Source of the DNA: Protaetiibacter sp. SSC-01
GTDB taxonomy: Bacteria; Actinomycetota; Actinomycetes; Actinomycetales; Microbacteriaceae
Direction of reading: 5' to 3'
Assembly: GCF_014483895.1 (NCBI RefSeq)
Contig: NZ_CP059987.1
Coordinates: 1,984,001 to 2,048,000 of the forward strand
Length of the DNA: 64,000 nt
The notes beneath the pieces are model-generated. The model was not told the DNA's origin. It did no database searches and worked only from the letters and a program-made list of their open reading frames with translations. Shown piece after piece: positions 1 through 64,000 of the stretch. The translations under genes and the position numbers were made by a program. Position 1 is the first letter of the stretch. Each line of letters opens with the position of its first letter.

Positions 1-450
1 GTCAAGGCGGGCGGCGAGGAGTCGGTGCAGCGCGTCATCACCGCAGTGCAGAGCCTCAACCGCAAGCTCGACCAGTGGTACGCGCGGCAGCTCGCCGACC
101 TCGACATCGCCCCCGGCGAGTGGAGCGTCGTCACCGCGCTCGCCAAGGCCGGCGCGGCGCTCACCCCGAGTCAGCTGGCCGACCTCACGAACGTGGCCCC
201 GTCATCCATGACCCACCGCCTCGACAAGCTCGCCGAGCGCGGCCTCATCGAGCGCGCCCCCGATCCGCAGAACCGCACGCGCGTCTACGTGAACCTCACC
301 GACGACGGGTGGCAGCTGTTCTCGCTCGCGATCCGCGGGTCGAACGTCGTCGAGTCGGATGTGCTGCAGGACTTGAGCGATGAGGAGCGCGGGGAGCTGG
401 CGCGCATGCTCGAGGTCGTGATCGCGCGGCTCGACGAGGTGGACGCGTGA
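1..450 (+). CDS. MarR-family transcriptional regulator (5' end probably outside window)
   Basis: A MarR-type winged-helix DNA-binding protein. The middle of the protein reads as helix-turn-helix plus wing: SQLADLTNVAPSSMTHRLDK is the recognition region and the basic stretch DPQNRTRVYVNLTDDG is the wing. The N-terminal helix contains LDQWYARQLADLDI, typical of the dimerisation region. The frame is open back to base 1, and a GTG at 25 would give 141 residues. Family members normally have more residues before this helix, so I treat the gene as cut by the window edge. Repeats of the TTGAGTAG family begin about 30 bp after the stop. The ligand and target genes cannot be inferred. Confidence 0.85.
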   Translation, partial: VKAGGEESVQRVITAVQSLNRKLDQWYARQLADLDIAPGEWSVVTALAKAGAALTPSQLADLTNVAPSSMTHRLDKLAERGLIERAPDPQNRTRVYVNLTDDGWQLFSLAIRGSNVVESDVLQDLSDEERGELARMLEVVIARLDEVDA

Positions 451-477
451 TCGCTGGCTGAGGAGCCCGCCTCACCC

Positions 478-587
478 GCTGGTTGAGTAGCCCGCGCAGC
501 CTCACCCGCTGGTTGAGTAGCCCGCCCAGCGGGCGTGTCGAAACCGCGTTGGTTGAGTAGCCCGCGAAGCGGGCGTGTCGAAACCAG
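478..587. repeat. Cluster of three TTGAGTAG/TCGAAACC palindromic repeats
   Basis: Three copies read in the plus direction: a truncated one at 478-501, then full copies at about 508-545 and 549-587. Each full copy runs GGTTGAGTAGC, then a GC-rich self-complementary core such as CCCGCGAAGCGGG, then CGTGTCGAAACC. The outer arms are also largely complementary, so each copy can fold into one hairpin. They lie between a MarR gene and the DUF4192 gene. Confidence 0.9.
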
Positions 588-681
588 CCCGCCGATCACC
601 CCCAGCACCCCGAGCCAGCACCTCTCCACAGATTCCTCCTAACCAGGCCCGCACCGCCGCGCGCACCGCGAATCTGGCTCC

Positions 682-1848
682 ATGCCCACGGCCGAACCCC
701 ACATCCTCCGCGCCTCGACGAGCGCCGACTTCCTCGCCTCGGTGCCCGCGATCTGCGGCTTCACCGCCCGGAACAGCGTGGTGGTGGTGCCTTTCGCAGG
801 AAAGCAAGGCCGGGGCGCGTTCCGCTTCGACCTTCCCGTCGACGACCGCACCGCGACGACGGCCGCGCTCGCCAAGTCCATCCCCGAGTTCGTGCGGCGC
901 ATGCCGGGCACCGACGGGGTCGCGGTCATCGTCTACACCGACGGCACGTTCGCTGAGCGCCGTGGAACGCCGCACCTCGAGCTCTGGAGGGCGATCCGCC
1001 CCCGGTTGCGGAAGGCGGGTTTCGCCATCAAGGAGGCGGCGGTGGTCGCGGCGGACGGATGGGCGAGCTACCTGGATCCCGGCCGCCCGCTCGGCGGTCG
1101 CCCTCTCGACGAGATCACCGGAAGCCGCATGGCGCTCGAGGCGGCCTACCACGTCGACCGCATCGCCGACCTCCATGCGTGGAGCTCGCTCCCCGACCCC
1201 GACCCCCGGATCGCGCAGCACGTGGCGGTCGCGATCGACGACCTCGTGTACTACGACGAGCGCCTCGACGCGTTCGGTGTCGCGCATCCGTACACGCCTG
1301 ATCCGATCTCGCTCGCCGAGCGGATGCTGAGCGCCCCCGCGCACGAGCTCGGCATCGATGCGCTCGCGGAGATCGTCGTCACGTGCGACGCTCCGGCCCT
1401 TCGGGATGTGCTGCTGATCGCCCTCGCCGGTGGCCGAGAGCGCGGCGAGAACGCGCTGAGGTTCCAGCTCGACGCATACGATCGGCAGGCTGCGACGGGC
1501 GAATCGTTCGACGAGCAGGCGCTCGCCGACATCGGGAACCGCCCGGACGACGACGACCTCATCATGGTGGGGCGATCGCAGTTCCGCCCGAACGCGAAGC
1601 ATCTGGAGGCGAGCATCGAGGCGCTTCGGCGCGCCGCCGCCCACGCACCTCGGCCCCGGAGGGCCGGGCCGCTCTGTGTCCTGGCCTGGATGCTGTGGGC
1701 ACGAGGCCTGATGTCGCCGGCGTCGCAGATGCAGGCGCTCGCCTACGAGTGCGACCCCGACCTTCGGATGGTCGAGACGATCGAATGGCTCCTTTCGTCC
1801 GGACCGCCGGAGTGGGGGTACCGCGTCGCGACAGATGTGCAGAGCTGA
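682..1848 (+). CDS. DUF4192 domain protein
   Basis: A 388-residue protein of the actinobacterial DUF4192 family, whose function is unknown. The N-terminal signature is visible: an ILRASTSADFLASVPAICGF stretch followed by NSVVVVPFAG and a RFDLP strand, then a DGVAVIVYTD strand. The C-terminal third is helical and includes ALCVLAWMLWARG-like packing (seen as PLCVLAWMLWARG). No signal peptide or membrane segment is evident, so it is probably cytoplasmic. The ATG at 682 has no clear ribosome-binding site, but the family signature starts within ten residues of it. It appears to be a single-gene unit. Confidence 0.8.
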   Translation: MPTAEPHILRASTSADFLASVPAICGFTARNSVVVVPFAGKQGRGAFRFDLPVDDRTATTAALAKSIPEFVRRMPGTDGVAVIVYTDGTFAERRGTPHLELWRAIRPRLRKAGFAIKEAAVVAADGWASYLDPGRPLGGRPLDEITGSRMALEAAYHVDRIADLHAWSSLPDPDPRIAQHVAVAIDDLVYYDERLDAFGVAHPYTPDPISLAERMLSAPAHELGIDALAEIVVTCDAPALRDVLLIALAGGRERGENALRFQLDAYDRQAATGESFDEQALADIGNRPDDDDLIMVGRSQFRPNAKHLEASIEALRRAAAHAPRPRRAGPLCVLAWMLWARGLMSPASQMQALAYECDPDLRMVETIEWLLSSGPPEWGYRVATDVQS

Positions 1849-1963
1849 GTCGTTCTGCACACGCTCAACATGGCGAAGATCTCGGTGTCCGACGGGTCAG
1901 GCGATCGCGTCGGGCTGAACGTGGGGCCTATCCAAGCACCGATCTTCGCGCTATTTTCAGTAT

Positions 1964-2752
1964 GTGGTGAAGATAGCGACGCTCAAGCGACCGGATGCCA
2001 CCCTCAGCTACCTCGACGCTGCGGGCGCTCGGCGCGCGCTCGTGCTCGTGCACGGGGCGGGCGTCGACAGCTCGATGTACGCGCCGCAGGTGGCTGGCCT
2101 CTCCGAACTGGGGCACCGGGTCATCGCCGTCGACCTGCGCGGCCACGGCGCCTCGACGGTCGCCGACGGCGTGCGGATCACGGCATCCGCTCTCCTCGAC
2201 GACCTCGTCGCGCTGCTCGAGCACCTGCGGCTCGACGCGCCGATACTCGTCGGCCACTCGCTCGGCGGCAACCTCGCGCAGGCCCTCGTGCGGCGGCATC
2301 CGCAGCTCGTCGGCGGCCTCGTGGCGATCGACTGCACCTGGAACACCGGGCCGCTCACCGCCCTCGACCGCCTCGGCCTGCGCCTCGCGGCACCGAGCCT
2401 CGCCGCGATCCCGGCCCGCAGGCTGCCGGGGCTCATGGCGTCGGCATCCGCGGTCACGCCCGAGGCGGTCGCCGCGCTCGAGGCCGCGTTCGCCCGGATG
2501 CCGAAGGCGCGCTTCCTCGACGTGTGGCGCGCGACGGCGAGCCTCGTCGAACCCGACCCCGGGTACCGCACGCCCGTGCCGCTCACCCTCGTGCGCGGCG
2601 AGCGGGACCGCACGGGCAACATCGCGAAGGCGATGCCCGCGTGGGCGGCTGCCGAGGGGGTGACCGAGCACGTCATCCCCGGCGCGGGCCACGTGCCGAC
2701 ACTCGACGCCCCGGATGCGGTGACCGTGATCCTCGCCGAAGCGGCGCGGTGA
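1964..2752 (+). CDS. Alpha/beta hydrolase fold protein
   Basis: A 262-residue alpha/beta hydrolase. The oxyanion-hole region VLVHGAGVDSSMY is at about residues 27-39, the nucleophile elbow GHSLGG gives Ser99, and the catalytic His lies in GAGHVPTLD near the C-terminus. The acid is probably in the LVRGERDRTG segment. There is no signal peptide. The GTG at 1964 is used (a second GTG follows directly). The stop overlaps the GTG of the next gene as GTGA, so the two are probably co-translated. The substrate is unknown. Confidence 0.85.
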   Translation: MVKIATLKRPDATLSYLDAAGARRALVLVHGAGVDSSMYAPQVAGLSELGHRVIAVDLRGHGASTVADGVRITASALLDDLVALLEHLRLDAPILVGHSLGGNLAQALVRRHPQLVGGLVAIDCTWNTGPLTALDRLGLRLAAPSLAAIPARRLPGLMASASAVTPEAVAALEAAFARMPKARFLDVWRATASLVEPDPGYRTPVPLTLVRGERDRTGNIAKAMPAWAAAEGVTEHVIPGAGHVPTLDAPDAVTVILAEAAR

Positions 2753-3210
2753 GCGGCGACGACGAGCGCGGGCGATTCGTCGACGCGCTCGGCGAGATCC
2801 TCGCGTCGTGGCACCTGCCGCGCTCGACGGGGCGGATCTACGGTGCATTGCTGCTTCGCGACACCCCCGCGACCTTCGATGAGCTGCGTGACGAGCTCGG
2901 CCTGAGCGCCGGCGCCGTCAGCACGGGCGTGCGCGAGCTCGTCAGCTGGGGGCTCGCGCACACCATCCCGCAGCCCGGAAGCCGCAGGCTGCTCATCGAG
3001 GCGGCGGGCGGCTTCGAGCAGCTGCTCGCCGCGAGCCACGAGCGCACGCGCGCGTTCATCGAGGTGCTGCGCAGCGGCACCCGGCTCGTCGACGGTTCGG
3101 TCGCCGCCGCCCGACTCGACGACGTGAGCGGTCTCTTCGAGGCCTACGTCGACGCGGGCGAGCGGATGCTGGCGTCGCGCGGCGGCAGGAGGTCGCGGGC
3201 AGTGGAGTAG
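2749..3210 (+). CDS. GbsR/MarR-like winged-helix regulator
   Basis: A 153-residue putative transcriptional regulator. The N-terminal half contains a winged helix: RSTGRIYGALLLRDTPATFDEL, then LGLSAGAVSTGVRELVSWGL as the recognition helix. This arrangement resembles GbsR-type MarR proteins, which often control osmoprotectant or drug-export genes. The start is the GTG inside the GTGA overlap with the hydrolase gene, so it may regulate that gene or be its sensor partner. The C-terminal half is helical and probably forms the dimer interface. A large repeat cluster begins about 10 bp after the stop. Confidence 0.75.
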   Translation: MSGDDERGRFVDALGEILASWHLPRSTGRIYGALLLRDTPATFDELRDELGLSAGAVSTGVRELVSWGLAHTIPQPGSRRLLIEAAGGFEQLLAASHERTRAFIEVLRSGTRLVDGSVAAARLDDVSGLFEAYVDAGERMLASRGGRRSRAVE

Positions 3211-3220
3211 CCCCTTTGCC

Positions 3221-3660
3221 GCTGGTTGAGTAGCCCGCGCAGCGGGCGTATCGAAACCCGACGGACGTATGACGTCGGGCTGGTTTCGACACGCGCCTGC
3301 GGCGCTACTCAACCAGCGGGGTGACGCGCCTGCGGCGCTACTCAACCAGCGGGGTGGCGCGCCTGCGGCGCTACTCAACCAGCGCGGTGCGGCACACGCG
3401 CTCGCCGGAGTGCCGCGCAGCGGCTTATCACCGCTGGTCGAGTGCCCGCGCAGCGGGCGTATCGAGACCCGACGGACGTTCGACGTCGGCGTGGTTTCGA
3501 TACGCGCCTGCGGCGCTACTCAACCAGCGGGGTGCGCCGCCTGCGGCGCTACTCAACCAGCGGGGTGCGCCGCCTGCGGCGCTACTCAACCAGCGGAGCG
3601 CGGCGCCCGCGACGCTACTCAACCAGCGAGGCGCGGCGCCTGCGGCGCTCCTCAACCGAC
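3221..3660. repeat. Composite cluster of palindromic TTGAGTAG-family repeats, two similar modules
   Basis: This 440 bp gap between convergent genes is almost all repeat. Module 1: forward full copy 3221-3258, a short CCGACGGACGT hairpin, reverse full copy 3279-3317, then two reverse half-copies ending near 3350 and 3383. Module 2: forward copy 3434-3470, the same CGACGGACGT hairpin, reverse copy 3490-3527, then four more reverse half-copies to 3660. Half-copies read GCGCCTGCGGCGCTACTCAACC. The last one runs into the 3' end of crcB and supplies its stop codon. Confidence 0.9.
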
Positions 3661-4050
3661 GGACGCGGCACCGCCGAGCGTCGCCCCCGCCCACAGCCCG
3701 AGCGCCGCGAGCGCCGTCGCCGCCGCGAGCTGCACGAGCGCGGTGAGCGCCGCATCCGTCCACGCGCGCTTCTGCAGCAGCCGCACCGCCTCGAAGCTCG
3801 CCGTCGAGAACGTCGTGTAGCCGCCGAGGAACCCCGTGCCGAGCGCCCACTGCCACTCCCCCGCGAGCGCCCCCGCACCCACGAGCCCGACGAGCAGGCC
3901 GAGCAGCAGCGAACCGCTGAGGTTGATCGCGATCGTGCCCCACGGCATCCGCGTGACCAGGCGCGAACGGATGCCCGTGTCGAGCCCGAACCGCGCCACG
4001 GCGCCCAGTCCACCCGCGAGCGCCACGACGACGAACAGCCCGGGGGTCAT
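3652..4050 (-). CDS. crcB: CrcB/Fluc fluoride channel subunit
   Basis: A 132-residue, four-helix membrane protein of the CrcB/Fluc family. These proteins work as dual-topology dimers that let fluoride out of the cell. Family hallmarks are visible: GGLGAVARFGLD near the N-terminus, NLSGSLLLGLLVGL in helix 2, and the GTGFLGGYTTFSTAS motif in helix 3, which carries pore residues. The ATG at 4050 overlaps the stop of the upstream crcB as ATGA. The stop codon lies in a repeat copy (GTCGGTTGA on the minus strand), so the extreme C-terminus ASVG may be repeat-derived. Confidence 0.92.
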   Translation of the reverse strand: MTPGLFVVVALAGGLGAVARFGLDTGIRSRLVTRMPWGTIAINLSGSLLLGLLVGLVGAGALAGEWQWALGTGFLGGYTTFSTASFEAVRLLQKRAWTDAALTALVQLAAATALAALGLWAGATLGGAASVG

Positions 4051-4541
4051 TGGGCGGCCTCCGGATGCCGCAGCGAGCCGAGCAGGATGCCCGCGAACGT
4101 CGCCCCGGCGCCCACGAGCACCGTGCCGAGGCCGTACAGGGTGGCGAGCCATCCGTCGCCCGAACCGAACAGCAGCGCGGCGTCGGTCGCGAGGGCGCTG
4201 TAGGTCGTGAAGCCGCCGAGGAACCCCGTGCCGAGCAGCAGCCGCAGGCTGCGACGGATGCCGTGGTCGGGCCCGCGGCGCACGAGCTCCTCGAGCAGGA
4301 AGCCGAGCGCGAACGCTCCGACGAGGTTGGCGAGCAGTACAGCCCACGGGATGCCGCCCGCGGCAGGGATGAGGAGGGTGAGCGCCTCTCGGGCGGCCGT
4401 GCCGAGAGTGCCGCCGACGAAGACGAGCGCGAGGTTCGCGGGGGTGACGAGGGCGCGCGCGGGGGGCGCTGGCGGCACCTCGACGACGTCGGTGTCCGGG
4501 TCGCTGGGGAGCTCCGGGGCGGCGTCGGGGGCGGGGGCCAT
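4047..4541 (-). CDS. crcB: CrcB/Fluc fluoride channel subunit, partner copy
   Basis: A second CrcB/Fluc protein, 164 residues, encoded just upstream of the other and overlapping it by 4 bp. It has GGTLGTAAREALTLL, NLVGAFALGFLLEELV and GTGFLGGFTTYSALATD, matching the same helices. Many Gram-positive bacteria make the channel from two different Fluc proteins of opposite orientation, which fits this pair. An extra ~35-residue acidic and proline-rich N-terminus (PDTDVVEVPPAPPARA) precedes the first helix and is absent from the partner. No fluoride riboswitch was recognised upstream. Confidence 0.9.
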   Translation of the reverse strand: MAPAPDAAPELPSDPDTDVVEVPPAPPARALVTPANLALVFVGGTLGTAAREALTLLIPAAGGIPWAVLLANLVGAFALGFLLEELVRRGPDHGIRRSLRLLLGTGFLGGFTTYSALATDAALLFGSGDGWLATLYGLGTVLVGAGATFAGILLGSLRHPEAAQ

Positions 4542-4592
4542 CGGGTCGATGCTAGCGGGGCCGGGGCGCCGGGGCGGGGCCGCCCCGCGACG

Positions 4593-5114
4593 TCACCCGC
4601 GCAGCCGCGGCGTCCAGCAGCGAGCCGTGACGCCGATGCCGTTCCACACGTTGATCGTCACGATGAGGGCGATGAGCGCGGCCACCTGCGCCTCGTCGAA
4701 CTCGGCAAGCGCGTCGGCGACCACGGCATCCGGCACGTGCGTCTCGGAGAGCCGCGTCACGGCCTCGGTCAGCTGCAGCGCGGCGCGCTCGGCGGCGGTG
4801 AAGAAGGGCGAGTCGTGCCAGATGACGACCGCGTGGATGCGCTGCAGGCTCACGCCGTGCTTCTCGGCGTCGCGCGTGTGCAGGTCGACGCAGTAGGCGC
4901 ATCCGTTGAGCTGCGAAGCGCGGAGCCGGATGAGCTCGCGCAGCCCCGGGTCGATGCCGGCGCGGTCCGCCTCGCCGATCGCCGCTTCGTTCAGATCGCT
5001 CACAGCGCGGGAGAACGCGGGGGCGAGGGCGTCGAAGTCCACACGCTGTGGGATGCCGACGTAGGCGACCGCGCTGGGGGCCGTTGCGTTTGTGGGGGTC
5101 GCGATGTCTGTCAT
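4593..5114 (-). CDS. Carboxymuconolactone decarboxylase family (AhpD-like) protein
   Basis: A 173-residue protein of the CMD/AhpD fold. The redox-type motif CAYCVDLHTRDA holds two cysteines spaced CxxC and the downstream histidine typical of AhpD-like proteins, so a peroxide- or thiol-linked role is likely. The real decarboxylase lacks this pair. The ATG at 5114 follows a GAGGAC site on the minus strand; longer upstream reading is ignored. It is divergent from a MocR-type regulator 47 bp away, a pairing that suggests the regulator controls it. Confidence 0.85.
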   Translation of the reverse strand: MTDIATPTNATAPSAVAYVGIPQRVDFDALAPAFSRAVSDLNEAAIGEADRAGIDPGLRELIRLRASQLNGCAYCVDLHTRDAEKHGVSLQRIHAVVIWHDSPFFTAAERAALQLTEAVTRLSETHVPDAVVADALAEFDEAQVAALIALIVTINVWNGIGVTARCWTPRLRG

Positions 5115-5161
5115 GTCCTCGACGCTATGCACCGGATGGCCCGCTGCTATGGTCCATTCGC
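5115..5161. promoter_or_regulatory. Shared divergent promoter region with 22-bp-spaced direct repeat
   Basis: The 47 bp between the AhpD-like gene and the MocR-type gene holds GCTATGCACC (5124-5133) and GCTATGGTCC (5146-5155), two near-identical decamers exactly 22 bp apart, about two helical turns. MocR regulators are known to bind direct repeats, so this is a good candidate operator for the regulator encoded at 5162. The assignment is inference from position and spacing. Confidence 0.45.
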
Positions 5162-6574
5162 ATGACGGATGACTGGGCCGATTCCGGCATCGACCTGCAC
5201 CTCGCGCTCGACCCGCGCGACAAGGCCGGGTCGCTCGCGTCCAGCATCCGCGACGCCATCCGAACCGGGCGCCTCGCCCCGGGCACGCGCCTGCCGGCAT
5301 CCCGCACCCTCGCCGCCGACCTCGGCGTGGCGCGCAACACCGTCGCGGAGGTGTACGCGCTGCTCGTGGCGGAGGGATGGCTCGCCGCGCGCACGGGATC
5401 GGGCACGTGGGTCGCAGGGCGCGCGAGCTCCCCCGCACCGACCGAGACGCTCGTGCGGCACGAGGCGCCGCGGTTGATCTTGCGGGGCGGGATCCCGGAT
5501 GCGTCCGCTTTCCCGCGCGGCGAGTGGGCGGCATCCGTGCGGCGTGCCGCGCACGAGGCGCCGGTCGACGCGCTCGGCTACCCGCCCCCGCTCGGCGTGC
5601 CGCGGGTGCGCACGGTGCTCGCCGAGTACCTCGCCCGCGCTCGTGGCGTGCACGCGGACCCTGAGCGGGTCGTCGTGGGGCGCGGCTTCGCCGACCTGCT
5701 GTCGCTCATCGGCCGCACGCTCGTCGCGGCGGGCGCGCGCACCGTGGCGGTCGAGGAGTACGGGCACGAGACGCATCGCGCCGTGCTCGCGGCGGCAGGG
5801 CTACGGCTCGCGCCGATCCCGGTCGACGGGGACGGCGCCGACATCGCCGCCCTCGAAGCTGTCGCAGCGGATGCCGTGCTCCTCACCCCCGCGCACCAGT
5901 TCCCGACGGGCGTTCCGCTGTCGCCCGCGCGCCGCGTCGCCGTCACGGCGTGGGCGCGGCGAACCGGCGCCCTCGTGCTCGAGGACGACTACGACGGCGA
6001 GTTCCGCTACGACCACCGCGCGATCGGGGCCGTGCAGGCTCTCGACCCCGACCACGTCGCCTACCTCGGCACGGCGAGCAAATCGCTCGCGCCCGCGGTC
6101 GGGCTCGCGTGGGCGGTCGTTCCGCAGCGGATGATCTCGGGGCTCGCCGAGGCGCGGCGGGTCGCGGGCGCGGGGGCGGATGCGCTCTCGCAACTCGCCC
6201 TCGCCGACTTCATCGAGAGCCACCGCTACGACCGCCAGGTCCGGCGCCTCCGGGCGGAGTACCGGCGGCGGCGGGAGCTGCTCGACGGGCTCGTGGTGGC
6301 ATCCGGCTCGGGCGCGCGCGTGCGGGGGCTCGCCGCGGGGCTGCACTGCCTCGTGGAACTGCCCGCGGGGGTGGCGGCGGATGCGGTGGTCGCCGAGGCT
6401 GCGCGGCGCGAGGTCGCGGTGGAGGGGCTTGCGGCGTATGCGGCGCACGCGACCGCGGCGGCTCGCACGTCGACGATCGTGGTCGGCTACGGCGCGCCGC
6501 CCGCTCGCGTCGCCGACGAAGCGATCGCCGAGCTGGTGGCCGCGATCGCGAGCGCGTCGCCCTCGCGCAGCTAG
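5162..6574 (+). CDS. MocR/PdxR-family regulator: GntR DNA-binding domain fused to class I aminotransferase domain
   Basis: A 470-residue two-domain protein. Residues ~15-80 are a GntR winged helix (LASSIRDAIRTGRLAPGTRL, SRTLAADLGVARNTVAEVYA). The rest is a fold-type I aminotransferase-like domain with LVLEDDYDGEF and the PLP lysine in GTASKSLAPAVG (about residue 307). MocR proteins use PLP or a PLP adduct as effector; some (PdxR) control vitamin B6 synthesis. No pdxS/pdxT genes lie nearby, and the divergent AhpD-like gene is the likely target. The ATG at 5162 was chosen because the domain starts within 15 residues. Confidence 0.88.
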   Translation: MTDDWADSGIDLHLALDPRDKAGSLASSIRDAIRTGRLAPGTRLPASRTLAADLGVARNTVAEVYALLVAEGWLAARTGSGTWVAGRASSPAPTETLVRHEAPRLILRGGIPDASAFPRGEWAASVRRAAHEAPVDALGYPPPLGVPRVRTVLAEYLARARGVHADPERVVVGRGFADLLSLIGRTLVAAGARTVAVEEYGHETHRAVLAAAGLRLAPIPVDGDGADIAALEAVAADAVLLTPAHQFPTGVPLSPARRVAVTAWARRTGALVLEDDYDGEFRYDHRAIGAVQALDPDHVAYLGTASKSLAPAVGLAWAVVPQRMISGLAEARRVAGAGADALSQLALADFIESHRYDRQVRRLRAEYRRRRELLDGLVVASGSGARVRGLAAGLHCLVELPAGVAADAVVAEAARREVAVEGLAAYAAHATAAARTSTIVVGYGAPPARVADEAIAELVAAIASASPSRS

Positions 6575-6599
6575 GCGGCGCGTTCCCCTCCTTCCGAAC

Positions 6600-6660
6600 G
6601 TTCGTTTGATGACTTCTCCACCAATCGCCTGATTCTATGGTATATATGTTCGCGACTCGG
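6600..6660 (+). promoter_or_regulatory. AT-rich putative promoter of the DUF222/HNH gene
   Basis: A markedly AT-rich island in a GC-rich background, containing TATGGTATATAT around 6636-6647, which offers several -10-like hexamers. No convincing -35 was found at standard spacing. The GTG start at 6697 is preceded by a GGAG ribosome-binding site. Confidence 0.35.
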
Positions 6661-6696
6661 TAGCGTGGAGGCATCCCCTCAACGAACGGAGTCACG

Positions 6697-8166
6697 GTGC
6701 CCCTCGACCGCTTGCTTCTCACCAGCGCACACGCGCTCGTGGACGCGCTGGGCGGAACCTCGCTCGACTCGGTCGACGCGCTCGGCGCCCTGCCGCCGGC
6801 GGCCGTATTGCAGGCGATCGACATCGTGGGCGATCTCTCCCGCATCGTCGACTCACTCGGCGCCGTCCTCTCCGCGCACGTGACTGAGCGAGTGCAGACG
6901 GATGCCGCCTTCCGCGTCGAGGCACTCGGGCGCGACGTGGGCGGTCGCCCCGCGAGCGAGCTGCTCCGCGACCGCACCCTGCTCGATCCCGAGGTGCTGC
7001 GCGATTGGCAGACCGTCGGCGACGGCATCGCGCCGCGCGTGTCTCTGCAGGGCGAGCCACTCCCCTGCCGGCACGAGGCGGTGTGCGCCGCGGTGCTGTC
7101 GGGCGACGTCGGAGCGCGCGCGGCGGCGATCATCGTGCGCGGGATCGACGCTGTGGCCCCGTTCGCCGACCTCGACTCCCTCCACGCCCTCGAGCAGACG
7201 CTCGTCGGATGCGCCGGCACCATCACCAACCGCCAGCTCGGCCGCCTCGTGCGCGAGCTGCCCGACCGGTTCGACGTCGAGGGCGCCGACGACCGCGAGG
7301 AGCGCCTCCGGGCTCGCGCGAGCGTCACGCTCCGTGAACTCCCCAGCGGGCTCACGCGCCTCATCGCCGACCTGCACCCCGAGGCCGCGGGCCTCGTGCG
7401 CGCCGCCCTCGACGCGCACACGGCGCCGCGGCGGCAGCCGACGTTCCAGGCGAGCGATGCGGGCGGGAGGCGCGCCGACAGCAAGGTCAACACCGAGCTC
7501 GACACCGACGTCAGCCCCGGTTTCGACACTCAACTCGACACCGGCCTCGACACCGAACACGACGCCGACCCGGCGCGCGATTCCGCCCTCGCCGATGTCC
7601 GTCCGCTCGCCCAGAAGCGCGTCGATGCGCTCGAGAGCATGGCGCGCAGCTTCCTCGCCCAGGACCGCGGCTCGCTCGCGGGCACCGCCGTCACCATGCT
7701 CGTGACCGTCGCGCTCGAGACGCTCGAGAGCGGCACGGGCACTGCCCGCATCGCGGGCGTCGACGAGCCGATCTGCGCGGGCACCGCCCGGCGGCTCGCG
7801 GCGGAGGCCGAGATCATCCCCGTCGTGCTCGGCACGGGCTCCGAGGTGCTCGACCTCGGGCGCTCCACCCGCCTCTTCACCGAGGCGCAGCGCCGCGCGA
7901 TGGCCGCCCGCGACGGCGGATGCATCTGGCCGGGGTGCGACGTGCCGCCCGCCTGGTGCGAAGCAGCGCACCTCATCGCGTGGATACTCGCCGGACTCAC
8001 CGACCTCGACAACGGCGCCCTCCTCTGCGCGCACCACCACCGGCGGTTCGACCACGAGGGCTGGGCGCTGCGGCGCGACGACGGGGTGCCGAGCCTCATC
8101 CCGCCACCCTGGCTCGACCCGCGCCAGCGCCCCCGCCGAGCGGGCCGCCTCACCCTCGCCGCGTAG
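6697..8166 (+). CDS. DUF222 / HNH endonuclease signature protein (13E12-type)
   Basis: A 489-residue protein of the DUF222-HNH group, very common and multicopy in actinobacteria and of unproven function. The N-terminal half is the helical DUF222 region (ELLRDRTLLDPEVLRDWQTV and similar). The C-terminal HNH module is intact: GGCIWPGCDVPPAWCEAAHL, then TDLDNGALLCAHHHRRFDHE, giving the zinc-type CxxC and HH residues. A disordered insert around residues 245-290 contains repeated D-T-x-L-D-T units (STELDTDV-like). The GTG at 6697 has a GGAG site. It stands alone and its target is unknown. Confidence 0.85.
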   Translation: MPLDRLLLTSAHALVDALGGTSLDSVDALGALPPAAVLQAIDIVGDLSRIVDSLGAVLSAHVTERVQTDAAFRVEALGRDVGGRPASELLRDRTLLDPEVLRDWQTVGDGIAPRVSLQGEPLPCRHEAVCAAVLSGDVGARAAAIIVRGIDAVAPFADLDSLHALEQTLVGCAGTITNRQLGRLVRELPDRFDVEGADDREERLRARASVTLRELPSGLTRLIADLHPEAAGLVRAALDAHTAPRRQPTFQASDAGGRRADSKVNTELDTDVSPGFDTQLDTGLDTEHDADPARDSALADVRPLAQKRVDALESMARSFLAQDRGSLAGTAVTMLVTVALETLESGTGTARIAGVDEPICAGTARRLAAEAEIIPVVLGTGSEVLDLGRSTRLFTEAQRRAMAARDGGCIWPGCDVPPAWCEAAHLIAWILAGLTDLDNGALLCAHHHRRFDHEGWALRRDDGVPSLIPPPWLDPRQRPRRAGRLTLAA

Positions 8167-8179
8167 CGCCGGGAGGTCG

Positions 8180-8245
8180 CCCGCGCCCTGCCGCGCCCGC
8201 GCCCTGCCGCGCCCGCGCCCTGCCGCGCCCGCGCCCTCGCGCCCC
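8180..8245. repeat. 16-bp tandem repeat CGCCCTGCCGCGCCCG
   Basis: Between the HNH gene and the reductase gene the unit CGCCCTGCCGCGCCCG is repeated head-to-tail about three times with a partial fourth copy. No ORF or hairpin role is evident. Confidence 0.8.
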
Positions 8246-8282
8246 CAGGTGCTGTCGGCGGCGACCAGTACGCTTCTGCCCC

Positions 8283-8846
8283 ATGGGACGCATCCGCTTC
8301 GACACCGCCACCACGATCGACGGCTACATCGCCGACGAGCAGAACTCGCTCGCCTGGCTCTTCGCCGTCCCCGGCTCCGACGACGCCGAACGCGACATCG
8401 CCACCCCCGACTCCGCTGTCGACGTCATGGGCTCCACCACCTACGAGTGGATGCTGCGCGAGATGGACCTCCTCGCCCACCCCGAGAAGTGGACCGAGTT
8501 CTTCGGCGCCAAGACCGTCTACGTCTTCACGAGCCGCGAACTCCCCACCCCCGACGGCGCCGACATCCGCTTCCTCCGCGGCGCCGTAGCGGATGCGCTC
8601 CCCACCATCCGCGAGACCGCGGGCGACGGCGACGTGTGGGTCATCGGCGGCGGCGACCTCGCCGGCCAGTTCCTCGACGCGGGCGCCCTCGACGAGCTCG
8701 CCGTGAGCATCGCCCCTGTCACCCTCGGAGCGGGTGCACCGCTCTTCCCGCGGCGCCTCGAGTCCGACCGCCTGCACCTCGTCGAGGCGACGCAGTTCGG
8801 GCAGTTCGTGCGCGCGGTGTACGAGGTGCGCGCACCCAGCGCCTAG
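8283..8846 (+). CDS. Dihydrofolate reductase / RibD C-terminal domain protein
   Basis: A 187-residue protein of the RibD_C (DHFR-like) fold. It has FDTATTIDGYIADE at the N-terminus, VDVMGSTTYEWML for the nucleotide-binding turn, and the dinucleotide motif DVWVIGGGDLAGQFLDAGAL. Such stand-alone proteins probably reduce pterin- or pyrimidine-like substrates with NADPH, but none is established here. No riboflavin genes are nearby, so involvement in riboflavin synthesis is unlikely. The start ATG at 8283 fits the family. Nine bases separate its stop from the next gene, suggesting co-transcription. Confidence 0.85.
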   Translation: MGRIRFDTATTIDGYIADEQNSLAWLFAVPGSDDAERDIATPDSAVDVMGSTTYEWMLREMDLLAHPEKWTEFFGAKTVYVFTSRELPTPDGADIRFLRGAVADALPTIRETAGDGDVWVIGGGDLAGQFLDAGALDELAVSIAPVTLGAGAPLFPRRLESDRLHLVEATQFGQFVRAVYEVRAPSA

Positions 8847-8855
8847 CCTGGAGCC

Positions 8856-9728
8856 ATGCGCCAGGTTGTCGTGATCGGCGACGCCCTCATCGACGAGCTC
8901 GTGGCCGACGACGGCACCACGACGCACATCGTCGGCGGATCTGCCCTCAACGTCGCCGTCGGGCTCAGCGTGCTCGGCGTGCCCTCCACCCTCATCGCCA
9001 TGATCGGCGACGACGTCGACGGCGCCCTCATCCGCGGGCACCTCGCCGACCATGGCGTCGGGCTGCTCCCCACGATCACCCCGCACGGCACCGGCATCGC
9101 CCGCTCGGAACGCGTCCACGGCGAGCCGCACTACACGTTCAGCCACTCGATGGTGCACCGCACGATCGGCTTCGACGACGCCCAGCGCTCCGCGCTCGCG
9201 GATGCCGACCTCGTCGCCGTGAGCGGCTACCCCTTCGACGACGCCGACCAGGTCACCCTGCTCACCGAGGCCGTCGCGGACCGCCCGCACGTCGCCGTCG
9301 ACCCGAACCCGCGCAGCGGCATGCTCCATGACGCCGACGCCTTCCGCGACGCGCTCCTCGGCTTCGGCGGAACCGCCCAGCTCATCAAGCTCGGCGACGA
9401 CGACACCCAGCTCCTCTGGGGCGAACCGGTCGCCGACGTCGCACCCCGTCTCCTCGCGCGCTACCCCTACGTGCTCGCGACCGAGGGCAAGGCCGGCGCG
9501 AGCATCCGCATCGGCGACGCCCGCTGGCGCCACCCGAGCGTCGTCGAAGCGGATGCCGTTGTCGACACCATGGGCGCCGGCGACTCCGTCTTCGCGGCCG
9601 TGCTCGCCGAGATCGCGACCACACCCATCCGCGACATCGACTGGTTCGCCGCCCTGCGCCGCGCGATGCGCATCGCGGCGGCGACCGTGGCGCAGCCGGG
9701 GGCGTTGCTGCGGGTGCCGGAAGTTTAG
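8856..9728 (+). CDS. PfkB-family carbohydrate kinase
   Basis: A 290-residue ribokinase/PfkB-type sugar kinase. The N-terminal GGSALNVAVGLSVLG motif and the C-terminal DTMGAGDSVFAAVLAE motif, which carries the catalytic Asp and anion hole, are both intact. It phosphorylates a sugar or nucleoside-like substrate with ATP; specificity cannot be read from sequence. The N-terminus (VVIGDALIDELV) is characteristic of a fructokinase/ribokinase-like strand. It follows the RibD-like gene by 9 bp. A GTCTCGAGACGC-type repeat begins about 10 bp after its stop. Confidence 0.9.
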   Translation: MRQVVVIGDALIDELVADDGTTTHIVGGSALNVAVGLSVLGVPSTLIAMIGDDVDGALIRGHLADHGVGLLPTITPHGTGIARSERVHGEPHYTFSHSMVHRTIGFDDAQRSALADADLVAVSGYPFDDADQVTLLTEAVADRPHVAVDPNPRSGMLHDADAFRDALLGFGGTAQLIKLGDDDTQLLWGEPVADVAPRLLARYPYVLATEGKAGASIRIGDARWRHPSVVEADAVVDTMGAGDSVFAAVLAEIATTPIRDIDWFAALRRAMRIAAATVAQPGALLRVPEV

Positions 9729-9737
9729 CGGGGCGGT

Positions 9738-9845
9738 GGTCTCGAGACGCGTCGCTTCGCGGCGCTCCTCGACCACCGGGCAGAGCGGCGGTCTCGGCCA
9801 TCTGGGGCAGAGCGGCGGTGCCGGGGCCCGGCGCTCCTCGACCGC
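9738..9845. repeat. Variant palindromic repeat (GGTCTCGAGACGC / GCTCCTCGACCA) and degenerate copy
   Basis: A copy at about 9738-9779 reads GTGGTCTCGAGACGCGTCGC, then TTCGCGGCGCTCCTCGACCACC. This is the same architecture as the TTGAGTAG repeats but with GTCGAGGAGC in place of GTTGAGTAGC. A degraded copy, GCGGTCTCGG to GCGCTCCTCGACCGCC, covers about 9789-9845. The intact variant also occurs inside ileS. Confidence 0.8.
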
Positions 9846-9930
9846 CGAGAGACACAGCGCTCGGTAGGTGGCGGGCGCGCGGGTGTCAAGGGGCTGCCAC
9901 CTCCCAGCGAATCCGACGCAGGCTCAAGAC

Positions 9931-10548
9931 ATGACCGACGAGACGCACACCCACGCCCAGCACGAGCACGCCCCGCACGAGCACGCACAGAACGAGCACG
10001 CCCAGCACGAGCGCGCCCACAACGAGACCGAGCAGGTCAAGGACGACATCACCGCCGCCGAGGTCACCGGCCAGGAGGCACGCGCGCGCCTCAAGGAGCT
10101 CGTCGAGGAGATCGACATCGCCGCCCTCACGACCCGGGATGCGCGCGGCAACCTCGTGAGCCGGCCCATGAGCACGCGCGAGGTCGACGAGGCCGGCGAC
10201 ATCTGGTTCTTCACCCTCGACGACAGCAAGAAGGTCGACGAGACCGAGCGCCACCACGAGGTCGGTCTCGCCTACCTCGACACGAGCGGCCACCGCTACG
10301 TCTCCGTCGCGGGACGAGCGGATGTCGTGCACGACCGCGCGCGCATGGAGCGTCTGTACTCCCCGTCGCTCGACATCTGGTTCGAGGACGGTCTCGAGAC
10401 CGACGGCCTCGCCCTGCTGCGCGTGACGCCCGTGAGCTCCGAGTACTGGGAGCCGCGCCAGGGCAAGCTCGCGACCGCGGCCGGGATGCTCAAGGCCCTC
10501 GTGACGCACGAGACTCCCGACGACACGATGATCCATGGACGCGTCTGA
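9931..10548 (+). CDS. Pyridoxamine 5'-phosphate oxidase-like (general stress FMN-binding split barrel) protein
   Basis: A 205-residue protein whose residues ~55-190 match the flavin-binding split-barrel family of general stress protein 26: ALTTRDARGNLVSRPM, then DIWFFTLDDSKKVDE, then RYVSVAGRADVVHDR and SPSLDIWFEDG. It probably binds FMN or F420; a redox reaction is inferred only from the family. The first ~30 residues are odd: a His/Glu-rich run of HEHA/NEHA/HERA units that could bind metal. The stop overlaps the monooxygenase ORF by 14 bp if the earliest start of that gene is used. Confidence 0.8.
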   Translation: MTDETHTHAQHEHAPHEHAQNEHAQHERAHNETEQVKDDITAAEVTGQEARARLKELVEEIDIAALTTRDARGNLVSRPMSTREVDEAGDIWFFTLDDSKKVDETERHHEVGLAYLDTSGHRYVSVAGRADVVHDRARMERLYSPSLDIWFEDGLETDGLALLRVTPVSSEYWEPRQGKLATAAGMLKALVTHETPDDTMIHGRV

Positions 10549-11650
10549 CCCGCTGATCACCGAGATCGTCACCGAGATCGAGCCCGAGGGAATGGCGCGA
10601 CCTCACCTCCGCGTTGGTCCCGACGTGAAGAAGATCGGGTTCCTCTCCTTCGGCCACTGGTCGAACTCCCCCGGATCGCAGGCGCGCTCGGCATCCGACG
10701 TGCTCCTGCAGTCGATCGATCTCGCGGTCGCGGCGGAGGAGCTCGGCGCCGACGGCGCCTACTTCCGCGTGCACCACTACGCGCGCCAGCTCGCGAGCCC
10801 GTTCCCGCTGCTCGCCGCCGCGGGCGCCAAGACGAGCCGCATCGAGCTCGGCACGGGCGTCATCGACATGCGCTACGAGAACCCGCTCTACATGGCCGAG
10901 GACGCCGGCGCCGCCGACCTCATCGCGGGCGGACGCCTGCAGCTCGGCGTGAGCCGCGGCTCACCCGAGTCGGTCATCGACGGCTGGCGCTACTTCGGCT
11001 ACGACGCCCCCGAGGGTCAGACGATGTCCGACGTGGCCCGCTCGAACACCGAGGTGTTCCTGCAGGTCATCGACGGCGCGCGCTTCGCGGCCCCCAACCC
11101 TCGGCCCATGTTCCCGAACCCGCATCCGGGTCCCCTCGGCATCGAACCGCAGTCGCCCGGCCTGCGCGACCGCATCTGGTGGGGCGCCGGGTCCGACTCG
11201 ACAGCAGTGTGGGCAGCGGAGCGCGGCATGAACCTCATGAGCTCGACGCTCAAGGAAGACGAGTCGGGCGAGCCGTTCCACGTGCAGCAGCGCAAGCAGA
11301 TCGAGAAGTTCCACGCGGCATGGACGGATGCCGGCCACGAGCGCCGCCCGCGGGTCTCGGTGAGCAGGTCGATCTTCGCGATCGTGAACGAGCTCGACGA
11401 CCGCTACTTCGGCGGCGGTCAGCGCGACGACGAGGACCAGTTCGGGCAGCTCGACGACTACCGCGCCGTGTTCGGACGCAGCTACGCCGCCGAGCCCGAC
11501 AAGCTCGTCGAGCAGCTGCGGGAGGACGAGGCGATCGCCGCCGCCGACACCCTGCTGCTCACGATCCCCAACCAGCTGGGCGTCGACTACAACGCCCACG
11601 TGATCGAGGCGATCCTCACGCACGTCGCCCCGCAGCTCGGCTGGCGCTGA
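10535..11650 (+). CDS. LLM-class (luciferase-like) flavin-dependent oxidoreductase
   Basis: A luciferase-like monooxygenase of up to 371 residues. The TIM-barrel is clear: KKIGFLSFGHW, AVAAEELGADGAYFRVHHYA, ELGTGVIDMRYENPLYMAED and GGRLQLGVSRGSPES. Such enzymes use FMNH2 or F420 to oxidise organic substrates. Starts at 10535 (ATG), 10592 (ATG, preceded by GAGGGA) and 10625 (GTG just before KKIGFLSF) are all in frame; the family usually starts near the last. It overlaps or follows the flavin-binding gene closely, so the two may share a flavin supply or redox process. Confidence 0.85.
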   Translation: MDASDPLITEIVTEIEPEGMARPHLRVGPDVKKIGFLSFGHWSNSPGSQARSASDVLLQSIDLAVAAEELGADGAYFRVHHYARQLASPFPLLAAAGAKTSRIELGTGVIDMRYENPLYMAEDAGAADLIAGGRLQLGVSRGSPESVIDGWRYFGYDAPEGQTMSDVARSNTEVFLQVIDGARFAAPNPRPMFPNPHPGPLGIEPQSPGLRDRIWWGAGSDSTAVWAAERGMNLMSSTLKEDESGEPFHVQQRKQIEKFHAAWTDAGHERRPRVSVSRSIFAIVNELDDRYFGGGQRDDEDQFGQLDDYRAVFGRSYAAEPDKLVEQLREDEAIAAADTLLLTIPNQLGVDYNAHVIEAILTHVAPQLGWR

Positions 11651-11674
11651 GCCGCACGGCCGGCCCTCACTGGT

Positions 11675-12388
11675 TCAGCGCGGCTGCTCGCCCGGCGTCA
11701 CGAGCCCCGACTCGTACGCGAGCACGACGGCATGCACGCGATCGCGCAGCCCGAGCTTCGTGAGGATGCGGCTCACGTGGCTCTTCGTGGTCTGCTCGGC
11801 GATGAAGAGCTTCTCGGCGATCTCGCTGTTGCTGAGGCCCGCCGCGATGAGCAGCAGCACCTCGCGCTCGCGCTCAGTGAGCTCGGCGAACGCGGGCACG
11901 GGCTGAGTGCGCCGCACGGGCGCGCCCACGAACTCCGCTACGAGCGTGCGCGTCACACGCGGCGAGAGCAGCGCATCCCCCGCGTGCACGGTCCGCACGG
12001 CCGCGACGAGCTCGTCGGGCGCCGCATCCTTGAGCAGGAAGCCACTCGCGCCCGCCCGCAGCGCCGCGAAGACGTAGTCGTCGATGTCGAACGTCGTGAG
12101 CATGACGACGCGCGGCCGCGGCGCGGATTCCGCGTCCCCTTCGGGTTGCGCGTCGCCCTCGGTCTCCCCGTCGCCCAGGATCGCCGCCGTCGCCTCGATG
12201 CCGTTCATGGTGGGCATGCGCACGTCCATGAGCACGACATCCGGCCGGAGCGCACGCACCTTCTCGAGCGCGTCGGCACCGTCGACGGCCTCGCCCACGA
12301 CGTCGATGTCGCTCTGCGCCGCGAGGATCGCGACGAGCCCGACCCGGAACATCTGCTGATCGTCGACGACGAGCACTCGGATGCTCAC
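11675..12388 (-). CDS. NarL/FixJ-type response regulator
   Basis: A 237-residue response regulator. The receiver domain has the acidic pair VVDDQQ, the phospho-acceptor Asp55 in VVLMDVRMPT and the conserved Lys120 in GFLLKDAAP. The C-terminal LuxR-type helix-turn-helix is LTEREREVLLLIAAGLSNSE with a QTTKSHVSRILTKLGL recognition part. An unusual acidic insert of about 20 residues (GDGETEGDAQPEGDAESAP) separates helix 3 from the next strand of the receiver. The GTG start overlaps the stop of the upstream kinase gene as GTGA, so both are co-expressed. Confidence 0.92.
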   Translation of the reverse strand: MSIRVLVVDDQQMFRVGLVAILAAQSDIDVVGEAVDGADALEKVRALRPDVVLMDVRMPTMNGIEATAAILGDGETEGDAQPEGDAESAPRPRVVMLTTFDIDDYVFAALRAGASGFLLKDAAPDELVAAVRTVHAGDALLSPRVTRTLVAEFVGAPVRRTQPVPAFAELTEREREVLLLIAAGLSNSEIAEKLFIAEQTTKSHVSRILTKLGLRDRVHAVVLAYESGLVTPGEQPR

Positions 12389-13608
12389 GCGGTCCCCTCC
12401 TCACCCGCGCCCGGGTACGGGGCGCGCGCCACCACACGATAGCCGCCTCCCGCGAGGGGCCGGTCGTCGAGGGTGCCGCCCACCGACGCCATGCGCTCGC
12501 GCATGCCCCGGATGCCGTGCCCGCCCTGGTCGGACGCCGCCCCGCCCTCCGCGGGCTCCCCGTCGCCCGGCCCGTTCTCGATCGTGAGCCACAGCTCAGG
12601 CCCGACGCGCTCGAGCCCTACGAAGACCTCGGCGCCGTGCGCGTGCCGCACGACGTTGCTGAGCGACTCCTGGGCCACACGGTAGAGCGCGAGCTGCAGC
12701 GATGCGGGCAGCTCCGCGAGCCGCTCGGCACCCTCGCCGTCGCCGTCTCCCTCGGCGGGGAGCGACGCCGTGATGGCGACCCCGGCATCCCGCGTCGCCG
12801 CGATGAGCGCGGGCAGGTCGGCGAGGCCCGGCTGCGGCGCGTCGAGCACGCCGTCGCCCTCGCGCAGCACACCCAGGAGCCCGCGCATCTCGCGCAGCGC
12901 CGCGCGTGCCTGCTCGGCGATCCCGTCGAACTCGGCCGCGGCATCCGCGTCCAGCCCCTCGATGCGATACCGGGCGGAGGTGGCGCGCATGTGCACGATC
13001 GACATCGAGTGCGCCACGACGTCGTGCATCTCGCGCGCGATGCGGGCGCGCTCCTGCTGCCACAGCACGTGGGCGCGCTCGGCCTCGGTCTCCTCGCGGG
13101 CCTCGCGCACCTCGACGCGCGCGTCGACGAGCTGAGCGAGCATCGCGGCGGAGAAGAGGGCGAGGGCCGAGGTGCTCGCGGTGACGATGAGGTCGGCGAA
13201 GGCGCCCGCGGCCACCTCGCCGAAGGTCGCGGCGACGAGCGCCGACGAGGTGAGCAGCACGATGACGGCGAGCCACAGCACACCGCCGATGCGCCAACGC
13301 CCGTGCACCCCCAGCACGACGAGCACGAAGCAGAAGGCGATCATGCCGATCACGGGCATGGGCCACGGTCCGCCCGTGACGGTCGACGCGGCCGAGAAGC
13401 CGACGACGGCCGCCGCCTGCGCGCCCGCGCCCCACCAGGGCAGCACGGCCGACAGCAGCACGCTGCCGCCCAGCAGCAACCCGAACACGAAGGCGAGCGC
13501 GACCGGCACGTCGTAGAAGGCGGCATGCGTCGGGATGGCCACGGCGGCGATCACGACCGAGACGACCGACCACACGATCCACTCGACGGGGCCGCGAATC
13601 CGTTTCAC
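12385..13608 (-). CDS. Sensor histidine kinase (HisKA_3 type)
   Basis: A 407-residue membrane sensor kinase. About five hydrophobic segments fill residues ~10-160, followed by a short coiled region (VDARVEVREAREETEAERAH). The H-box IAREMHDVVAHS gives phospho-acceptor His195, and the ATPase domain has YRVAQESLSNVVRHAHG (N-box) and GGHGIRGMRERM (G-box). It phosphorylates the overlapping NarL-type regulator. There is no extracellular sensor domain, so the signal is probably sensed in the membrane. Kinases of this type often control ABC transporters, but none is adjacent; an acyltransferase gene is divergent 143 bp away. GTG start at 13608. Confidence 0.92.
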   Translation of the reverse strand: MKRIRGPVEWIVWSVVSVVIAAVAIPTHAAFYDVPVALAFVFGLLLGGSVLLSAVLPWWGAGAQAAAVVGFSAASTVTGGPWPMPVIGMIAFCFVLVVLGVHGRWRIGGVLWLAVIVLLTSSALVAATFGEVAAGAFADLIVTASTSALALFSAAMLAQLVDARVEVREAREETEAERAHVLWQQERARIAREMHDVVAHSMSIVHMRATSARYRIEGLDADAAAEFDGIAEQARAALREMRGLLGVLREGDGVLDAPQPGLADLPALIAATRDAGVAITASLPAEGDGDGEGAERLAELPASLQLALYRVAQESLSNVVRHAHGAEVFVGLERVGPELWLTIENGPGDGEPAEGGAASDQGGHGIRGMRERMASVGGTLDDRPLAGGGYRVVARAPYPGAGEEGTA

Positions 13609-13751
13609 ACCGCAACGCTACGGGAGCCGACGCCAGCGTCTCATCCCTCGCGCGCGGGGAACGGCATCCGCGTGCCCCCTACCGCGGTACGGGGTGCGAA
13701 CGGCTCTTCCGCGTGATGTGACGGAGGGGGTGCGGCGGCGAGTGTGGAACC

Positions 13752-15122
13752 ATGACGACGTTCCTCGAGCCGCCGACCCGCACCCAGGCCGGCTCCCGCT
13801 CCGCCGCCACGCCCCGCGGCACCGCCCGCGACACGTCGATCGACGTCGCGCGCGCCTGGTGCCTCATGGTGGCCGTCGCGCTGCACGCCCTCATGGTGGG
13901 CGTGAGCGTCGTCGCGGGCACACCCGTGCTCGAGAACGCCATGGACTCCTACAGCGGATTCGCCGCTCTCACGTGGGTCATGCAGATCATGCCGTTGTTC
14001 TTCGTGCTCGGCGGCTTCTCGAGCGCGACCCAGTGGTCACGGCTGCGCGAGAAGGGCGTGCCCGCGCACGAGTACATCGCGATGCGGCTGGGCCGCCTCC
14101 TGGGCCCCGCCCTCGGCGCGATGGCCGTCACGGCCGCCGTTCTCGTCGGCCTCGTGCTCGCGGGAGTCTCGGATGAGGTGGTCGCCGTCGCCGGTTTCCG
14201 CCTGAGCCAGCCGCTCTGGTTCCTCGGCGTCTACCTGCTGCTCACGGGCCTCGTGCCCTTCATGATGATGCTGCACCGCACGGCCCCGCGTGCGACCGTG
14301 GCCGGTCTCGGCGCGCTCGTCGTGGGCGTCGACCTGACCCGCATCGGCACCGGCATCGAGGCCGTCGGCTTCGCCAACCTGCTCTTCGTCTGGCTGCTCA
14401 TGCAGCAGCTGGGCTTCTTCCTCGCGGAGGGCCGCCCGAACCTCGACCGTCGCGGTCACGCGGTCGGCGCGGTCGCCGCTCTCGGCACGCTCACGATCCT
14501 GTGCACCTTCGGCGTGTACGACTGGGACCTCTACGAGAACCTCAACCCGCCCACGGCCGCTCTCGTGCTGTTCGGTCTCGCGCAGATCTGCCTGTTCCAG
14601 CTCGCCCGACCCATCCTGCGCAGAGCGCACGAGCTGCGTGCCGTTCAGAGGATCGTCGGCGCGATCAACGCCCGCTCGATGACGATCTACTCGTGGCACA
14701 TGCTCGTGCTCATCGGCATGGCCGGGGTGCTCATGTTCACCGTGGGCGAGGCCCTGCCGACGCCCGTGAGCGACGAGTGGTGGGCGACCCGCCCGGCGTG
14801 GTTCGCCGCCGCGACGCTCATCACCGTTCTGCTCGTCGCCCTCGTGGGGCGCCGGGAGGCCCGCGGTGGTGCGCGGATCGCTGCCCGCGAGAGCAGCCGG
14901 AAGCGCACGACCACCGCGCTCCTCCTCGCAGCGGGCGGCGTGCTGCTCGTGCTCGTCGTCGGCGCCTCGCCCCTCGCGTGGGTGGGCGGAGCGGTGCTCG
15001 TCGCCGCGGGGCTCGCCATCGCGAACGGTCTCGGCGCTCGCCGCCTCGACGCCGCGCGCGTCGGCGCGGGCGGGGTCAGGGCAGCGGGGTTCAGGGCAGC
15101 TCGCATCAGGGCAGCTCGCTGA
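13752..15122 (+). CDS. Membrane acyltransferase 3 family protein
   Basis: A 456-residue integral membrane protein with about ten hydrophobic helices and the acyltransferase-3 features DTSIDVARAWCLMVAVALH (conserved R and H) and MQIMPLFFVLGGFSSA. These enzymes move acyl groups onto sugars or lipids at the membrane, often modifying surface polysaccharide. The ATG at 13752 precedes ~30 polar residues. The extreme C-terminus (GFRAARIRAAR) is encoded by a GGGCAGCTCGCATCA tandem repeat that also covers the end of the convergent HIT gene, so the last residues may be an artefact of the duplication. Confidence 0.85.
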   Translation: MTTFLEPPTRTQAGSRSAATPRGTARDTSIDVARAWCLMVAVALHALMVGVSVVAGTPVLENAMDSYSGFAALTWVMQIMPLFFVLGGFSSATQWSRLREKGVPAHEYIAMRLGRLLGPALGAMAVTAAVLVGLVLAGVSDEVVAVAGFRLSQPLWFLGVYLLLTGLVPFMMMLHRTAPRATVAGLGALVVGVDLTRIGTGIEAVGFANLLFVWLLMQQLGFFLAEGRPNLDRRGHAVGAVAALGTLTILCTFGVYDWDLYENLNPPTAALVLFGLAQICLFQLARPILRRAHELRAVQRIVGAINARSMTIYSWHMLVLIGMAGVLMFTVGEALPTPVSDEWWATRPAWFAAATLITVLLVALVGRREARGGARIAARESSRKRTTTALLLAAGGVLLVLVVGASPLAWVGGAVLVAAGLAIANGLGARRLDAARVGAGGVRAAGFRAARIRAAR

Positions 15123-15151
15123 GGGCAGCTCGCATCAGGGCAGCTCGCTGA
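15094..15151. repeat. 29-bp tandem duplication across two convergent gene ends
   Basis: The 29 bp unit beginning GGGCAGCTCGCATCAGGGCA occurs twice with no mismatches (15094-15122 and 15123-15151). Unit 1 ends on the acyltransferase stop codon (TGA, 15120-15122). Unit 2 contains the stop of the HIT gene on the other strand (15135-15137). Within each unit GGGCAGCTCGC is itself present twice, so four short copies lie in a row. Confidence 0.95.
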
Positions 15152-15560
15152 GGGCGCGACGGATGCCGTCCGCCGTCTGCTGCGCCTCCGCATCCGTCTT
15201 GTAGGGGCGCCGCGGGCCGAGCCAGAACCGCAGCCCGTCGCCCTTCTTGCGCGGGATGACGTGCAGGTGCAGGTGCGGCACGCTCTGGCTCACGACGTTG
15301 TTCATGAGGATCATCGAGCCGTCGGCGCCCATCGCCGCCTCGACGGCCCGCTCGAGTCGCTGCGAGGTGTCGACCCACTCGCGGGCGAGCTCGAGCGGCA
15401 GCTCGGCGTAGGTGCGCACGTGCACGGTCGGCACGAGCAGCGTGTGACCCGCGAAGAGCGGACGCGCGTCGAGGAACGCCACGAGCGTGTCGGTGCGCAG
15501 CACCTCGAACGCGGGCGCGTCGCCCGCGACGATCTGGCAGAAGACGTCGGGCGCGCTCAC
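15135..15560 (-). CDS. HIT-family protein
   Basis: A 141-residue histidine-triad protein. The motif SVPHLHLHVIPRKKGDG provides the HxHxH triad (His96, His98, His100), with the expected upstream strand and NNVVSQ segment. HIT proteins hydrolyse or transfer nucleotidyl groups, for example on AMP-lysine or dinucleoside polyphosphates. Cys8 near the N-terminus (FCQIVAGDAPA) is typical of Hint-like members that bind zinc with a following cysteine, but a second Cys is not seen. The GTG start at 15560 is used. The stop codon lies within the 29 bp tandem duplication shared with the convergent gene. Confidence 0.92.
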   Translation of the reverse strand: MSAPDVFCQIVAGDAPAFEVLRTDTLVAFLDARPLFAGHTLLVPTVHVRTYAELPLELAREWVDTSQRLERAVEAAMGADGSMILMNNVVSQSVPHLHLHVIPRKKGDGLRFWLGPRRPYKTDAEAQQTADGIRRALSELP

Positions 15561-15647
15561 GCGGCATCCTCGCTCGTGCGGCGCATCATGCCGTCAGTCT
15601 ACGAACGCGCTCGAATGCGATCGCCCGCAGGAGTGAAGCAGAACCGG

Positions 15648-15723
15648 TGGTGGATCTGAGGGGACTCGAACCCCTGACCCCCTGCATGCCATGCAGGTGC
15701 GCTACCAGCTGCGCCACAGACCC
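15648..15723 (-). tRNA. tRNA-Ala (anticodon GGC)
   Basis: The minus strand starts GGGTCTG and ends CAGATCC ACCA, forming a 7 bp acceptor stem with one G-U pair. The anticodon arm is CCTGC, loop ATGGCAT, GCAGG, giving anticodon GGC, which reads GCC/GCT alanine codons. The T arm is AGGGG TTCGAGT CCCCT. The 3' CCA is encoded. Total length is 76 nt. Confidence 0.97.
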
Positions 15724-15814
15724 GGGCTGTTCTCCCGGAGGAGACAACTCCCCTAGCCTACAACATCCCGCGACCCCCTCGTGCACCTCACGGACGCGAG
15801 GGGCGGGATGCGGC

Positions 15815-16198
15815 TCAGGCCTGCTCGACCTGGTCGGGCGTCGGCAGCTCGAGGGCGATGACGGGCGCATCCTTCCAGAGGCGCTCGAGCGAGTAGAAGA
15901 GCCGCTCCTCCTCGTGGAAGACGTGCACGACGATGTCGCCGAAGTCGAGCAGCACCCAGCGGCCCTCGGTGCGGCCCTCGCGGCGGAGCGGCTTGGCACC
16001 GGCCTCGATGAGGGCGTCCTCGACGGCGCCCGCGATCGCGAGCACGTTGCGCTCGTTGTCGCCGGAGGCGAGCAGGAACACGTCGGTGAGGGGCAGCGGA
16101 CCCGACACGTCGAGGGCGACGAGGTCCTCGGCCTTCTTCGAGTCGGCGGCGAGGGCGGCGATGCGCACGAGTTCGCGCGCGCGGTCGGATGCAGTCAC
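15815..16198 (-). CDS. rsfS: Ribosomal silencing factor RsfS
   Basis: A 127-residue protein of the RsfS/Iojap family. It binds ribosomal protein L14 and blocks joining of the 30S and 50S subunits when nutrients are short. Diagnostic stretches are KKAEDLVALDVSGPLPLTDV, FLLASGDNERNVLAIAGAVE and the strand motif EGRWVLLDFGDIVVHVFHEE, followed by FYSLERLWKDAP. It sits downstream of nadD, a widely conserved neighbourhood. GTG start at 16198. The tRNA-Ala gene lies beyond its 3' end on the same strand. Confidence 0.95.
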   Translation of the reverse strand: MTASDRARELVRIAALAADSKKAEDLVALDVSGPLPLTDVFLLASGDNERNVLAIAGAVEDALIEAGAKPLRREGRTEGRWVLLDFGDIVVHVFHEEERLFYSLERLWKDAPVIALELPTPDQVEQA

Positions 16199-16227
16199 AG
16201 AGGGGGGTTCTTCCGGGTCACGGGCCG

Positions 16228-18951
16228 TCAGCCGAGCACGCCCGAGGCGAGAGCCACGACGAGGAGGGTGACGACCACGACCGCCATGCCGGCGGCCGCG
16301 ATGATGAGGGCGGTGAGGGCGCGGTTTCCGCGCTTCGGCTTGATGGTGCCGATGATCTCACGCGAGGACGTGTGCGAGCTGACCGCACGGATGGCGCGCA
16401 CCGGCTGCGAGTCGGTCGACGCGACCTGCGCGTCGCCCGGGTCGAGCAGGTTGTCGAGGTCCGACTCGTCGAGCTGCGCGGGCAGCGCGCCCGTCGAGGC
16501 GAGGCTCGCGGGGAGCGAGATGGACCCCGTCACGAGCACGTCTCCCGTGCTCCTGATGGGACCCGTGATGAGGTCGCCGTTCGGCACCTCAGGAAGCACG
16601 AGCGCGTTCGCGGTCGCCGACGAGACGCCCACGCTGCGCGAGATGGCGCCCGTGTCGGGCTGGGAGTCGTCCTCCCACTCGGCCTGACGCGACCAGTGGT
16701 TGCGGGGGCGCTCCCCCGGCACGGGCTGGGGCTGCGCCTGCTCGGGCTGCGGCTGATCGGGCTGCGGCTGCTCGGGCCGCGGCTGCTGCTGTGCGTCGGG
16801 CTGGCCCTCAGGCTGAGCCTCGGGCACGGCGCCCGACGGCAGGATGACGGCGTCGTCCGTCGGCGACGGCGTCGGCATACCGGGCGTGAGGCCCCACAGC
16901 GGCGGCGCCGAGGTGACGGGCGACGCGGATGCGGCAGGCGGCCACACGGGCGACTCCGACGCGGATGCGGCAGGCGGCCACACGGGCGACTCCGACGCGG
17001 TCGGCGGCCACGCGGGCGATTCGGATGCGGCGGGCGGCCACACGGGGGACGCGGACGCCGTGGGCGCCTGCTCCTCGACCTGCGGCTCCTCGACCTGCGG
17101 CTTCTCGGCCGGCTGCTGGTCGGCGGGCGCGGGCTCCTGCACCTCGGCCGGCGGCAGCTCGACGGGAGCCGCCGACGCGGACGACGACGGCACCGGCTGC
17201 CAGGTGTTCGGCTCCGGGAGGTACGGCTCGGGCACGTAGGGCTCGGCCGCGGACTGCTCGTGCTGCACGGCGGGCTGAGGCGCGGCCGACGGGCGGTCGT
17301 CCGCATCCGGCACGACCGGGAGCGAGCCGCTCTGGGCGCGGAAGAGTGCCTGCAGGCTCGCGATGGCATCCGTCTGCGGCTCGGCCGGCTCGATGAGCGG
17401 CGGAGGCGTGGGCTGCGACGACGACGCCTCGGGCTGCTCGTCGGCGGCCTCGTTCGCGGGCTGCTCGTTCCACGTGTGCTCGGCCTCGGCCGGAGTCTCG
17501 GGCTCGGCCGGACCCGCGAGCAGGTCATCGAACGACTGCGGCGCGGCGGGCTCCTGGCCGTAGGCAGGCGCGGTGGAGGCGCTGTACGCGGGAGGGGTCG
17601 ATCCGCCGAAGATGGGCGGCGTCGAGGCACCGTAGACCGGCGGGGCCGACGCCTCGGCGGGCGGCACGGGTGCCGCCGACCCTGTCGACGACTGCTCGGG
17701 GTACACGGGGGCGGTGGAGCCCCCGTAGGCGGGAGCCGCGGAGCCGCCGTAGGCGGGCGGGGTCGACGCGCCGTGGGCGGGCGGGGTCGAGCCCTGCTGC
17801 TCGGGCGTGTGCTGCTCGGAACTCTCCTGCGAGGTGGCCGGCGCGGCGGACGCCTCGGCACGCTCCTGCGCCTCGCGCAGCGCGCGCAGCTCACGGCGGC
17901 TCATCGTGCCCTCGAACCCGGCGACCGGGCCGGCAGTGGGCCACGCAGGCGCCGCCGTCCCTCTCGTCCCGCTCTCCGCGGGCGCGGCGTCGGCGGGCAC
18001 GGCGCCGTCGGGCGCAGCGCCCTCGGGCGCAGCGTCAGCGGGGGCTGCGTCAGCGGGGGCTGCGTCAGCGGGGGCCGCGTCAGCGGGGGCCGCGTAGGCG
18101 GGCCCGGCCGACGCACCGTACGCAGGAGGCGTCGAAACAGCGTATGCGGGGCCCGCGGAAGCACCGTAGGCCGGCGGCGTGGATCCCCCGTCGACCGGCG
18201 GCTCGGATTCCCCGTGGACCGGCGGCGTGGAACCGTGCACGGGCGGCGTCGACCCATACGCAGGCGGCGTCGAGGCGAACACGGGCGGAGTCGAACCGTA
18301 GACCGGTGCGGCCGAGTCGCGGCCGGCATCCGCAGAGCCGTAAGCGGGACCGGCAGAGCCGTAGGTCGGGCCGGCAGAGCCGTAGGTCGGACCGGCAGAG
18401 CCGTAGGCCGGGCCGGCAGAACCGTAGGCGGGACCGGCAGAGCCGCCGTACTGCGGCGGGGCCGACGACGCATCCGGCACCTGGCCCGCGCTCGGCGGGA
18501 GGGGCGTGTCGTCGCGGTTCTGGGTCTGGTAGTCGAGGTCGGCGGGCTCGGCGGATGCGGGCGGCCGCCCGAGACGCGCCGCACGACGGCCCTCCGGGCT
18601 GTAATCGCGGTAGCGGTAGCCCGACGGCTGCTCCTGCTCGCCCGAGGCGGGGGCCGCATCCGCGTCGTCCGCTGCGACGGGTGGAGTGGTCGCCCACGAG
18701 GGCGCGACGGGCGCGTCGTACTGAGGCAGCGGCGCGCGCTCCTGCGTCACGTAGCTGAGCGGCTCGGGCGGCGCACTCGTCGGCCGCTGCTCGCCGCCGC
18801 CGTCCTGCGCTGCACCGTCTTGCGCGGCGCCGTCCTGGCCGGCGTCGCCACCGGTCGCGTCAGACTCAGCGGCCTCCGCGGCGCGAGCGGCAGCGGCCTC
18901 GCGCTCCCGGATCTCGCGGCGCGAAAGCGGCTGATCCTGGTAGGTCGTCAT
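16228..18951 (-). CDS. Tail-anchored Pro/Ala/Gly-rich repeat protein of unknown function
   Basis: A 907-residue, mostly disordered protein. It opens with a basic amphipathic motif [17 protein letters not shown], and a second [17 protein letters not shown] occurs near residue 360. Between and after these are three kinds of repeats: Y-G units ([14 protein letters not shown]), AAPAD units, and [10 protein letters not shown] decamers. Only the last ~120 residues look ordered ([20 protein letters not shown]), followed by one membrane helix at the very C-terminus ([20 protein letters not shown]) with almost nothing after it. It is thus a likely tail-anchored protein facing the cytoplasm. The ATG overlaps the nadD stop as ATGA. 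No function is known to me. Confidence 0.8.
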
Positions 18952-19550
18952 GTCGTACTCCGATAGAGGTGGTGCTTGGAGATGTACTGCACAACACCAT
19001 CGGGGACCAAGTACCACACCGGGAATCCCCGGCCCACTCGCTCACGGCACTCCGTCGAGGAGATCGCCAGGGCGGGCACTTCCAACGAGCTTACGCCAGC
19101 CTCAGGCAATCCGCGAATGTCGAGGGCGTGCCCTGGCCGTGAAACTGCTACGAAATGAGCGAGCTCCCACAGCTCCTCCACGTCCTTCCACTGCAAGATC
19201 TGCGCCACCGCATCCGCGCCCGAGATGAAGAACAGCTCGGCATCCGGACGCTGCTCCCGCAGGTCTCGGAGGGTGTCGATCGTGTAGGTGGGGCCGTCGC
19301 GGTCGATGTCGACACGACTGACCGTGAACCGCGGGTTCGACGCCGTCGCGATGACGGTCATGAGGTACCGGTGCTCGGCCGGGCTCACGTCGGACTTCAT
19401 CCACGGCTGGCCGGTCGGCACGAAGACGACCTCGTCGAGATCGAGGGTCTGCTGCACCTCGCTCGCAGCCACGAGGTGGCCGTGGTGGATGGGGTCGAAG
19501 GTTCCGCCCATGACGCCGATTCGCGGTCGGCGCGCGGCTCCTTCGCTCAC
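18948..19550 (-). CDS. nadD: Nicotinate-nucleotide adenylyltransferase
   Basis: A 200-residue NaMN adenylyltransferase of NAD synthesis: it joins nicotinate mononucleotide and ATP to form deamido-NAD. The nucleotidyltransferase motif [15 protein letters not shown] is at residues ~15-29, and the C-terminal [10 protein letters not shown] matches the ISSTxIR signature. Substrate-binding segments PWMKSDV and [20 protein letters not shown] are also typical. GTG start at 19550; the stop overlaps the start of the repeat protein gene by 4 bp. The order nadD then rsfS on one strand is common in bacteria. Confidence 0.96.
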
Positions 19551-19559
19551 AGCGCGAGC

Positions 19560-19760
19560 TTAGTGGTGGCCGCCGCCGTGACCGTGAGCGGCGTCGTGCT
19601 CGGCGACCTTGTCGGCGTGGCGGTTGGCGACGTCGCGGTAGCTGTACGTGACGAACCCGAGCACGATGAAGACGATGGCGGCGACGAGGGCGAACACCCA
19701 CGGCGGGGCGATCATCGGGGCGAGCTCTTCGTGGGCCTCGACCAGGAGCGTGCTGAGCAT
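19560..19760 (-). CDS. Small single-span membrane protein with His-rich tail
   Basis: A 66-residue protein with one hydrophobic helix (WVFALVAAIVFIVLGFVTYS) and a hydrophilic C-terminus ending HGHGGGHH. The helix is preceded by LLVEAHEELAPMIAPP. It lies 10 bp upstream of nadD and downstream of proA on the same strand, so it is part of that transcription unit. The histidine-rich end could bind metal ions; that is speculation. I do not recognise a named family. Confidence 0.7.
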   Translation of the reverse strand: MLSTLLVEAHEELAPMIAPPWVFALVAAIVFIVLGFVTYSYRDVANRHADKVAEHDAAHGHGGGHH

Positions 19761-19788
19761 GGGGTCGATTCTAGCCGGATGCGCGGCC

Positions 19789-21045
19789 TCAGCCCCGCAC
19801 CTGGCCCTCGCCGCGCACGATCCACTTCGTGCTCGTCAGCTCGGGCAGGCCCATGGGACCGCGCGCGTGCAGCTTCTGCGTCGAGATGCCGACCTCGGCG
19901 CCGAAGCCGAACTCGCCGCCGTCGGTGAAGCGCGTGGAGGCGTTGACCATGACGACGGCCGAGTCGACCTCCGCGAGGAAGCGGTTCGCGGTGGCCATGT
20001 CGTTCGTCACGATCGACTCGGTGTGGTGCGTCGAGTAGGTGCGGATGTGCTCGAGCGCCTCGTCGAGGTCGTCGACGACCTTCACGGACAGGTCGAGGCT
20101 CATGTGCTCCGTCGACCAGTCGTCGTCGGTGACGGGCACGGCATCCGGGTACAGCTCGCGCGTGCGGTCGTCGCCGTGGATCGTGACGCCGTTGTCGGCG
20201 AGCGCCTTCAGCACGGGCGGCAGGAGGCGCTCGGCGGCACCCGTCTCGACGAGGAGCGTCTCGAGGGCGTTGCACACGCTCGGGCGCTGAACCTTCGAGT
20301 TGACGGCGATCTCGGTCGCCATCGCCTCGTCGGCGGTCTTGTCGAGGAAGAGGTGCACGACGCCCGCACCCGTCTCGATGACGGGCACCTTAGACTCGCG
20401 CACCACCGTGTCGATGAGGTTCGCCGAGCCGCGCGGGATCAGCACGTCGACGAGGCCGCGCGCCTGCATGAGCTGCGTCGCGCCCTCGCGACCGAACTCG
20501 TCGATCGTCTGCACGGCATCCGCGGGGAGGCCGACGGATGCGAGCGCGCCCTGGATGAGCTCGACGAGCACGCGGTTCGTGTTCTCGGCTGCGCTGCCGC
20601 CGCGAAGCACGACGGCGTTGCCCGACTTGAGCGCGAGCGCGGCGATGTCGATCGTGACGTTGGGGCGCGCCTCGTAGATGGCGCCGACGACGCCGAACGG
20701 CACGCGCACCTGGGTGAGCTGGAGGCCGTTGGGGAGCGTGGAGCCGCGCAGCACGGTGCCGACGGGGTCGGGCAGAGCGATGATGTCACGCGTCGCGGCG
20801 GCGAGGCCCGCGAGGCGGCTCTCGTCGAGGCGCAGGCGGTCTTGCAGTCCCTGCGACATGTCGTTCTCGCGACCGTTCGCGAGGTCGAGCTCGTTCGCGG
20901 GCAGGATGCGGGCGGCGCCCTCCTCGACGGCGCGCGCGATGGCCTCGAGGCCCGCGTTCTTCTGCGACGTCGACGCCTGCGCGAGGGCGATGGATGCGGT
21001 GCGTGCTGCGGTGAGCTTGTCGTCGAGTGCGGCTGTGGCGACCAT
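19789..21045 (-). CDS. proA: Glutamate-5-semialdehyde dehydrogenase (gamma-glutamyl phosphate reductase)
   Basis: A 418-residue enzyme of proline synthesis that reduces gamma-glutamyl phosphate with NADPH. The catalytic cysteine is Cys258 in KVQRPSVCNALETLLV. Other family signatures are VGAIYEARPNVTIDIAALAL, KSGNAVVLRGGSAAENTN and, near the end, GFGAEVGISTQKLHARGPMG. Length is normal. It lies on the same strand as proB but is separated from it by a 334 bp gap with an unusual inverted-repeat element, so the two may not be tightly co-transcribed. Confidence 0.97.
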   Translation of the reverse strand: MVATAALDDKLTAARTASIALAQASTSQKNAGLEAIARAVEEGAARILPANELDLANGRENDMSQGLQDRLRLDESRLAGLAAATRDIIALPDPVGTVLRGSTLPNGLQLTQVRVPFGVVGAIYEARPNVTIDIAALALKSGNAVVLRGGSAAENTNRVLVELIQGALASVGLPADAVQTIDEFGREGATQLMQARGLVDVLIPRGSANLIDTVVRESKVPVIETGAGVVHLFLDKTADEAMATEIAVNSKVQRPSVCNALETLLVETGAAERLLPPVLKALADNGVTIHGDDRTRELYPDAVPVTDDDWSTEHMSLDLSVKVVDDLDEALEHIRTYSTHHTESIVTNDMATANRFLAEVDSAVVMVNASTRFTDGGEFGFGAEVGISTQKLHARGPMGLPELTSTKWIVRGEGQVRG

Positions 21046-21072
21046 GCCGCGAGTCTATCGATCGCTCGTTCG

Positions 21073-21364
21073 GCCAAACGCTGCAGCGCTTGCCAGCCCG
21101 CGGCAGGCATTTCTGTAGCGCGTGGTGCATCGCTGTAGCGGACGGCGCATCCCCGCCGGCGGCGTCGCGCGCGCTTCTGTGTGGCGCGGCTCGCGATGAG
21201 CGCTCACGGCGCCGCGCAGTTTGCTGGTGCCCCACGCGGCGGAGTCGGCGCCCCCTGCGGCCTCGCTGGCGCCCCGTCACACGGCTCAGCGCCTCCCGCT
21301 ACACCGTTTGGCCCCGGGCGCCCGTCATCTCGAGCGCCCGGGGGCAACCGCTATAGCGTTTGGC
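21073..21364. repeat. ~290-bp element with 22-bp imperfect terminal inverted repeats (between proB and proA)
   Basis: This gap holds no gene. Its left end is GCCAAACGCTGCAGCGCTTG CC (21073-21094) and its right end, read on the other strand, is GCCAAACGCTATAGCGGTTG CC (21343-21364): 19 of 22 positions agree. Two of the three differences keep the inner palindrome CGCTNNAGCG intact. A third relative, GCCAAACGGTGTAGCG, lies at about 21299-21314 on the minus strand. Between this and the right end is a strong hairpin (GCGCCCGGG pairing with CCCGGGCGC, 21314-21341). CTGTAGCG occurs twice more near 21113 and 21133. It has no ORF of its own and looks like a small non-autonomous mobile element or structured repeat. 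Confidence 0.6.
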
Positions 21365-21379
21365 ACCGTACCGGGCGGG

Positions 21380-24085
<2,706 letters not shown>

Positions 24086-24100
24086 GTCTGCAGCCCCTGC

Positions 24101-24409
24101 TTACTTGATGCCGGTGATCTTGACGCGGGTGAGCTCCGAGCGGTGGCCCTGGCGCTTCTTGTACCCGGTCTTGTTCTTGAACTTCTGGATGACGATCTTC
24201 TTGCCGCGCTCGTGGCCGATGACCTCGGCGGTCACCTTGACCTTGGCGAGGGCCTTCTCGTCGTGCGTGATCGTGTCACCGTCGACGAAGAGAACGGGGG
24301 TGAGCTCGATCTTGCCGCCCTGGTCGGCCTTGACGCGGTCGAGCACGACGACCGTGCCCACCTCGACCTTCTCCTGCCGGCCACCGGCGCGCACAACTGC
24401 GTAAACCAC
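24101..24409 (-). CDS. rplU: 50S ribosomal protein L21
   Basis: A 102-residue bL21 that binds 23S rRNA. Signature sequences are [37 protein letters not shown] and the C-terminal [20 protein letters not shown], followed by [10 protein letters not shown]. It is the first gene of the rplU-rpmA unit, preceded by a ~100 nt leader with promoter-like hexamers. GTG start at 24409. Confidence 0.98.
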
Positions 24410-24517
24410 GTGAGTTCCTTACGTATGGATGGAAGTCTGTCGCGTCACCGAGTCGGGAGGACGCGGAAAGCGCGGGGTATCGAATGCGGGCTAGAAACCC
24501 GCAGACACCAAGGGTCA

Positions 24518-24546
24518 AGAATACCCGACGACGGGTGATCCGGCAA
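24518..24546 (-). promoter_or_regulatory. Putative promoter of rplU-rpmA
   Basis: On the minus strand TTGCCG (24541-24546) and TATTCT (24518-24523) are spaced 17 bp, close to the vegetative sigma consensus. A TTGACC hexamer lies just downstream, giving a possible second -35. The leader from here to the GTG is about 100 nt and includes a GCGGG/CCCGC hairpin. A specific L21 autoregulatory element was not recognised. Confidence 0.55.
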
Positions 24547-24552
24547 ACGCGG

Positions 24553-25041
24553 TCAGAGGCGGGCGCCGCGGGCGATAACCCATTGCGCGAGCACGACCAG
24601 CATCACGAGTGGCGCGAGCGCGAGCGTCGCACCCCATACGCCCGCAAAGGGCGAGATCGGCAGCGCACCGTAGTCGGCGAGGCGGAGGCCCGAGGCGATG
24701 ATCTGATAGCCGAAGGTGGCGATCGCCGACACGACGACGCCTGCGAAAGCCGCCGCAAGACCTCGCGCGAGCACGAGCAGCAGGCGAGCGCCGGCATCCG
24801 CGGGCCACAGCCACAGCAGCAGGAACACGCCGAGCGCATGCGGCACGACGTTGAAGAGCAGGGAATTCCCGGCGTACACGAGGTAGTAGCCGGAGTCGGT
24901 GGCACCCTGAACGACGGCGTCGACGAGCACGAGGAGGATCTCGAGCACCGCGATCGCGGCGACGACAGCCGCGACAACGAGCGCGGCACGTGGGTTCCGT
25001 GCGGCGGTGGTGGTGGTGGCGACGGGACTCTGTGATGTCAT
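24553..25041 (-). CDS. Four-helix integral membrane protein of unknown function
   Basis: A 162-residue protein with four predicted membrane helices: AALVVAAVVAAIAVLEILLV, NVVPHALGVFLLLWLW, GLAAAFAGVVVSAIATFGYQ and a C-terminal WGATLALAPLVMLVVLAQW. The N-terminus is short and Thr-rich, and polar residues are few. It has no motif I recognise. It is transcribed towards rplU, ending about 10 bp before the rplU promoter. The gene at 25106 on the other strand is divergent, 64 bp away. Confidence 0.7.
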   Translation of the reverse strand: MTSQSPVATTTTAARNPRAALVVAAVVAAIAVLEILLVLVDAVVQGATDSGYYLVYAGNSLLFNVVPHALGVFLLLWLWPADAGARLLLVLARGLAAAFAGVVVSAIATFGYQIIASGLRLADYGALPISPFAGVWGATLALAPLVMLVVLAQWVIARGARL

Positions 25042-25105
25042 CGCACGCTCCTAAGATCGCGACGAGGCGGTTGCCTCAGCCTAGGCCGGAACGGAGGGAA
25101 TCTCG

Positions 25106-25381
25106 ATGATTCTCATCGACGAGGCGATCTGGCCGAACCACGGCACCGTGTGGGGGCACCTCGTCTCGGACACCTCGCTCGACGAGCTGCACGCCTTCGC
25201 GCGTCGCGCCGGCATCCCGGAGCGCGGCTTCGACAACGACCACTACGACTACCCGATCGAGCGCCGCGAGGCCCTCATCGCGCTCGGCGCAGAGCCCGTC
25301 ACCGCGCGCGAGCTGCTGCGCCGGCTGCAGGCCGCCGGTCTGCGGGTTCGTCAGCGCGACAAGGGCCCCAAGGGGGTCTGA
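25106..25381 (+). CDS. DUF4031 domain protein
   Basis: A 91-residue protein matching DUF4031, a small actinobacterial family of unknown function. The signature is WGHLVSDTSLDELHAFARRA, then the conserved GFDNDHYDYPIERREALIALGA with its acidic and aromatic pairs (DHYDYP). The ATG at 25106 follows a GGAGGGA site. It is divergent from the four-helix membrane protein and convergent with the RNase E gene. Confidence 0.85.
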   Translation: MILIDEAIWPNHGTVWGHLVSDTSLDELHAFARRAGIPERGFDNDHYDYPIERREALIALGAEPVTARELLRRLQAAGLRVRQRDKGPKGV

Positions 25382-25460
25382 CCTCCTCACGGGTCCCGAG
25401 TGCGCGAAACAGCCCCAGGGCGCACTCCTGCCACTCCGGCAACGCGGACTCCTCGAGATG

Positions 25461-25531
25461 GGAACCCGGGGTCCTTGAGACAGGAACCCGAAACGGGAAA
25501 CCGGGCCCCCTGAGTAGGGAGCCCGGGTTCC
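25461..25531 (-). terminator. Terminator region of rne with GAACCCG repeats
   Basis: About 20 bp after the rne stop on the minus strand, GGAACCCGGGC pairs with GCCCGGTTTCC (25496-25531, one mismatch) around a loop of about 14 bases. Two further GGAACCC-type arms lie at 25461-25474 and 25483-25495, so several alternative hairpins are possible. No T-run follows, so ending could depend on structure or on Rho. Confidence 0.55.
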
Positions 25532-25551
25532 GGTCGTGTTGGAGGAGCGGC

Positions 25552-28020
25552 TCAGCTCGCGGCGTCGGGCGAACCCGCGGCCGACGACGCACGACGCGAG
25601 CGACGCGAACGTCCCTGCCCCGGCTTCTTCGGCTCCGGGAGCGCGTCGAGCACCGAGCCGAGCACGGCATCCGGGTCGACGACGGGGCGCGGCTGCTCGG
25701 TGCGCACCGGCTCGATCGGGATGTCGAGGATCTCGACGGGCGCCGCCGCGACGGCCTCGGCGACCTTCTCGGCCGGCAGCACGATGGGCGTCGTGTCGGT
25801 CGGCTGGTCGTCGTGGTGCACCGTCTTCGCCGCGATCTTCGCGAGCGCGTTCTTGACGTCATCGGTGATCTCGTGCGTGCCGGTCGTCTTGGGAGCGGAT
25901 GCGGGCGCCGCCCCTCCCCCGTTGCCGCCGCCGTTGCCGCCGCGGCCGCGACGACCGCGACCCGACGACGACGACGACTGCTCGTTCTGCTGACCGCCGC
26001 GGTGCTTGAACACCGGGTCGTGGTGCACGATGAGGCCGCGACCGGCGCACACGTCGCACGTCTCGCTGAACGACTCGAGCAGCCCGAGGCCGAGCTTCTT
26101 GCGCGTCATCTGCACGAGACCGAGCGAGGTGACCTCGGCCACCTGGTGCTTCGTGCGGTCGCGAGAGAGGCACTCGACGAGGCGACGCAGCACGAGGTCG
26201 CGGTTCGACTCGAGCACCATGTCGATGAAGTCGACGACGATGATGCCGCCGATGTCGCGCAGCCGCAGCTGGCGCACGATCTCCTCGGCGGCCTCGAGGT
26301 TGTTCTTGGTGACGGTCTCCTCGAGGTTGCCGCCCGAACCCACGAACTTGCCCGTGTTGACGTCGACGACGGTCATCGCCTCGGTGCGGTCGATGATGAG
26401 CGACCCACCCGAGGGCAGCCACACCTTGCGCTCGAGGGCCTTCTCGATCTGCTCGGTGATGCGGTACTTGTCGAAGCTGTCGACCTCGTCGGCGTAGCGC
26501 TCGACGCGGTCGAGCAGGTCGGGGGCGACCGCCGAGAGGTACTTCTCGATCGTCGCCTGCGCGTCGTCGCCCGCGATGATGAGCTTCTGGAAGTCCTCGT
26601 TGAAGACGTCACGCACGATCTTGAGCAGGAGGTCGGGCTCCGAGTGCAGGAGCGCCGGGGCCTGCTGCGTCTCGACCGCGCGCTCGATCTCGGCCCACTG
26701 GGCGGTGAGACGCTGCACGTCGAGCGTCAGCTGCTCCTCGGTGGCGCCCTCCGCGGCGGTGCGCACGATGACGCCCGCGTCATCCGGCAGCACCTCCTTG
26801 AGGATCTTCTTGAGGCGCGCGCGCTCGGTGTCGGGCAGCTTGCGGCTGATGCCGTTCATCGAACCGCCGGGCACGTACACGAGGTAGCGGCCGGGCAGGC
26901 TCACCTGGCTCGTGAGTCGGGCGCCCTTGTGGCCGACCGGGTCTTTCGTGACCTGCACGAGCACGCGGTCGCCGGGCTTGAGCGCGAGCTCGATGCGGCG
27001 GGGCTGGTTCTTGGCGTCGCCCTCCTGGTTGGCCGCGGCGGCCTCCCAGTCGACCTCGCCCGAGTAGAGCACGGCGTTGCGGCCGCGGCCGATGTCGACG
27101 AACGCCGCCTCCATGCTCGGCAGCACGTTCTGCACGCGGCCGAGGTAGACGTTGCCGATGAGGCTCGCATCCTGCGCCCGCGCGACGTAGTGCTCGACGA
27201 GCACGCCGTCCTCGAGCACGCCGATCTGGATGCGGCCGAACTTCGAGCGCACGACCATGACGCGGTCGACCGACTCGCGGCGCGCGAGGAACTCGGCCTC
27301 GGTGATGACGGGACGGCGGCGACCGGCGTCGCGGCCGTCGCGGCGGCGCTGCTTCTTCGCCTCGAGACGCGTCGATCCCTTGACCTTCTGGGGCTCGGTG
27401 ATGGGCTCCGGCTGCTTGCGCGGCTGACGCACCTTCGTGACGGCGTTCGGGGCGTCGTCGCCCTCACGCGGCGCCTCGCCCGAGCGGCGGCGGTTGCGGC
27501 GGCGCGACGCACCCCCGGATGCCTCCTCATCGTCGGGCACGACCGGCGCGACGCCCACGGGCGGGGGCGGCGGCGCCTGGAAGATGAGGTCGAACGGCGA
27601 GAGCGGCGTCGGCACGACGGGCGCCTGCTGCTCGGGCTCGGCTGCAGCCTCGGGAGCTGCGGCGGCCTCGGGCTCGGTCGCGGCGGCCTCGGATGCGGCG
27701 GCCTCGGATGCGGCGGGCTCGGATGCGGCGGGCTCGGATGTCGCAGGCTCGGATGCTGCGGGCGCCTCGGCCTCGGCGGCGGGTCCGTCGGCGTCGGCAG
27801 CCGGAGCGTCGGCGGCGGGAGCCCCAGCGGCGGGAGCCTCGACAGCCGGACCCTCGGCGGCAGGCGCCTCGGCATCCGTCTTCTTGCGGCCGCGACCGCG
27901 ACCGAAGCGCTTGGGCTTCTCCGTCTTCTCCGTCTTCTCTGCCTTCTCGGCAGAGCCGGCCTCCGCGGGCGCGGGCTCTGAGTTCCCGGTAGGAACCTCG
28001 GGTACGTCGTTCTCCACCAT
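25552..28020 (-). CDS. rne: Ribonuclease E/G family endoribonuclease
   Basis: An 822-residue actinobacterial RNase E/G. The long N-terminal ~270 residues are disordered and rich in Ala, Glu and Pro (AASEPAASEAAASEAAATEP-like). The catalytic core then follows: S1-like domain (IGNVYLGRVQNVLPSMEAAF), the DNase I-like region GGIIVVDFIDMV and the catalytic acid region TVVDVNTGKFVGSG. The Zn-link is present as CDVCAGRGL. The C-terminal part holds a basic RGRRGRGGNGGGN tract that could bind RNA. Placing the disordered part before the core differs from E. coli. The ATG at 28020 has a GAGGAGC site. Confidence 0.93.
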   Translation of the reverse strand: MVENDVPEVPTGNSEPAPAEAGSAEKAEKTEKTEKPKRFGRGRGRKKTDAEAPAAEGPAVEAPAAGAPAADAPAADADGPAAEAEAPAASEPATSEPAASEPAASEAAASEAAATEPEAAAAPEAAAEPEQQAPVVPTPLSPFDLIFQAPPPPPVGVAPVVPDDEEASGGASRRRNRRRSGEAPREGDDAPNAVTKVRQPRKQPEPITEPQKVKGSTRLEAKKQRRRDGRDAGRRRPVITEAEFLARRESVDRVMVVRSKFGRIQIGVLEDGVLVEHYVARAQDASLIGNVYLGRVQNVLPSMEAAFVDIGRGRNAVLYSGEVDWEAAAANQEGDAKNQPRRIELALKPGDRVLVQVTKDPVGHKGARLTSQVSLPGRYLVYVPGGSMNGISRKLPDTERARLKKILKEVLPDDAGVIVRTAAEGATEEQLTLDVQRLTAQWAEIERAVETQQAPALLHSEPDLLLKIVRDVFNEDFQKLIIAGDDAQATIEKYLSAVAPDLLDRVERYADEVDSFDKYRITEQIEKALERKVWLPSGGSLIIDRTEAMTVVDVNTGKFVGSGGNLEETVTKNNLEAAEEIVRQLRLRDIGGIIVVDFIDMVLESNRDLVLRRLVECLSRDRTKHQVAEVTSLGLVQMTRKKLGLGLLESFSETCDVCAGRGLIVHHDPVFKHRGGQQNEQSSSSSGRGRRGRGGNGGGNGGGAAPASAPKTTGTHEITDDVKNALAKIAAKTVHHDDQPTDTTPIVLPAEKVAEAVAAAPVEILDIPIEPVRTEQPRPVVDPDAVLGSVLDALPEPKKPGQGRSRRSRRASSAAGSPDAAS

Positions 28021-28354
28021 CTCTGGTGCTCCTCATCCGGGGAGGCCGCGCCGGCCCCGGGTACTCTCGTGCCTCTCACGCGCTCGGCGGGAGGCGAATC
28101 CTTCATCGGTCCCGCGACCCGCACCTCGCTGAGCGTCGGTGGGTCGCGTGCGCCCTCTCACAGCGCCGGCACTGTCACTGCCGCCGGAACTGGCTATCCG
28201 TCGTCGATGTCTTCCCGCGCGGCGGGAGCATCCGTTGGCCCGGTGATGCCCGGTCAAGCTCTGTTGGTCGGCCCGCTGGGGGCGACTGCGACGATTATCG
28301 CACGTCGATGCCGTTCACGGCATTTCCTTATGCACGGCGTGGCAGGATCGGCTC
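28021..28354. promoter_or_regulatory. Divergent intergenic region upstream of rne and the VKOR gene
   Basis: This 334 bp gap holds no convincing ORF. For rne it contains an extended -10-like TGCGATAAT on the minus strand (GATAAT at 28294-28299), which would give a 5' leader of about 265 nt. Just upstream lies the palindrome ATGCCGTTCACGGCAT (28309-28324). RNase E genes in other bacteria have long self-regulatory leaders, so the leader length is notable. The VKOR ATG at 28355 has an AGGAT site. Confidence 0.4.
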
Positions 28355-29023
28355 ATGACCGACGCCGTCGCCACCACCGACCCCGAGCTGGATCCGGAGT
28401 TCGACGACGAGCTCGACGAGGTCGCGGCGGCGACGAAGCGCCGCCCGTGGATCTTCGGTCTCTGGCTCCTCATCGGGGGCCTCATCGGCGAGTTCGCGGC
28501 GTTCATGCTCACGATCGAGAAGTTCGAGGTGCTGCGCGACCCGGATGCGGCCCTCAGCTGCAACGTGAGCGTCTTCGTGCAGTGCGGCAAGAACCTCGAG
28601 TCATGGCAGGGCGCGGTCTTCGGGTTCCCGAACCCGATCATCGGCCTCATCGCCTGGATGGCCCCCGTCCTCATGGGTGTCGCCGTGCTCGCGGGCGTCA
28701 AGTTCCCCCGCTGGTGGTGGATCGCCTTCAACGCGGGCGTCGCCCTCGCGGTCGTGTTCGTCATCTGGCTCGCGAGCCAGTCGATCTTCGCGCCCAACCT
28801 GCGCACGATCTGCCCCTACTGCCTGCTCACCTGGACCGTGACCTACCCGACGTTCCTCGCCGTGACGTTCCGCAACATGGCGGAGGGCGTGTTCGGCGAG
28901 GGCGCGCGCCGGCCCGGCAAGGCGCTCCTCGGGTGGGTCGCCCCCATCACGCTCGTGATCCTCGTGGTCATCCTCGGCATCGCGCAGCTGCAGTTCCCCG
29001 TCATCCAGAGCCTCTTCCTCTGA
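28355..29023 (+). CDS. Vitamin K epoxide reductase (VKOR) family membrane protein
   Basis: A 222-residue VKOR-type quinone-linked oxidoreductase that reoxidises periplasmic/exported thiol oxidases. It has about five membrane helices. The active-site pair Cys153-Cys156 is in TICPYCLLTW, and the loop pair Cys69-Cys77 is in SCNVSVFVQCG, with the conserved Ser/Asn nearby. The N-terminus is acidic and cytoplasmic. The downstream gene encodes a DsbA-like protein, which is its expected partner in disulfide formation. Confidence 0.95.
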   Translation: MTDAVATTDPELDPEFDDELDEVAAATKRRPWIFGLWLLIGGLIGEFAAFMLTIEKFEVLRDPDAALSCNVSVFVQCGKNLESWQGAVFGFPNPIIGLIAWMAPVLMGVAVLAGVKFPRWWWIAFNAGVALAVVFVIWLASQSIFAPNLRTICPYCLLTWTVTYPTFLAVTFRNMAEGVFGEGARRPGKALLGWVAPITLVILVVILGIAQLQFPVIQSLFL

Positions 29024-29100
29024 GACCGGGCGCCCGCCCCGAATAGACTCCACTCGACGTTCCCAGCCACATCCGATTCCGACACAGCAGGATTCCACCC

Positions 29101-29940
29101 GTGACCAACGCGCCCCGACCGACCAAGAACCAGCGCCGCGAAGAAGCGCGCGAAGCCGCCCGCCTCGCCCGCGAGAAGCAGCTCAAGCGCCAGAAGACGC
29201 TCAAGTGGCTCATCCCGACCATCGCATCCGTCGCGATCCTCGCGATCGTCGGCGGTGTCGTGTGGGCCGTCATCGCGTTCCAGCCGCCGCCCAAGAAGGA
29301 GGCCGGCCCCGCGAACATGATCAGCGACGGCATCGTCTTCGAGGCCGACGGCGAGGGCGACATCCAGTACGTGCCCACGAAGGCCATCGCGAAGGGCGGC
29401 GACCCCGTCGCGACCGAGCCCCGCGACGGCCTGCTCAACATCATCACGTACGTGGACTTCTCGTGCCCCGCGTGCAAGAACTTCGAGGCGGCGTACTCCG
29501 AGAGCATCCGCCAGATGGTCGCCGAGGGCGACGCGACGCTCGAGGTGCGCCCCATCGCGATCCTCGACTACCGCGGCTACACGACCGACTACGCGACGCG
29601 CGTCAACAACGCCGGCGCGTGCGTCGCGAACTACGCGCCCGAGAGCTTCCTCGACGTCATGGACGCGCTCTTCGCGGGCCAGCCCAGCGAGGGCGGTCCC
29701 GGCCTCGGCAACTCCGCGATCCTCGACATCGTGAAGAGCACGGGCCTCGACGACGCCGACGTGAACGAGTGCGTGCTCAACGTGAGCTTCAGCCCGTGGG
29801 TCAAGTCGGCCACGCAGCGCTCGTCGCAGAACGGCGTCTCCGGCACCCCGACGGTGCTCGTCAACGGCACCAAGTGGGACGCCCAGAACGTCGCCTTCGA
29901 GGACTTCATCGCCTCGGAGACCGCGAAGCTCGAGAGCTGA
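29101..29940 (+). CDS. DsbA-like membrane-anchored thioredoxin-fold protein
   Basis: A 279-residue protein: a basic cytoplasmic N-terminus, one membrane helix (LIPTIASVAILAIVGGVVWA), then an external thioredoxin-like domain with active site SCPACKNF (Cys122, Cys125) and a cis-Pro loop SGTPTVLVNG. It probably forms disulfides in secreted proteins and is reoxidised by the VKOR protein encoded just upstream. GTG start at 29101. A strong terminator follows. Confidence 0.95.
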   Translation: MTNAPRPTKNQRREEAREAARLAREKQLKRQKTLKWLIPTIASVAILAIVGGVVWAVIAFQPPPKKEAGPANMISDGIVFEADGEGDIQYVPTKAIAKGGDPVATEPRDGLLNIITYVDFSCPACKNFEAAYSESIRQMVAEGDATLEVRPIAILDYRGYTTDYATRVNNAGACVANYAPESFLDVMDALFAGQPSEGGPGLGNSAILDIVKSTGLDDADVNECVLNVSFSPWVKSATQRSSQNGVSGTPTVLVNGTKWDAQNVAFEDFIASETAKLES

Positions 29941-29958
29941 GCCGCAGCGCATACGCGA

Positions 29959-29992
29959 GAACCCCCGCCGTCCTCCGGGACGGCGGGGGTTC
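29959..29992. terminator. Strong bidirectional terminator hairpin
   Basis: GAACCCCCGCCGTC pairs perfectly with GACGGCGGGGGTTC over 14 bp around the loop CTCCGG, followed by TTC on the plus strand. It ends the VKOR-DsbA transcript and could also act on the convergent phosphatase transcript. Confidence 0.85.
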
Positions 29993-29997
29993 TTCGT

Positions 29998-30043
29998 GGT
30001 TTCGATACGCGTGCGGCCTGCTGCCGCCCGCTACTCAACCAAC
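29998..30043 (-). repeat. Palindromic TTGAGTAG-family repeat at phosphatase 3' end
   Basis: A copy in reverse orientation: GGTTTCGATACGCGTGCGGC, then CTGCTGCCGCCCGCTACTCAACCAAC. Its core differs from other copies, though the arms are conserved. The stop codon of the phosphatase gene (TGA, 30035-30037 on the minus strand) lies inside the GTTGGTTGAGTAGC arm. Confidence 0.9.
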
Positions 30044-30847
30044 GGGGACCAGCAGCAGCTCGCGGAGGCGCTCCTGATCATCCGGGCCGATGCCGAGGCC
30101 GTCGGCGAAGTAGCTCTCGATCGTGCCGAACTCGGCGCGCATCGTGATGAACGCCTCGTCGAGGTAGCTGCGGTCGACGCCGAGCACCGGGATGAGCAGC
30201 TCGCGCGGGGCGCCGTGCTGCTCGAAGCGGCGGAACAGCGGCTCGAGGGCGGGCAGCAGCTGCTCGTTCGTGAGCAGGTACTCGCGGTACACGTCCTCCT
30301 CCGAGACCCCGAGCAGCGTCAGCAGCGCGGCGGTCGCCCAGCCCGTGCGGTCCTTGCCGGTCGTGCAGTGGTAGAGCACGGGCAGGTCGGCCTCGTCGAG
30401 CAGCAGGCGGGAGAACGACGAGAGGCCGCGCCGCGCGCTCGGCAGGGTGATGAACTCGCGGTACGCGTTGCGCATCGCCTCGTGGCCGTCCCCGCGCTCG
30501 AGGAACTGCAGCGCCGTGGCCGGCGAGCGGAAGAACGCCTCCATCTGCGCCGGCACCGCGATCGCCGAGTCGGCGAGCACGTCCTCGAGCAGGGTGCGCA
30601 CGCCCTCGAGCACGCGGTCAGGCCGGCTCTCGCGCTCGACGCGCGTGCGGAAGTCGACGACGCAGCGGATGCCGAGCGCACCGAGCCGCCCGGCATCCGC
30701 GTCGTCGAGGCGGTCGAGCGCCGTCGAGCGGAACAGCACGCCCGTGCGAACGCGACGGCCGTCGGCCGTGGGCCAGCCGCCCGCGTCGCGCAGATTCGGC
30801 AGGGTCCGGAGGAGGATCGCCTCCCCCGGCCCCGAGAGCTCGGGCAT
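30035..30847 (-). CDS. Tyrosine-protein phosphatase (PF13350-type)
   Basis: A 270-residue phosphatase of the bacterial tyrosine/serine phosphatase type. The P-loop YHCTTGKDRTGWATAA gives catalytic Cys161 and Arg167, and the N-terminal NLRDAGGWPTADGRRVRTG with FRSTALDRL is the family signature. Mycobacterial homologues act on phosphotyrosine or phosphoinositides. The ATG overlaps the ndk stop (TGATG). Its stop codon comes from an intergenic repeat, so the C-terminal VPVG may have replaced the original end. Confidence 0.9.
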   Translation of the reverse strand: MPELSGPGEAILLRTLPNLRDAGGWPTADGRRVRTGVLFRSTALDRLDDADAGRLGALGIRCVVDFRTRVERESRPDRVLEGVRTLLEDVLADSAIAVPAQMEAFFRSPATALQFLERGDGHEAMRNAYREFITLPSARRGLSSFSRLLLDEADLPVLYHCTTGKDRTGWATAALLTLLGVSEEDVYREYLLTNEQLLPALEPLFRRFEQHGAPRELLIPVLGVDRSYLDEAFITMRAEFGTIESYFADGLGIGPDDQERLRELLLVPVG

Positions 30848-31272
30848 CAGCGAGCGGGGAACCAGAGGGCCAGCTCGCGCGCCGCCGACTCGGGCGAGTC
30901 GGAGCCGTGCACGAGGTTCTGCTGCACCTTGAGGCCCCAGTCGCGGCCGAGGTCACCGCGGATCGTGCCGGGCGCCGCCGAGGTCGGGTCGGTCGTGCCG
31001 GCGAGGGCGCGGAAGCCCTCGATGACGCGGTTGCCCGCGACGCGCATCGCGACGACGGGGCCCGACTGCATGAACTCGACGAGCGGCTCGTAGAACGGCT
31101 TGCCCTCGTGCTCCTCGTAGTGGGCGGCGAGCAGCTCGCGGTCGGCCTGCAGCATCCGGATGTCGACGAGCGAGTAGCCCTTCGCCTCGATGCGGCGCAG
31201 GATCTCGCCCGTGAGCCCGCGGGCCACGCCGTCGGGCTTCACGATCACGAGGGTCTCTTCGACAGCGGTCAC
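30847..31272 (-). CDS. ndk: Nucleoside diphosphate kinase
   Basis: A 141-residue NDP kinase that equalises nucleoside triphosphate pools. It has ETLVIVKPDGVARGL at the N-terminus and the active-site His122 in NLVHGSDSPESAARE. Length is normal. The GTG at 31272 is chosen because family homology begins within six residues. It overlaps the end of the DUF4233 gene by 4 bp and continues into the phosphatase gene with a 1 bp overlap. Confidence 0.97.
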   Translation of the reverse strand: MTAVEETLVIVKPDGVARGLTGEILRRIEAKGYSLVDIRMLQADRELLAAHYEEHEGKPFYEPLVEFMQSGPVVAMRVAGNRVIEGFRALAGTTDPTSAAPGTIRGDLGRDWGLKVQQNLVHGSDSPESAARELALWFPAR

Positions 31273-31742
31273 GGTGCGTCTCCTTCGGTTGCGGATGCGG
31301 TGGTCGGGGTGTCGGATGCGGCGGTGTCGGATGCGGCGCGCTCGGACGCGGCGGTGTCGGATGCGGCACGCTCGGCGAGCCACGCGGCCTTCGCCTTGTC
31401 GATCTGGCGACCGCGCACGTAGCAGTAGACCCACAGGGCAGTGAACGCGGCGCCGACGAGGAACATCATGGGCTCGAGGAAGCCCGTCGCGATGATCGCG
31501 AGCTGGAGCACGGCGCCCGTCCAGACGCCCCACGTCCAGCGCTGCACGCCCGCGACGAGCACGAGCACGACGATGAAGATGGCGCCGTAGACGAGCGCGA
31601 GCCAGTCCGGGTCGAGGCGGTCGAGGCCGAAGACGACCATCGCGGCGAAGAACATCATCGCCGCCTCGAGGCCGAGAGTGATCGTGAGAAGCGTCTCGGT
31701 GAGCGAGCGCTCACGCCGCGCGCGGGTGCGGGTGCGGGCCAT
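31269..31742 (-). CDS. DUF4233 membrane protein
   Basis: A 157-residue membrane protein of the actinobacterial DUF4233 family, found between folC and ndk in many genomes; function unknown. It has three to four helices, including TLGLEAAMMFFAAMVVFGLD and ALVYGAIFIVVLVLVAGVQ, and the WVYCYVRGRQIDKAKAAWL segment. The C-terminal ~30 residues are a low-complexity repeat (AASDTAASERAASDTAASDT) encoded by GGATGCGGCGGTGTC-like DNA repeats. The ATG follows the folC stop directly. Confidence 0.85.
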   Translation of the reverse strand: MARTRTRARRERSLTETLLTITLGLEAAMMFFAAMVVFGLDRLDPDWLALVYGAIFIVVLVLVAGVQRWTWGVWTGAVLQLAIIATGFLEPMMFLVGAAFTALWVYCYVRGRQIDKAKAAWLAERAASDTAASERAASDTAASDTPTTASATEGDAP

Positions 31743-33122
31743 CTACTTCCAGCCCTCCGCCTCGGCGAGCTCGATGACCTCGCCGACGAGCGTGATCGAG
31801 CCCGTCACGACGACGGCGCGGCGGGGCGACTGCGCCGCCCATGCGCGCGCGGCGTCCATGGCATCCGGAAGCGTCTCGTGTACGAGCACCGCGTCGGGCG
31901 CGACGTCTTCGCGCACGATGTCGGCGAGCTCGTCGGCGGGGATCGCGCGATCGGACCCGGACTCCGTGACGTCGACGCGCGCCGCGAGCGCCGCGAGCTC
32001 GCGCACGATGCCGTGGGCGTCCTTGTCGGCGAGCACGCCGAGCACGAACGCGAACTCGTCGAAGTCGAAGTACTCGCGCAGCGCCGCGGCGAGCGCGGCC
32101 GCGCCGTGCGGGTTGTGGGCGGCATCGACGAGCACTGTCGGCTCGATGCCGACGAGCTGCAGTCGACCGGGCGAGGTGACCTGACCGAGGCCCTCGGCCA
32201 CGACATCCTGGTCGAGCGCGACCGTGCCGTCGCCCAGGAACGACTCGACGGCCGCGACCGCGACGGCGGCGTTCTGCGCCTGGTGGTCGCCGTAGAGCGG
32301 CAGGAACACGTCGCGGTAGCGGCCCACGCGGCCGCGGATGTCGACGAGCTGGCCGCCGACGGCGACCGTCGTCGACTCGAGCGCGAAGTCGACGCGCTCG
32401 ATCGACACGTGCGCCTCGTCGCGGGCGGCCGCCTCGCGCAGCTCGTCCATCGCCTCGATCGACTGGATCGCCGTGACGACGGACGCGGCGGGCTTGATGA
32501 TGCCGGCCTTCGTGCGCGCGATCTCGGCGACGGTGTCACCGAGGCGCTTCGTGTGGTCGAGCGCGATGGGCGTGAAGACCGCGACCTGGCCGTCGGCGAC
32601 ATTCGTGGAGTCCCACTCGCCGCCCATGCCGACCTCGAGGATCACGACGTCGACGGGCGCGTCGGCGAAGCTCGCGAACGCGAGCACCGTGAGCGCCTCG
32701 AAGAAGGTCAGCGTCTCCTCGCCGTTCGCGGTGAGCTCGGCGTCGACCATGAGCAGGTAGGGCTGGATGTCGTCCCAGTTGCGCGCGAACGCTTCGTCGC
32801 TGATGGGCTCGCCGTCGATCATGATGCGCTCGGTGACGCGTTCGAGGTGCGGGCTCGTGAGGAGGCCCGTGCGGAGCCCCGTCGCGCGCAGGAGCGACTC
32901 GATCATGCGGCTCGTCGAGGTCTTGCCGTTGGTGCCGGTGATGTGCACGACGGGCGCCGCCCGGTGCACGTCGCCGAGCAGCTCGACGGCGCGACGGGTC
33001 GGCTCGAGCCGCGGCTGCGGCGCGGCCTCGCCCACGCGTCCGAGCAGCTGCTCGTAGGCCGCGTCGGCGGCCTTGCGGTGCTCCGCTGCCTCGAAGTCCG
33101 GCGCCTCCGGGTCGTCCGTCAT
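31743..33122 (-). CDS. folC: Bifunctional dihydrofolate / folylpolyglutamate synthase
   Basis: A 459-residue Mur ligase-like enzyme that adds glutamate to dihydropteroate and folates. The ATP loop is [19 protein letters not shown], followed by the [15 protein letters not shown] signature and [16 protein letters not shown]. The C-terminal domain has [17 protein letters not shown]. Length and motifs are complete. It overlaps ileS upstream by 4 bp, so ileS, folC, DUF4233, ndk and the phosphatase gene form one long co-directional block that could be read from the ileS T-box promoter. Confidence 0.97.
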
Positions 33123-36100
33123 GCTCGGTTCACCTCGATCGTCACGGCGGAGGCGTCGCCCACCGGCGTCTCTCCCCCCTCAGCCTCACCGACGACGAGG
33201 TCGGTCGCAAGCGTCTCCCCCGCGATGAGCTCGCGGTGCGCCTCGATCGCGGCCACGGCATCCGCGTCTCCCGTGAGGGTGAGACGGATGCGGTCGGTGA
33301 CCTCGAGCCCGGCGTCCTTGCGGGCCTGCTGCACGACGCGCACGACGTCGCGCGCGAGGCCCTCGGCCGCGAGCTCGGGGGTCACGTTCGTGTCGAGCAC
33401 GACGAAACCGCCCGACGACAGGAACGCGATGGCGCTCGACGCGTCGGCGACGGTGAGCTCGAGCTCGTACTCGCCCTCCTGCAGCGCGACGCCGCCCGCG
33501 ACGACCGAGTCGCCATCGGCGCCTGCTTCGACTGCCCAGTCCCCGGCCTTCGACGCCTGGATGACGCGCTGCACGTCCTTGCCGATGCGCGGCCCGAGGG
33601 CGCGCGCGTTGACGGTGAGGCGGCGCGTGATGCCGTAGTCGTCGAGGCTCGAGTCGGCGAGCGGCACGAGGTCGAGCGCCTTGACGTTGAGCTCGTCGCG
33701 CACGATGTCGGCGAAGCCCGCGAGCGCCTCCGCGTCGGGCGCGACGATCGTGAGCTTCGCGAGCGGCAGACGCACACGCAGCTGACGGGCCTTGCGCAGC
33801 GCGAGCCCCGACGAGGCGACCTCGCGCACGCGGTCCATCGTGCGCACGAGCTCGGTGTCGACGGGGAACTCGGATGCGTCGGGCCAGTCTTCGAGGTGCA
33901 CGCTGCGGCCGCCCGTGAGCCCGCGCCAGATCTCCTCGCTCACGAGCGGGAGCAGCGGGGCCGCGAGGCGCGTGAACGTCTCGAGCACCGTGAAGAGCGT
34001 GTCGAACGCGTCGCGGTCGTCGCCCGCCCAGAAGCGGTCGCGGCTGCGACGCACGTACCAGTTGGTGAGCACCTCGGCGAACTCGCGCAGCGCCTCGGCG
34101 GCGAGCGGGGTGTCGAAGTCCTCGAGCCGCGCCGTGACCTCGTGGATGGCGTCGCGCGTCTTCGCGAGCAGGTAGCGGTCGAGGGGGTGCGCCGAGTCGG
34201 TGCGGCGGCGCGCGGTGTAACCGGCGTGGTCTCGAGACGCGTCGCCCTCCGGGCGGCGCTCCTCGACCAGCTTCGATGCCGAGTTGGCGTAGAGGGTGAA
34301 GAAGTAGTAGCTCGACCACAGCGGCAGCATGACTTCGCGCACGCCCTGGCGGATGCCCTCCTCCGTGACGACGAGGTTGCCGCCGCGGATGACGGAACCC
34401 GACAGCAGGAACCAGCGCATGGCATCCGCGCCGTCGCGGTCGAAGACCTCCGACACGTCGGGGTAGTTGCGCAGCGACTTCGACATCTTCTGGCCGTCGG
34501 AGCCGAGCACGATGCCGTGGCTCAGCACGTTCTTGTAGGCCGGGCGGTCGAAGAGCGCCGTCGCGAGCACGTGCATGACGTAGAACCAGCCGCGCGTCTG
34601 GCCGATGTACTCGACGATGAAGTCGGCGGGGTTGTGCCCCGGCTCCCCCTCGACACCGTCGAACCACTCGCGGTTCTCGAACGGGTAGTGCACCTGCGCG
34701 AACGGCATCGAGCCCGAGTCGAACCACACGTCGAGCACGTCCTCGATGCGACGCATGACCGACGTGCCCGTGGGGTCGTCGGGGTTCGGGCGCGTGAGGT
34801 CGTCGATGTACGGGCGGTGCAGGTTCACCTCGCCGTTCTCGTCGCGCGGCAGAGTGCCGAAGTCGCGCTCGAGCTCCTCGAGCGAACCGTAGACGTCGAC
34901 GCGCGGGTACTCGGGGTCGTCCGACTTCCACACCGGGATGGGGCTGCCCCAGTAGCGGTTGCGGCTCACCGACCAGTCGCGCGCGTTCGCGAGCCACTTG
35001 CCGAACTGGCCGTGCTTGACGTTCTCGGGCACCCAGTTGATCTGCTCGTTGAGCTCGATCATGCGGTCCTTGAACTCGGGCACGCGCACGAACCAGCTCG
35101 AGACCGCCTTGTAGATGAGCGGCTTGCGGCAGCGCCAGCAGTGCGGGTAGCTGTGCTCGTAGCTCTTGAGCTGCAAGAGGCGCTTCTCCGCGCGCAGCTT
35201 CTGGATGAGCGGCTTGTTGGCCTCGTCCCAGCGGAGCCCCGCGACATCCGTCACGGCCGGCAGGAAGCGGCCGCCGTCGTCGAGCGACAAGATGACGGGG
35301 ATGCCGGCCGCGGCGCTCGTGACCTGGTCGTCCTCGCCGTAGGCGGGCGCCTGGTGCACGATGCCCGTGCCCTCGCCCGTCGCGACGTACTCGGCGACGA
35401 GGATCTGGAACGCCTCCGGCCCGTACGCGTCGGCGTAGTAGTCCCACAGGAAGTCGTAGCGGATGCCGCCGAGCTCGGCGCCCGTGAAGCGGCGCTCCTC
35501 GACCGCGGCGAGCGCGGCAGCGGCATCCGGGTACCCGAGGTCCTTCGCGTACGACGCGACCGTGTCGGCGGCGAGGAGGAAGCGCGCGGCGTCGCCCTCG
35601 AGGCCGTTCGCTGCGCCGTTCGGCCCGGCGGGAACGACGACGTAGACGATCTCGGGGCCGACCGCGAGGGCGGCGTTCGTGGGGAGGGTCCACGGGGTCG
35701 TCGTCCAGGCGAGCGCGTTGACGGCGGTGAGGCCGAGCACCTCCGCCTTCTCGCCCACGAGCGGGAAGGTCACGGTGACCGACTGGTCCTGGCGCTGCTG
35801 GTAGACGTCGTCGTCCATGCGCAGCTCATGGTTCGAGAGCGGCGTCTCGTCGTTCCAGCAGTACGGCAGCACGCGGAAGCCCTCGTAGGCGAGGCCCTTG
35901 TCGTAGAGCTGCTTGAACGCCCAGATGACGGACTCCATGAAGCTCACGTCGAGCGTCTTGTAGTCGTTCTCGAAGTCGACCCAGCGCGCCTGACGCGTGA
36001 CGTAGTCCTGCCACTCCTGCGTGTAGTGCAGCACCGACTCGCGCGCCTTCGCGTTGAAGACGCCGACGCCCATCTCCTCGATCTCGTCCTTGGTCGTGAT

Positions 36101-36439
36101 GCCGAGCTGGCGCATCGCCTCGAGCTCCGCGGGGAGGCCGTGGGTGTCCCAGCCGAAGCGGCGGTGCACCTGCTTGCCGCGCATCGTCTGGAAGCGCGGG
36201 AAGACGTCCTTGGCGTAGCCCGTGAGCAGGTGGCCGTAGTGCGGCAGGCCGTTCGCGAAGGGCGGGCCGTCGTAGAACACCCACTCGGGGTCGCCCGCGC
36301 GGGCGTCGACGGAGGCCTCGAAGGTGCCGTCGGCCTTCCAGAAGGCGAGGATCTGCTTCTCGATCTCGGGGAAGCGCGGCGAGGCGGGAACGCCCTCGCC
36401 CCGAGCGTCGTCGGGCGTCGCGTTGCGGGGGTAGCTCAT
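33119..36439 (-). CDS. ileS: Isoleucyl-tRNA synthetase
   Basis: An 1106-residue class I synthetase that charges tRNA-Ile and edits Val. The HIGH-like motif is [12 protein letters not shown] (near residue 65), and [12 protein letters not shown] (about residue 648) is the KMSKS loop. The size fits the eukaryote-like IleRS type common in actinobacteria. The ATG at 36439 is preceded by a T-box leader. Residues 724-738 ([15 protein letters not shown]) are encoded by an in-frame 45 bp copy of an intergenic repeat; normal homologues continue directly from the helix into the RTDS...DRYLLAKT segment. Confidence 0.96.
34226..34270 (-). repeat. Palindromic repeat (CTCGAGGAGC variant) inserted in frame in ileS
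   Basis: The plus strand reads GTGGTCTCGAGACGCGTCGC, CCTCCGGGCG and GCGCTCCTCGACCAG, the same variant as at 9738-9779. It is exactly 45 bp and starts on an ileS codon boundary (residue 724). This variant has GTCGAGGAGC where the common form has GTTGAGTAGC, so it carries no TGA or TAG on the coding strand. Confidence 0.85.
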
Positions 36440-36451
36440 CCGTGGGTCCTG

Positions 36452-36632
36452 GTTCGTCTCGTGGGTGCATGCACACGAGGACGACGGATGCCGCGGTACC
36501 ACCTCGTTTGCCGGTCTCCGCGCGGAGGCCGACCGCTCATTCACGCGATGACGGGCGCACCCGCTCGGTTCTACTGCCGCCTTCCGGAGAGGGCGGGTTC
36601 TTCCGAGGACTCCCCGGTGATGGCCGGATCGC
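36452..36632 (-). ncRNA. T-box riboswitch leader of ileS (ultrashort stem I, translational type)
   Basis: The minus strand contains the T-box sequence AGGTGGTACCGCGG (36491-36504), which binds the 3' end of uncharged tRNA. Upstream, GGCCATCACCGGGGAG carries an ATC (isoleucine) specifier at 36619-36621, followed by CTCGGAAGAAC and CAGTAGAACCGAGCGGG. This is the pattern of actinobacterial ileS leaders with a very short stem I. After the T-box, GTCCTCGTG...CACGAG...AGGAC can hide the AGGAC ribosome-binding site, so uncharged tRNA-Ile would release translation of ileS. Known class; boundaries are approximate. Confidence 0.92.
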
Positions 36633-36646
36633 TGTCTGTGCCGACG

Positions 36647-36652
36647 ATTCTA
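36647..36652 (-). promoter_or_regulatory. Putative -10 element for the ileS T-box transcript
   Basis: TAGAAT on the minus strand lies about 15 bp before the start of the T-box leader, the right distance for a transcription start. No good -35 was found 16-18 bp upstream, where the sequence is coding DNA of the DUF1648-like gene's 3' end. Confidence 0.5.
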
Positions 36653-36659
36653 GCGCCGG

Positions 36660-37661
36660 TCACGCGGAGTACGCCGCGAGGAGCGCGGCGGCCGTTGCGG
36701 CGTCGTCGACCGAGACCGTGAAGCGGCGGTCGTCGCGGGTCACCACGAGGATGCCCTCGCCCGCACGGGTGATGACGCCGGTGCCGCCGCCGGGGGCCCA
36801 GCGCCAGCCCCAGCCGCCGAACTGCGAGGTCGGGTCGACGTGCGCGACGCTCACGGATGCGATGTCCGCGGCGCGGATGCGGCGGCGCGGCCAGCCGAAC
36901 GGGAGCGACCGCACCGTGAGGCCCGTCGCATCCACTCGCACGCGCCACACGAGGCCGAGGCCGCACAGCACGAGCAGCAGCACCGGGACGAGGAAGAGAG
37001 GCCACGCGGCGCCGTCGGTCACCGCGACCACGAACGACATCATGACGATCGTCAGCCCGATCGCGCTCACGACGATCGCGACGACCGAGGTCGGCATCCG
37101 CACCGTCGCGATCCACGCGCTGCGCTCGCCCGGGGCGAGCTCGAGCGGGCGTGCGGGCGTCGCGGCGTCCTCGGCATGAACGGCCTTCGGCAGCGCGAAC
37201 CAGGCGATGCCGGCGGCGACGGCTCCGAGCGCGAAGGCGAGCGGCATCCATCCGTCGATGTCCGCGGCGTCGCGCGCGTCGTCGAGCCCGAGCTGGATGC
37301 CGAGAGACGCCGTCACGATCGAGCCGACGAAGAGGGAGACGCCGAGCGACATGACGGCGAGGAGCTTGTGCGTCGAGGTCGGCACCGGGCCGGGGCCGAT
37401 GCCCACGAAGGCCGCGAACATCCCCGTGAGGCCGACGCCGAGGCCTGCCGTCAGGGCGACGCTCACCCAGGCGGGCGCGAAGCCGTCGGGTCCGGTGCCC
37501 GATCCCCAGTGGATCGCGACGGGGTCGGGCAGCGACGGCAGCCACGCGAGCTGCACCGCGACGGCGGCGCCCCACACGATGAGCGGCAGGGCGACCGTCA
37601 CGATCCACAGGGAGAGCGGGCGGCGCTCGCGCGTCGGACGGGCGGATGCGGCGGCGGTCAT
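36660..37661 (-). CDS. DUF1648-like integral membrane protein
   Basis: A 333-residue membrane protein. The N-terminal helix (SLWIVTVALPLIVWGAAVAV) is followed by LPSLPDPVAIHWGSGTGPDGFA, the signature of DUF1648 proteins related to SdpI, which protect against membrane-acting peptides. Four or five more helices follow, then a cytoplasmic C-terminal domain of mixed strands (GLTVRSLPFGWPRRRIRAADIASVSV). The ATG overlaps the stop of the GntR-type regulator gene as ATGA. Such regulator-membrane pairs are usually self-controlled. Substrate and function are unproven. Confidence 0.82.
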   Translation of the reverse strand: MTAAASARPTRERRPLSLWIVTVALPLIVWGAAVAVQLAWLPSLPDPVAIHWGSGTGPDGFAPAWVSVALTAGLGVGLTGMFAAFVGIGPGPVPTSTHKLLAVMSLGVSLFVGSIVTASLGIQLGLDDARDAADIDGWMPLAFALGAVAAGIAWFALPKAVHAEDAATPARPLELAPGERSAWIATVRMPTSVVAIVVSAIGLTIVMMSFVVAVTDGAAWPLFLVPVLLLVLCGLGLVWRVRVDATGLTVRSLPFGWPRRRIRAADIASVSVAHVDPTSQFGGWGWRWAPGGGTGVITRAGEGILVVTRDDRRFTVSVDDAATAAALLAAYSA

Positions 37662-38011
37662 GACGGGTACTCCTCGCGGATCAGGGAGATGAGGGACTGG
37701 GGGCCGACGCCCTCGCGGCGCGCTTCGGCGACGAGGGCGCGCACGGCGTCGAGCAGCGGGGCTCCCCCCGCGGCGGCATCCGTCACGACGGCGCCTCGAC
37801 CGCGGCGGAGGTCGATGAGACCCTCGTCGCGCAGGTCCTGGTAGGCGCGCAGCACGGTGTGGATGTTGACGTCGAGCGCCTGGGCGAGCTCGCGCGCCGC
37901 GGGGAGCCGATCGCCCGGGCTCAGCACACCGCGGGCCACCTGGGCACGCACGGATGCCGCGATCTGGTCGTAGATCGCGACCCCGGAGCCGGGGTCGACG
38001 CGGATGAGCAT
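37658..38011 (-). CDS. GntR-family regulator, YtrA-like
   Basis: A 117-residue short GntR protein: winged helix IYDQIAASVRAQVARGVLSP, GDRLPAARELAQALDVNIHT and VLRAYQDLRDEGLIDLRRGR, then a ~35-residue helical tail without a large ligand domain. This is the YtrA subgroup, usually a repressor of its own operon with a membrane transporter partner. The ATG at 38011 sits 11 bp from a palindrome that is a likely operator. The downstream DUF1648-like gene overlaps by 4 bp. Confidence 0.9.
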   Translation of the reverse strand: MLIRVDPGSGVAIYDQIAASVRAQVARGVLSPGDRLPAARELAQALDVNIHTVLRAYQDLRDEGLIDLRRGRGAVVTDAAAGGAPLLDAVRALVAEARREGVGPQSLISLIREEYPS

Positions 38012-38022
38012 GATGCCATCCT

Positions 38023-38047
38023 ATTGTTCTAATTGCGCTAGCACAAT
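38023..38047. promoter_or_regulatory. Palindromic operator candidate upstream of the YtrA-like regulator
   Basis: The 25 bp ATTGTTCTAATTGCGCTAGC ACAAT is AT-rich in a GC-rich background and has matching half-sites: ATTGTTCTA on one strand and ATTGTGCTA on the other. It lies 12 bp upstream of the regulator start, where a self-repressing GntR protein would be expected to bind. Confidence 0.6.
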
Positions 38048-38120
38048 TGAGGATGGATTCGCGGAGTCCCCGGTCATATGCTCGGAGCGTCTCCCTGCCC
38101 CGATCACCGCGGAGCCCAGC

Positions 38121-39060
38121 ATGAGCGACGACACCCCCACGCAGCGCTACCCCGAGGGCTTCCCTCCCCCGGGCGGGCCGAAGCCGGGCGACGGGCAGGG
38201 CGCGCAGCCGTCGGCCGGGCAGCCGGGCGCGGGGCAGCAGGGCGCCGGGCAGCCGGGCGCGGGGCAGCCGGCCGCGCAGCCGTCGGCTGGGCAGCCGGGC
38301 GCCGGGCAGCAGGGCGCTGGGCAGCCCGGCGCTGGGCAGCAGGGCGCCGACGAGCCGACGCAGGCGATGCCCCCCCCCGCCCCCCCTGACCTCCGCGCCG
38401 CCCGCGCCGGCCCCCCCCCCCCCCGCGCGCCCGCCCGCCGCGACGATCCCGCTCGCCGACCCGGCACCCGCCGCGGCAGCCGTCCCGCCCGCGGCCGTCC
38501 CGCCCGCCGCGCCCACGGCATCCGGTGACGGCGACGGCGAGCGCCGCGGCAAGGGCCTCATCATCGCGCTCGCGATCGTCGCCGGTCTGCTGCTCGCCGC
38601 GCTCATCGCCCTGCTCGTGTGGCTGGCGACGAGCGGAGGCACGCCGAGCGCGGACCCGACCGAGACCGCGTCGGTCTCCCCGTCCCCGAGCGAGACGCCG
38701 TCGGAGACGCCGAGCGAGGACCCGACGCCGAGCGAGACGCCCTCCGAGGAACCCCCGCCTCCCCCGCCGCCCGCCGACGCGATCTCGAGCTTCACCGCAT
38801 CCGCGCAGGACGTCGACTGCTCGGGTGGCGTACCCGTGCCCGTGACCTTCAGCTGGACCACGAGCGGCACGACCGTCTGGTTCGGCGTCGGCACGGACGA
38901 CGCGCGCGCCGCACCGTACGAGTCCGGGCTCCAGCCGAACGACACGATAGGCATCGACTACCAGTGCGGCCAGCCCGACGGCCAACAGCGCTACACGATC
39001 ACCGTGCAGCGCACCGACGGCGCCTTCGAATCGGAGACCGTCGTCATCCGCGAGTCCTGA
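38121..39060 (+). pseudogene. Frameshifted Pro-rich single-span membrane protein (possibly sequencing error or phase-variable)
   Basis: The 5' part (from ATG 38121) encodes MSDDTPTQRYPEGF and a Gly-Gln-Pro repeat (AGQPGAGQQG units). The 3' part, in the +1 frame, encodes TIPLADPAPAAAAVPP, then a membrane helix (GLIIALAIVAGLLLAALIAL), a Ser/Thr/Pro linker and a folded external domain with two cysteines (VDCSGG, DYQCGQ). Removing one C from C9 (38370-38378) joins them smoothly through PLTSAPPAPAPPPP; removing one from C14 (38411-38424) would also restore the frame. I read this as one gene with a homopolymer-tract slip. Function unknown. Confidence 0.7.
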
Positions 39061-39068
39061 CCACGGCT

Positions 39069-39132
39069 CCGCGAGAGTACGCACTTTTCCTCCTCTCGCG
39101 CCCTGAATCGGGGAAAGTACGTACTCTCGCGG
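39069..39132. repeat. Inverted repeat CCGCGAGAGTACG... upstream of valS
   Basis: Arms CCGCGAGAGTACGCACTTTT CC (39069-39090) and the complement of GGGGAAAGTACGTACTCTCG CGG (39110-39132) match at 20 of 22 positions, with a ~19 nt loop. It can fold into a long hairpin between the frameshifted gene and valS and may serve as a terminator or repeat element. It is unrelated to the TTGAGTAG family. Confidence 0.7.
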
Positions 39133-39230
39133 ACACACCGCGCCGCAGGCGCGGGCCGGTAGAATCGCGGGGTTCCCACACTCAGGCACCCCTTGACGCG
39201 GTGCCGCACATATCGAACCGGAGTACCGCG

Positions 39231-41831
39231 ATGAACGCCGCCGACGCTCGCAACGAGTCCACGGGCATCCCCGAGAAGCCCGCCCTGGAGGGCCTCGAGA
39301 CCAAGTGGCGGGAGGTGTGGGAGAACGAGGGCACCTTCCGGTTCGACCGCGCCGCCGCGCTCGCCGCCGGCAAGGGCTCCGTCTTCAGCGTCGACACCCC
39401 GCCCCCCACCGCATCCGGCAGCCTCCACATCGGCCACGTGTTCAGCTACACGCACATGGACCTCATGGCCCGATACCAGCGGATGCGCGGCCAGCACCTC
39501 TTCTTCCCCATGGGCTGGGACGACAACGGCCTCCCCACGGAGCGCCGCGTGCAGAACTACTACGGCGTGCGCTGCGACCCGACGCTCCCCTACGACCCCG
39601 ACTTCACGCCCCCGCAGGAGGGCGGCGAGGGCAGCTCGACGAAGGCCGCCGACCAGCTGCCCATCTCGCGCCGCAACTTCGTCGAGCTCTGCGAGAAGCT
39701 CACCGCCGAGGACGAGAAGCAGTTCGAGGAGCTGTGGCGCACGCTCGGCCTCTCGGTCGACTGGTCGCTCACCTACCGCACGATCGGCGACGAGGCGCAG
39801 CGCGTGGCGCAGCGCGCGTTCCTGCGCAACCTCGAGCGCGGCGAGGCGTACCAGGCGGATGCGCCCACCCTGTGGGACGTGACGTTCCGCACCGCCGTCG
39901 CGCAGGCCGAGCTCGAGGACAAGGAGCAGCCCGCGGCCTACCACCGCGTGAGCTTCCACAAGGCCGACGGGGGAACGGTCGAGATCGAGACCACGCGCCC
40001 CGAGCTGCTCGCGGCGTGCGTCGCGCTCGTGGCGCACCCCGACGACGAGCGCTACCAGCCGCTCTTCGGCACGACCGTGACGACTCCCGTGTTCGGCGTC
40101 GAGGTGCCCGTCGTGGCGCACCACCTCGCCCAGCAGGACAAGGGAAGCGGCATCGCCATGATCTGCACCTTCGGCGACGTGACCGACGTCGTGTGGTGGC
40201 GCGAGCTCGACCTGCCGAACCGCGCGATCATCGGCTTCGACGGCCGCATCCTGCCCGAGTCGCCCGCGCAGGATCTCTTCACGGATGCCGGCCGAGCCGC
40301 CTACGCGGAGCTCGCGGGCAAGACCGTGTTCAGCGCGAAGGCCCGCATGGTCGAGCTGCTGCAGGAGTCGGGCGACCTCATCGGCGAGCCCCGCAAGATC
40401 ACCCACCCCGTGAAGTTCTTCGAGAAGGGCGACAAGCCGCTCGAGATCGTGTCGACCCGCCAGTGGTACATCTCGAACGGCGCGCGCGACGAGAAGCTCC
40501 GCGACGAGTTGCTCGCGGCGGGCCGCGAGCTCGAGTTCCACCCGGACTTCATGCGCGTGCGCTACGAGAACTGGGTCGGCGGCCTCACGGGCGACTGGCT
40601 CATCTCGCGCCAGCGCTTCTTCGGTGTGCCGATCCCCGTCTGGTACCCGCTCGACGAGAACGGCGACCCGGTGCGCGAGCAGCCGATCGTTCCGAGCGAG
40701 CACATGCTCCCCGTCGACCCGTCGTCGGATGCCGCCCCCGGCTTCGACGAGGCGCAGCGCGGCGTGCCGGGCGGCTTCGTCGGCGAGCTCGACATCATGG
40801 ACACCTGGGCCACCTCGAGCCTCACCCCGCAGATCGCGGGCGGCTGGGGAACCGACCCCGAGCTGTTCGACCTCGTGTTCCCCTACGCCCTCCGCTCGCA
40901 GGGCCAGGACATCATCCGCACGTGGCTCTTCTCGACCGTGCTGCGCGCGCGGCTCGAGCACGGCCAGACGCCGTGGCGGCACGCCGGCATCTCGGGCTTC
41001 ATCGTCGACCCCGACCGCAAGAAGATGTCGAAGTCGAAGGGCAACGTCGTCACCCCGCAGGGCCTGCTCGACGAGCACGGCTCGGACGCGGTGCGCTACT
41101 GGGCGGCGTCGTCGAAGCTCGGAACGGATGCGGCGTTCGATCCGCAGAACCCGAAGACGATCAAGATCGGCCGCCGCCTCGCGATCAAGGTGCTCAACGC
41201 CGCGAAGTTCGTCTACGGGTTCCCGTACGCGGAGGGCGCCGAGGTCTCGGAGCCGCTCGACGTCGACATGCTCGCCGAGCTCGGCCGCGTCGTCGACGAG
41301 GCGACGCGCGCCTACGAGGCGTTCGACCACGCTCGCGCCCTCGAGGTGACGGAGCAGTTCTTCTGGACGTTCTGCGACGACTACCTCGAGCTCGTCAAGG
41401 AGCGCGCCTACACGGGCGAGGGCGCCGGTCAGGCCTCGGCCGTGGCCGCGCTCCGCACCGCGATCGACGTCATGCTGCGCCTGCTCGCGCCCGTCATCCC
41501 GTTCGCGACCGAGGAGGTGTGGTCGTGGACCCACGAGGGCTCGGTGCACACCGCCTCCTGGCCGACGACCGCCGAGCTCGGCGTCGCATCCGAGACCCGC
41601 AGCCTGCTGTCGGCGGTGTCGGCGGCGCTCGTCGGCATCCGTCGCGCCAAGACGGATGCGAAGGCCTCGCAGAAGACGCCCGTCACGTCGGCGACGCTCG
41701 CCGGCCCCGCGATCATCGCGGAGGCCGCCGACGACCTGCGCGCCGTCGGCCGCATCGAGCGGCTCGACCTCGTGGAGGCCGAGGAGGTCGAGGTGCGCGA
41801 CGTCGTGCTCGCCGAGGTTCCGGAGGCCTGA
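39231..41831 (+). CDS. valS: Valyl-tRNA synthetase
   Basis: An 866-residue class I synthetase for tRNA-Val. The HIGH motif is in ASGSLHIGHVFSY (His66 region) and KKMSKSKGNVV (about residue 598) is the KMSKS loop. WDDNGLPTERRVQNYYGV and the editing-domain ETTRPELLAACVALVAHPDD are also present. The length and QNYYGV segment fit the shorter actinobacterial ValRS type. ATG at 39231. A TAGAAT hexamer at 39160 could be its -10. The GNAT gene begins 3 bp after its stop. Confidence 0.96.
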   Translation: MNAADARNESTGIPEKPALEGLETKWREVWENEGTFRFDRAAALAAGKGSVFSVDTPPPTASGSLHIGHVFSYTHMDLMARYQRMRGQHLFFPMGWDDNGLPTERRVQNYYGVRCDPTLPYDPDFTPPQEGGEGSSTKAADQLPISRRNFVELCEKLTAEDEKQFEELWRTLGLSVDWSLTYRTIGDEAQRVAQRAFLRNLERGEAYQADAPTLWDVTFRTAVAQAELEDKEQPAAYHRVSFHKADGGTVEIETTRPELLAACVALVAHPDDERYQPLFGTTVTTPVFGVEVPVVAHHLAQQDKGSGIAMICTFGDVTDVVWWRELDLPNRAIIGFDGRILPESPAQDLFTDAGRAAYAELAGKTVFSAKARMVELLQESGDLIGEPRKITHPVKFFEKGDKPLEIVSTRQWYISNGARDEKLRDELLAAGRELEFHPDFMRVRYENWVGGLTGDWLISRQRFFGVPIPVWYPLDENGDPVREQPIVPSEHMLPVDPSSDAAPGFDEAQRGVPGGFVGELDIMDTWATSSLTPQIAGGWGTDPELFDLVFPYALRSQGQDIIRTWLFSTVLRARLEHGQTPWRHAGISGFIVDPDRKKMSKSKGNVVTPQGLLDEHGSDAVRYWAASSKLGTDAAFDPQNPKTIKIGRRLAIKVLNAAKFVYGFPYAEGAEVSEPLDVDMLAELGRVVDEATRAYEAFDHARALEVTEQFFWTFCDDYLELVKERAYTGEGAGQASAVAALRTAIDVMLRLLAPVIPFATEEVWSWTHEGSVHTASWPTTAELGVASETRSLLSAVSAALVGIRRAKTDAKASQKTPVTSATLAGPAIIAEAADDLRAVGRIERLDLVEAEEVEVRDVVLAEVPEA

Positions 41832-41833
41832 TC

Positions 41834-42277
41834 GTGACGGAGACGACCGTGCGCCCGCTCGCCGCCGCCGACGAGGCGCGCTGGCGGGAACTGTTCCACG
41901 CGTACGGCGTCTTCTACGAGACCGACTTCTCGGACGAGGTGCTCGACCGCGTGTTCGCGCTGCTGCTCGAGGAGGGCTCGGGCATCGACGGGCTCGTCGC
42001 CGAGCGCGACGGGCAGGTGGTGGGCCTCGCCCACTATCGCTCGCATCCGGACACCTTCACGGGCGGCCGCGACTGGTACCTCGACGACCTGTTCGTCGAC
42101 CCCGCGGCGCGCGGCACGGGCGCGGGGCGCGCGCTCATCGAGGCGATCGCGGAGCTGTCGGCCGGCACGGGCGGCTCGCTGCGCTGGATCACGGCCGACA
42201 CCAACGAGGTCGCGCAGGCGCTCTACGACCGGGTCGCGACGCGCACGCGCTGGGTCACCTACGAGGTGCGGCGCTGA
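41834..42277 (+). CDS. GNAT-family N-acetyltransferase
   Basis: A 147-residue GNAT enzyme that moves acetyl from acetyl-CoA to an amine. The core strand DWYLDDLFVDPAARGTGAGR and following LIEAIAELS form the acetyl-CoA-binding signature (R-G-x-G-x-G/A). The C-terminal ALYDRVATRTRWVTYEV packs as in small-substrate acetyltransferases. The GTG at 41834 lies 3 bp after valS, and its stop overlaps the next start as TGATG, so the three genes form an operon. The substrate is unknown. Confidence 0.88.
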   Translation: MTETTVRPLAAADEARWRELFHAYGVFYETDFSDEVLDRVFALLLEEGSGIDGLVAERDGQVVGLAHYRSHPDTFTGGRDWYLDDLFVDPAARGTGAGRALIEAIAELSAGTGGSLRWITADTNEVAQALYDRVATRTRWVTYEVRR

Positions 42278-42504
42278 TGCAGCTCGGAACGCGCTGGTCG
42301 GTCGGCGGCGAGGTGCCTCCGCGGGTTCCGGATGCCATGGTCGCGGCGATCCGCGAGGTCGAGTCCGAGCTCGCCGACGTCGACACGACCCAGTGGCGCT
42401 GGACCCTCACGTGGCTCGAGGGGCGCCCCGTCGCCGAGCTCGACGACGGCACGCGCCTGCGTATGGCGCACGACGGCGCGATCCTGCGCGACCGACTCGA
42501 CTGA
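42277..42504 (+). CDS. Small hypothetical protein
   Basis: A 75-residue protein in the valS operon, starting in a TGATG overlap with the GNAT gene. It reads QLGTRWSVGGEVPPRVPDA, then a helix (AMVAAIREVESELADVD) and an amphipathic WRWTLTWLEGRPVAEL with DDGTRLRMAHDG. I do not recognise the family; the W-R-W-T-L-T-W-L strand suggests a small mixed fold. A 17 bp tandem duplication (GACTGAGCAGCGGGCTG) covers the stop codon, and repeats of the TTGAGTAG family follow. Confidence 0.65.
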   Translation: MQLGTRWSVGGEVPPRVPDAMVAAIREVESELADVDTTQWRWTLTWLEGRPVAELDDGTRLRMAHDGAILRDRLD

Positions 42505-42529
42505 GCAGCGGGCTGGACTGAGCAGCGGG

Positions 42530-42757
42530 CTGGTTTCGACACGCCCGCTGCGCGGGCTACTCAACCAGCGGTGAACGGCCGCTGGTTGAGTAGCGGCGCA
42601 GCCGCGTGTCGAAACCAGCCCCCGCTCAACACCCCATCGCGTCGCCCCACCCGCTGGTTGAGTAGCGGCGCAGCCGCGTGTCGAAACCAGCCCGCGCACT
42701 ACTCCCCCTTCGCAACACCGCTGGTTGAGTAGCGGCGCAGCCGCGTGTCGAAACCAG
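42530..42757. repeat. Four TTGAGTAG-family palindromic repeats between convergent genes
   Basis: One reverse copy (42530-42569) is followed by three forward copies (42581-42617, 42653-42690 and 42720-42757). The three forward ones share the core AGCGGCGCAGCCGCGTGTCG and are nearly identical, pointing to recent amplification. They fill the 261 bp gap between the small protein gene and the GIY-YIG gene. Confidence 0.92.
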
Positions 42758-42765
42758 CCCACGCA

Positions 42766-43065
42766 CTACTCCGCCGTCCGCCGCCGGTACGCGCTCCGAC
42801 TCAACGACGGCAGCAGCGAGAACTCCCCGCGGATGAGCGCCTCGCGCTTCGCCCGCGACCACCCCTGCACGCGTTTCTCGATCCCGTACGCCTCCGCCAC
42901 AGACTCGGTCTCGTGCACGAACACGAGCTCGACGGGGAGCCGGCCCGAGGTGTATTCGGAGCCGTGGCCCGACGCGTGCTGCGCGGCGCGAGCCTCGACG
43001 TTGCGGGGGCTGCCGACGTAGTAGCTGCCGTCGCCGCAGCGGAGGATGTACATGCCGCAGGTCAT
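42766..43065 (-). CDS. GIY-YIG nuclease domain protein
   Basis: A 99-residue GIY-YIG protein. The motif is visible as CGMYILRCGDGSYYVGSPRN (Y-I-L and Y-V-G), with the catalytic Arg-like and Glu regions in VEARAAQH and EAYGIEKRVQGWSRAKREA. These small UvrC/homing-endonuclease-like proteins nick DNA or act in repair; most have no proven role. The ATG at 43065 is used as the domain begins directly after it. It is flanked on both sides by palindromic repeats, which may be chance or may reflect an association. Confidence 0.82.
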   Translation of the reverse strand: MTCGMYILRCGDGSYYVGSPRNVEARAAQHASGHGSEYTSGRLPVELVFVHETESVAEAYGIEKRVQGWSRAKREALIRGEFSLLPSLSRSAYRRRTAE

Positions 43066-43117
43066 GCGGGTAAGGATGCACGGCGCCCGGGGGCGCGGGG
43101 CGCGGGTCTCCACAGGG

Positions 43118-43254
43118 CTGGTTTCGACACGCCGCTTCGCGGCTACTCAACCAGCGGGTACGGGCTGGTTTCGACACGCCCGCTCCGCGGGCTACTCAAC
43201 CAGCGGTGAACGCCCGCTGGTTGAGTAGCGCCCGCAGGGCGCGTGTCGAAACCA
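43118..43254. repeat. Three TTGAGTAG-family palindromic repeats upstream of the GIY-YIG gene
   Basis: Two reverse copies (43118-43155 and 43165-43204) and one forward copy (43216-43254) fill the gap between the GIY-YIG start and the 3' end of the methyltransferase gene. The reverse ones start GGTTTCGACACGCC; the forward one has the core GCGCCCGCAGGGCGCGTGTC. Confidence 0.92.
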
Positions 43255-43268
43255 GCCCCCGTGTCACC

Positions 43269-44092
43269 TCACTTCCGCGCGAGGATCTCGCCGTGCGGGA
43301 AGACCATCCACCCGTCCGGGTCCTCGGCCCAGTGGGCCCACGCGGTGCTGATCGCCTGCAGGTCGGCGCGCGTCGCGAAGCCCTTCGACGTCGCGTCGTC
43401 GGCGAACGCCGACGCGAGCACGCGGTCGCGCCACATGCCGCCCCACCAGGTGCGCTCGTCGTCGTCCGAGAAGCACCACACGGATGCCGTCGACTCGACC
43501 GAGCCGAAGCCCGCCTCGCGCGCCCACTGCTTGAGGCGGCGGCCGGCATCCGGCTCTCTCCCCCGTTGCTGCGGTGCACACGCTGGTAGAGCGCCGCCCA
43601 CGCCTCGAGGCCGAGGGTCAGCGGATGCAGCACCACGCCCGCGTAGTCGCACTCGCGCACCGCGACGAGGCCGCCGTCGGCCACGACGCGGCGGAACTCG
43701 GCGAGCGCCTCGACGGGCCGCGCGAGGTGCTGCAGCACCTGGTGCGCGTGCACGACGTCGAACTCGCCGTCGGCGTACGGCAGGGCGTACGCGTCGGCCA
43801 CGTGGAACTCGACGTTCGTCACACCGCGCTCGGCGGCGTGGGCGCGCGCCTGTGCGACGACATCCGCCGAGGCGTCGATGCCGACGACGCGGCCGGGCGC
43901 GACGAGCTCCGCGAGGTCGACCGTGATCGTGCCGGGCCCCGCGCCGACGTCGAGGATGCTCATACCGGGACGCAGGTGCGGAAGGAGGTACGCGGCCGAG
44001 TTGAGGGCGGTGCGCCAGATGTGGGAACGCAGCACCGACTCGTGGTGGCCGTGGGTGTAGTGCTCTTCGGGCGCGTGCTCTTCGGGGGGCAT
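43269..44092 (-). pseudogene. Class I SAM-dependent methyltransferase with a frameshift
   Basis: The 5' part (ATG 44092) has the SAM-binding motif ILDVGAGPGTITVDLAEL (residues 46-63), then VGIDASADVV, DAYALPYADGEFDVVHAHQV and AVRECDYAGVVLHP. At about 43555-43562 a GAGAGAG tract shifts the frame: GGGGGAGAGAGCCGGATG would read GGE-PDAGRRLKQW if two bases were removed. The C-terminal part (TASVWCFSDDDERTWWGGMW) continues in another frame to 43269. The combined protein is about 272 residues. Either a 2 bp slippage has broken a real gene or a sequencing error is present. It is divergent from the M3 peptidase gene. Confidence 0.72.
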
Positions 44093-44133
44093 GGAGAACA
44101 ACCTAGGCGGCGGAGCGTGCCTAGGCTTGAGCG

Positions 44134-46164
44134 GTGACGAATCCGTTCCTCGCCGACAGCGAGCTGCCGTATCTGCTGCCCGACTTCGCCGCCGTGCGCG
44201 ACGAGCACTACCGCGAGGCGTTCGAGCTCGGGATGGCCGAGCAGCTCGCCGAGGTCGCCGCCATCACGGCCGACACCGCTGAGCCGAGCTTCGAGAACAC
44301 GATCGTGCCGCTCGAGCGCTCGGGCCGCGTGCTCGACCGCGTGTCGACGGTGTTCTTCACGCTCGCCTCGTCGGACACGACCGATCACATCCAACAGCTC
44401 GAGGAGGAGCTCGCACCGAAGCTCGCGGCGCATCACGACGCGATCGTGCTCGACCCCGCCCTCTTCGCGCGCGTCGACGCGATCCACCGCGCCTCGATCG
44501 ACGACAGCGAGCGCCTCGACGACGAGCAGCGCTACCTCGTGCAGCGCCACCACACCGAGATGGTGCTCGCGGGCGCCGCGCTCGACGAGGCCGCGAAGCA
44601 GCGCCTGCGCGAGCTCAACCAGCGCATCTCGACCCTCACGACGCGCTTCGAGAAGAACCTGCTGAACGACACGAACGAGCTCGCGGTGCACATCACGGAT
44701 GCGTCCGAGCTCGCGGGACTCGCGGCATCCGAGCTCTCCGCGGCGCACGAGGCGGCCGCCGCGCGCGGCCTCGACGGCTGGCTCGTGACGCTCGTGCTCT
44801 ACACGGGCCACCCGTGGCTCGCCTCGATCGAGTCGCCGGAGACCCGCGCCCGCATCATGGCGGCGTCGCGCGCCCGCGGCATCCGGGGCGGCGAGTTCGA
44901 CAACCGCGAGCTCGTGCTCGAGCTCGTGCGGGCCCGCGCCGAGCGCGCGCGGCTGCTCGGCTTCCGCGACCACGCCTCCGTCGTGACGGCGGATGAGACG
45001 GCCGGCTCCCCCGCGGCCGTCGCCGAGCTGCTCGGTCGCCTCGCCCCCGCCGCCGCCCGGAACGCGACCGTCGAGCGCGAGGAGCTGGCGGAGGTCACCG
45101 GCGGGCCCGTCACGGCGTCCGACTGGGCGTTCGCGGCCGACCGCGTGCGCCGCGAACGCTACGATGTCGACACGGCGGCGCTGCGCCCGTGGTTCGAGGC
45201 CGAGCGCGTGCTGCACGACGGCGTGTTCTTCGCCGCCGAGCGCCTCTACGGTCTGCGCTTCCACGAGCGCGCCGACCTGCGCGGCTGGAGGGACGAGGTG
45301 CGCGTCTTCGAGGTGCGCGACGACGACGGCACCGTCGGCCTCTACGTGCTCGACCTCTACACGCGCGACTCGAAGCGCGGCGGCGCGTGGATGAACTCGC
45401 TCGTGTCGCGCAACGAGCTGCTCGGGCACACCCACTCGATCGTCACCAACAACCTCAATGTGCCCCGCCCCGCCGCGGGCGAGCCGACGCTCCTCACGCT
45501 CGACGAGGTCGAGACGCTCTTCCACGAGTTCGGCCACGCGCTGCACGGACTCTTCGCGCACGCGCGCTACCCGAGCCTCGCGGGCACGAACGTCTACCGC
45601 GACTTCGTGGAGTTCCCGAGCCAGGTCAACGAGATGTGGGCGATGTGGCCCGAGGTGCTCGAGAATTACGCGCGCCACCACGAGACCGGCGAGCCGCTCG
45701 ACCCGTCGATCGCGCAGCGCCTGCGCGACGCGGAGCAGTACGGTCAGGGCTTCGGCACGAGCGAGTACCTGCAGGCCGCTCTGCTCGACCAGGCGTGGCA
45801 CACGCTCGACGTCGAGCAGGCGCAGGCGGTCACGGATGCCGCGGCCTTCGAGGCCGAGGCGCTCGCCTCCGCGGGGCTCGCCGACGACGCCGTGCCGCCG
45901 CGCTACGCGACGACCTACTTCGCGCACGTCTTCTCGGGCGGCTACGACGCCGGCTACTACTCGTACATCTGGAGCGAGGTGCTCGACGCCGACACCGTCG
46001 AGTGGTTCCGCGAGAACGGCGGGCTCACGCGCGAGAACGGCGAGCGCTTCCGCCGCCGTCTGCTGCAGACGGCGGGCACGCGCGACCCGCTCGCGGCGTT
46101 CCGCGACTTCCGTGGTCGCCACGCCGCGCTCGAGCCGCTGCTGGAGCGGCGCGGACTCGCCTGA
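44134..46164 (+). CDS. M3-family metallopeptidase (peptidyl-dipeptidase Dcp-like)
   Basis: A 676-residue zinc peptidase of family M3. The HEFGHALHG motif (about residue 464) provides the zinc ligands, and TYFAHVFSGGYDAGYYSYIW near the C-terminus is the family substrate-binding segment. No signal peptide is evident, so it acts in the cytoplasm on short peptides. The length (676) and N-terminal NPFLADSELPYLLPDF fit peptidyl-dipeptidases rather than oligopeptidase F. GTG start at 44134. The iron-box region follows 60 bp after its stop. Confidence 0.92.
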   Translation: MTNPFLADSELPYLLPDFAAVRDEHYREAFELGMAEQLAEVAAITADTAEPSFENTIVPLERSGRVLDRVSTVFFTLASSDTTDHIQQLEEELAPKLAAHHDAIVLDPALFARVDAIHRASIDDSERLDDEQRYLVQRHHTEMVLAGAALDEAAKQRLRELNQRISTLTTRFEKNLLNDTNELAVHITDASELAGLAASELSAAHEAAAARGLDGWLVTLVLYTGHPWLASIESPETRARIMAASRARGIRGGEFDNRELVLELVRARAERARLLGFRDHASVVTADETAGSPAAVAELLGRLAPAAARNATVEREELAEVTGGPVTASDWAFAADRVRRERYDVDTAALRPWFEAERVLHDGVFFAAERLYGLRFHERADLRGWRDEVRVFEVRDDDGTVGLYVLDLYTRDSKRGGAWMNSLVSRNELLGHTHSIVTNNLNVPRPAAGEPTLLTLDEVETLFHEFGHALHGLFAHARYPSLAGTNVYRDFVEFPSQVNEMWAMWPEVLENYARHHETGEPLDPSIAQRLRDAEQYGQGFGTSEYLQAALLDQAWHTLDVEQAQAVTDAAAFEAEALASAGLADDAVPPRYATTYFAHVFSGGYDAGYYSYIWSEVLDADTVEWFRENGGLTRENGERFRRRLLQTAGTRDPLAAFRDFRGRHAALEPLLERRGLA

Positions 46165-46225
46165 CAGGCGTCGCGTCGCGGATCGTCACCGGACGCGCCG
46201 GACGGTTTGACAGGGGCAGACCGAC

Positions 46226-46244
46226 TGAGGTTAGGTTAACCTCA
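46226..46244 (+). promoter_or_regulatory. DtxR/IdeR iron box 1
   Basis: TGAGGTTAGGTTAACCTCA is a near-perfect 19 bp palindrome and matches the DtxR/IdeR consensus (TTAGGTTAGCCTAACCTAA) well. It lies 54 bp upstream of the siderophore-binding protein gene, so iron-loaded DtxR/IdeR should repress the operon. Confidence 0.88.
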
Positions 46245-46256
46245 GCTCGCCGCTGG

Positions 46257-46275
46257 TTAGGTGAGCCTCACCTTC
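46257..46275 (+). promoter_or_regulatory. DtxR/IdeR iron box 2
   Basis: TTAGGTGAGCCTCACCTTC matches the consensus at most positions, with a symmetric AGGTGAGCCTCACCT centre. It begins 31 bp downstream of the first box and ends 23 bp before the GTG start. Paired boxes suggest cooperative binding of two or more dimers. Confidence 0.85.
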
Positions 46276-46297
46276 CCCCCTCGCCGAAAGGATCCTC

Positions 46298-47317
46298 GTG
46301 CGCGTCCTCCGCACCCTTCCGGTCGTCGCCGCAGCAGCGCTCGCGCTGTCGGCGTGCGCCGCCACCTCCCCCACCGCGACCGGCTCCGAGGCGCCGGGCG
46401 ACGCATCCGCGTTCCCCGTCACGATCGAGCACGCGTTCGGCGAGACCACGATCGAGGCGAAGCCCGAGCGCGTCGCGACCGTCGCGTGGTCGAACCAGGA
46501 GGTGCCGCTCGCGCTCGGCGTCGTGCCCGTCGGGATGCCCGCCGTCTCGTGGGGCGACGACGACGGAGACGGCGTGCTGCCGTGGGTCGAGGAGAGGCTC
46601 GGGGAGCTCGGCGCCGAGACGCCCGTGCTGTTCGACGAGACCGACGGCATCGACTTCGAGGCCGTCGCCGACACCGCGCCCGACGTCATCCTCGCCGGGT
46701 ACTCGGGGCTCACCGAGGAGGAGTACGAGACGCTCTCGAAGATCGCTCCCGTCGTCGCCTACCCCGACGTCGCGTGGGGCACCTCGCTCGAGGACATGAT
46801 CCGCATCGACTCGACAGCGCTCGGCCTCGCCGACGAGGGCGAGGAGCTCATCGAGCAGCTGCACGCCGAGATCGACGCGGCGCTCGAGGCCAACGCGGTG
46901 ATCGCCGACAAGCGCATCCTGTTCTCGTTCATCGACGCCTCGGACTTCAGCCAGATCGGCTTCTACACGACGCACGACACGCGCCCGGGCTTCCTCGCGA
47001 GCCTCGGCCTCCCCGTGCCGAGCGTCGTCGAGGAGGAGTCGGCGTCGACCGACGCGTTCTACACGACGGTGAGCGCCGAGCAGGCCGACCGCTTCGCCGA
47101 CGTCGACATCTTCGTGACCTACGGCGACCCCGAGGGCGACCTCGTCGAGCGCATGCAGGCCGACCCGCTGCTGTCGAAGATCCCCGCGGTCGCGGCCGGT
47201 CACGTCGTGATCCTGCCCGACTCGACCCCGCTCGCCGCCTCCGCCAACCCCTCGCCGCTCTCGATCCACGCGACCATCGGCGACTACCTCGCGCTCTTCG
47301 TGGCGCAGGCCGGGTGA
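46298..47317 (+). CDS. Iron-siderophore ABC transporter, substrate-binding lipoprotein
   Basis: A 339-residue extracellular binding protein. The signal sequence ends at the lipobox LSAC (Cys20), giving a lipid-anchored protein. The mature part has the FepB/FhuD-like fold: VTIEHAFGETTIEAKPERVA and PDVILAGYSGLTEEEYETL. It hands ferric-siderophore complexes to the FecCD-type permeases. It is the first gene of the operon, directly behind two iron boxes. Its GTG start has an AAAGGAT site. The stop overlaps the permease start as GTGA. Confidence 0.95.
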   Translation: MRVLRTLPVVAAAALALSACAATSPTATGSEAPGDASAFPVTIEHAFGETTIEAKPERVATVAWSNQEVPLALGVVPVGMPAVSWGDDDGDGVLPWVEERLGELGAETPVLFDETDGIDFEAVADTAPDVILAGYSGLTEEEYETLSKIAPVVAYPDVAWGTSLEDMIRIDSTALGLADEGEELIEQLHAEIDAALEANAVIADKRILFSFIDASDFSQIGFYTTHDTRPGFLASLGLPVPSVVEEESASTDAFYTTVSAEQADRFADVDIFVTYGDPEGDLVERMQADPLLSKIPAVAAGHVVILPDSTPLAASANPSPLSIHATIGDYLALFVAQAG

Positions 47318-48360
47318 CGACCGCCACGGCGACTCCGACGCCGCCGGCCGCCGCGATCGCGCGGCGCCCGGCGGCCGTCCGCGTGACCTGGATCGCGGCG
47401 GGCGTCGTCGCGCTCGTCGTCGCATCCGCACTCTCCCTCGCGGTCGGCACGCGCGTCGTGTCGCTCGACGAGGTCGCGGCGGGCCTCGCGGGCGACCTCG
47501 ATACGGTCGGCGCCGCGGCGGTCGCGGCGCGCATCCCCCGCACCGTGCTCGCGGTGCTCGTGGGCGCGGCGCTCGCGCTCTCGGGCACGACGCTGCAGGC
47601 CGTCACGCGCAATCCGCTCGCCGACCCCGGCATCCTGGGCCTCTCGATGGGGGCCTCGCTCGCGGTCGTCACGGGGATGGCGTTCCTCGGCCTCTCGAAC
47701 CCCGTCGTCGTCCTCGTCGTCGCGATCGTCGGATCGGCCGCCGCGGGCGTCTTCGTCTACGCGATCGGCTCGCTCGGCCGCGACGGCGCGACACCCCTCA
47801 AGCTCGCTCTCGCGGGCGCCGCGACGACCGCCGCGCTCGGCTCGCTCGTGAGCGCCGTCATGCTGCCGCGCGCGCAGGAGCTCACGTCGTTCCGCTTCTG
47901 GCAGATCGGCGGCGTGGGCGGTGCCGCGTGGGACCGCATCGCGCTCGTCGCGCCCGCGTTCGGCGTGGGCGCCCTCATCGTCGTCGCCCTCGCGCGCGGC
48001 ATGAACTCGCTCGCCCTCGGCGACGACGTCGCGACGGGGCTCGGCGAGCACGTCGGCCGCACGCGCGCACTGTCCGCGGCCGGCGCCGTGATCCTGTGCG
48101 GCGCGGCGACGGCGATCGCGGGGCCCATCGGATTCGTCGGCCTCATCGTGCCGCACCTGTGCCGCCTCCTCGTCGGCACCGACCACCGCTGGCTGCTGCC
48201 CCTCACGGCCGTCGTCGGCGCGGTGCTGCTGACCGCGGCGGATGTCGTGGGTCGCGTCATCGCGCGCCCCGACGAGGTCGAGGTGGGCATCGTCACGGCG
48301 CTCATCGGCGCGCCCGTCTTCATCGCGCTCGCGCGCCGCAAGAAGGTGCGCGAGCTGTGA
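47314..48360 (+). CDS. Iron-siderophore ABC transporter permease (FecCD family), subunit 1
   Basis: A 348-residue permease with about nine or ten helices. Family signatures are RIPRTVLAVLVGAALALSGT, TLQAVTRNPLADPGILGLS and the cytoplasmic loop GPIGFVGLIVPHLCRLLVGT that contacts the ATPase. It pairs with the next gene product to form the membrane channel. GTG start in a GTGA overlap; its stop overlaps the next GTG likewise. Confidence 0.96.
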   Translation: MTTATATPTPPAAAIARRPAAVRVTWIAAGVVALVVASALSLAVGTRVVSLDEVAAGLAGDLDTVGAAAVAARIPRTVLAVLVGAALALSGTTLQAVTRNPLADPGILGLSMGASLAVVTGMAFLGLSNPVVVLVVAIVGSAAAGVFVYAIGSLGRDGATPLKLALAGAATTAALGSLVSAVMLPRAQELTSFRFWQIGGVGGAAWDRIALVAPAFGVGALIVVALARGMNSLALGDDVATGLGEHVGRTRALSAAGAVILCGAATAIAGPIGFVGLIVPHLCRLLVGTDHRWLLPLTAVVGAVLLTAADVVGRVIARPDEVEVGIVTALIGAPVFIALARRKKVREL

Positions 48361-49417
48361 CCGCGACCCTCGCCCCCCTCGCGACGCCCGTCGACGGCAC
48401 CGCGGCCGCGATCGCCGCCGGACGCCGCCGACGCGCCCGCGGGCGCGCCGCGCGCACCCTCGTGCTCGCTGCCCTGGTCGTCGCCGTGTTCGTCGTGAGC
48501 CTCATGGTCGGCCGCACGTTCTACGGTCTCGACGAGGTCGTGCGCGTCATCCTCGGCCAGCAGGTTCCGGGGGCCTCGTTCACGGTCGGCGAGCTGCGTC
48601 TCCCCCGCGCGAGCCTCGGCCTGCTCGCGGGCTTCGCCTTCGGCATTGCGGGGGTGACCTTCCAGACGATCCTGCGCAACCCGCTCGCCTCCCCCGACAT
48701 CATCGGCGTCACGTGGGGTGCGAGCGCCGCGGGCGTCTTCGGCGTCGTCGTGCTCTCGCTGAGCGACACGGGCGTCTCGCTCCTCGCCCTCGCCGGCGCG
48801 CTCGCGACGGCCCTCGCCATCTACTTCCTCGCCTACCGCCGCGGCTTCTCGGGGGCTCGCCTCGTGCTCATCGGCATCGGCGTCGCCGCCATGCTGCAGA
48901 GCGTCGTGTCGTGGGTGCTCTCGCGTGCCTCCGACTGGGACATGCCCGCCGCGATGCAGTGGCTCACGGGCAGTCTCAACGGCGCGAGCTGGCAGAGCGT
49001 CGCGCCGCTCGCCGTCGCATCCGCCGTGCTCGTGCCGCTCATGCTCGCCCAGTCCCGTGCGCTCGGCGCCCTGCGGCTCGGCGACGACACGGCCGCGGCG
49101 CTCGGCGTGCGCGTGCCCGTCGCACGGCTCGCCCTCATCCTCGGCTCCGTCGCCCTCCTCGCGTTCGCGACGGGCGCCGCGGGCCCCATCGCCTTCGTCG
49201 CGTTCATGGCCGGCCCGATCGCCTCGCGCCTGCTCGGGCCGGGGGCCTCGCTCCTGCTGCCCGCGGGCCTCGTGGGCGCGCTCCTCGTGCTCGCGGCCGA
49301 CCTCGTCGGCCAGTTCGCGTTCGACGCCCGCTACCCCGTGGGCGTCGTCACGGGCGCGCTCGGCGCCCCGTTCCTCGTCTCCCTGCTCGCCCGCACCGCA
49401 CGGAAGGGACGCACCCC

Positions 49418-49421
<4 letters not shown>
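48357..49421 (+). CDS. Iron-siderophore ABC transporter permease (FecCD family), subunit 2
   Basis: A 354-residue partner of the upstream permease. It has ELRLPRASLGLLAGFAFGIA, TFQTILRNPLASPDIIGVTW and GPIAFVAFMAGPIASRLLGP, the expected helix and ATPase-coupling sequences. The N-terminus has a basic stretch (GRRRRARGRAARTL) before helix 1, consistent with a cytoplasmic end. GTG start; 4 bp overlaps with both neighbours. Confidence 0.96.
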
Positions 49422-50207
<786 letters not shown>

Positions 50208-50218
<11 letters not shown>

Positions 50219-51125
50219 CACCCTCATCCGCGTCTCCGCAGAGCCCTGGGCGTTCGCGCGCGTCGCCGTCTCGCGCATCGACGACCTCACCCCCACGTTC
50301 CGCCGCTTCGCGCTGCGGCCGATGGGCGAGGATCGGCTCGCCGACCCGGGCCTCGACCAGCGCATCAAGGTCGTGCCGCCGTGCCCGCAGGGCATCGACG
50401 CGATGCCGACCGACCCCGAGTGGTTCGCCGCCTGGCGCGCGCTCCCGGAGGGCGAGCGCCCGCCGTTCCGCACCTACACGATCCGCGGGTTCGACGGCGA
50501 CGAGCTGCTCGTCGACTTCGCGCTCCACGGACCCGACGGGCCCGCCGCGCGCTGGGCCGTCGACGCGGCGGTCGGCGACGAGCTGCTCGTGCTCGGACCC
50601 AACGCCGCCCATCCCGGACCCTACGGCGGCATCGACTTCGTGCCGCCCGCCCGCTGCGGCCACCACCTGCTCGCGGGCGACGAGACCGCGGCGCCCGCGA
50701 TCGCGCGCATCCTCGAGCAGCTGCCGCCGGATGCGCGGGGCACGGTCGTCGTGGAGCTCCCGGACGCGCGCGACGCCGCCTACCTGCCGACGCATCCGGG
50801 TTTCGCGGTGCACGCGCTCGCGCGCGAGGGCGCCCACGGTGCGGCGCTCGTGGCGCGCGTCGCCGCCGTCGCCGCCGAGCACCTCGAGGCGCACCCCGGG
50901 CAGGAGCCCGAGGAGGTCGACATCGACGAGGGCCTGCTGTGGGAGGTGCCGCGGAATGCACGTGGCGGGGCGGCGCTCAAGAGCGCCCCGCTCTACGCGT
51001 GGCTCGCGGGCGAGGCGGGCGCCATCACGACGATCCGCCGCCATCTCGTCAAGGAGCTCGGCATCGACCGTCGCGCCGTCGCCTTCATGGGGTACTGGCG
51101 TCAGGGCCGCGCCGAGAACTCCTGA
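50208..51125 (+). CDS. Siderophore-interacting protein (FAD-dependent ferric-siderophore reductase)
   Basis: A 305-residue SIP-type flavoprotein that reduces ferric siderophores in the cytoplasm and so releases iron. The FAD-binding signature is PFRTYTIRGFDGDELLVDF, followed by GPAARWAVDAAVGDELLVLG and HLLAGDETAAPAIARILEQL for NAD(P)H binding. The C-terminus has AFMGYWRQG, typical of the family. It is the last gene of the iron operon; its 3' end overlaps the convergent MFS gene by 25 bp, so antisense interference is possible. Confidence 0.95.
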
Positions 51126-52375
51126 GCGCGGGCCGCGCGCCGCGCGATAATCGTCACGCCGAAAGCGGCGACGAGGAACATCGCGCCGAGGATGAGCCAG
51201 CCGGCGAACCCGAGCTGGATCGCGGTCCACGTGATGACGAGCGGCCCGATCATCGAGGCGACCGCGAAGGTCATCGAGAACACCCCCTGGTAGGAGCCCG
51301 CGCGCCGCTGGTCGGCGAGCTCGAAGCTGAGCCCCCACGCGCCGCCCTGCGAGAGCACCTCCGAGAGCGCGTGCAGCACGGATGCCGCGATGAGCAGCAC
51401 GACCGTCGCGACGAGGTCGGTGCCCGCCGACGCCCCGTAGAGCACGCAGCCGAACGCCATGAGGATGCCCGCGACGGCCGTCACGTCGCCCGCGCGGCGC
51501 AGGTCGTGGGTGCCGCGCGAGAGCGGCACCTGCAGCGCGATCACGAGCACCGTGTTGACGACGAACATGATCGAGACGATCCACTCGGGCGCGACCGTGT
51601 CGTGCGCGACCCACAGCGGGATGCCGACGTTGAGCACGACGAACTGGATCGCGAAGACGCCCGCGAGGGCCGAGAACAGCAGGTAGCGCGGATCGCGCCA
51701 CGGACTGCGGCCGGGCTCGACGGGCGCGGCGTCGGCTTCCGCATCCGCCGCCTCGGGCTTCTGCGCGTCGACGCGCGCCGGCAGCCGCAGCAGGAGCAGC
51801 GCCGATGCCGCGTAGGCGAGGCCGCCCGCGACGAGGATCGCGCGGTACGCCTCGGCAGAGCCGAGGGCGAGCGCGACCGCGCCGACGCCGGTGCCGACCG
51901 TGATGCCGATGTTCGTGACCGTGCGCAGCACGGCGCGGCTCGTGACGCGCGTCTCGGGCGAGAAGGCGCGCGCCACGATCGCCGAGCGCACCGAGCCGTT
52001 CATGCCGAGCGCGATCGAGATGAGCGACTCGGTGACGACCGCCATCCAGAACTCCGTCACGAGTGCGACCGACGCGAGCGCGAGCCCTGCGACGGCGACG
52101 GATGCCACGAGCAGCCGCCGCGCCGAGAGCGAGTCGGCGAGGTGCCCGCCGAGGTACGACGCGCCGATGCCGATCGCCGAGCCGATCGTGTAGACGAGGG
52201 CGACCTGCCCCGCGGGGAGCCCCGCGATGAGCGACAGGTAGAGCACGACGATCGTGAGAGTGACGCCGCGGCCGACCGTGCCGATGAGCGTCGCGACGGT
52301 CAGGGCCCGGAGCACCGAGTCCGAGAAGGTGTCGCGGATCCGCACGCGGAGCGGGAGCCGGGGGGAGGCAGTCAC
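51101..52375 (-). CDS. MFS transporter
   Basis: A 424-residue major facilitator protein with twelve hydrophobic helices. It has the loop GHLADSLSARRLL (motif A-like) between helices 2 and 3 and a central cytoplasmic loop with PEAADAEADAAP. It resembles drug or metabolite exporters but has no clear substrate motif. It follows the BenE-like gene by 5 bp on the same strand, so the two are probably co-transcribed. GTG start at 52375. Its 3' end overlaps the siderophore-interacting protein gene by 25 bp. Confidence 0.88.
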   Translation of the reverse strand: MTASPRLPLRVRIRDTFSDSVLRALTVATLIGTVGRGVTLTIVVLYLSLIAGLPAGQVALVYTIGSAIGIGASYLGGHLADSLSARRLLVASVAVAGLALASVALVTEFWMAVVTESLISIALGMNGSVRSAIVARAFSPETRVTSRAVLRTVTNIGITVGTGVGAVALALGSAEAYRAILVAGGLAYAASALLLLRLPARVDAQKPEAADAEADAAPVEPGRSPWRDPRYLLFSALAGVFAIQFVVLNVGIPLWVAHDTVAPEWIVSIMFVVNTVLVIALQVPLSRGTHDLRRAGDVTAVAGILMAFGCVLYGASAGTDLVATVVLLIAASVLHALSEVLSQGGAWGLSFELADQRRAGSYQGVFSMTFAVASMIGPLVITWTAIQLGFAGWLILGAMFLVAAFGVTIIARRAARAQEFSARP

Positions 52376-52380
52376 CCGCT

Positions 52381-53577
52381 CTATTCTGCACCCGCCTCGG
52401 ACACCGGCTTCCGCCGCGGACGCAACGTGAGCCACAGCATCGCGACGCCGCCCACAATGAGGCCCCAGAACGCCGAGCCGATGCCCGCGATCGAGACGCC
52501 CGACGCTACGACGAGGAACGTGATGACGGCGACGACGCGCGTCGCGGGCTCCTCGAGCGCCGCGGTCGCCGCCGAGGCGAACGCCCCGAAGAGCGCGAGG
52601 CCCGCGACGGCCGTGATGAGGATGGGCGGCGTGACCCCGACGAGCACCGCCGCGGCACCCGCGCCGAGCCCGATGACGAGGTAGGCCACGCCGCCCGTGA
52701 CGCTGGCGATCCACCGGCGGTCGCGGTGCGGATGCGCGTCGGGCCCCGCCATGAGCGCCGCCGTGATCGCGGCGAGGTTGAGCGCGTAGCCGCCGAAGAC
52801 GGAGCCCAGCATCGTCGCGGCGCCCGTGCTCGTGAGGATCGCCCGGGCGGGCGGATGCGGGTACCCGAACGTCGTGAGCACAGCGAACCCGGGCACGTTC
52901 TGCCCCGCCATCGTGACGACGTAGAGCGGCAGCCCGAGGCTCACGAGCACGGCGGGGTCGAGCGTCGGCCAGGTGACCGTCACGACGGGCCACAGGGAGG
53001 CGGAGGCGAGGTCGGCGCCCTCCCCAGACGCGATGACGACGACGACCGTCGTGAGCACGGCGCCGGCGACCGCCCAACGGGGGGCGAGCCGCGCGAGCAC
53101 GAGCCACACGCCCACGATGGGCAGCGCGAGCGCCGGCAGCTCGACGGAGGCGAGCACGGGCGCGAGGCAGATGGGGAACAGGATGCCCGCGAGCATCGCG
53201 CTCGCGATCGGCTTCGGGATGCGCGTCATGGTGCGCGCGAGCGCGGGCCACAGCCCCGTGACGACCAACAGCACGCCGCACAGGAGGAACGCGCCGATGG
53301 CCGCGCGGTAGTCGCCCGTCGTGGCCTGCGCGGCGACGAGCAGGGCGGCACCGGGGGTCGACCACGCGAACGCGAGCGGCATCCGGTACCTGAGTCCGAG
53401 CGCGATCGCCAGCACGCCCTGCAGGATGCACAGGGCGAGAAGCCCTGATGCGGCCTCGGCGGGGGTCGCGCCGACGGCCTGCAGTCCCGCGACGACGAGC
53501 GCGAACGAGCTCGCGAAGCCCGTGACGGCACCGACGACGCCCGCGCCGACGGGCTGGGCGAGGTCGGAGGCGCGCAT
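52381..53577 (-). CDS. BenE-family (benzoate/H+ symporter-type) transporter
   Basis: A 398-residue membrane protein with about twelve helices and BenE-type signatures: VGAVTGFASSFALVVAGLQA, FAWSTPGAALLVAAQ, and LYVVTMAGQNVPGFAVLTTF. BenE proteins are purine/xanthine- and benzoate-type proton symporters. No benzoate catabolic genes are in the window, so the substrate is uncertain. The ATG at 53577 is used, and the ABC-permease gene is divergent. Confidence 0.88.
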   Translation of the reverse strand: MRASDLAQPVGAGVVGAVTGFASSFALVVAGLQAVGATPAEAASGLLALCILQGVLAIALGLRYRMPLAFAWSTPGAALLVAAQATTGDYRAAIGAFLLCGVLLVVTGLWPALARTMTRIPKPIASAMLAGILFPICLAPVLASVELPALALPIVGVWLVLARLAPRWAVAGAVLTTVVVVIASGEGADLASASLWPVVTVTWPTLDPAVLVSLGLPLYVVTMAGQNVPGFAVLTTFGYPHPPARAILTSTGAATMLGSVFGGYALNLAAITAALMAGPDAHPHRDRRWIASVTGGVAYLVIGLGAGAAAVLVGVTPPILITAVAGLALFGAFASAATAALEEPATRVVAVITFLVVASGVSIAGIGSAFWGLIVGGVAMLWLTLRPRRKPVSEAGAE

Positions 53578-53668
53578 GGGATCAGAGCCTAGGGGCGCGC
53601 CGGGGCGCGTGACGACAGCCGCCTGGACGCGCGTGGCACCCCCGGGGCTAGACTCGCCTGGCTCAACG

Positions 53669-56600
53669 ATGAATCGAGGCCTTCGTCCCGTGTCGTTCCT
53701 CATCCGCTCTCGGCGGCACCTCTCCGTGCTCGCCGCCCTGGCGGTCGTCGTGGGCCTCGTCGCGGGCAGCTGGATGGTGGCGCTGGGGGCGCTCTCGCGT
53801 GCCGCCGACGAGGGCGTGCGGCTCGGCCTCGAGTCGCGCTCGGGTGCGGATCTCGCGCTCCGTGCGACGGGGCCGCTCGGCTCCGACCCGGCCGCCCAGG
53901 ACGAGGCGGTGCGCGCTGCGATCGACGACGGCTTCGGGGGGCTCCGCGCCGCGTTCGAGCTCGTGCGCACCGCGAGCGCGAGTGCGTCGGTCGTCGCGCC
54001 ATCCGCTCCCGACTCGACGCGCGCGGGTCTCGTCATGCAGATCGACGACCTCGCGGAGCACGCGCTGCTCGTCGAGGGCGCGTGGCCCGCGTCCGCCGAC
54101 GAGGTCGCGGTGCAGGCGGATGCCGCCCTCGTCCTGGGCGCGGCGGTGGGAGACACGCTCACGCTCGACGGCGCGCCCTACCGGCTCGCAGCGGTATGGC
54201 GCGTCGCCGACCCGCTCGACCCGCGCTGGCTCGGCGACCCGCAGCTGCTCGCCGGCCGCGACGACGCAGGTCCGAGCGCGCTCGGCCCCGTCGTCGTCGA
54301 CCCGACGAGGCTCTCGGGCTTCGCCGAGCCGCAGGCTCAGTGGACCCTCGTGCCGGATGCGTCGCGCGTCACGGCAGCGGACCTCCAGATGATCGCGGCC
54401 GCGTGGTCGCGCGTCCCGTCGTCGTGGCGCGGGGTGGTCGACGACGCCGGCGCTTTCCGCAAGTCCGGGCGGCTGGGGGCGACGATCGCGGAGCTCGACG
54501 CGCGCGTCGACGGGCTGCGCGCGATCGAGCCCGTCGTGCTGCTCGTGCTGGGCGCCGCGGCCGTCGTCGCGGCGCTCGAGCTCGGTCGGCTGCTCGCCGG
54601 CAACCGCGCGCGGGAGATCGCACTGCTGTGGGCGCGCGGGCGTGGAGCGGGCGAGACGGGACTGCGAGCGGGAGCGGAGGCCGCGGTCGGGGCCGCCCTC
54701 GGCGCCGTCGTCGGACTCGGGCTCGGCGCGGCCGTCCTCGCCCTGCTCGGCGACGAGGTCGGGCTCGATCCCGCGACCCTCGTCGTGGCCGGAGCGGCAG
54801 TGCTCGTCGCCGCGGCCGCGTGCGGCGTCGCGGCGTGGCGGCAGGCGGGCGAGGGGGTGCACGCGGAGGCGGCCGAGGGACGTCTCCGGCGCGCCGCCGG
54901 TCCCGCGGCGACCGTCGTCGCGCTCGCAGCGGCGGCCGTGTCGGTGTGGCAGCTGCGCCTCTACGGCAGCCCTGTCACGCCGCTCGCCGACGGCACCTCC
55001 GCGGTCGACCCCGTCGCGGTCGGCGCGCCCGCCCTCGCCGTCGTCGCGGGCGCGCTCGTGGCGCTCACGGCGTTCCCCCTCGTCGCGCGAACCGTCGCGC
55101 GGGCCGGGGCCGACGCATCCGTCCCTCGCCTGCTCGCCGGCCACACCGTCGCGCGTCGCCTCCGCCGCGTCGCGGCCCCGCTGCTCGTGATCGCGATCGC
55201 GGCCTCGACCGTGCTCGTCTCCGCGGGGTACCTCGCCACGTGGTCGGTCGCGTTCGACCGCACGAGCGCCCTGCGCGCGGGAGCCGAGTTGAGTGTCACG
55301 CATGCGGGCGGCTTCGACGAGAGCACGATCGGGAGGGTCGAGGGAGTCGAGGGGGTCGCGGCCCTCGCACCGGTGCGCCGTGACGAGCTCGTTCTCTCGG
55401 ATGCGAGCGGCACGCTCGTCGCGATCGCCCCCGACGCGCTCGCGCGGCTCGCGAGCGACGCCGTCGGAGCCCTCGACCCCGCGGCCGTCGCCGAGGGGGT
55501 CGCGGCAGAGCTGCCGGGGCCGCGCATCCCGCCCACGGCACGCGAGCTCGTGCTCGCTGCGAGTCTCACGGGTTTCACGAGGCCTCCCACCGTGCGCGTG
55601 ACGTACGCCGACGGCTGGGGTCGCGTCGCCGAGCTCCGGGCCGAGGCGCCCGACGCCGAGGGATCCGTCGGCCTCCGCCTCCCGCTCCCCGCAAGCGCGT
55701 CGCAGGCCGAGGGCCGCGTGCTCGCCGTCGACGTCGAGGTGCCTGCGGCATCCGTCGCCGAGGGGGCTCGCGCGATCTTCTCGCTCGACGAGTTCGCGAC
55801 GGATGCGGGTCCGCTCCCCGACGGTATCGGCGCGCCGACCTGGTCGGCTCTCGCGACGAGCCCCGGCGGATCGGTGGGGACCGCGGGACCTCGCGCGTTC
55901 TCCGTCGAGCGCGGAGGGGTCGTCGTGCGCCTGACGCCCGACCCCGCGGGCGGGACTCCGCCCGTCGCGATCTCGCGCGGACTCGCCGACCGCCACGGAC
56001 TCGACGTCGGGTCGATGCTGCGCGTGCAGTCCGCAGGCTCGTATGCCAGCACCGACATGCGTGTGACCGCGGTGCTCCCCGCGGTGCCGGGGGCCGACGA
56101 CACCCTCGCGGTGCTGATCGACCTCGGAGTGCTGCAGTACGCGGCGGCCCGCGACGCATCCGGATCCTCCGCGCCCGACACGCTCTGGCTCGACACGGCC
56201 GCGATCCCGCCGTCCGCGGCGGCGCTGCGCGAGGTGCTGCCGCCCGGAGCGCGCATCCTCACGGCCCACGACACGGCCGGCCGCGCGGTGCTCGGCTCGG
56301 CCGCGACGGCCCTCACGGGGGTCGCGGCCCTGTGCGTGCTCCTCGCCCTCATCACCCTCGCCGCCGTCGCGCGCGCCGAGCACCGCGTGCGGATCGGCGA
56401 CCTCGCGGTGCTGCGGGCGCTCGGCTTCCGCAGTCGCCAGCAGGCCTCCCTGCGGCGCACCGAGTTGTGGATCGTCGCCGCCTACGCCCTCATCGCGGGT
56501 GCCGTCGTCGGGGGCGTCGTCGTCGCGCTCACGGTGCCGCAGCTCGCGAGCGCCGCCGTGCCGGACCCCGTGCCCGGTCTCGACCCCGCGATCCGGATCG

Positions 56601-56725
56601 ACCCCGCGGTCGCGGCGGGCGGCGGGGTCCTCCTCGTCGGCACCCTGGCGCTCCTCATCGAGCTCGCGGCCGCGGGAGTGCGGCGCGCATCCGTCGCCGC
56701 GCTCACGGCAGGTGACGGGCGATGA
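53669..56725 (+). CDS. FtsX/MacB-type ABC transporter permease, large
   Basis: A 1018-residue permease with an N-terminal helix, a large external domain (residues ~60-330) and a block of helices, then a second external region and three C-terminal helices including LCVLLALITLAAVARAEHRV. The pattern matches double-FtsX permeases of the MacB superfamily, which act mechanically on exported or cell-surface substrates. A GTG at 53690 is an alternative start 7 codons in. Its stop overlaps the next permease as ATGA. TAGACT at 53650 is a possible -10. Confidence 0.85.
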   Translation: MNRGLRPVSFLIRSRRHLSVLAALAVVVGLVAGSWMVALGALSRAADEGVRLGLESRSGADLALRATGPLGSDPAAQDEAVRAAIDDGFGGLRAAFELVRTASASASVVAPSAPDSTRAGLVMQIDDLAEHALLVEGAWPASADEVAVQADAALVLGAAVGDTLTLDGAPYRLAAVWRVADPLDPRWLGDPQLLAGRDDAGPSALGPVVVDPTRLSGFAEPQAQWTLVPDASRVTAADLQMIAAAWSRVPSSWRGVVDDAGAFRKSGRLGATIAELDARVDGLRAIEPVVLLVLGAAAVVAALELGRLLAGNRAREIALLWARGRGAGETGLRAGAEAAVGAALGAVVGLGLGAAVLALLGDEVGLDPATLVVAGAAVLVAAAACGVAAWRQAGEGVHAEAAEGRLRRAAGPAATVVALAAAAVSVWQLRLYGSPVTPLADGTSAVDPVAVGAPALAVVAGALVALTAFPLVARTVARAGADASVPRLLAGHTVARRLRRVAAPLLVIAIAASTVLVSAGYLATWSVAFDRTSALRAGAELSVTHAGGFDESTIGRVEGVEGVAALAPVRRDELVLSDASGTLVAIAPDALARLASDAVGALDPAAVAEGVAAELPGPRIPPTARELVLAASLTGFTRPPTVRVTYADGWGRVAELRAEAPDAEGSVGLRLPLPASASQAEGRVLAVDVEVPAASVAEGARAIFSLDEFATDAGPLPDGIGAPTWSALATSPGGSVGTAGPRAFSVERGGVVVRLTPDPAGGTPPVAISRGLADRHGLDVGSMLRVQSAGSYASTDMRVTAVLPAVPGADDTLAVLIDLGVLQYAAARDASGSSAPDTLWLDTAAIPPSAAALREVLPPGARILTAHDTAGRAVLGSAATALTGVAALCVLLALITLAAVARAEHRVRIGDLAVLRALGFRSRQQASLRRTELWIVAAYALIAGAVVGGVVVALTVPQLASAAVPDPVPGLDPAIRIDPAVAAGGGVLLVGTLALLIELAAAGVRRASVAALTAGDGR

Positions 56726-59403
56726 CGCGGTCGCGCGTGAGCACGCCGGGGCTGCTGCTCCGCCACGCCTCGACCGGCGTCTCCGGCTCGCTCCTCGTCG
56801 GACTGCTCGTCGCGCTCGCCGTCTTCGCGACCGCCGTCGCGCCGCGGGCGCTCGTTGCCCTCGGCACCGAGGAGCTCCGCCATCGGCTCGCCGAGGCCTC
56901 GCCCGCGCTTCGCGACATCACCGGGCTCGGACGCATCGGTCTCGTCCCCGCGGGCCGCGACGCGACGGCCGAGGAGGTGCTCCGCCCGACCGACGACGCC
57001 ATCCGCGGATCCGCGCAGCGCCTGCCCGAGCCCCTCGCCGGGCTCGCGGGCGAACCGCGCTGGGTGGCCCGCAGCCCCCAGCAGGATGCGGCCCTCCCCG
57101 ACGACGCGCCGTCCGCCCGCCTGCGGCTCACGCTCGCCCTCGACCCCGGCTGGGAGCGCGACGTGCACATCCGCGAGGGCAGCGCCCCCGCGGCGTGGTC
57201 GGGATCGGATGAGACGGGCGCGGTCGAGGAGCCTCTCGAGGTCGCGCTCTCCACGAGCGCCGCGGAGGCGCTCGGCGTGAGCGTCGGCGAGCTGCTCGGC
57301 TATCCCCCGCTCACGCTGCGCATCGCGGCGCTCTACGAAGCCGCGGACCCCGACGCCCCCCTCTGGGTGCACGCCCCCGACCTCGCGGCGCCCGCGGTGA
57401 GCGCCGCCGAGGGTCTCGTCCCGACCGTGACGACCTCCGTGTACGTCGCACCAGGATCCGCGGGCCGGCTCGCGAACAGCTTCGACGCGGGCGCGCTCTC
57501 GGCGTGGATCCCGATCGACCCCTCCGGCATCCGCTTCGGCGACGCGCAGCAGATCGCGACGCAGGTCCGCGAGCGCGCGGCCACCCCGTTCACGCTCCCC
57601 GGCTTCGGCGAACTGCGGTTCTCGAGCCGCCTCGCCGACGCCGTGGACCAGACGCGCGACAGGGTCGCCGCAGGCTCGGCGCTCCTCGCGCTCTCGCTCT
57701 CGGGCCTGCTGGGCGTGCTCGTCGCAGTGCTCGCGCTCGGGATCGGCGCGATCGTCGAGCGTCGGCGCACGGCGATCGTGCTGACCGCCGCGCGCGGGGC
57801 GAGCGCCCTGCAACTGCGGGGAGCGCTCTTCGTCGAGGGCGCGAGCGTCGCCCTCCCTGCGGCTGTCGCGGGCATCGCCGCTGCCGCGCTGCTCGTGCCC
57901 GAGCCCGTCGACGTGAGCGCCTGGATGCTGCCCATGCTCGTGGCGCTCGCCGCACCCGTCGTCTTCGCGGCGCGCGCGGGGGCACACGGCCCACGGAGCG
58001 TCCGTCGCGAGCTGCGGTCACGCGGCGGCCGCGTGCGGCTCCTCGCCGAGGCCCTCCTCGTGGGCGCGGCGGCACTCGCCCTCCTGCTGCTCTTCCGCCG
58101 AGGTCTCGTCGCCCCCGCGGACACTGTCGGCATCGATCCGCTCCTCGCGCTCACGCCCGTGCTCCTCGCGGCCGCCGTGTGCGCGCTCGCCCTGCGTGTG
58201 TACCCGATCCCGCTGCGGCTCGTGCTCGATCGCGTGCGCCGCGGCGACGGCGCCGTGGGGCTCGTCGGTGTCGCGCGGGCCGTGCGCGCGCCCGTGTACG
58301 ACCCCACGGCGTCCTTCGCGCTCGTCCTCGGCGTCACGGTCGTCGTGTTCTCCTCGGTGCTCGGCACGACCCTGAGCCTCGGCGTCACGCGAGCCGCGGC
58401 AGCAGAGGCGGGCGCGGACATCCAGGTGCGCGCCGTCGAGATCGCCCCCGACACCGTGGCGGCCGTCGCCCGGCTCGAGGGCGTGAGCGCAGCCGCCGCG
58501 CTCACGCGCAGCGCGGGCCTCCAGCTCGCCGACGGCCTCGGCACGAGCGGGTTCACGCTCGTGCTCGCCGACACGACAGCCCTGCACGCCGTCCGCCCCG
58601 AGCTGCCGGAGCTCGACGCCGAGGTCGACGGGCGCATCCCGGTCGTCGTGTCGCGCGACCTGCGCGGCACCGCGGGTGGCTCGGCCGAGATCGGCCCCGC
58701 CGCCGTGACCCTCGTCGACACGGCGGCGCCCGACGCTCTCCCCGGCGTCACACGTGACTGGGTGCTCGCCGATGCGCGGTTCGCGGAGGAGCTCGGCCGC
58801 GGCACCGCTGTCGCGCAGCGCCTGCTCGTCGCCGTCGACGACCCCGACGAGGCGGACGCCGTCGCGGCGGCCGTCGTGCGCACGGTGACCGAGCCGCTGA
58901 GCGAGAAGGCCGCGCAGACGGTCACCGTCACGACCGCGCGCGGCGTGCTCGACGACGTGCGCTCCTCGCCCGTCATCGCCGGTATCGAGGCGGCGCTGCC
59001 CTTCGCCGCGGTGTCGGCGCTCGCCCTCACCGTGCTCGCGCTCGTTCTCGCGACGCTGGCGGCGGGCGCGGCGCGCGGACACCTCGTCGGCGTGCTGCGC
59101 GTCATCGGGGCGGACCGGCGGCAGTTGCGCCGCATCCTCGCGTGGGAGTCGGCGCCCGTCGTCGTCGCGTCGATCGTGGTCGGCGTGGGCCTCGGCCTCG
59201 CCCTGCCGTTCGTCGTGACCTCCGCCGTCGATCTGCGCGCCTTCGTCGGCGGCGACGTCGTGCCGACCCCGGTCGTCGACCCGCTTGCGGTCGGCCTCGC
59301 GGTGCTCGCGGTGCTCGCCGCCGCGGGCCTCGCCGGCGCGGTAGCACTCGCGCTCGGGCGGCGCCTCGCGCCCGCCGCGACGTTCAAGATGGGAGAGAGA
59401 TGA
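56722..59403 (+). CDS. FtsX/MacB-type ABC transporter permease, second
   Basis: An 893-residue permease similar to the previous one, with a first helix SLLVGLLVALAVFATAVAPR, a central helix block (LALSLSGLLGVLVAVLALGI, GLVGVARAV...), and C-terminal FtsX helices (ALPFAAVSALALTVLALVLA, VVVASIVVGVGLGLALPFVV). VGVLRVIGADRRQLRRILAWE is the coupling segment. Together with the 53669 gene it probably forms a heterodimeric permease. Overlaps the ATPase start as ATGA. Confidence 0.85.
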   Translation: MTRSRVSTPGLLLRHASTGVSGSLLVGLLVALAVFATAVAPRALVALGTEELRHRLAEASPALRDITGLGRIGLVPAGRDATAEEVLRPTDDAIRGSAQRLPEPLAGLAGEPRWVARSPQQDAALPDDAPSARLRLTLALDPGWERDVHIREGSAPAAWSGSDETGAVEEPLEVALSTSAAEALGVSVGELLGYPPLTLRIAALYEAADPDAPLWVHAPDLAAPAVSAAEGLVPTVTTSVYVAPGSAGRLANSFDAGALSAWIPIDPSGIRFGDAQQIATQVRERAATPFTLPGFGELRFSSRLADAVDQTRDRVAAGSALLALSLSGLLGVLVAVLALGIGAIVERRRTAIVLTAARGASALQLRGALFVEGASVALPAAVAGIAAAALLVPEPVDVSAWMLPMLVALAAPVVFAARAGAHGPRSVRRELRSRGGRVRLLAEALLVGAAALALLLLFRRGLVAPADTVGIDPLLALTPVLLAAAVCALALRVYPIPLRLVLDRVRRGDGAVGLVGVARAVRAPVYDPTASFALVLGVTVVVFSSVLGTTLSLGVTRAAAAEAGADIQVRAVEIAPDTVAAVARLEGVSAAAALTRSAGLQLADGLGTSGFTLVLADTTALHAVRPELPELDAEVDGRIPVVVSRDLRGTAGGSAEIGPAAVTLVDTAAPDALPGVTRDWVLADARFAEELGRGTAVAQRLLVAVDDPDEADAVAAAVVRTVTEPLSEKAAQTVTVTTARGVLDDVRSSPVIAGIEAALPFAAVSALALTVLALVLATLAAGAARGHLVGVLRVIGADRRQLRRILAWESAPVVVASIVVGVGLGLALPFVVTSAVDLRAFVGGDVVPTPVVDPLAVGLAVLAVLAAAGLAGAVALALGRRLAPAATFKMGER

Positions 59404-60284
59404 GTCCCCACATCCGCTGCGCCGACCTCGTGCGCATCTTCTCTGCGGAGGGCGTCGAGGTGCAGGCCCTGCAGGGGCTCACCCTCGCCGTCGAGCGCGG
59501 CGAGCTCACGGCGATCGTCGGGGCCTCCGGCTCGGGCAAGTCGACCCTCCTCTCGATCCTCTCGGGTCTCGATGTGCCGACCGCCGGCAGCGCCCACGTG
59601 GCCGGCCACGACCTGCTCGCGATGTCGACGCGCGAGCGCACGCTCTACCGCCGCCACACCGTGGGGTTCGTGTGGCAGCAGACCTCGCGCAACCTGCTCC
59701 CCTACCTGACGGCCGCCGAGAACATCGCGACAGCGCTGTCCGTGTCCCGCACGCCCCGACGCGCGCGCCGCGCCCGGGCCATGGAGCTCCTCGAGCTCAT
59801 GGGCATCGGCGCGCTCGCCGACCGCCACCCCGCCGAGATGTCGGGCGGCCAGCAGCAGCGCATCGCGATCGCCGTCGCGCTCTCCAACTCGCCCGAGGTG
59901 ATCTTCGCCGACGAGCCCACGGGCGAGCTCGACGAGGCCAACTCGCAACTCGTCTTCGACGCACTGCGCACCGTCAACGGCGAGCTCGGCACGACCGTCC
60001 TCATCGTCACGCACGACCAGGCGGTGTCAGCGCAGGTGCGTCGCACGCTGCAGATCCGCGACGGACGGATGTCGACCGAGGTGCATCGCAGCACGCGCAC
60101 CGACGAACACGGTCTCGAGAGCGTGCACGCCCAGGAGTACGCGGTGCTCGACCGCGTCGGCCGCCTCCAGCTGCCCGAGGAGTACCTGCGGGCGCTGTCG
60201 CTGCGCGACCTCGTGCGGCTCGAGCTCGAGCACGACCACGTGCAGGTGCATCCGACCGACCACAGCACGGGGAGCGAGCGATGA
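59400..60284 (+). CDS. ABC transporter ATPase with C-terminal AbrB/SpoVT-like tail
   Basis: A 294-residue ATPase of the LolD/MacB group: [20 protein letters not shown] (Walker A), [20 protein letters not shown] (signature), [13 protein letters not shown] (Walker B). The core ends near residue 222. The last ~50 residues read [20 protein letters not shown], then [20 protein letters not shown], which has the strand-turn-strand pattern of AbrB/SpoVT-type domains (DxxGRLxLPxEY). Such a domain normally binds DNA or dimerises. Its role on an ABC ATPase is not known to me. Overlaps both neighbours by 4 bp. Confidence 0.9.
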
Positions 60285-60964
60285 GCCGGCAGATCGTGGC
60301 GCGAGCCGAGGGGCTGCGACGCAGCTACGGGCGGGGCGCATCCGTCGTCCACGCCCTCGACGACGTGTCGATCGAGCTCGGCGCGGGCGAGCTCGTCGTG
60401 CTGCGGGGGCCGTCGGGCGCCGGCAAGACGACGCTGCTCAACCTCCTCGGCGGGCTCGACACGGCGGATGCGGGGCGCGTCTGGGTGGGCGACGTCGAGT
60501 TGGGTGCCGCGAGCGAGGACGAGCTCGTCGAGCTGCGACGCAGCGAGCTCGGCTACATCTTCCAGAGCTTCGCGCTGCTGCCCGTGCTCTCGGCGCGCGA
60601 GAACATCGAGCTGCCGATGCGCCTGCGAGGCGCGCCGGCATCGGAGCGCGTCGCGCGCACGGCCGAGCTGCTCGAGGTCGTGGGGCTCGCGGCGCACGCC
60701 GAGCAGCGACCCGGGGAGCTGTCGGGCGGGCAGCAGCAGCGCCTCGGGATCGCGCGCGCCCTGGCCAACGGACCGCGCCTGCTCATCGCCGACGAGCCCA
60801 CGGGCCAACTCGACAGCGCGAACGCCGAGGCGATGATGACGCTCATCGCGTCGCTCGTGCACAGCCGGATGGTCGCGGCGATCGTCTCGACGCACGATCC
60901 GCGCATGGCGGCGCACGCCGATCGCATCGTCGACCTGCGCGACGGCAGACTCGTCGCGGGCTAG
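60281..60964 (+). CDS. ABC transporter ATPase (LolD/MacB type)
   Basis: A 227-residue ATPase: Walker [21 protein letters not shown], signature [20 protein letters not shown], Walker [14 protein letters not shown] and H-loop [14 protein letters not shown]. It is of normal length without the extra tail of its neighbour. The two ATPases and two permeases form a complete heteromeric exporter-like set. The upstream two-component system is elsewhere in the window; no regulator is adjacent to this operon. ATG in ATGA overlap. Confidence 0.94.
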
Positions 60965-60998
60965 GTGCCGACGCGGAAAGCGGACGCGCGGGGCGGGA

Positions 60999-62276
<1,278 letters not shown>

Positions 62277-62435
62277 GCCGGTCTCCCTCCGAAGCGGTAC
62301 CGAGAGCCTAACCCGTCCCGGTGACGGAGGTGGGCCTTCGCGCGTTTCCCGTGTCGGCGCGCCGTCCCCGATTCGCGTGGCACGCATCCGGGGGCGTCGG
62401 ACCTGCACCTCGCACGCCGCGACTACTCTGGAGAC

Positions 62436-63038
62436 ATGACGCCGAGAGCCGCACGCCTGCTGCGCGGTGCGCTGCTCGGCGGCGTCGCGACGGTGCTCGC
62501 GGCCGTGTCGCACCTCGTGGGCGGCGGGCCCGCCCCGAGCGGTCTCGCGCTCGTGCTCGGCGGTGTGTTCGCGACGGCCGTCGGCACGATCGCCGTCGGC
62601 CGCCTCCGCCCGGGCCGGCGCGCCCTCACGCTCCCGCGGGTGATCTCGGGCGTCGCGATCTCGCAGCTCGCCTTCCACCTCGTCTTCTCGCTGCTCGGCC
62701 AGGGCGCCGCCGTCGCGACGACGGGCGGCCACCACGGCCTCGCGGCGATCGCCTCCGACCCCGGCGCGGCCATCGCGCAGGGCGGCGCCGGGATGTGGAT
62801 CGCCCACCTCGTCGCGGGCGTGCTCACGGTGCTCTACCTGCGCCACCTCGAGTCGCGCGTGTGGACCGTGCTCGCACAGCTCGGCGGGCTCGCCGTGCGC
62901 GCGCTGCGCGTCGCCGCGACCGCGCCCGTCGCCGACGCACCCCGCCTCACGGCCGCGCGCGCCCCGCGCGTGCCCGCCGCATCCGCTCTCCTCGACACGA
63001 TCGCCCGCCGCGGCCCGCCCGCCGCCGCCCGCGCCTGA
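62436..63038 (+). CDS. Putative membrane protein of the copper-linked locus
   Basis: A 200-residue protein with about four helices: [60 protein letters not shown], and [20 protein letters not shown]. His-rich loops (GGHHGL) face one side. The C-terminus is Ala/Arg-rich and disordered. It precedes the YcnI gene by 65 bp and is co-directional with the copper-resistance genes, suggesting a role in copper or membrane homeostasis. I do not recognise a named family. Confidence 0.72.
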
Positions 63039-63103
63039 CGCCGACCGCTCGCGGTCGCCTCCGGCGCGCACGCGACCGCATCCGCTCACCCGTCAGGAGA
63101 ACC

Positions 63104-63877
63104 ATGTCTTCGATCACCCGCCGCACCACCGCGGCCTCCCTCGCCGTCGCCGCCGCGACGGCCCTCGCCCTCGCCTCCCCGCTCGCCGCGAGCGCGCACG
63201 TGACGTTCGACGAGAACACCGCCGAGGCCGGCAGCTACGCCCTCCTCACCCTCAAGGCGCCCAACGAATCGGAGACGGCCGCGACCGTCTCGCTCACCCT
63301 CACCCTGCCCGCCGACACGCCCTTCACGAGCGTGCGCACCGTGCCCGTCGCCGGCTGGACCGCCGAGCTCGTGCGCGAGACGCTGCCCGAGCCGGTCACG
63401 GTGGGCGACGGCACGATCACCGAGGCCGTCACGCGCATCGTGTGGACGGCGGATGCGGGGGCCGGCCTCCGCGACGGTGAGCTGGGCCTGTTCCCGGTCT
63501 CGCTCGGCCCCGTGCCCGACACCGGCAGCATCGTGCTGCCCGTCGACCAGGGCTACAGCGACGGCAGCGTCGTGTCGTGGGCCGACACCGAGGACGGGGC
63601 CGACCATCCGGCGCCCGTGCTGTACGTGAACGACGCCCCGGCCTCCGACCACCACGGGGGCTCGGACGACCACGCGACGCCCGAGGTGACGAGCGCACCC
63701 GACGCGGACGCCCCCGCCGACGGGTCGGCCGCCCAGGTCGACGTGCTCGCACGCGTGCTCGGCATCGCCGGGCTCGCGGTCGGCGCGGTCGGCGTCGTGC
63801 TCGCGCTCGTCTGGCGGCGCCGGGCGGCCGATGCCGCGGTCGCCCCGCGCGCACCCCGCGACGGCGGCGACGCGTGA
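63104..63877 (+). CDS. YcnI-like DUF1775 copper-binding protein
   Basis: A 257-residue exported protein of the YcnI/DUF1775 family. A signal peptide (AAATALALASPLAASAHV) ends at Ala-His, and in characterised YcnI this N-terminal His takes part in Cu(II) binding. The mature part is a beta-sandwich with TFDENTAEAGSYALLTLKAP, then a Trp-containing AGWTAELVRE. The C-terminus has a His/Asp-rich linker (DHHGGSDDHATPEV) and a membrane helix (VLGIAGLAVGAVGVVLALVW). The ATG has an AGGAGA site. It is followed by copC in a GTGA overlap. Confidence 0.9.
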   Translation: MSSITRRTTAASLAVAAATALALASPLAASAHVTFDENTAEAGSYALLTLKAPNESETAATVSLTLTLPADTPFTSVRTVPVAGWTAELVRETLPEPVTVGDGTITEAVTRIVWTADAGAGLRDGELGLFPVSLGPVPDTGSIVLPVDQGYSDGSVVSWADTEDGADHPAPVLYVNDAPASDHHGGSDDHATPEVTSAPDADAPADGSAAQVDVLARVLGIAGLAVGAVGVVLALVWRRRAADAAVAPRAPRDGGDA

Positions 63878-64000
63878 CACGCGCCCTCCGCGCCCTCGCC
63901 GCGGCGGCAGCAACCGTCGCGGCGGGGGCCGCCCTCGTGCTCGTCACGGCCCCCGCCGCGGAGGCCCACAGCGTGCTCGTGGCCTCGACGCCCGCCGCGG
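63874..64000 (+). CDS. CopC-like copper resistance protein (partial, cut by window end)
   Basis: The first 42 residues, starting with GTG in a GTGA overlap with the YcnI gene. They contain a signal peptide (ALRALAAAAATVAAGAALVL) and the start of the mature protein AEAHSVLVASTPAA, matching the conserved N-terminus of CopC proteins, where the first His binds Cu(II). Actinobacterial copC genes often continue with a CopD domain; that part is outside the window. Confidence 0.85.
   Translation, partial: MTRALRALAAAAATVAAGAALVLVTAPAAEAHSVLVASTPAA

Follow-up and report, generated by a model that had tools for sequence, protein, structure and literature searches.

The ileS gene in the stretch of DNA analyzed here (64,000 nucleotides of Protaetiibacter sp. 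SSC-01, contig NZ_CP059987.1, positions 1,984,001 to 2,048,000; hereafter the window) contains a block of 15 codons at 34226–34270 that, going by its sequence, is best read as one of many copies of a REP-like palindrome (family A), this one lying within a gene, in the linker between the catalytic and anticodon-binding parts of isoleucyl-tRNA synthetase (IleRS). The gene occupies 33119–36439 on the minus strand and encodes a protein of 1106 amino acids, identified by its open frame, its translation and the Pfam domains tRNA-synt_1, Anticodon_1 and DUF5915. The block, GTGGTCTCGAGACGCGTCGCCCTCCGGGCGGCGCTCCTCGACCAG in the window, is translated from the minus strand as 15 codons running from CTG to CAC and supplies residues 724–738 of the enzyme. 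These residues fall between tRNA-synt_1 (residues 29–685) and Anticodon_1 (residues 754–893). A first-pass annotation had proposed that a repeat sits in frame in ileS, that it adds 15 residues, and that it is not an annotation error. Minus-strand translation agreed with this proposal, and the intact frame together with the two intact flanking domains rules out an annotation error.

The palindromic core of the block spans 41 nt (minus strand, 34228–34268, GGTCGAGGAGCGCC...GACGCGTCTCGAGACC) and has the arms GGTCGAGGAGCG and CGCGTCTCGAGACC. A second copy of this core, identical letter for letter, is present elsewhere in the genome (L173:1475–1515). Because all 41 nt are unchanged at the second place, the ileS copy looks young. 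Such exact identity could also point to an assembly artefact in which two repeat copies were joined into a chimera, since repeats are where assemblies fail. We consider this extremely unlikely, given that the frame runs intact over 1106 codons, that ileS sequence flanks the block on both sides, and that repeats occupy the same loop in the sister species and in other genera, which were assembled separately. When a 55-nt stretch was folded as single-stranded DNA, its predicted energy was −16.6 kcal/mol (z −2.3), and 5 of 200 shuffled sequences were equally stable. A fold more stable than most shuffles is what would be expected if the hairpin acted as RNA, through pausing or mRNA stability, with the peptide as a by-product; most relatives, however, have no repeat at this place and the repeat sequence varies between lineages, which makes such a role very unlikely.

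Family A, defined by GTGGTCTCGAGACG, matched the 2.96-Mb genome exactly at 34 places and with one mismatch at 21 (55 hits, against 2 for the reversed pattern); the surroundings of all but one of the 55 (G000:C1:2812603) were covered, and two of these stretches, L143 and L168, contained no full element. Within the window a sequence scan found an intergenic family A copy at 9738–9774 on the minus strand, and the block in ileS is of the same repeat type, as had been claimed. A chance similarity is ruled out by the genome hit counts, by codon shuffles and by the exact 41-nt copy. A second family, B, with the arm TGGTTGAGTAGC, gave 219 hits in this genome. Its copies in the window include two in tandem on the plus strand at 511–585, copies in both orientations at 3224–3525, one on the minus strand at 29998–30040 (GGTTGAGTAGC...GTATCGAAACC), whose aligned place in the sister genome G003 is without a recognized copy, and a cluster of seven recognized copies in both orientations at 42532–43253, where the sister has two recognized copies at the aligned place. 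The copies at 3224–3525 overlap a 168-nt unit that occurs in two copies, 90% identical, at 3233–3611. The window also contains direct repeats, mostly of 15 to 36 bases and in register, at 16881–18467, 27630–27857 and 38180–38368, which are probably low-complexity protein segments.

Both families resemble REP sequences, which are palindromes of 20–40 bp: the cores are mostly 33–43 nt long with arms that pair, and the repeats are multicopy (55 A and 219 B hits) and lie mostly between genes. The expectation that such repeats stay outside genes was correct for 43 of the 49 recognized family A elements, which were not scored as coding, and failed for the six that were; likewise, 38 of the 39 family B elements sampled were not scored as coding. 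Family B contains GTAG within GAGTAGC and family A contains CGTC within GCGTCTC, candidates for the GTAG or CGTC tag that REPs have at one end of the stem. The search for a parent element covered the Y1_Tnp domain (PF01797) of RAYT-type transposases, which was found in none of the nine genomes of the genus. The domain was present in three of 60 relatives in all and in five of 14 control genomes. Repeats borne by a RAYT are thus unsupported in this genus, and the absence counts against our main reading in that it leaves the account with no machinery to move the repeats. A near search of a plasmid collection returned three uninformative records. MITEs have a target-site duplication and a parent transposon; for the family B copy at 29998, the aligned place in G003 has diverged too far for ends to be defined.

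The relatives' IleRS sequences were aligned for an extra block at residues 724–738, and the block proved absent from all 29 others. We also looked for the same residues in relatives that lack the repeat, a case that would speak against an insertion, and found none. An ancient conserved feature of IleRS is thereby ruled out. The closest IleRS, that of G003, is 96% identical and has an equally long loop; the DNA encoding it there is a family B repeat, AGCGGATTGAGTAGCCCGCCGGAGGCGGGCGTGTCGAAAACCACC, in the same place and the same orientation and read in another frame. G003 and the window genome are the only two of the nine genomes of the genus with a repeat in the ileS loop, and the G003 genome has 33 family B and 5 family A hits. 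Since G003 is occupied at the same site, no empty site stands beside the window allele, and neither a clean empty site nor a target-site duplication was obtained for it. The suggestion of a tolerated insertion is consequently borne out as far as a repeat copy, read in frame and absent from 29 IleRS sequences, goes, whereas the exact 45-bp event is one that we infer. As a side observation, contig G004:C1 of a congener has two ileS loci, at about 29.5 kb and 3.264 Mb, near both ends of the contig, which is perhaps an untrimmed circular overlap.

Seven further lineages were found to have repeats in the same ileS loop. Family A is present in the loop of Galbitalea sp. SE-J8, which is 66 residues long, and in that of G143, and the loop of G141 contains two inverted family B copies. 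A third family, C (CCTGAGCCTGTCGAAGG), occupies the loops of G101, G169 and G304 and, in reversed orientation, that of Microbacterium algeriense, and two metagenome-assembled genomes contain a related hybrid repeat; the family C and hybrid patterns were written only after the loops had been seen. The loop commonly comprises 20–23 residues, and repeats add roughly 8 to 46 more. A scan of 121 ileS genes for full elements returned 16 hits, 14 of them in the loop, whereas codon-shuffled sets averaged 0.2 each. Among the 110 of these genes that were chosen blind to the loop, which include some species twice (L011 and L057, for example), a full element was found in the loop in six, the window's own included, and elsewhere in the gene in two. 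Of the other 11 genes, five had been picked because their loop contains a repeat and six as neighbors. The regular expression for the loop parsed 102 of the 110, and the eight missed ones were covered by the element scan. Patterns of half an element proved too loose (7.2 hits per shuffled set) and were discarded, and the loops of L060, L092 (from the same genome as L226) and L218, which showed weak resemblances, were not counted.

Two observations concern repeats outside this loop. G020 (L038) has a family B repeat in minus orientation at about codon 279 of ileS, in a second, different IleRS loop. In M. algeriense (L120), a core of family C with no more than one mismatch lies near the IleRS N terminus, at nucleotide 39 from the matched start, and may be there by chance.

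A repeat-free IleRS query was also run against the genomes of the family (Microbacteriaceae) and matched in 295 of 299. Row coordinates were seen for 150 of the 299, plus 76 of 80 that were sent again for split, missing or weak matches; nine more genomes were read in the IleRS comparison, and about 59 were judged by E-value and match number only. Split matches occurred in 12 genomes, of which seven (the window genome included) have a repeat in the loop, four have no recognized repeat and one has a contig break. Among 20 genomes fetched for their long loops, 13 had no recognized repeat in the loop, so much of the loop growth is not visibly driven by repeats.

On a tree of 121 IleRS sequences built with the loop columns excluded, the 11 occupied rows require at least nine changes, eight of them forced by well supported branches; some of these changes may be losses. 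The occupied rows are slightly clustered, as shuffling gave a mean of 10.7 changes and as few as nine in 13 of 500 shuffles. Close neighbors with empty loops exist: G107 and G220 stand beside G304 and G169 and have 36 and 82 family C hits in their genomes, none of them in the loop.

In most of the measured cases the repeat family found in the loop is multicopy in its own genome. Family C gave 469, 406 and 34 genome hits in G101, G169 and G304, respectively, all of which have C in the loop, and the A/B arm gave 322 hits in the Galbitalea genome (G060) and 56 in G143. In G141 loop and genome agree only weakly, with 11 A/B arm hits versus 4 for the reversed pattern, and for G105, which has the hybrid in its loop, the counted patterns gave 0 and 3 hits.

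We then considered where the block would lie in the protein. In a sequence alignment, Thermus IleRS (1ILE) has a shorter, unrelated stretch where the block sits. An AlphaFold model of the full-length protein (mean pLDDT 60, with most of the catalytic part below 50) was set aside and replaced by a model of a 266-residue fragment computed from 76 sequences. In this fragment model the insert falls in two ten-residue blocks with pLDDT values of 55 and 51, flanked by blocks at 84 and 88; low confidence is not confined to the insert, as the first 60 residues average 42–62. The block is predicted to occupy a low-confidence stretch between two helices.

The ileS copy is one of six coding elements among the 49 of family A. 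The others lie in gatB, in nadB, in pabB (two elements) and in a C-terminal tail without a known domain. In addition, the linker of a cydDC-like transporter of the window genome contains one B and one A copy with the frame open through both; these fell short of the coding threshold because each flanks the other. Among 39 family B elements sampled from 18 stretches, one scored as coding and one weakly so, both in one long frame. At L271:2511–2545 and 4446–4482, at least two family B elements in opposite orientations lie in one open frame of 1625 codons. Orthologs were scanned in seven congeners (G004 being left out for gatB, nadB, pabB and cydDC) at no more than one mismatch per arm, a threshold at which codon shuffles gave 0.0 hits per gene. 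For gatB, family A was present in the window genome and G006 and no repeat was found in G001, G002, G003, G005, G007 or G008. The nadB genes of the window genome, G002, G005 and G008 have repeats, and those of G001, G003, G006 and G007 have none. For pabB, the window genome and G002 have family A, G005 and G006 have family B, and G001, G003, G007 and G008 have neither. Repeats were also found in the cydDC-like linker of the window genome, G005 and G008, with no locus found in G002 and only part of one in G007. In the two repeat-poorest genomes, G001 and G007, family B gave no hits and family A gave 5 and 4, respectively, and none of their ileS, gatB, nadB and pabB genes has a repeat (at no more than one mismatch per arm for the latter three). 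Allowing three mismatches per arm brought the scan to chance level, about 1–3 hits per shuffled gene, so that the worn copies which the eye picks out in pabB of G008 and in nadB of G003 are not established. The nadB pair has a spacer that, by eye, is alike in the window genome, G005 and G008, and this likeness suggests that inserts can persist and age.

These comparisons bear on the age of the ileS site. A repeat could have entered one old slot before the window genome and G003 split, with gene conversion or recombination later changing its family to A in the former and B in the latter. The two repeats are in register, have equal orientation and have matching outer flanks, and other genes offer parallels: a plus/minus pair in pabB is of family A in the window genome and G002 (the minus copy of G002 being worn, with up to two mismatches per arm) and of family B in G005, and the nadB pair, with its spacer as judged by eye, is common to the window genome, G005 and G008, where the plus copy is worn. 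Yet the reading frames and the inner flanks differ between the window genome and G003, and across genera the tree shows the occupied loops in scattered positions. We regard a single old slot with turnover as conceivable, although the balance tips against it.

The reading that we prefer, and hold to be very probable, is that REP-like repeats keep entering coding sequence and that selection leaves the frame-preserving copies in permissive linkers. Its starting points were observed directly, namely the family membership of the block, the identical copy elsewhere, the in-frame reading, the absence of the block elsewhere and the refilling of the same loop by other families. From these a sequence of events can be proposed. 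Repeats of the genome would be copied to new places at some rate, and copies landing in conserved coding sequence would be purged unless they kept the frame, were free of stops and lay in a permissive linker. Surviving copies would lengthen the loop with a peptide of putative role at most, and would then drift, decay or be replaced.

A bias in orientation and frame accompanies the occupied sites. In 10 of the 11 occupied ileS loops, which are not all independent of one another, the first copy is plus-oriented, and VVEER is the frame read by most of the plus-oriented family A copies in genes. These two regularities would also be in line with selection of the inserted peptide for function, for instance as a longer or more acidic linker that altered tRNA binding or stability. 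Different lineages nonetheless have unrelated peptides and most relatives have none, and a tolerance restricted to stop-free, hydrophilic readings would be expected to produce the same bias, so that a selected peptide seems unlikely to us. The bias fits tolerance of hydrophilic peptides, as the preferred reading has it, without proving it.

In-frame palindromes are known best from Rickettsia, and REP cases elsewhere are scattered. Rickettsia palindromic elements are described as palindromes found between genes and in frame in conserved protein genes, where they are apparently tolerated (Ogata, 2000, via PMC2229807). The repeats studied here are similar in being intergenic and also in frame in conserved genes (ileS, gatB, nadB, pabB and the cydDC-like gene) with an apparently tolerated insert. 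They differ in size and setting: the same source gives the Rickettsia elements as 105–146 bp long and specific to Rickettsia, whereas the A and B cores are mostly 33–43 nt, and our cores overall are about 17–43 bp, belong to several families, occur in Actinomycetota and fill one loop in many lineages.

A further parallel is provided by GTAG/CGTC REPs, short repeats which are reported within open reading frames of several bacteria, those of tRNA synthetases included, as is the case here (Di Nocera and co-workers, 2013, PMC3733652). The same article describes recB of two Xanthomonas species with different REPs at about the same site. GTAG REPs are tied there to RAYT transposases, whereas none was found in the nine Protaetiibacter genomes. 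The main text of that article contains none of the terms Arthrobacter, Clavibacter, Leifsonia and Micrococc-. RU-1/2/3 units, small mobile repeats in enterobacterial open reading frames, are likewise read in frame (Delihas, 2007, PMC2759123), but are MITE-like and 103–168 bp long. Among the matches listed in a literature search, which covered titles and the openings of abstracts and reached subscription journals only thinly, none dealt with in-frame REPs in Microbacteriaceae. What appears to be new is the Actinomycetota setting without a RAYT, the number of lineages that use one loop, and how often the family found there corresponds to the repeats of the genome.

As a broader and more speculative proposal, REP-like palindromes without a RAYT might keep invading the same permissive linkers of essential enzymes across the Microbacteriaceae, each lineage with its own abundant family; slots would turn over, linkers would record the family that is active, and some other mechanism would do the copying. 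The finding raises the question of what moves such repeats when RAYT transposases are absent. With several lineages filling one loop of an essential enzyme with different families, a conserved gene would serve as a natural reporter of repeat invasion, in which the gain, age and frame of repeats can be read against a fixed background.
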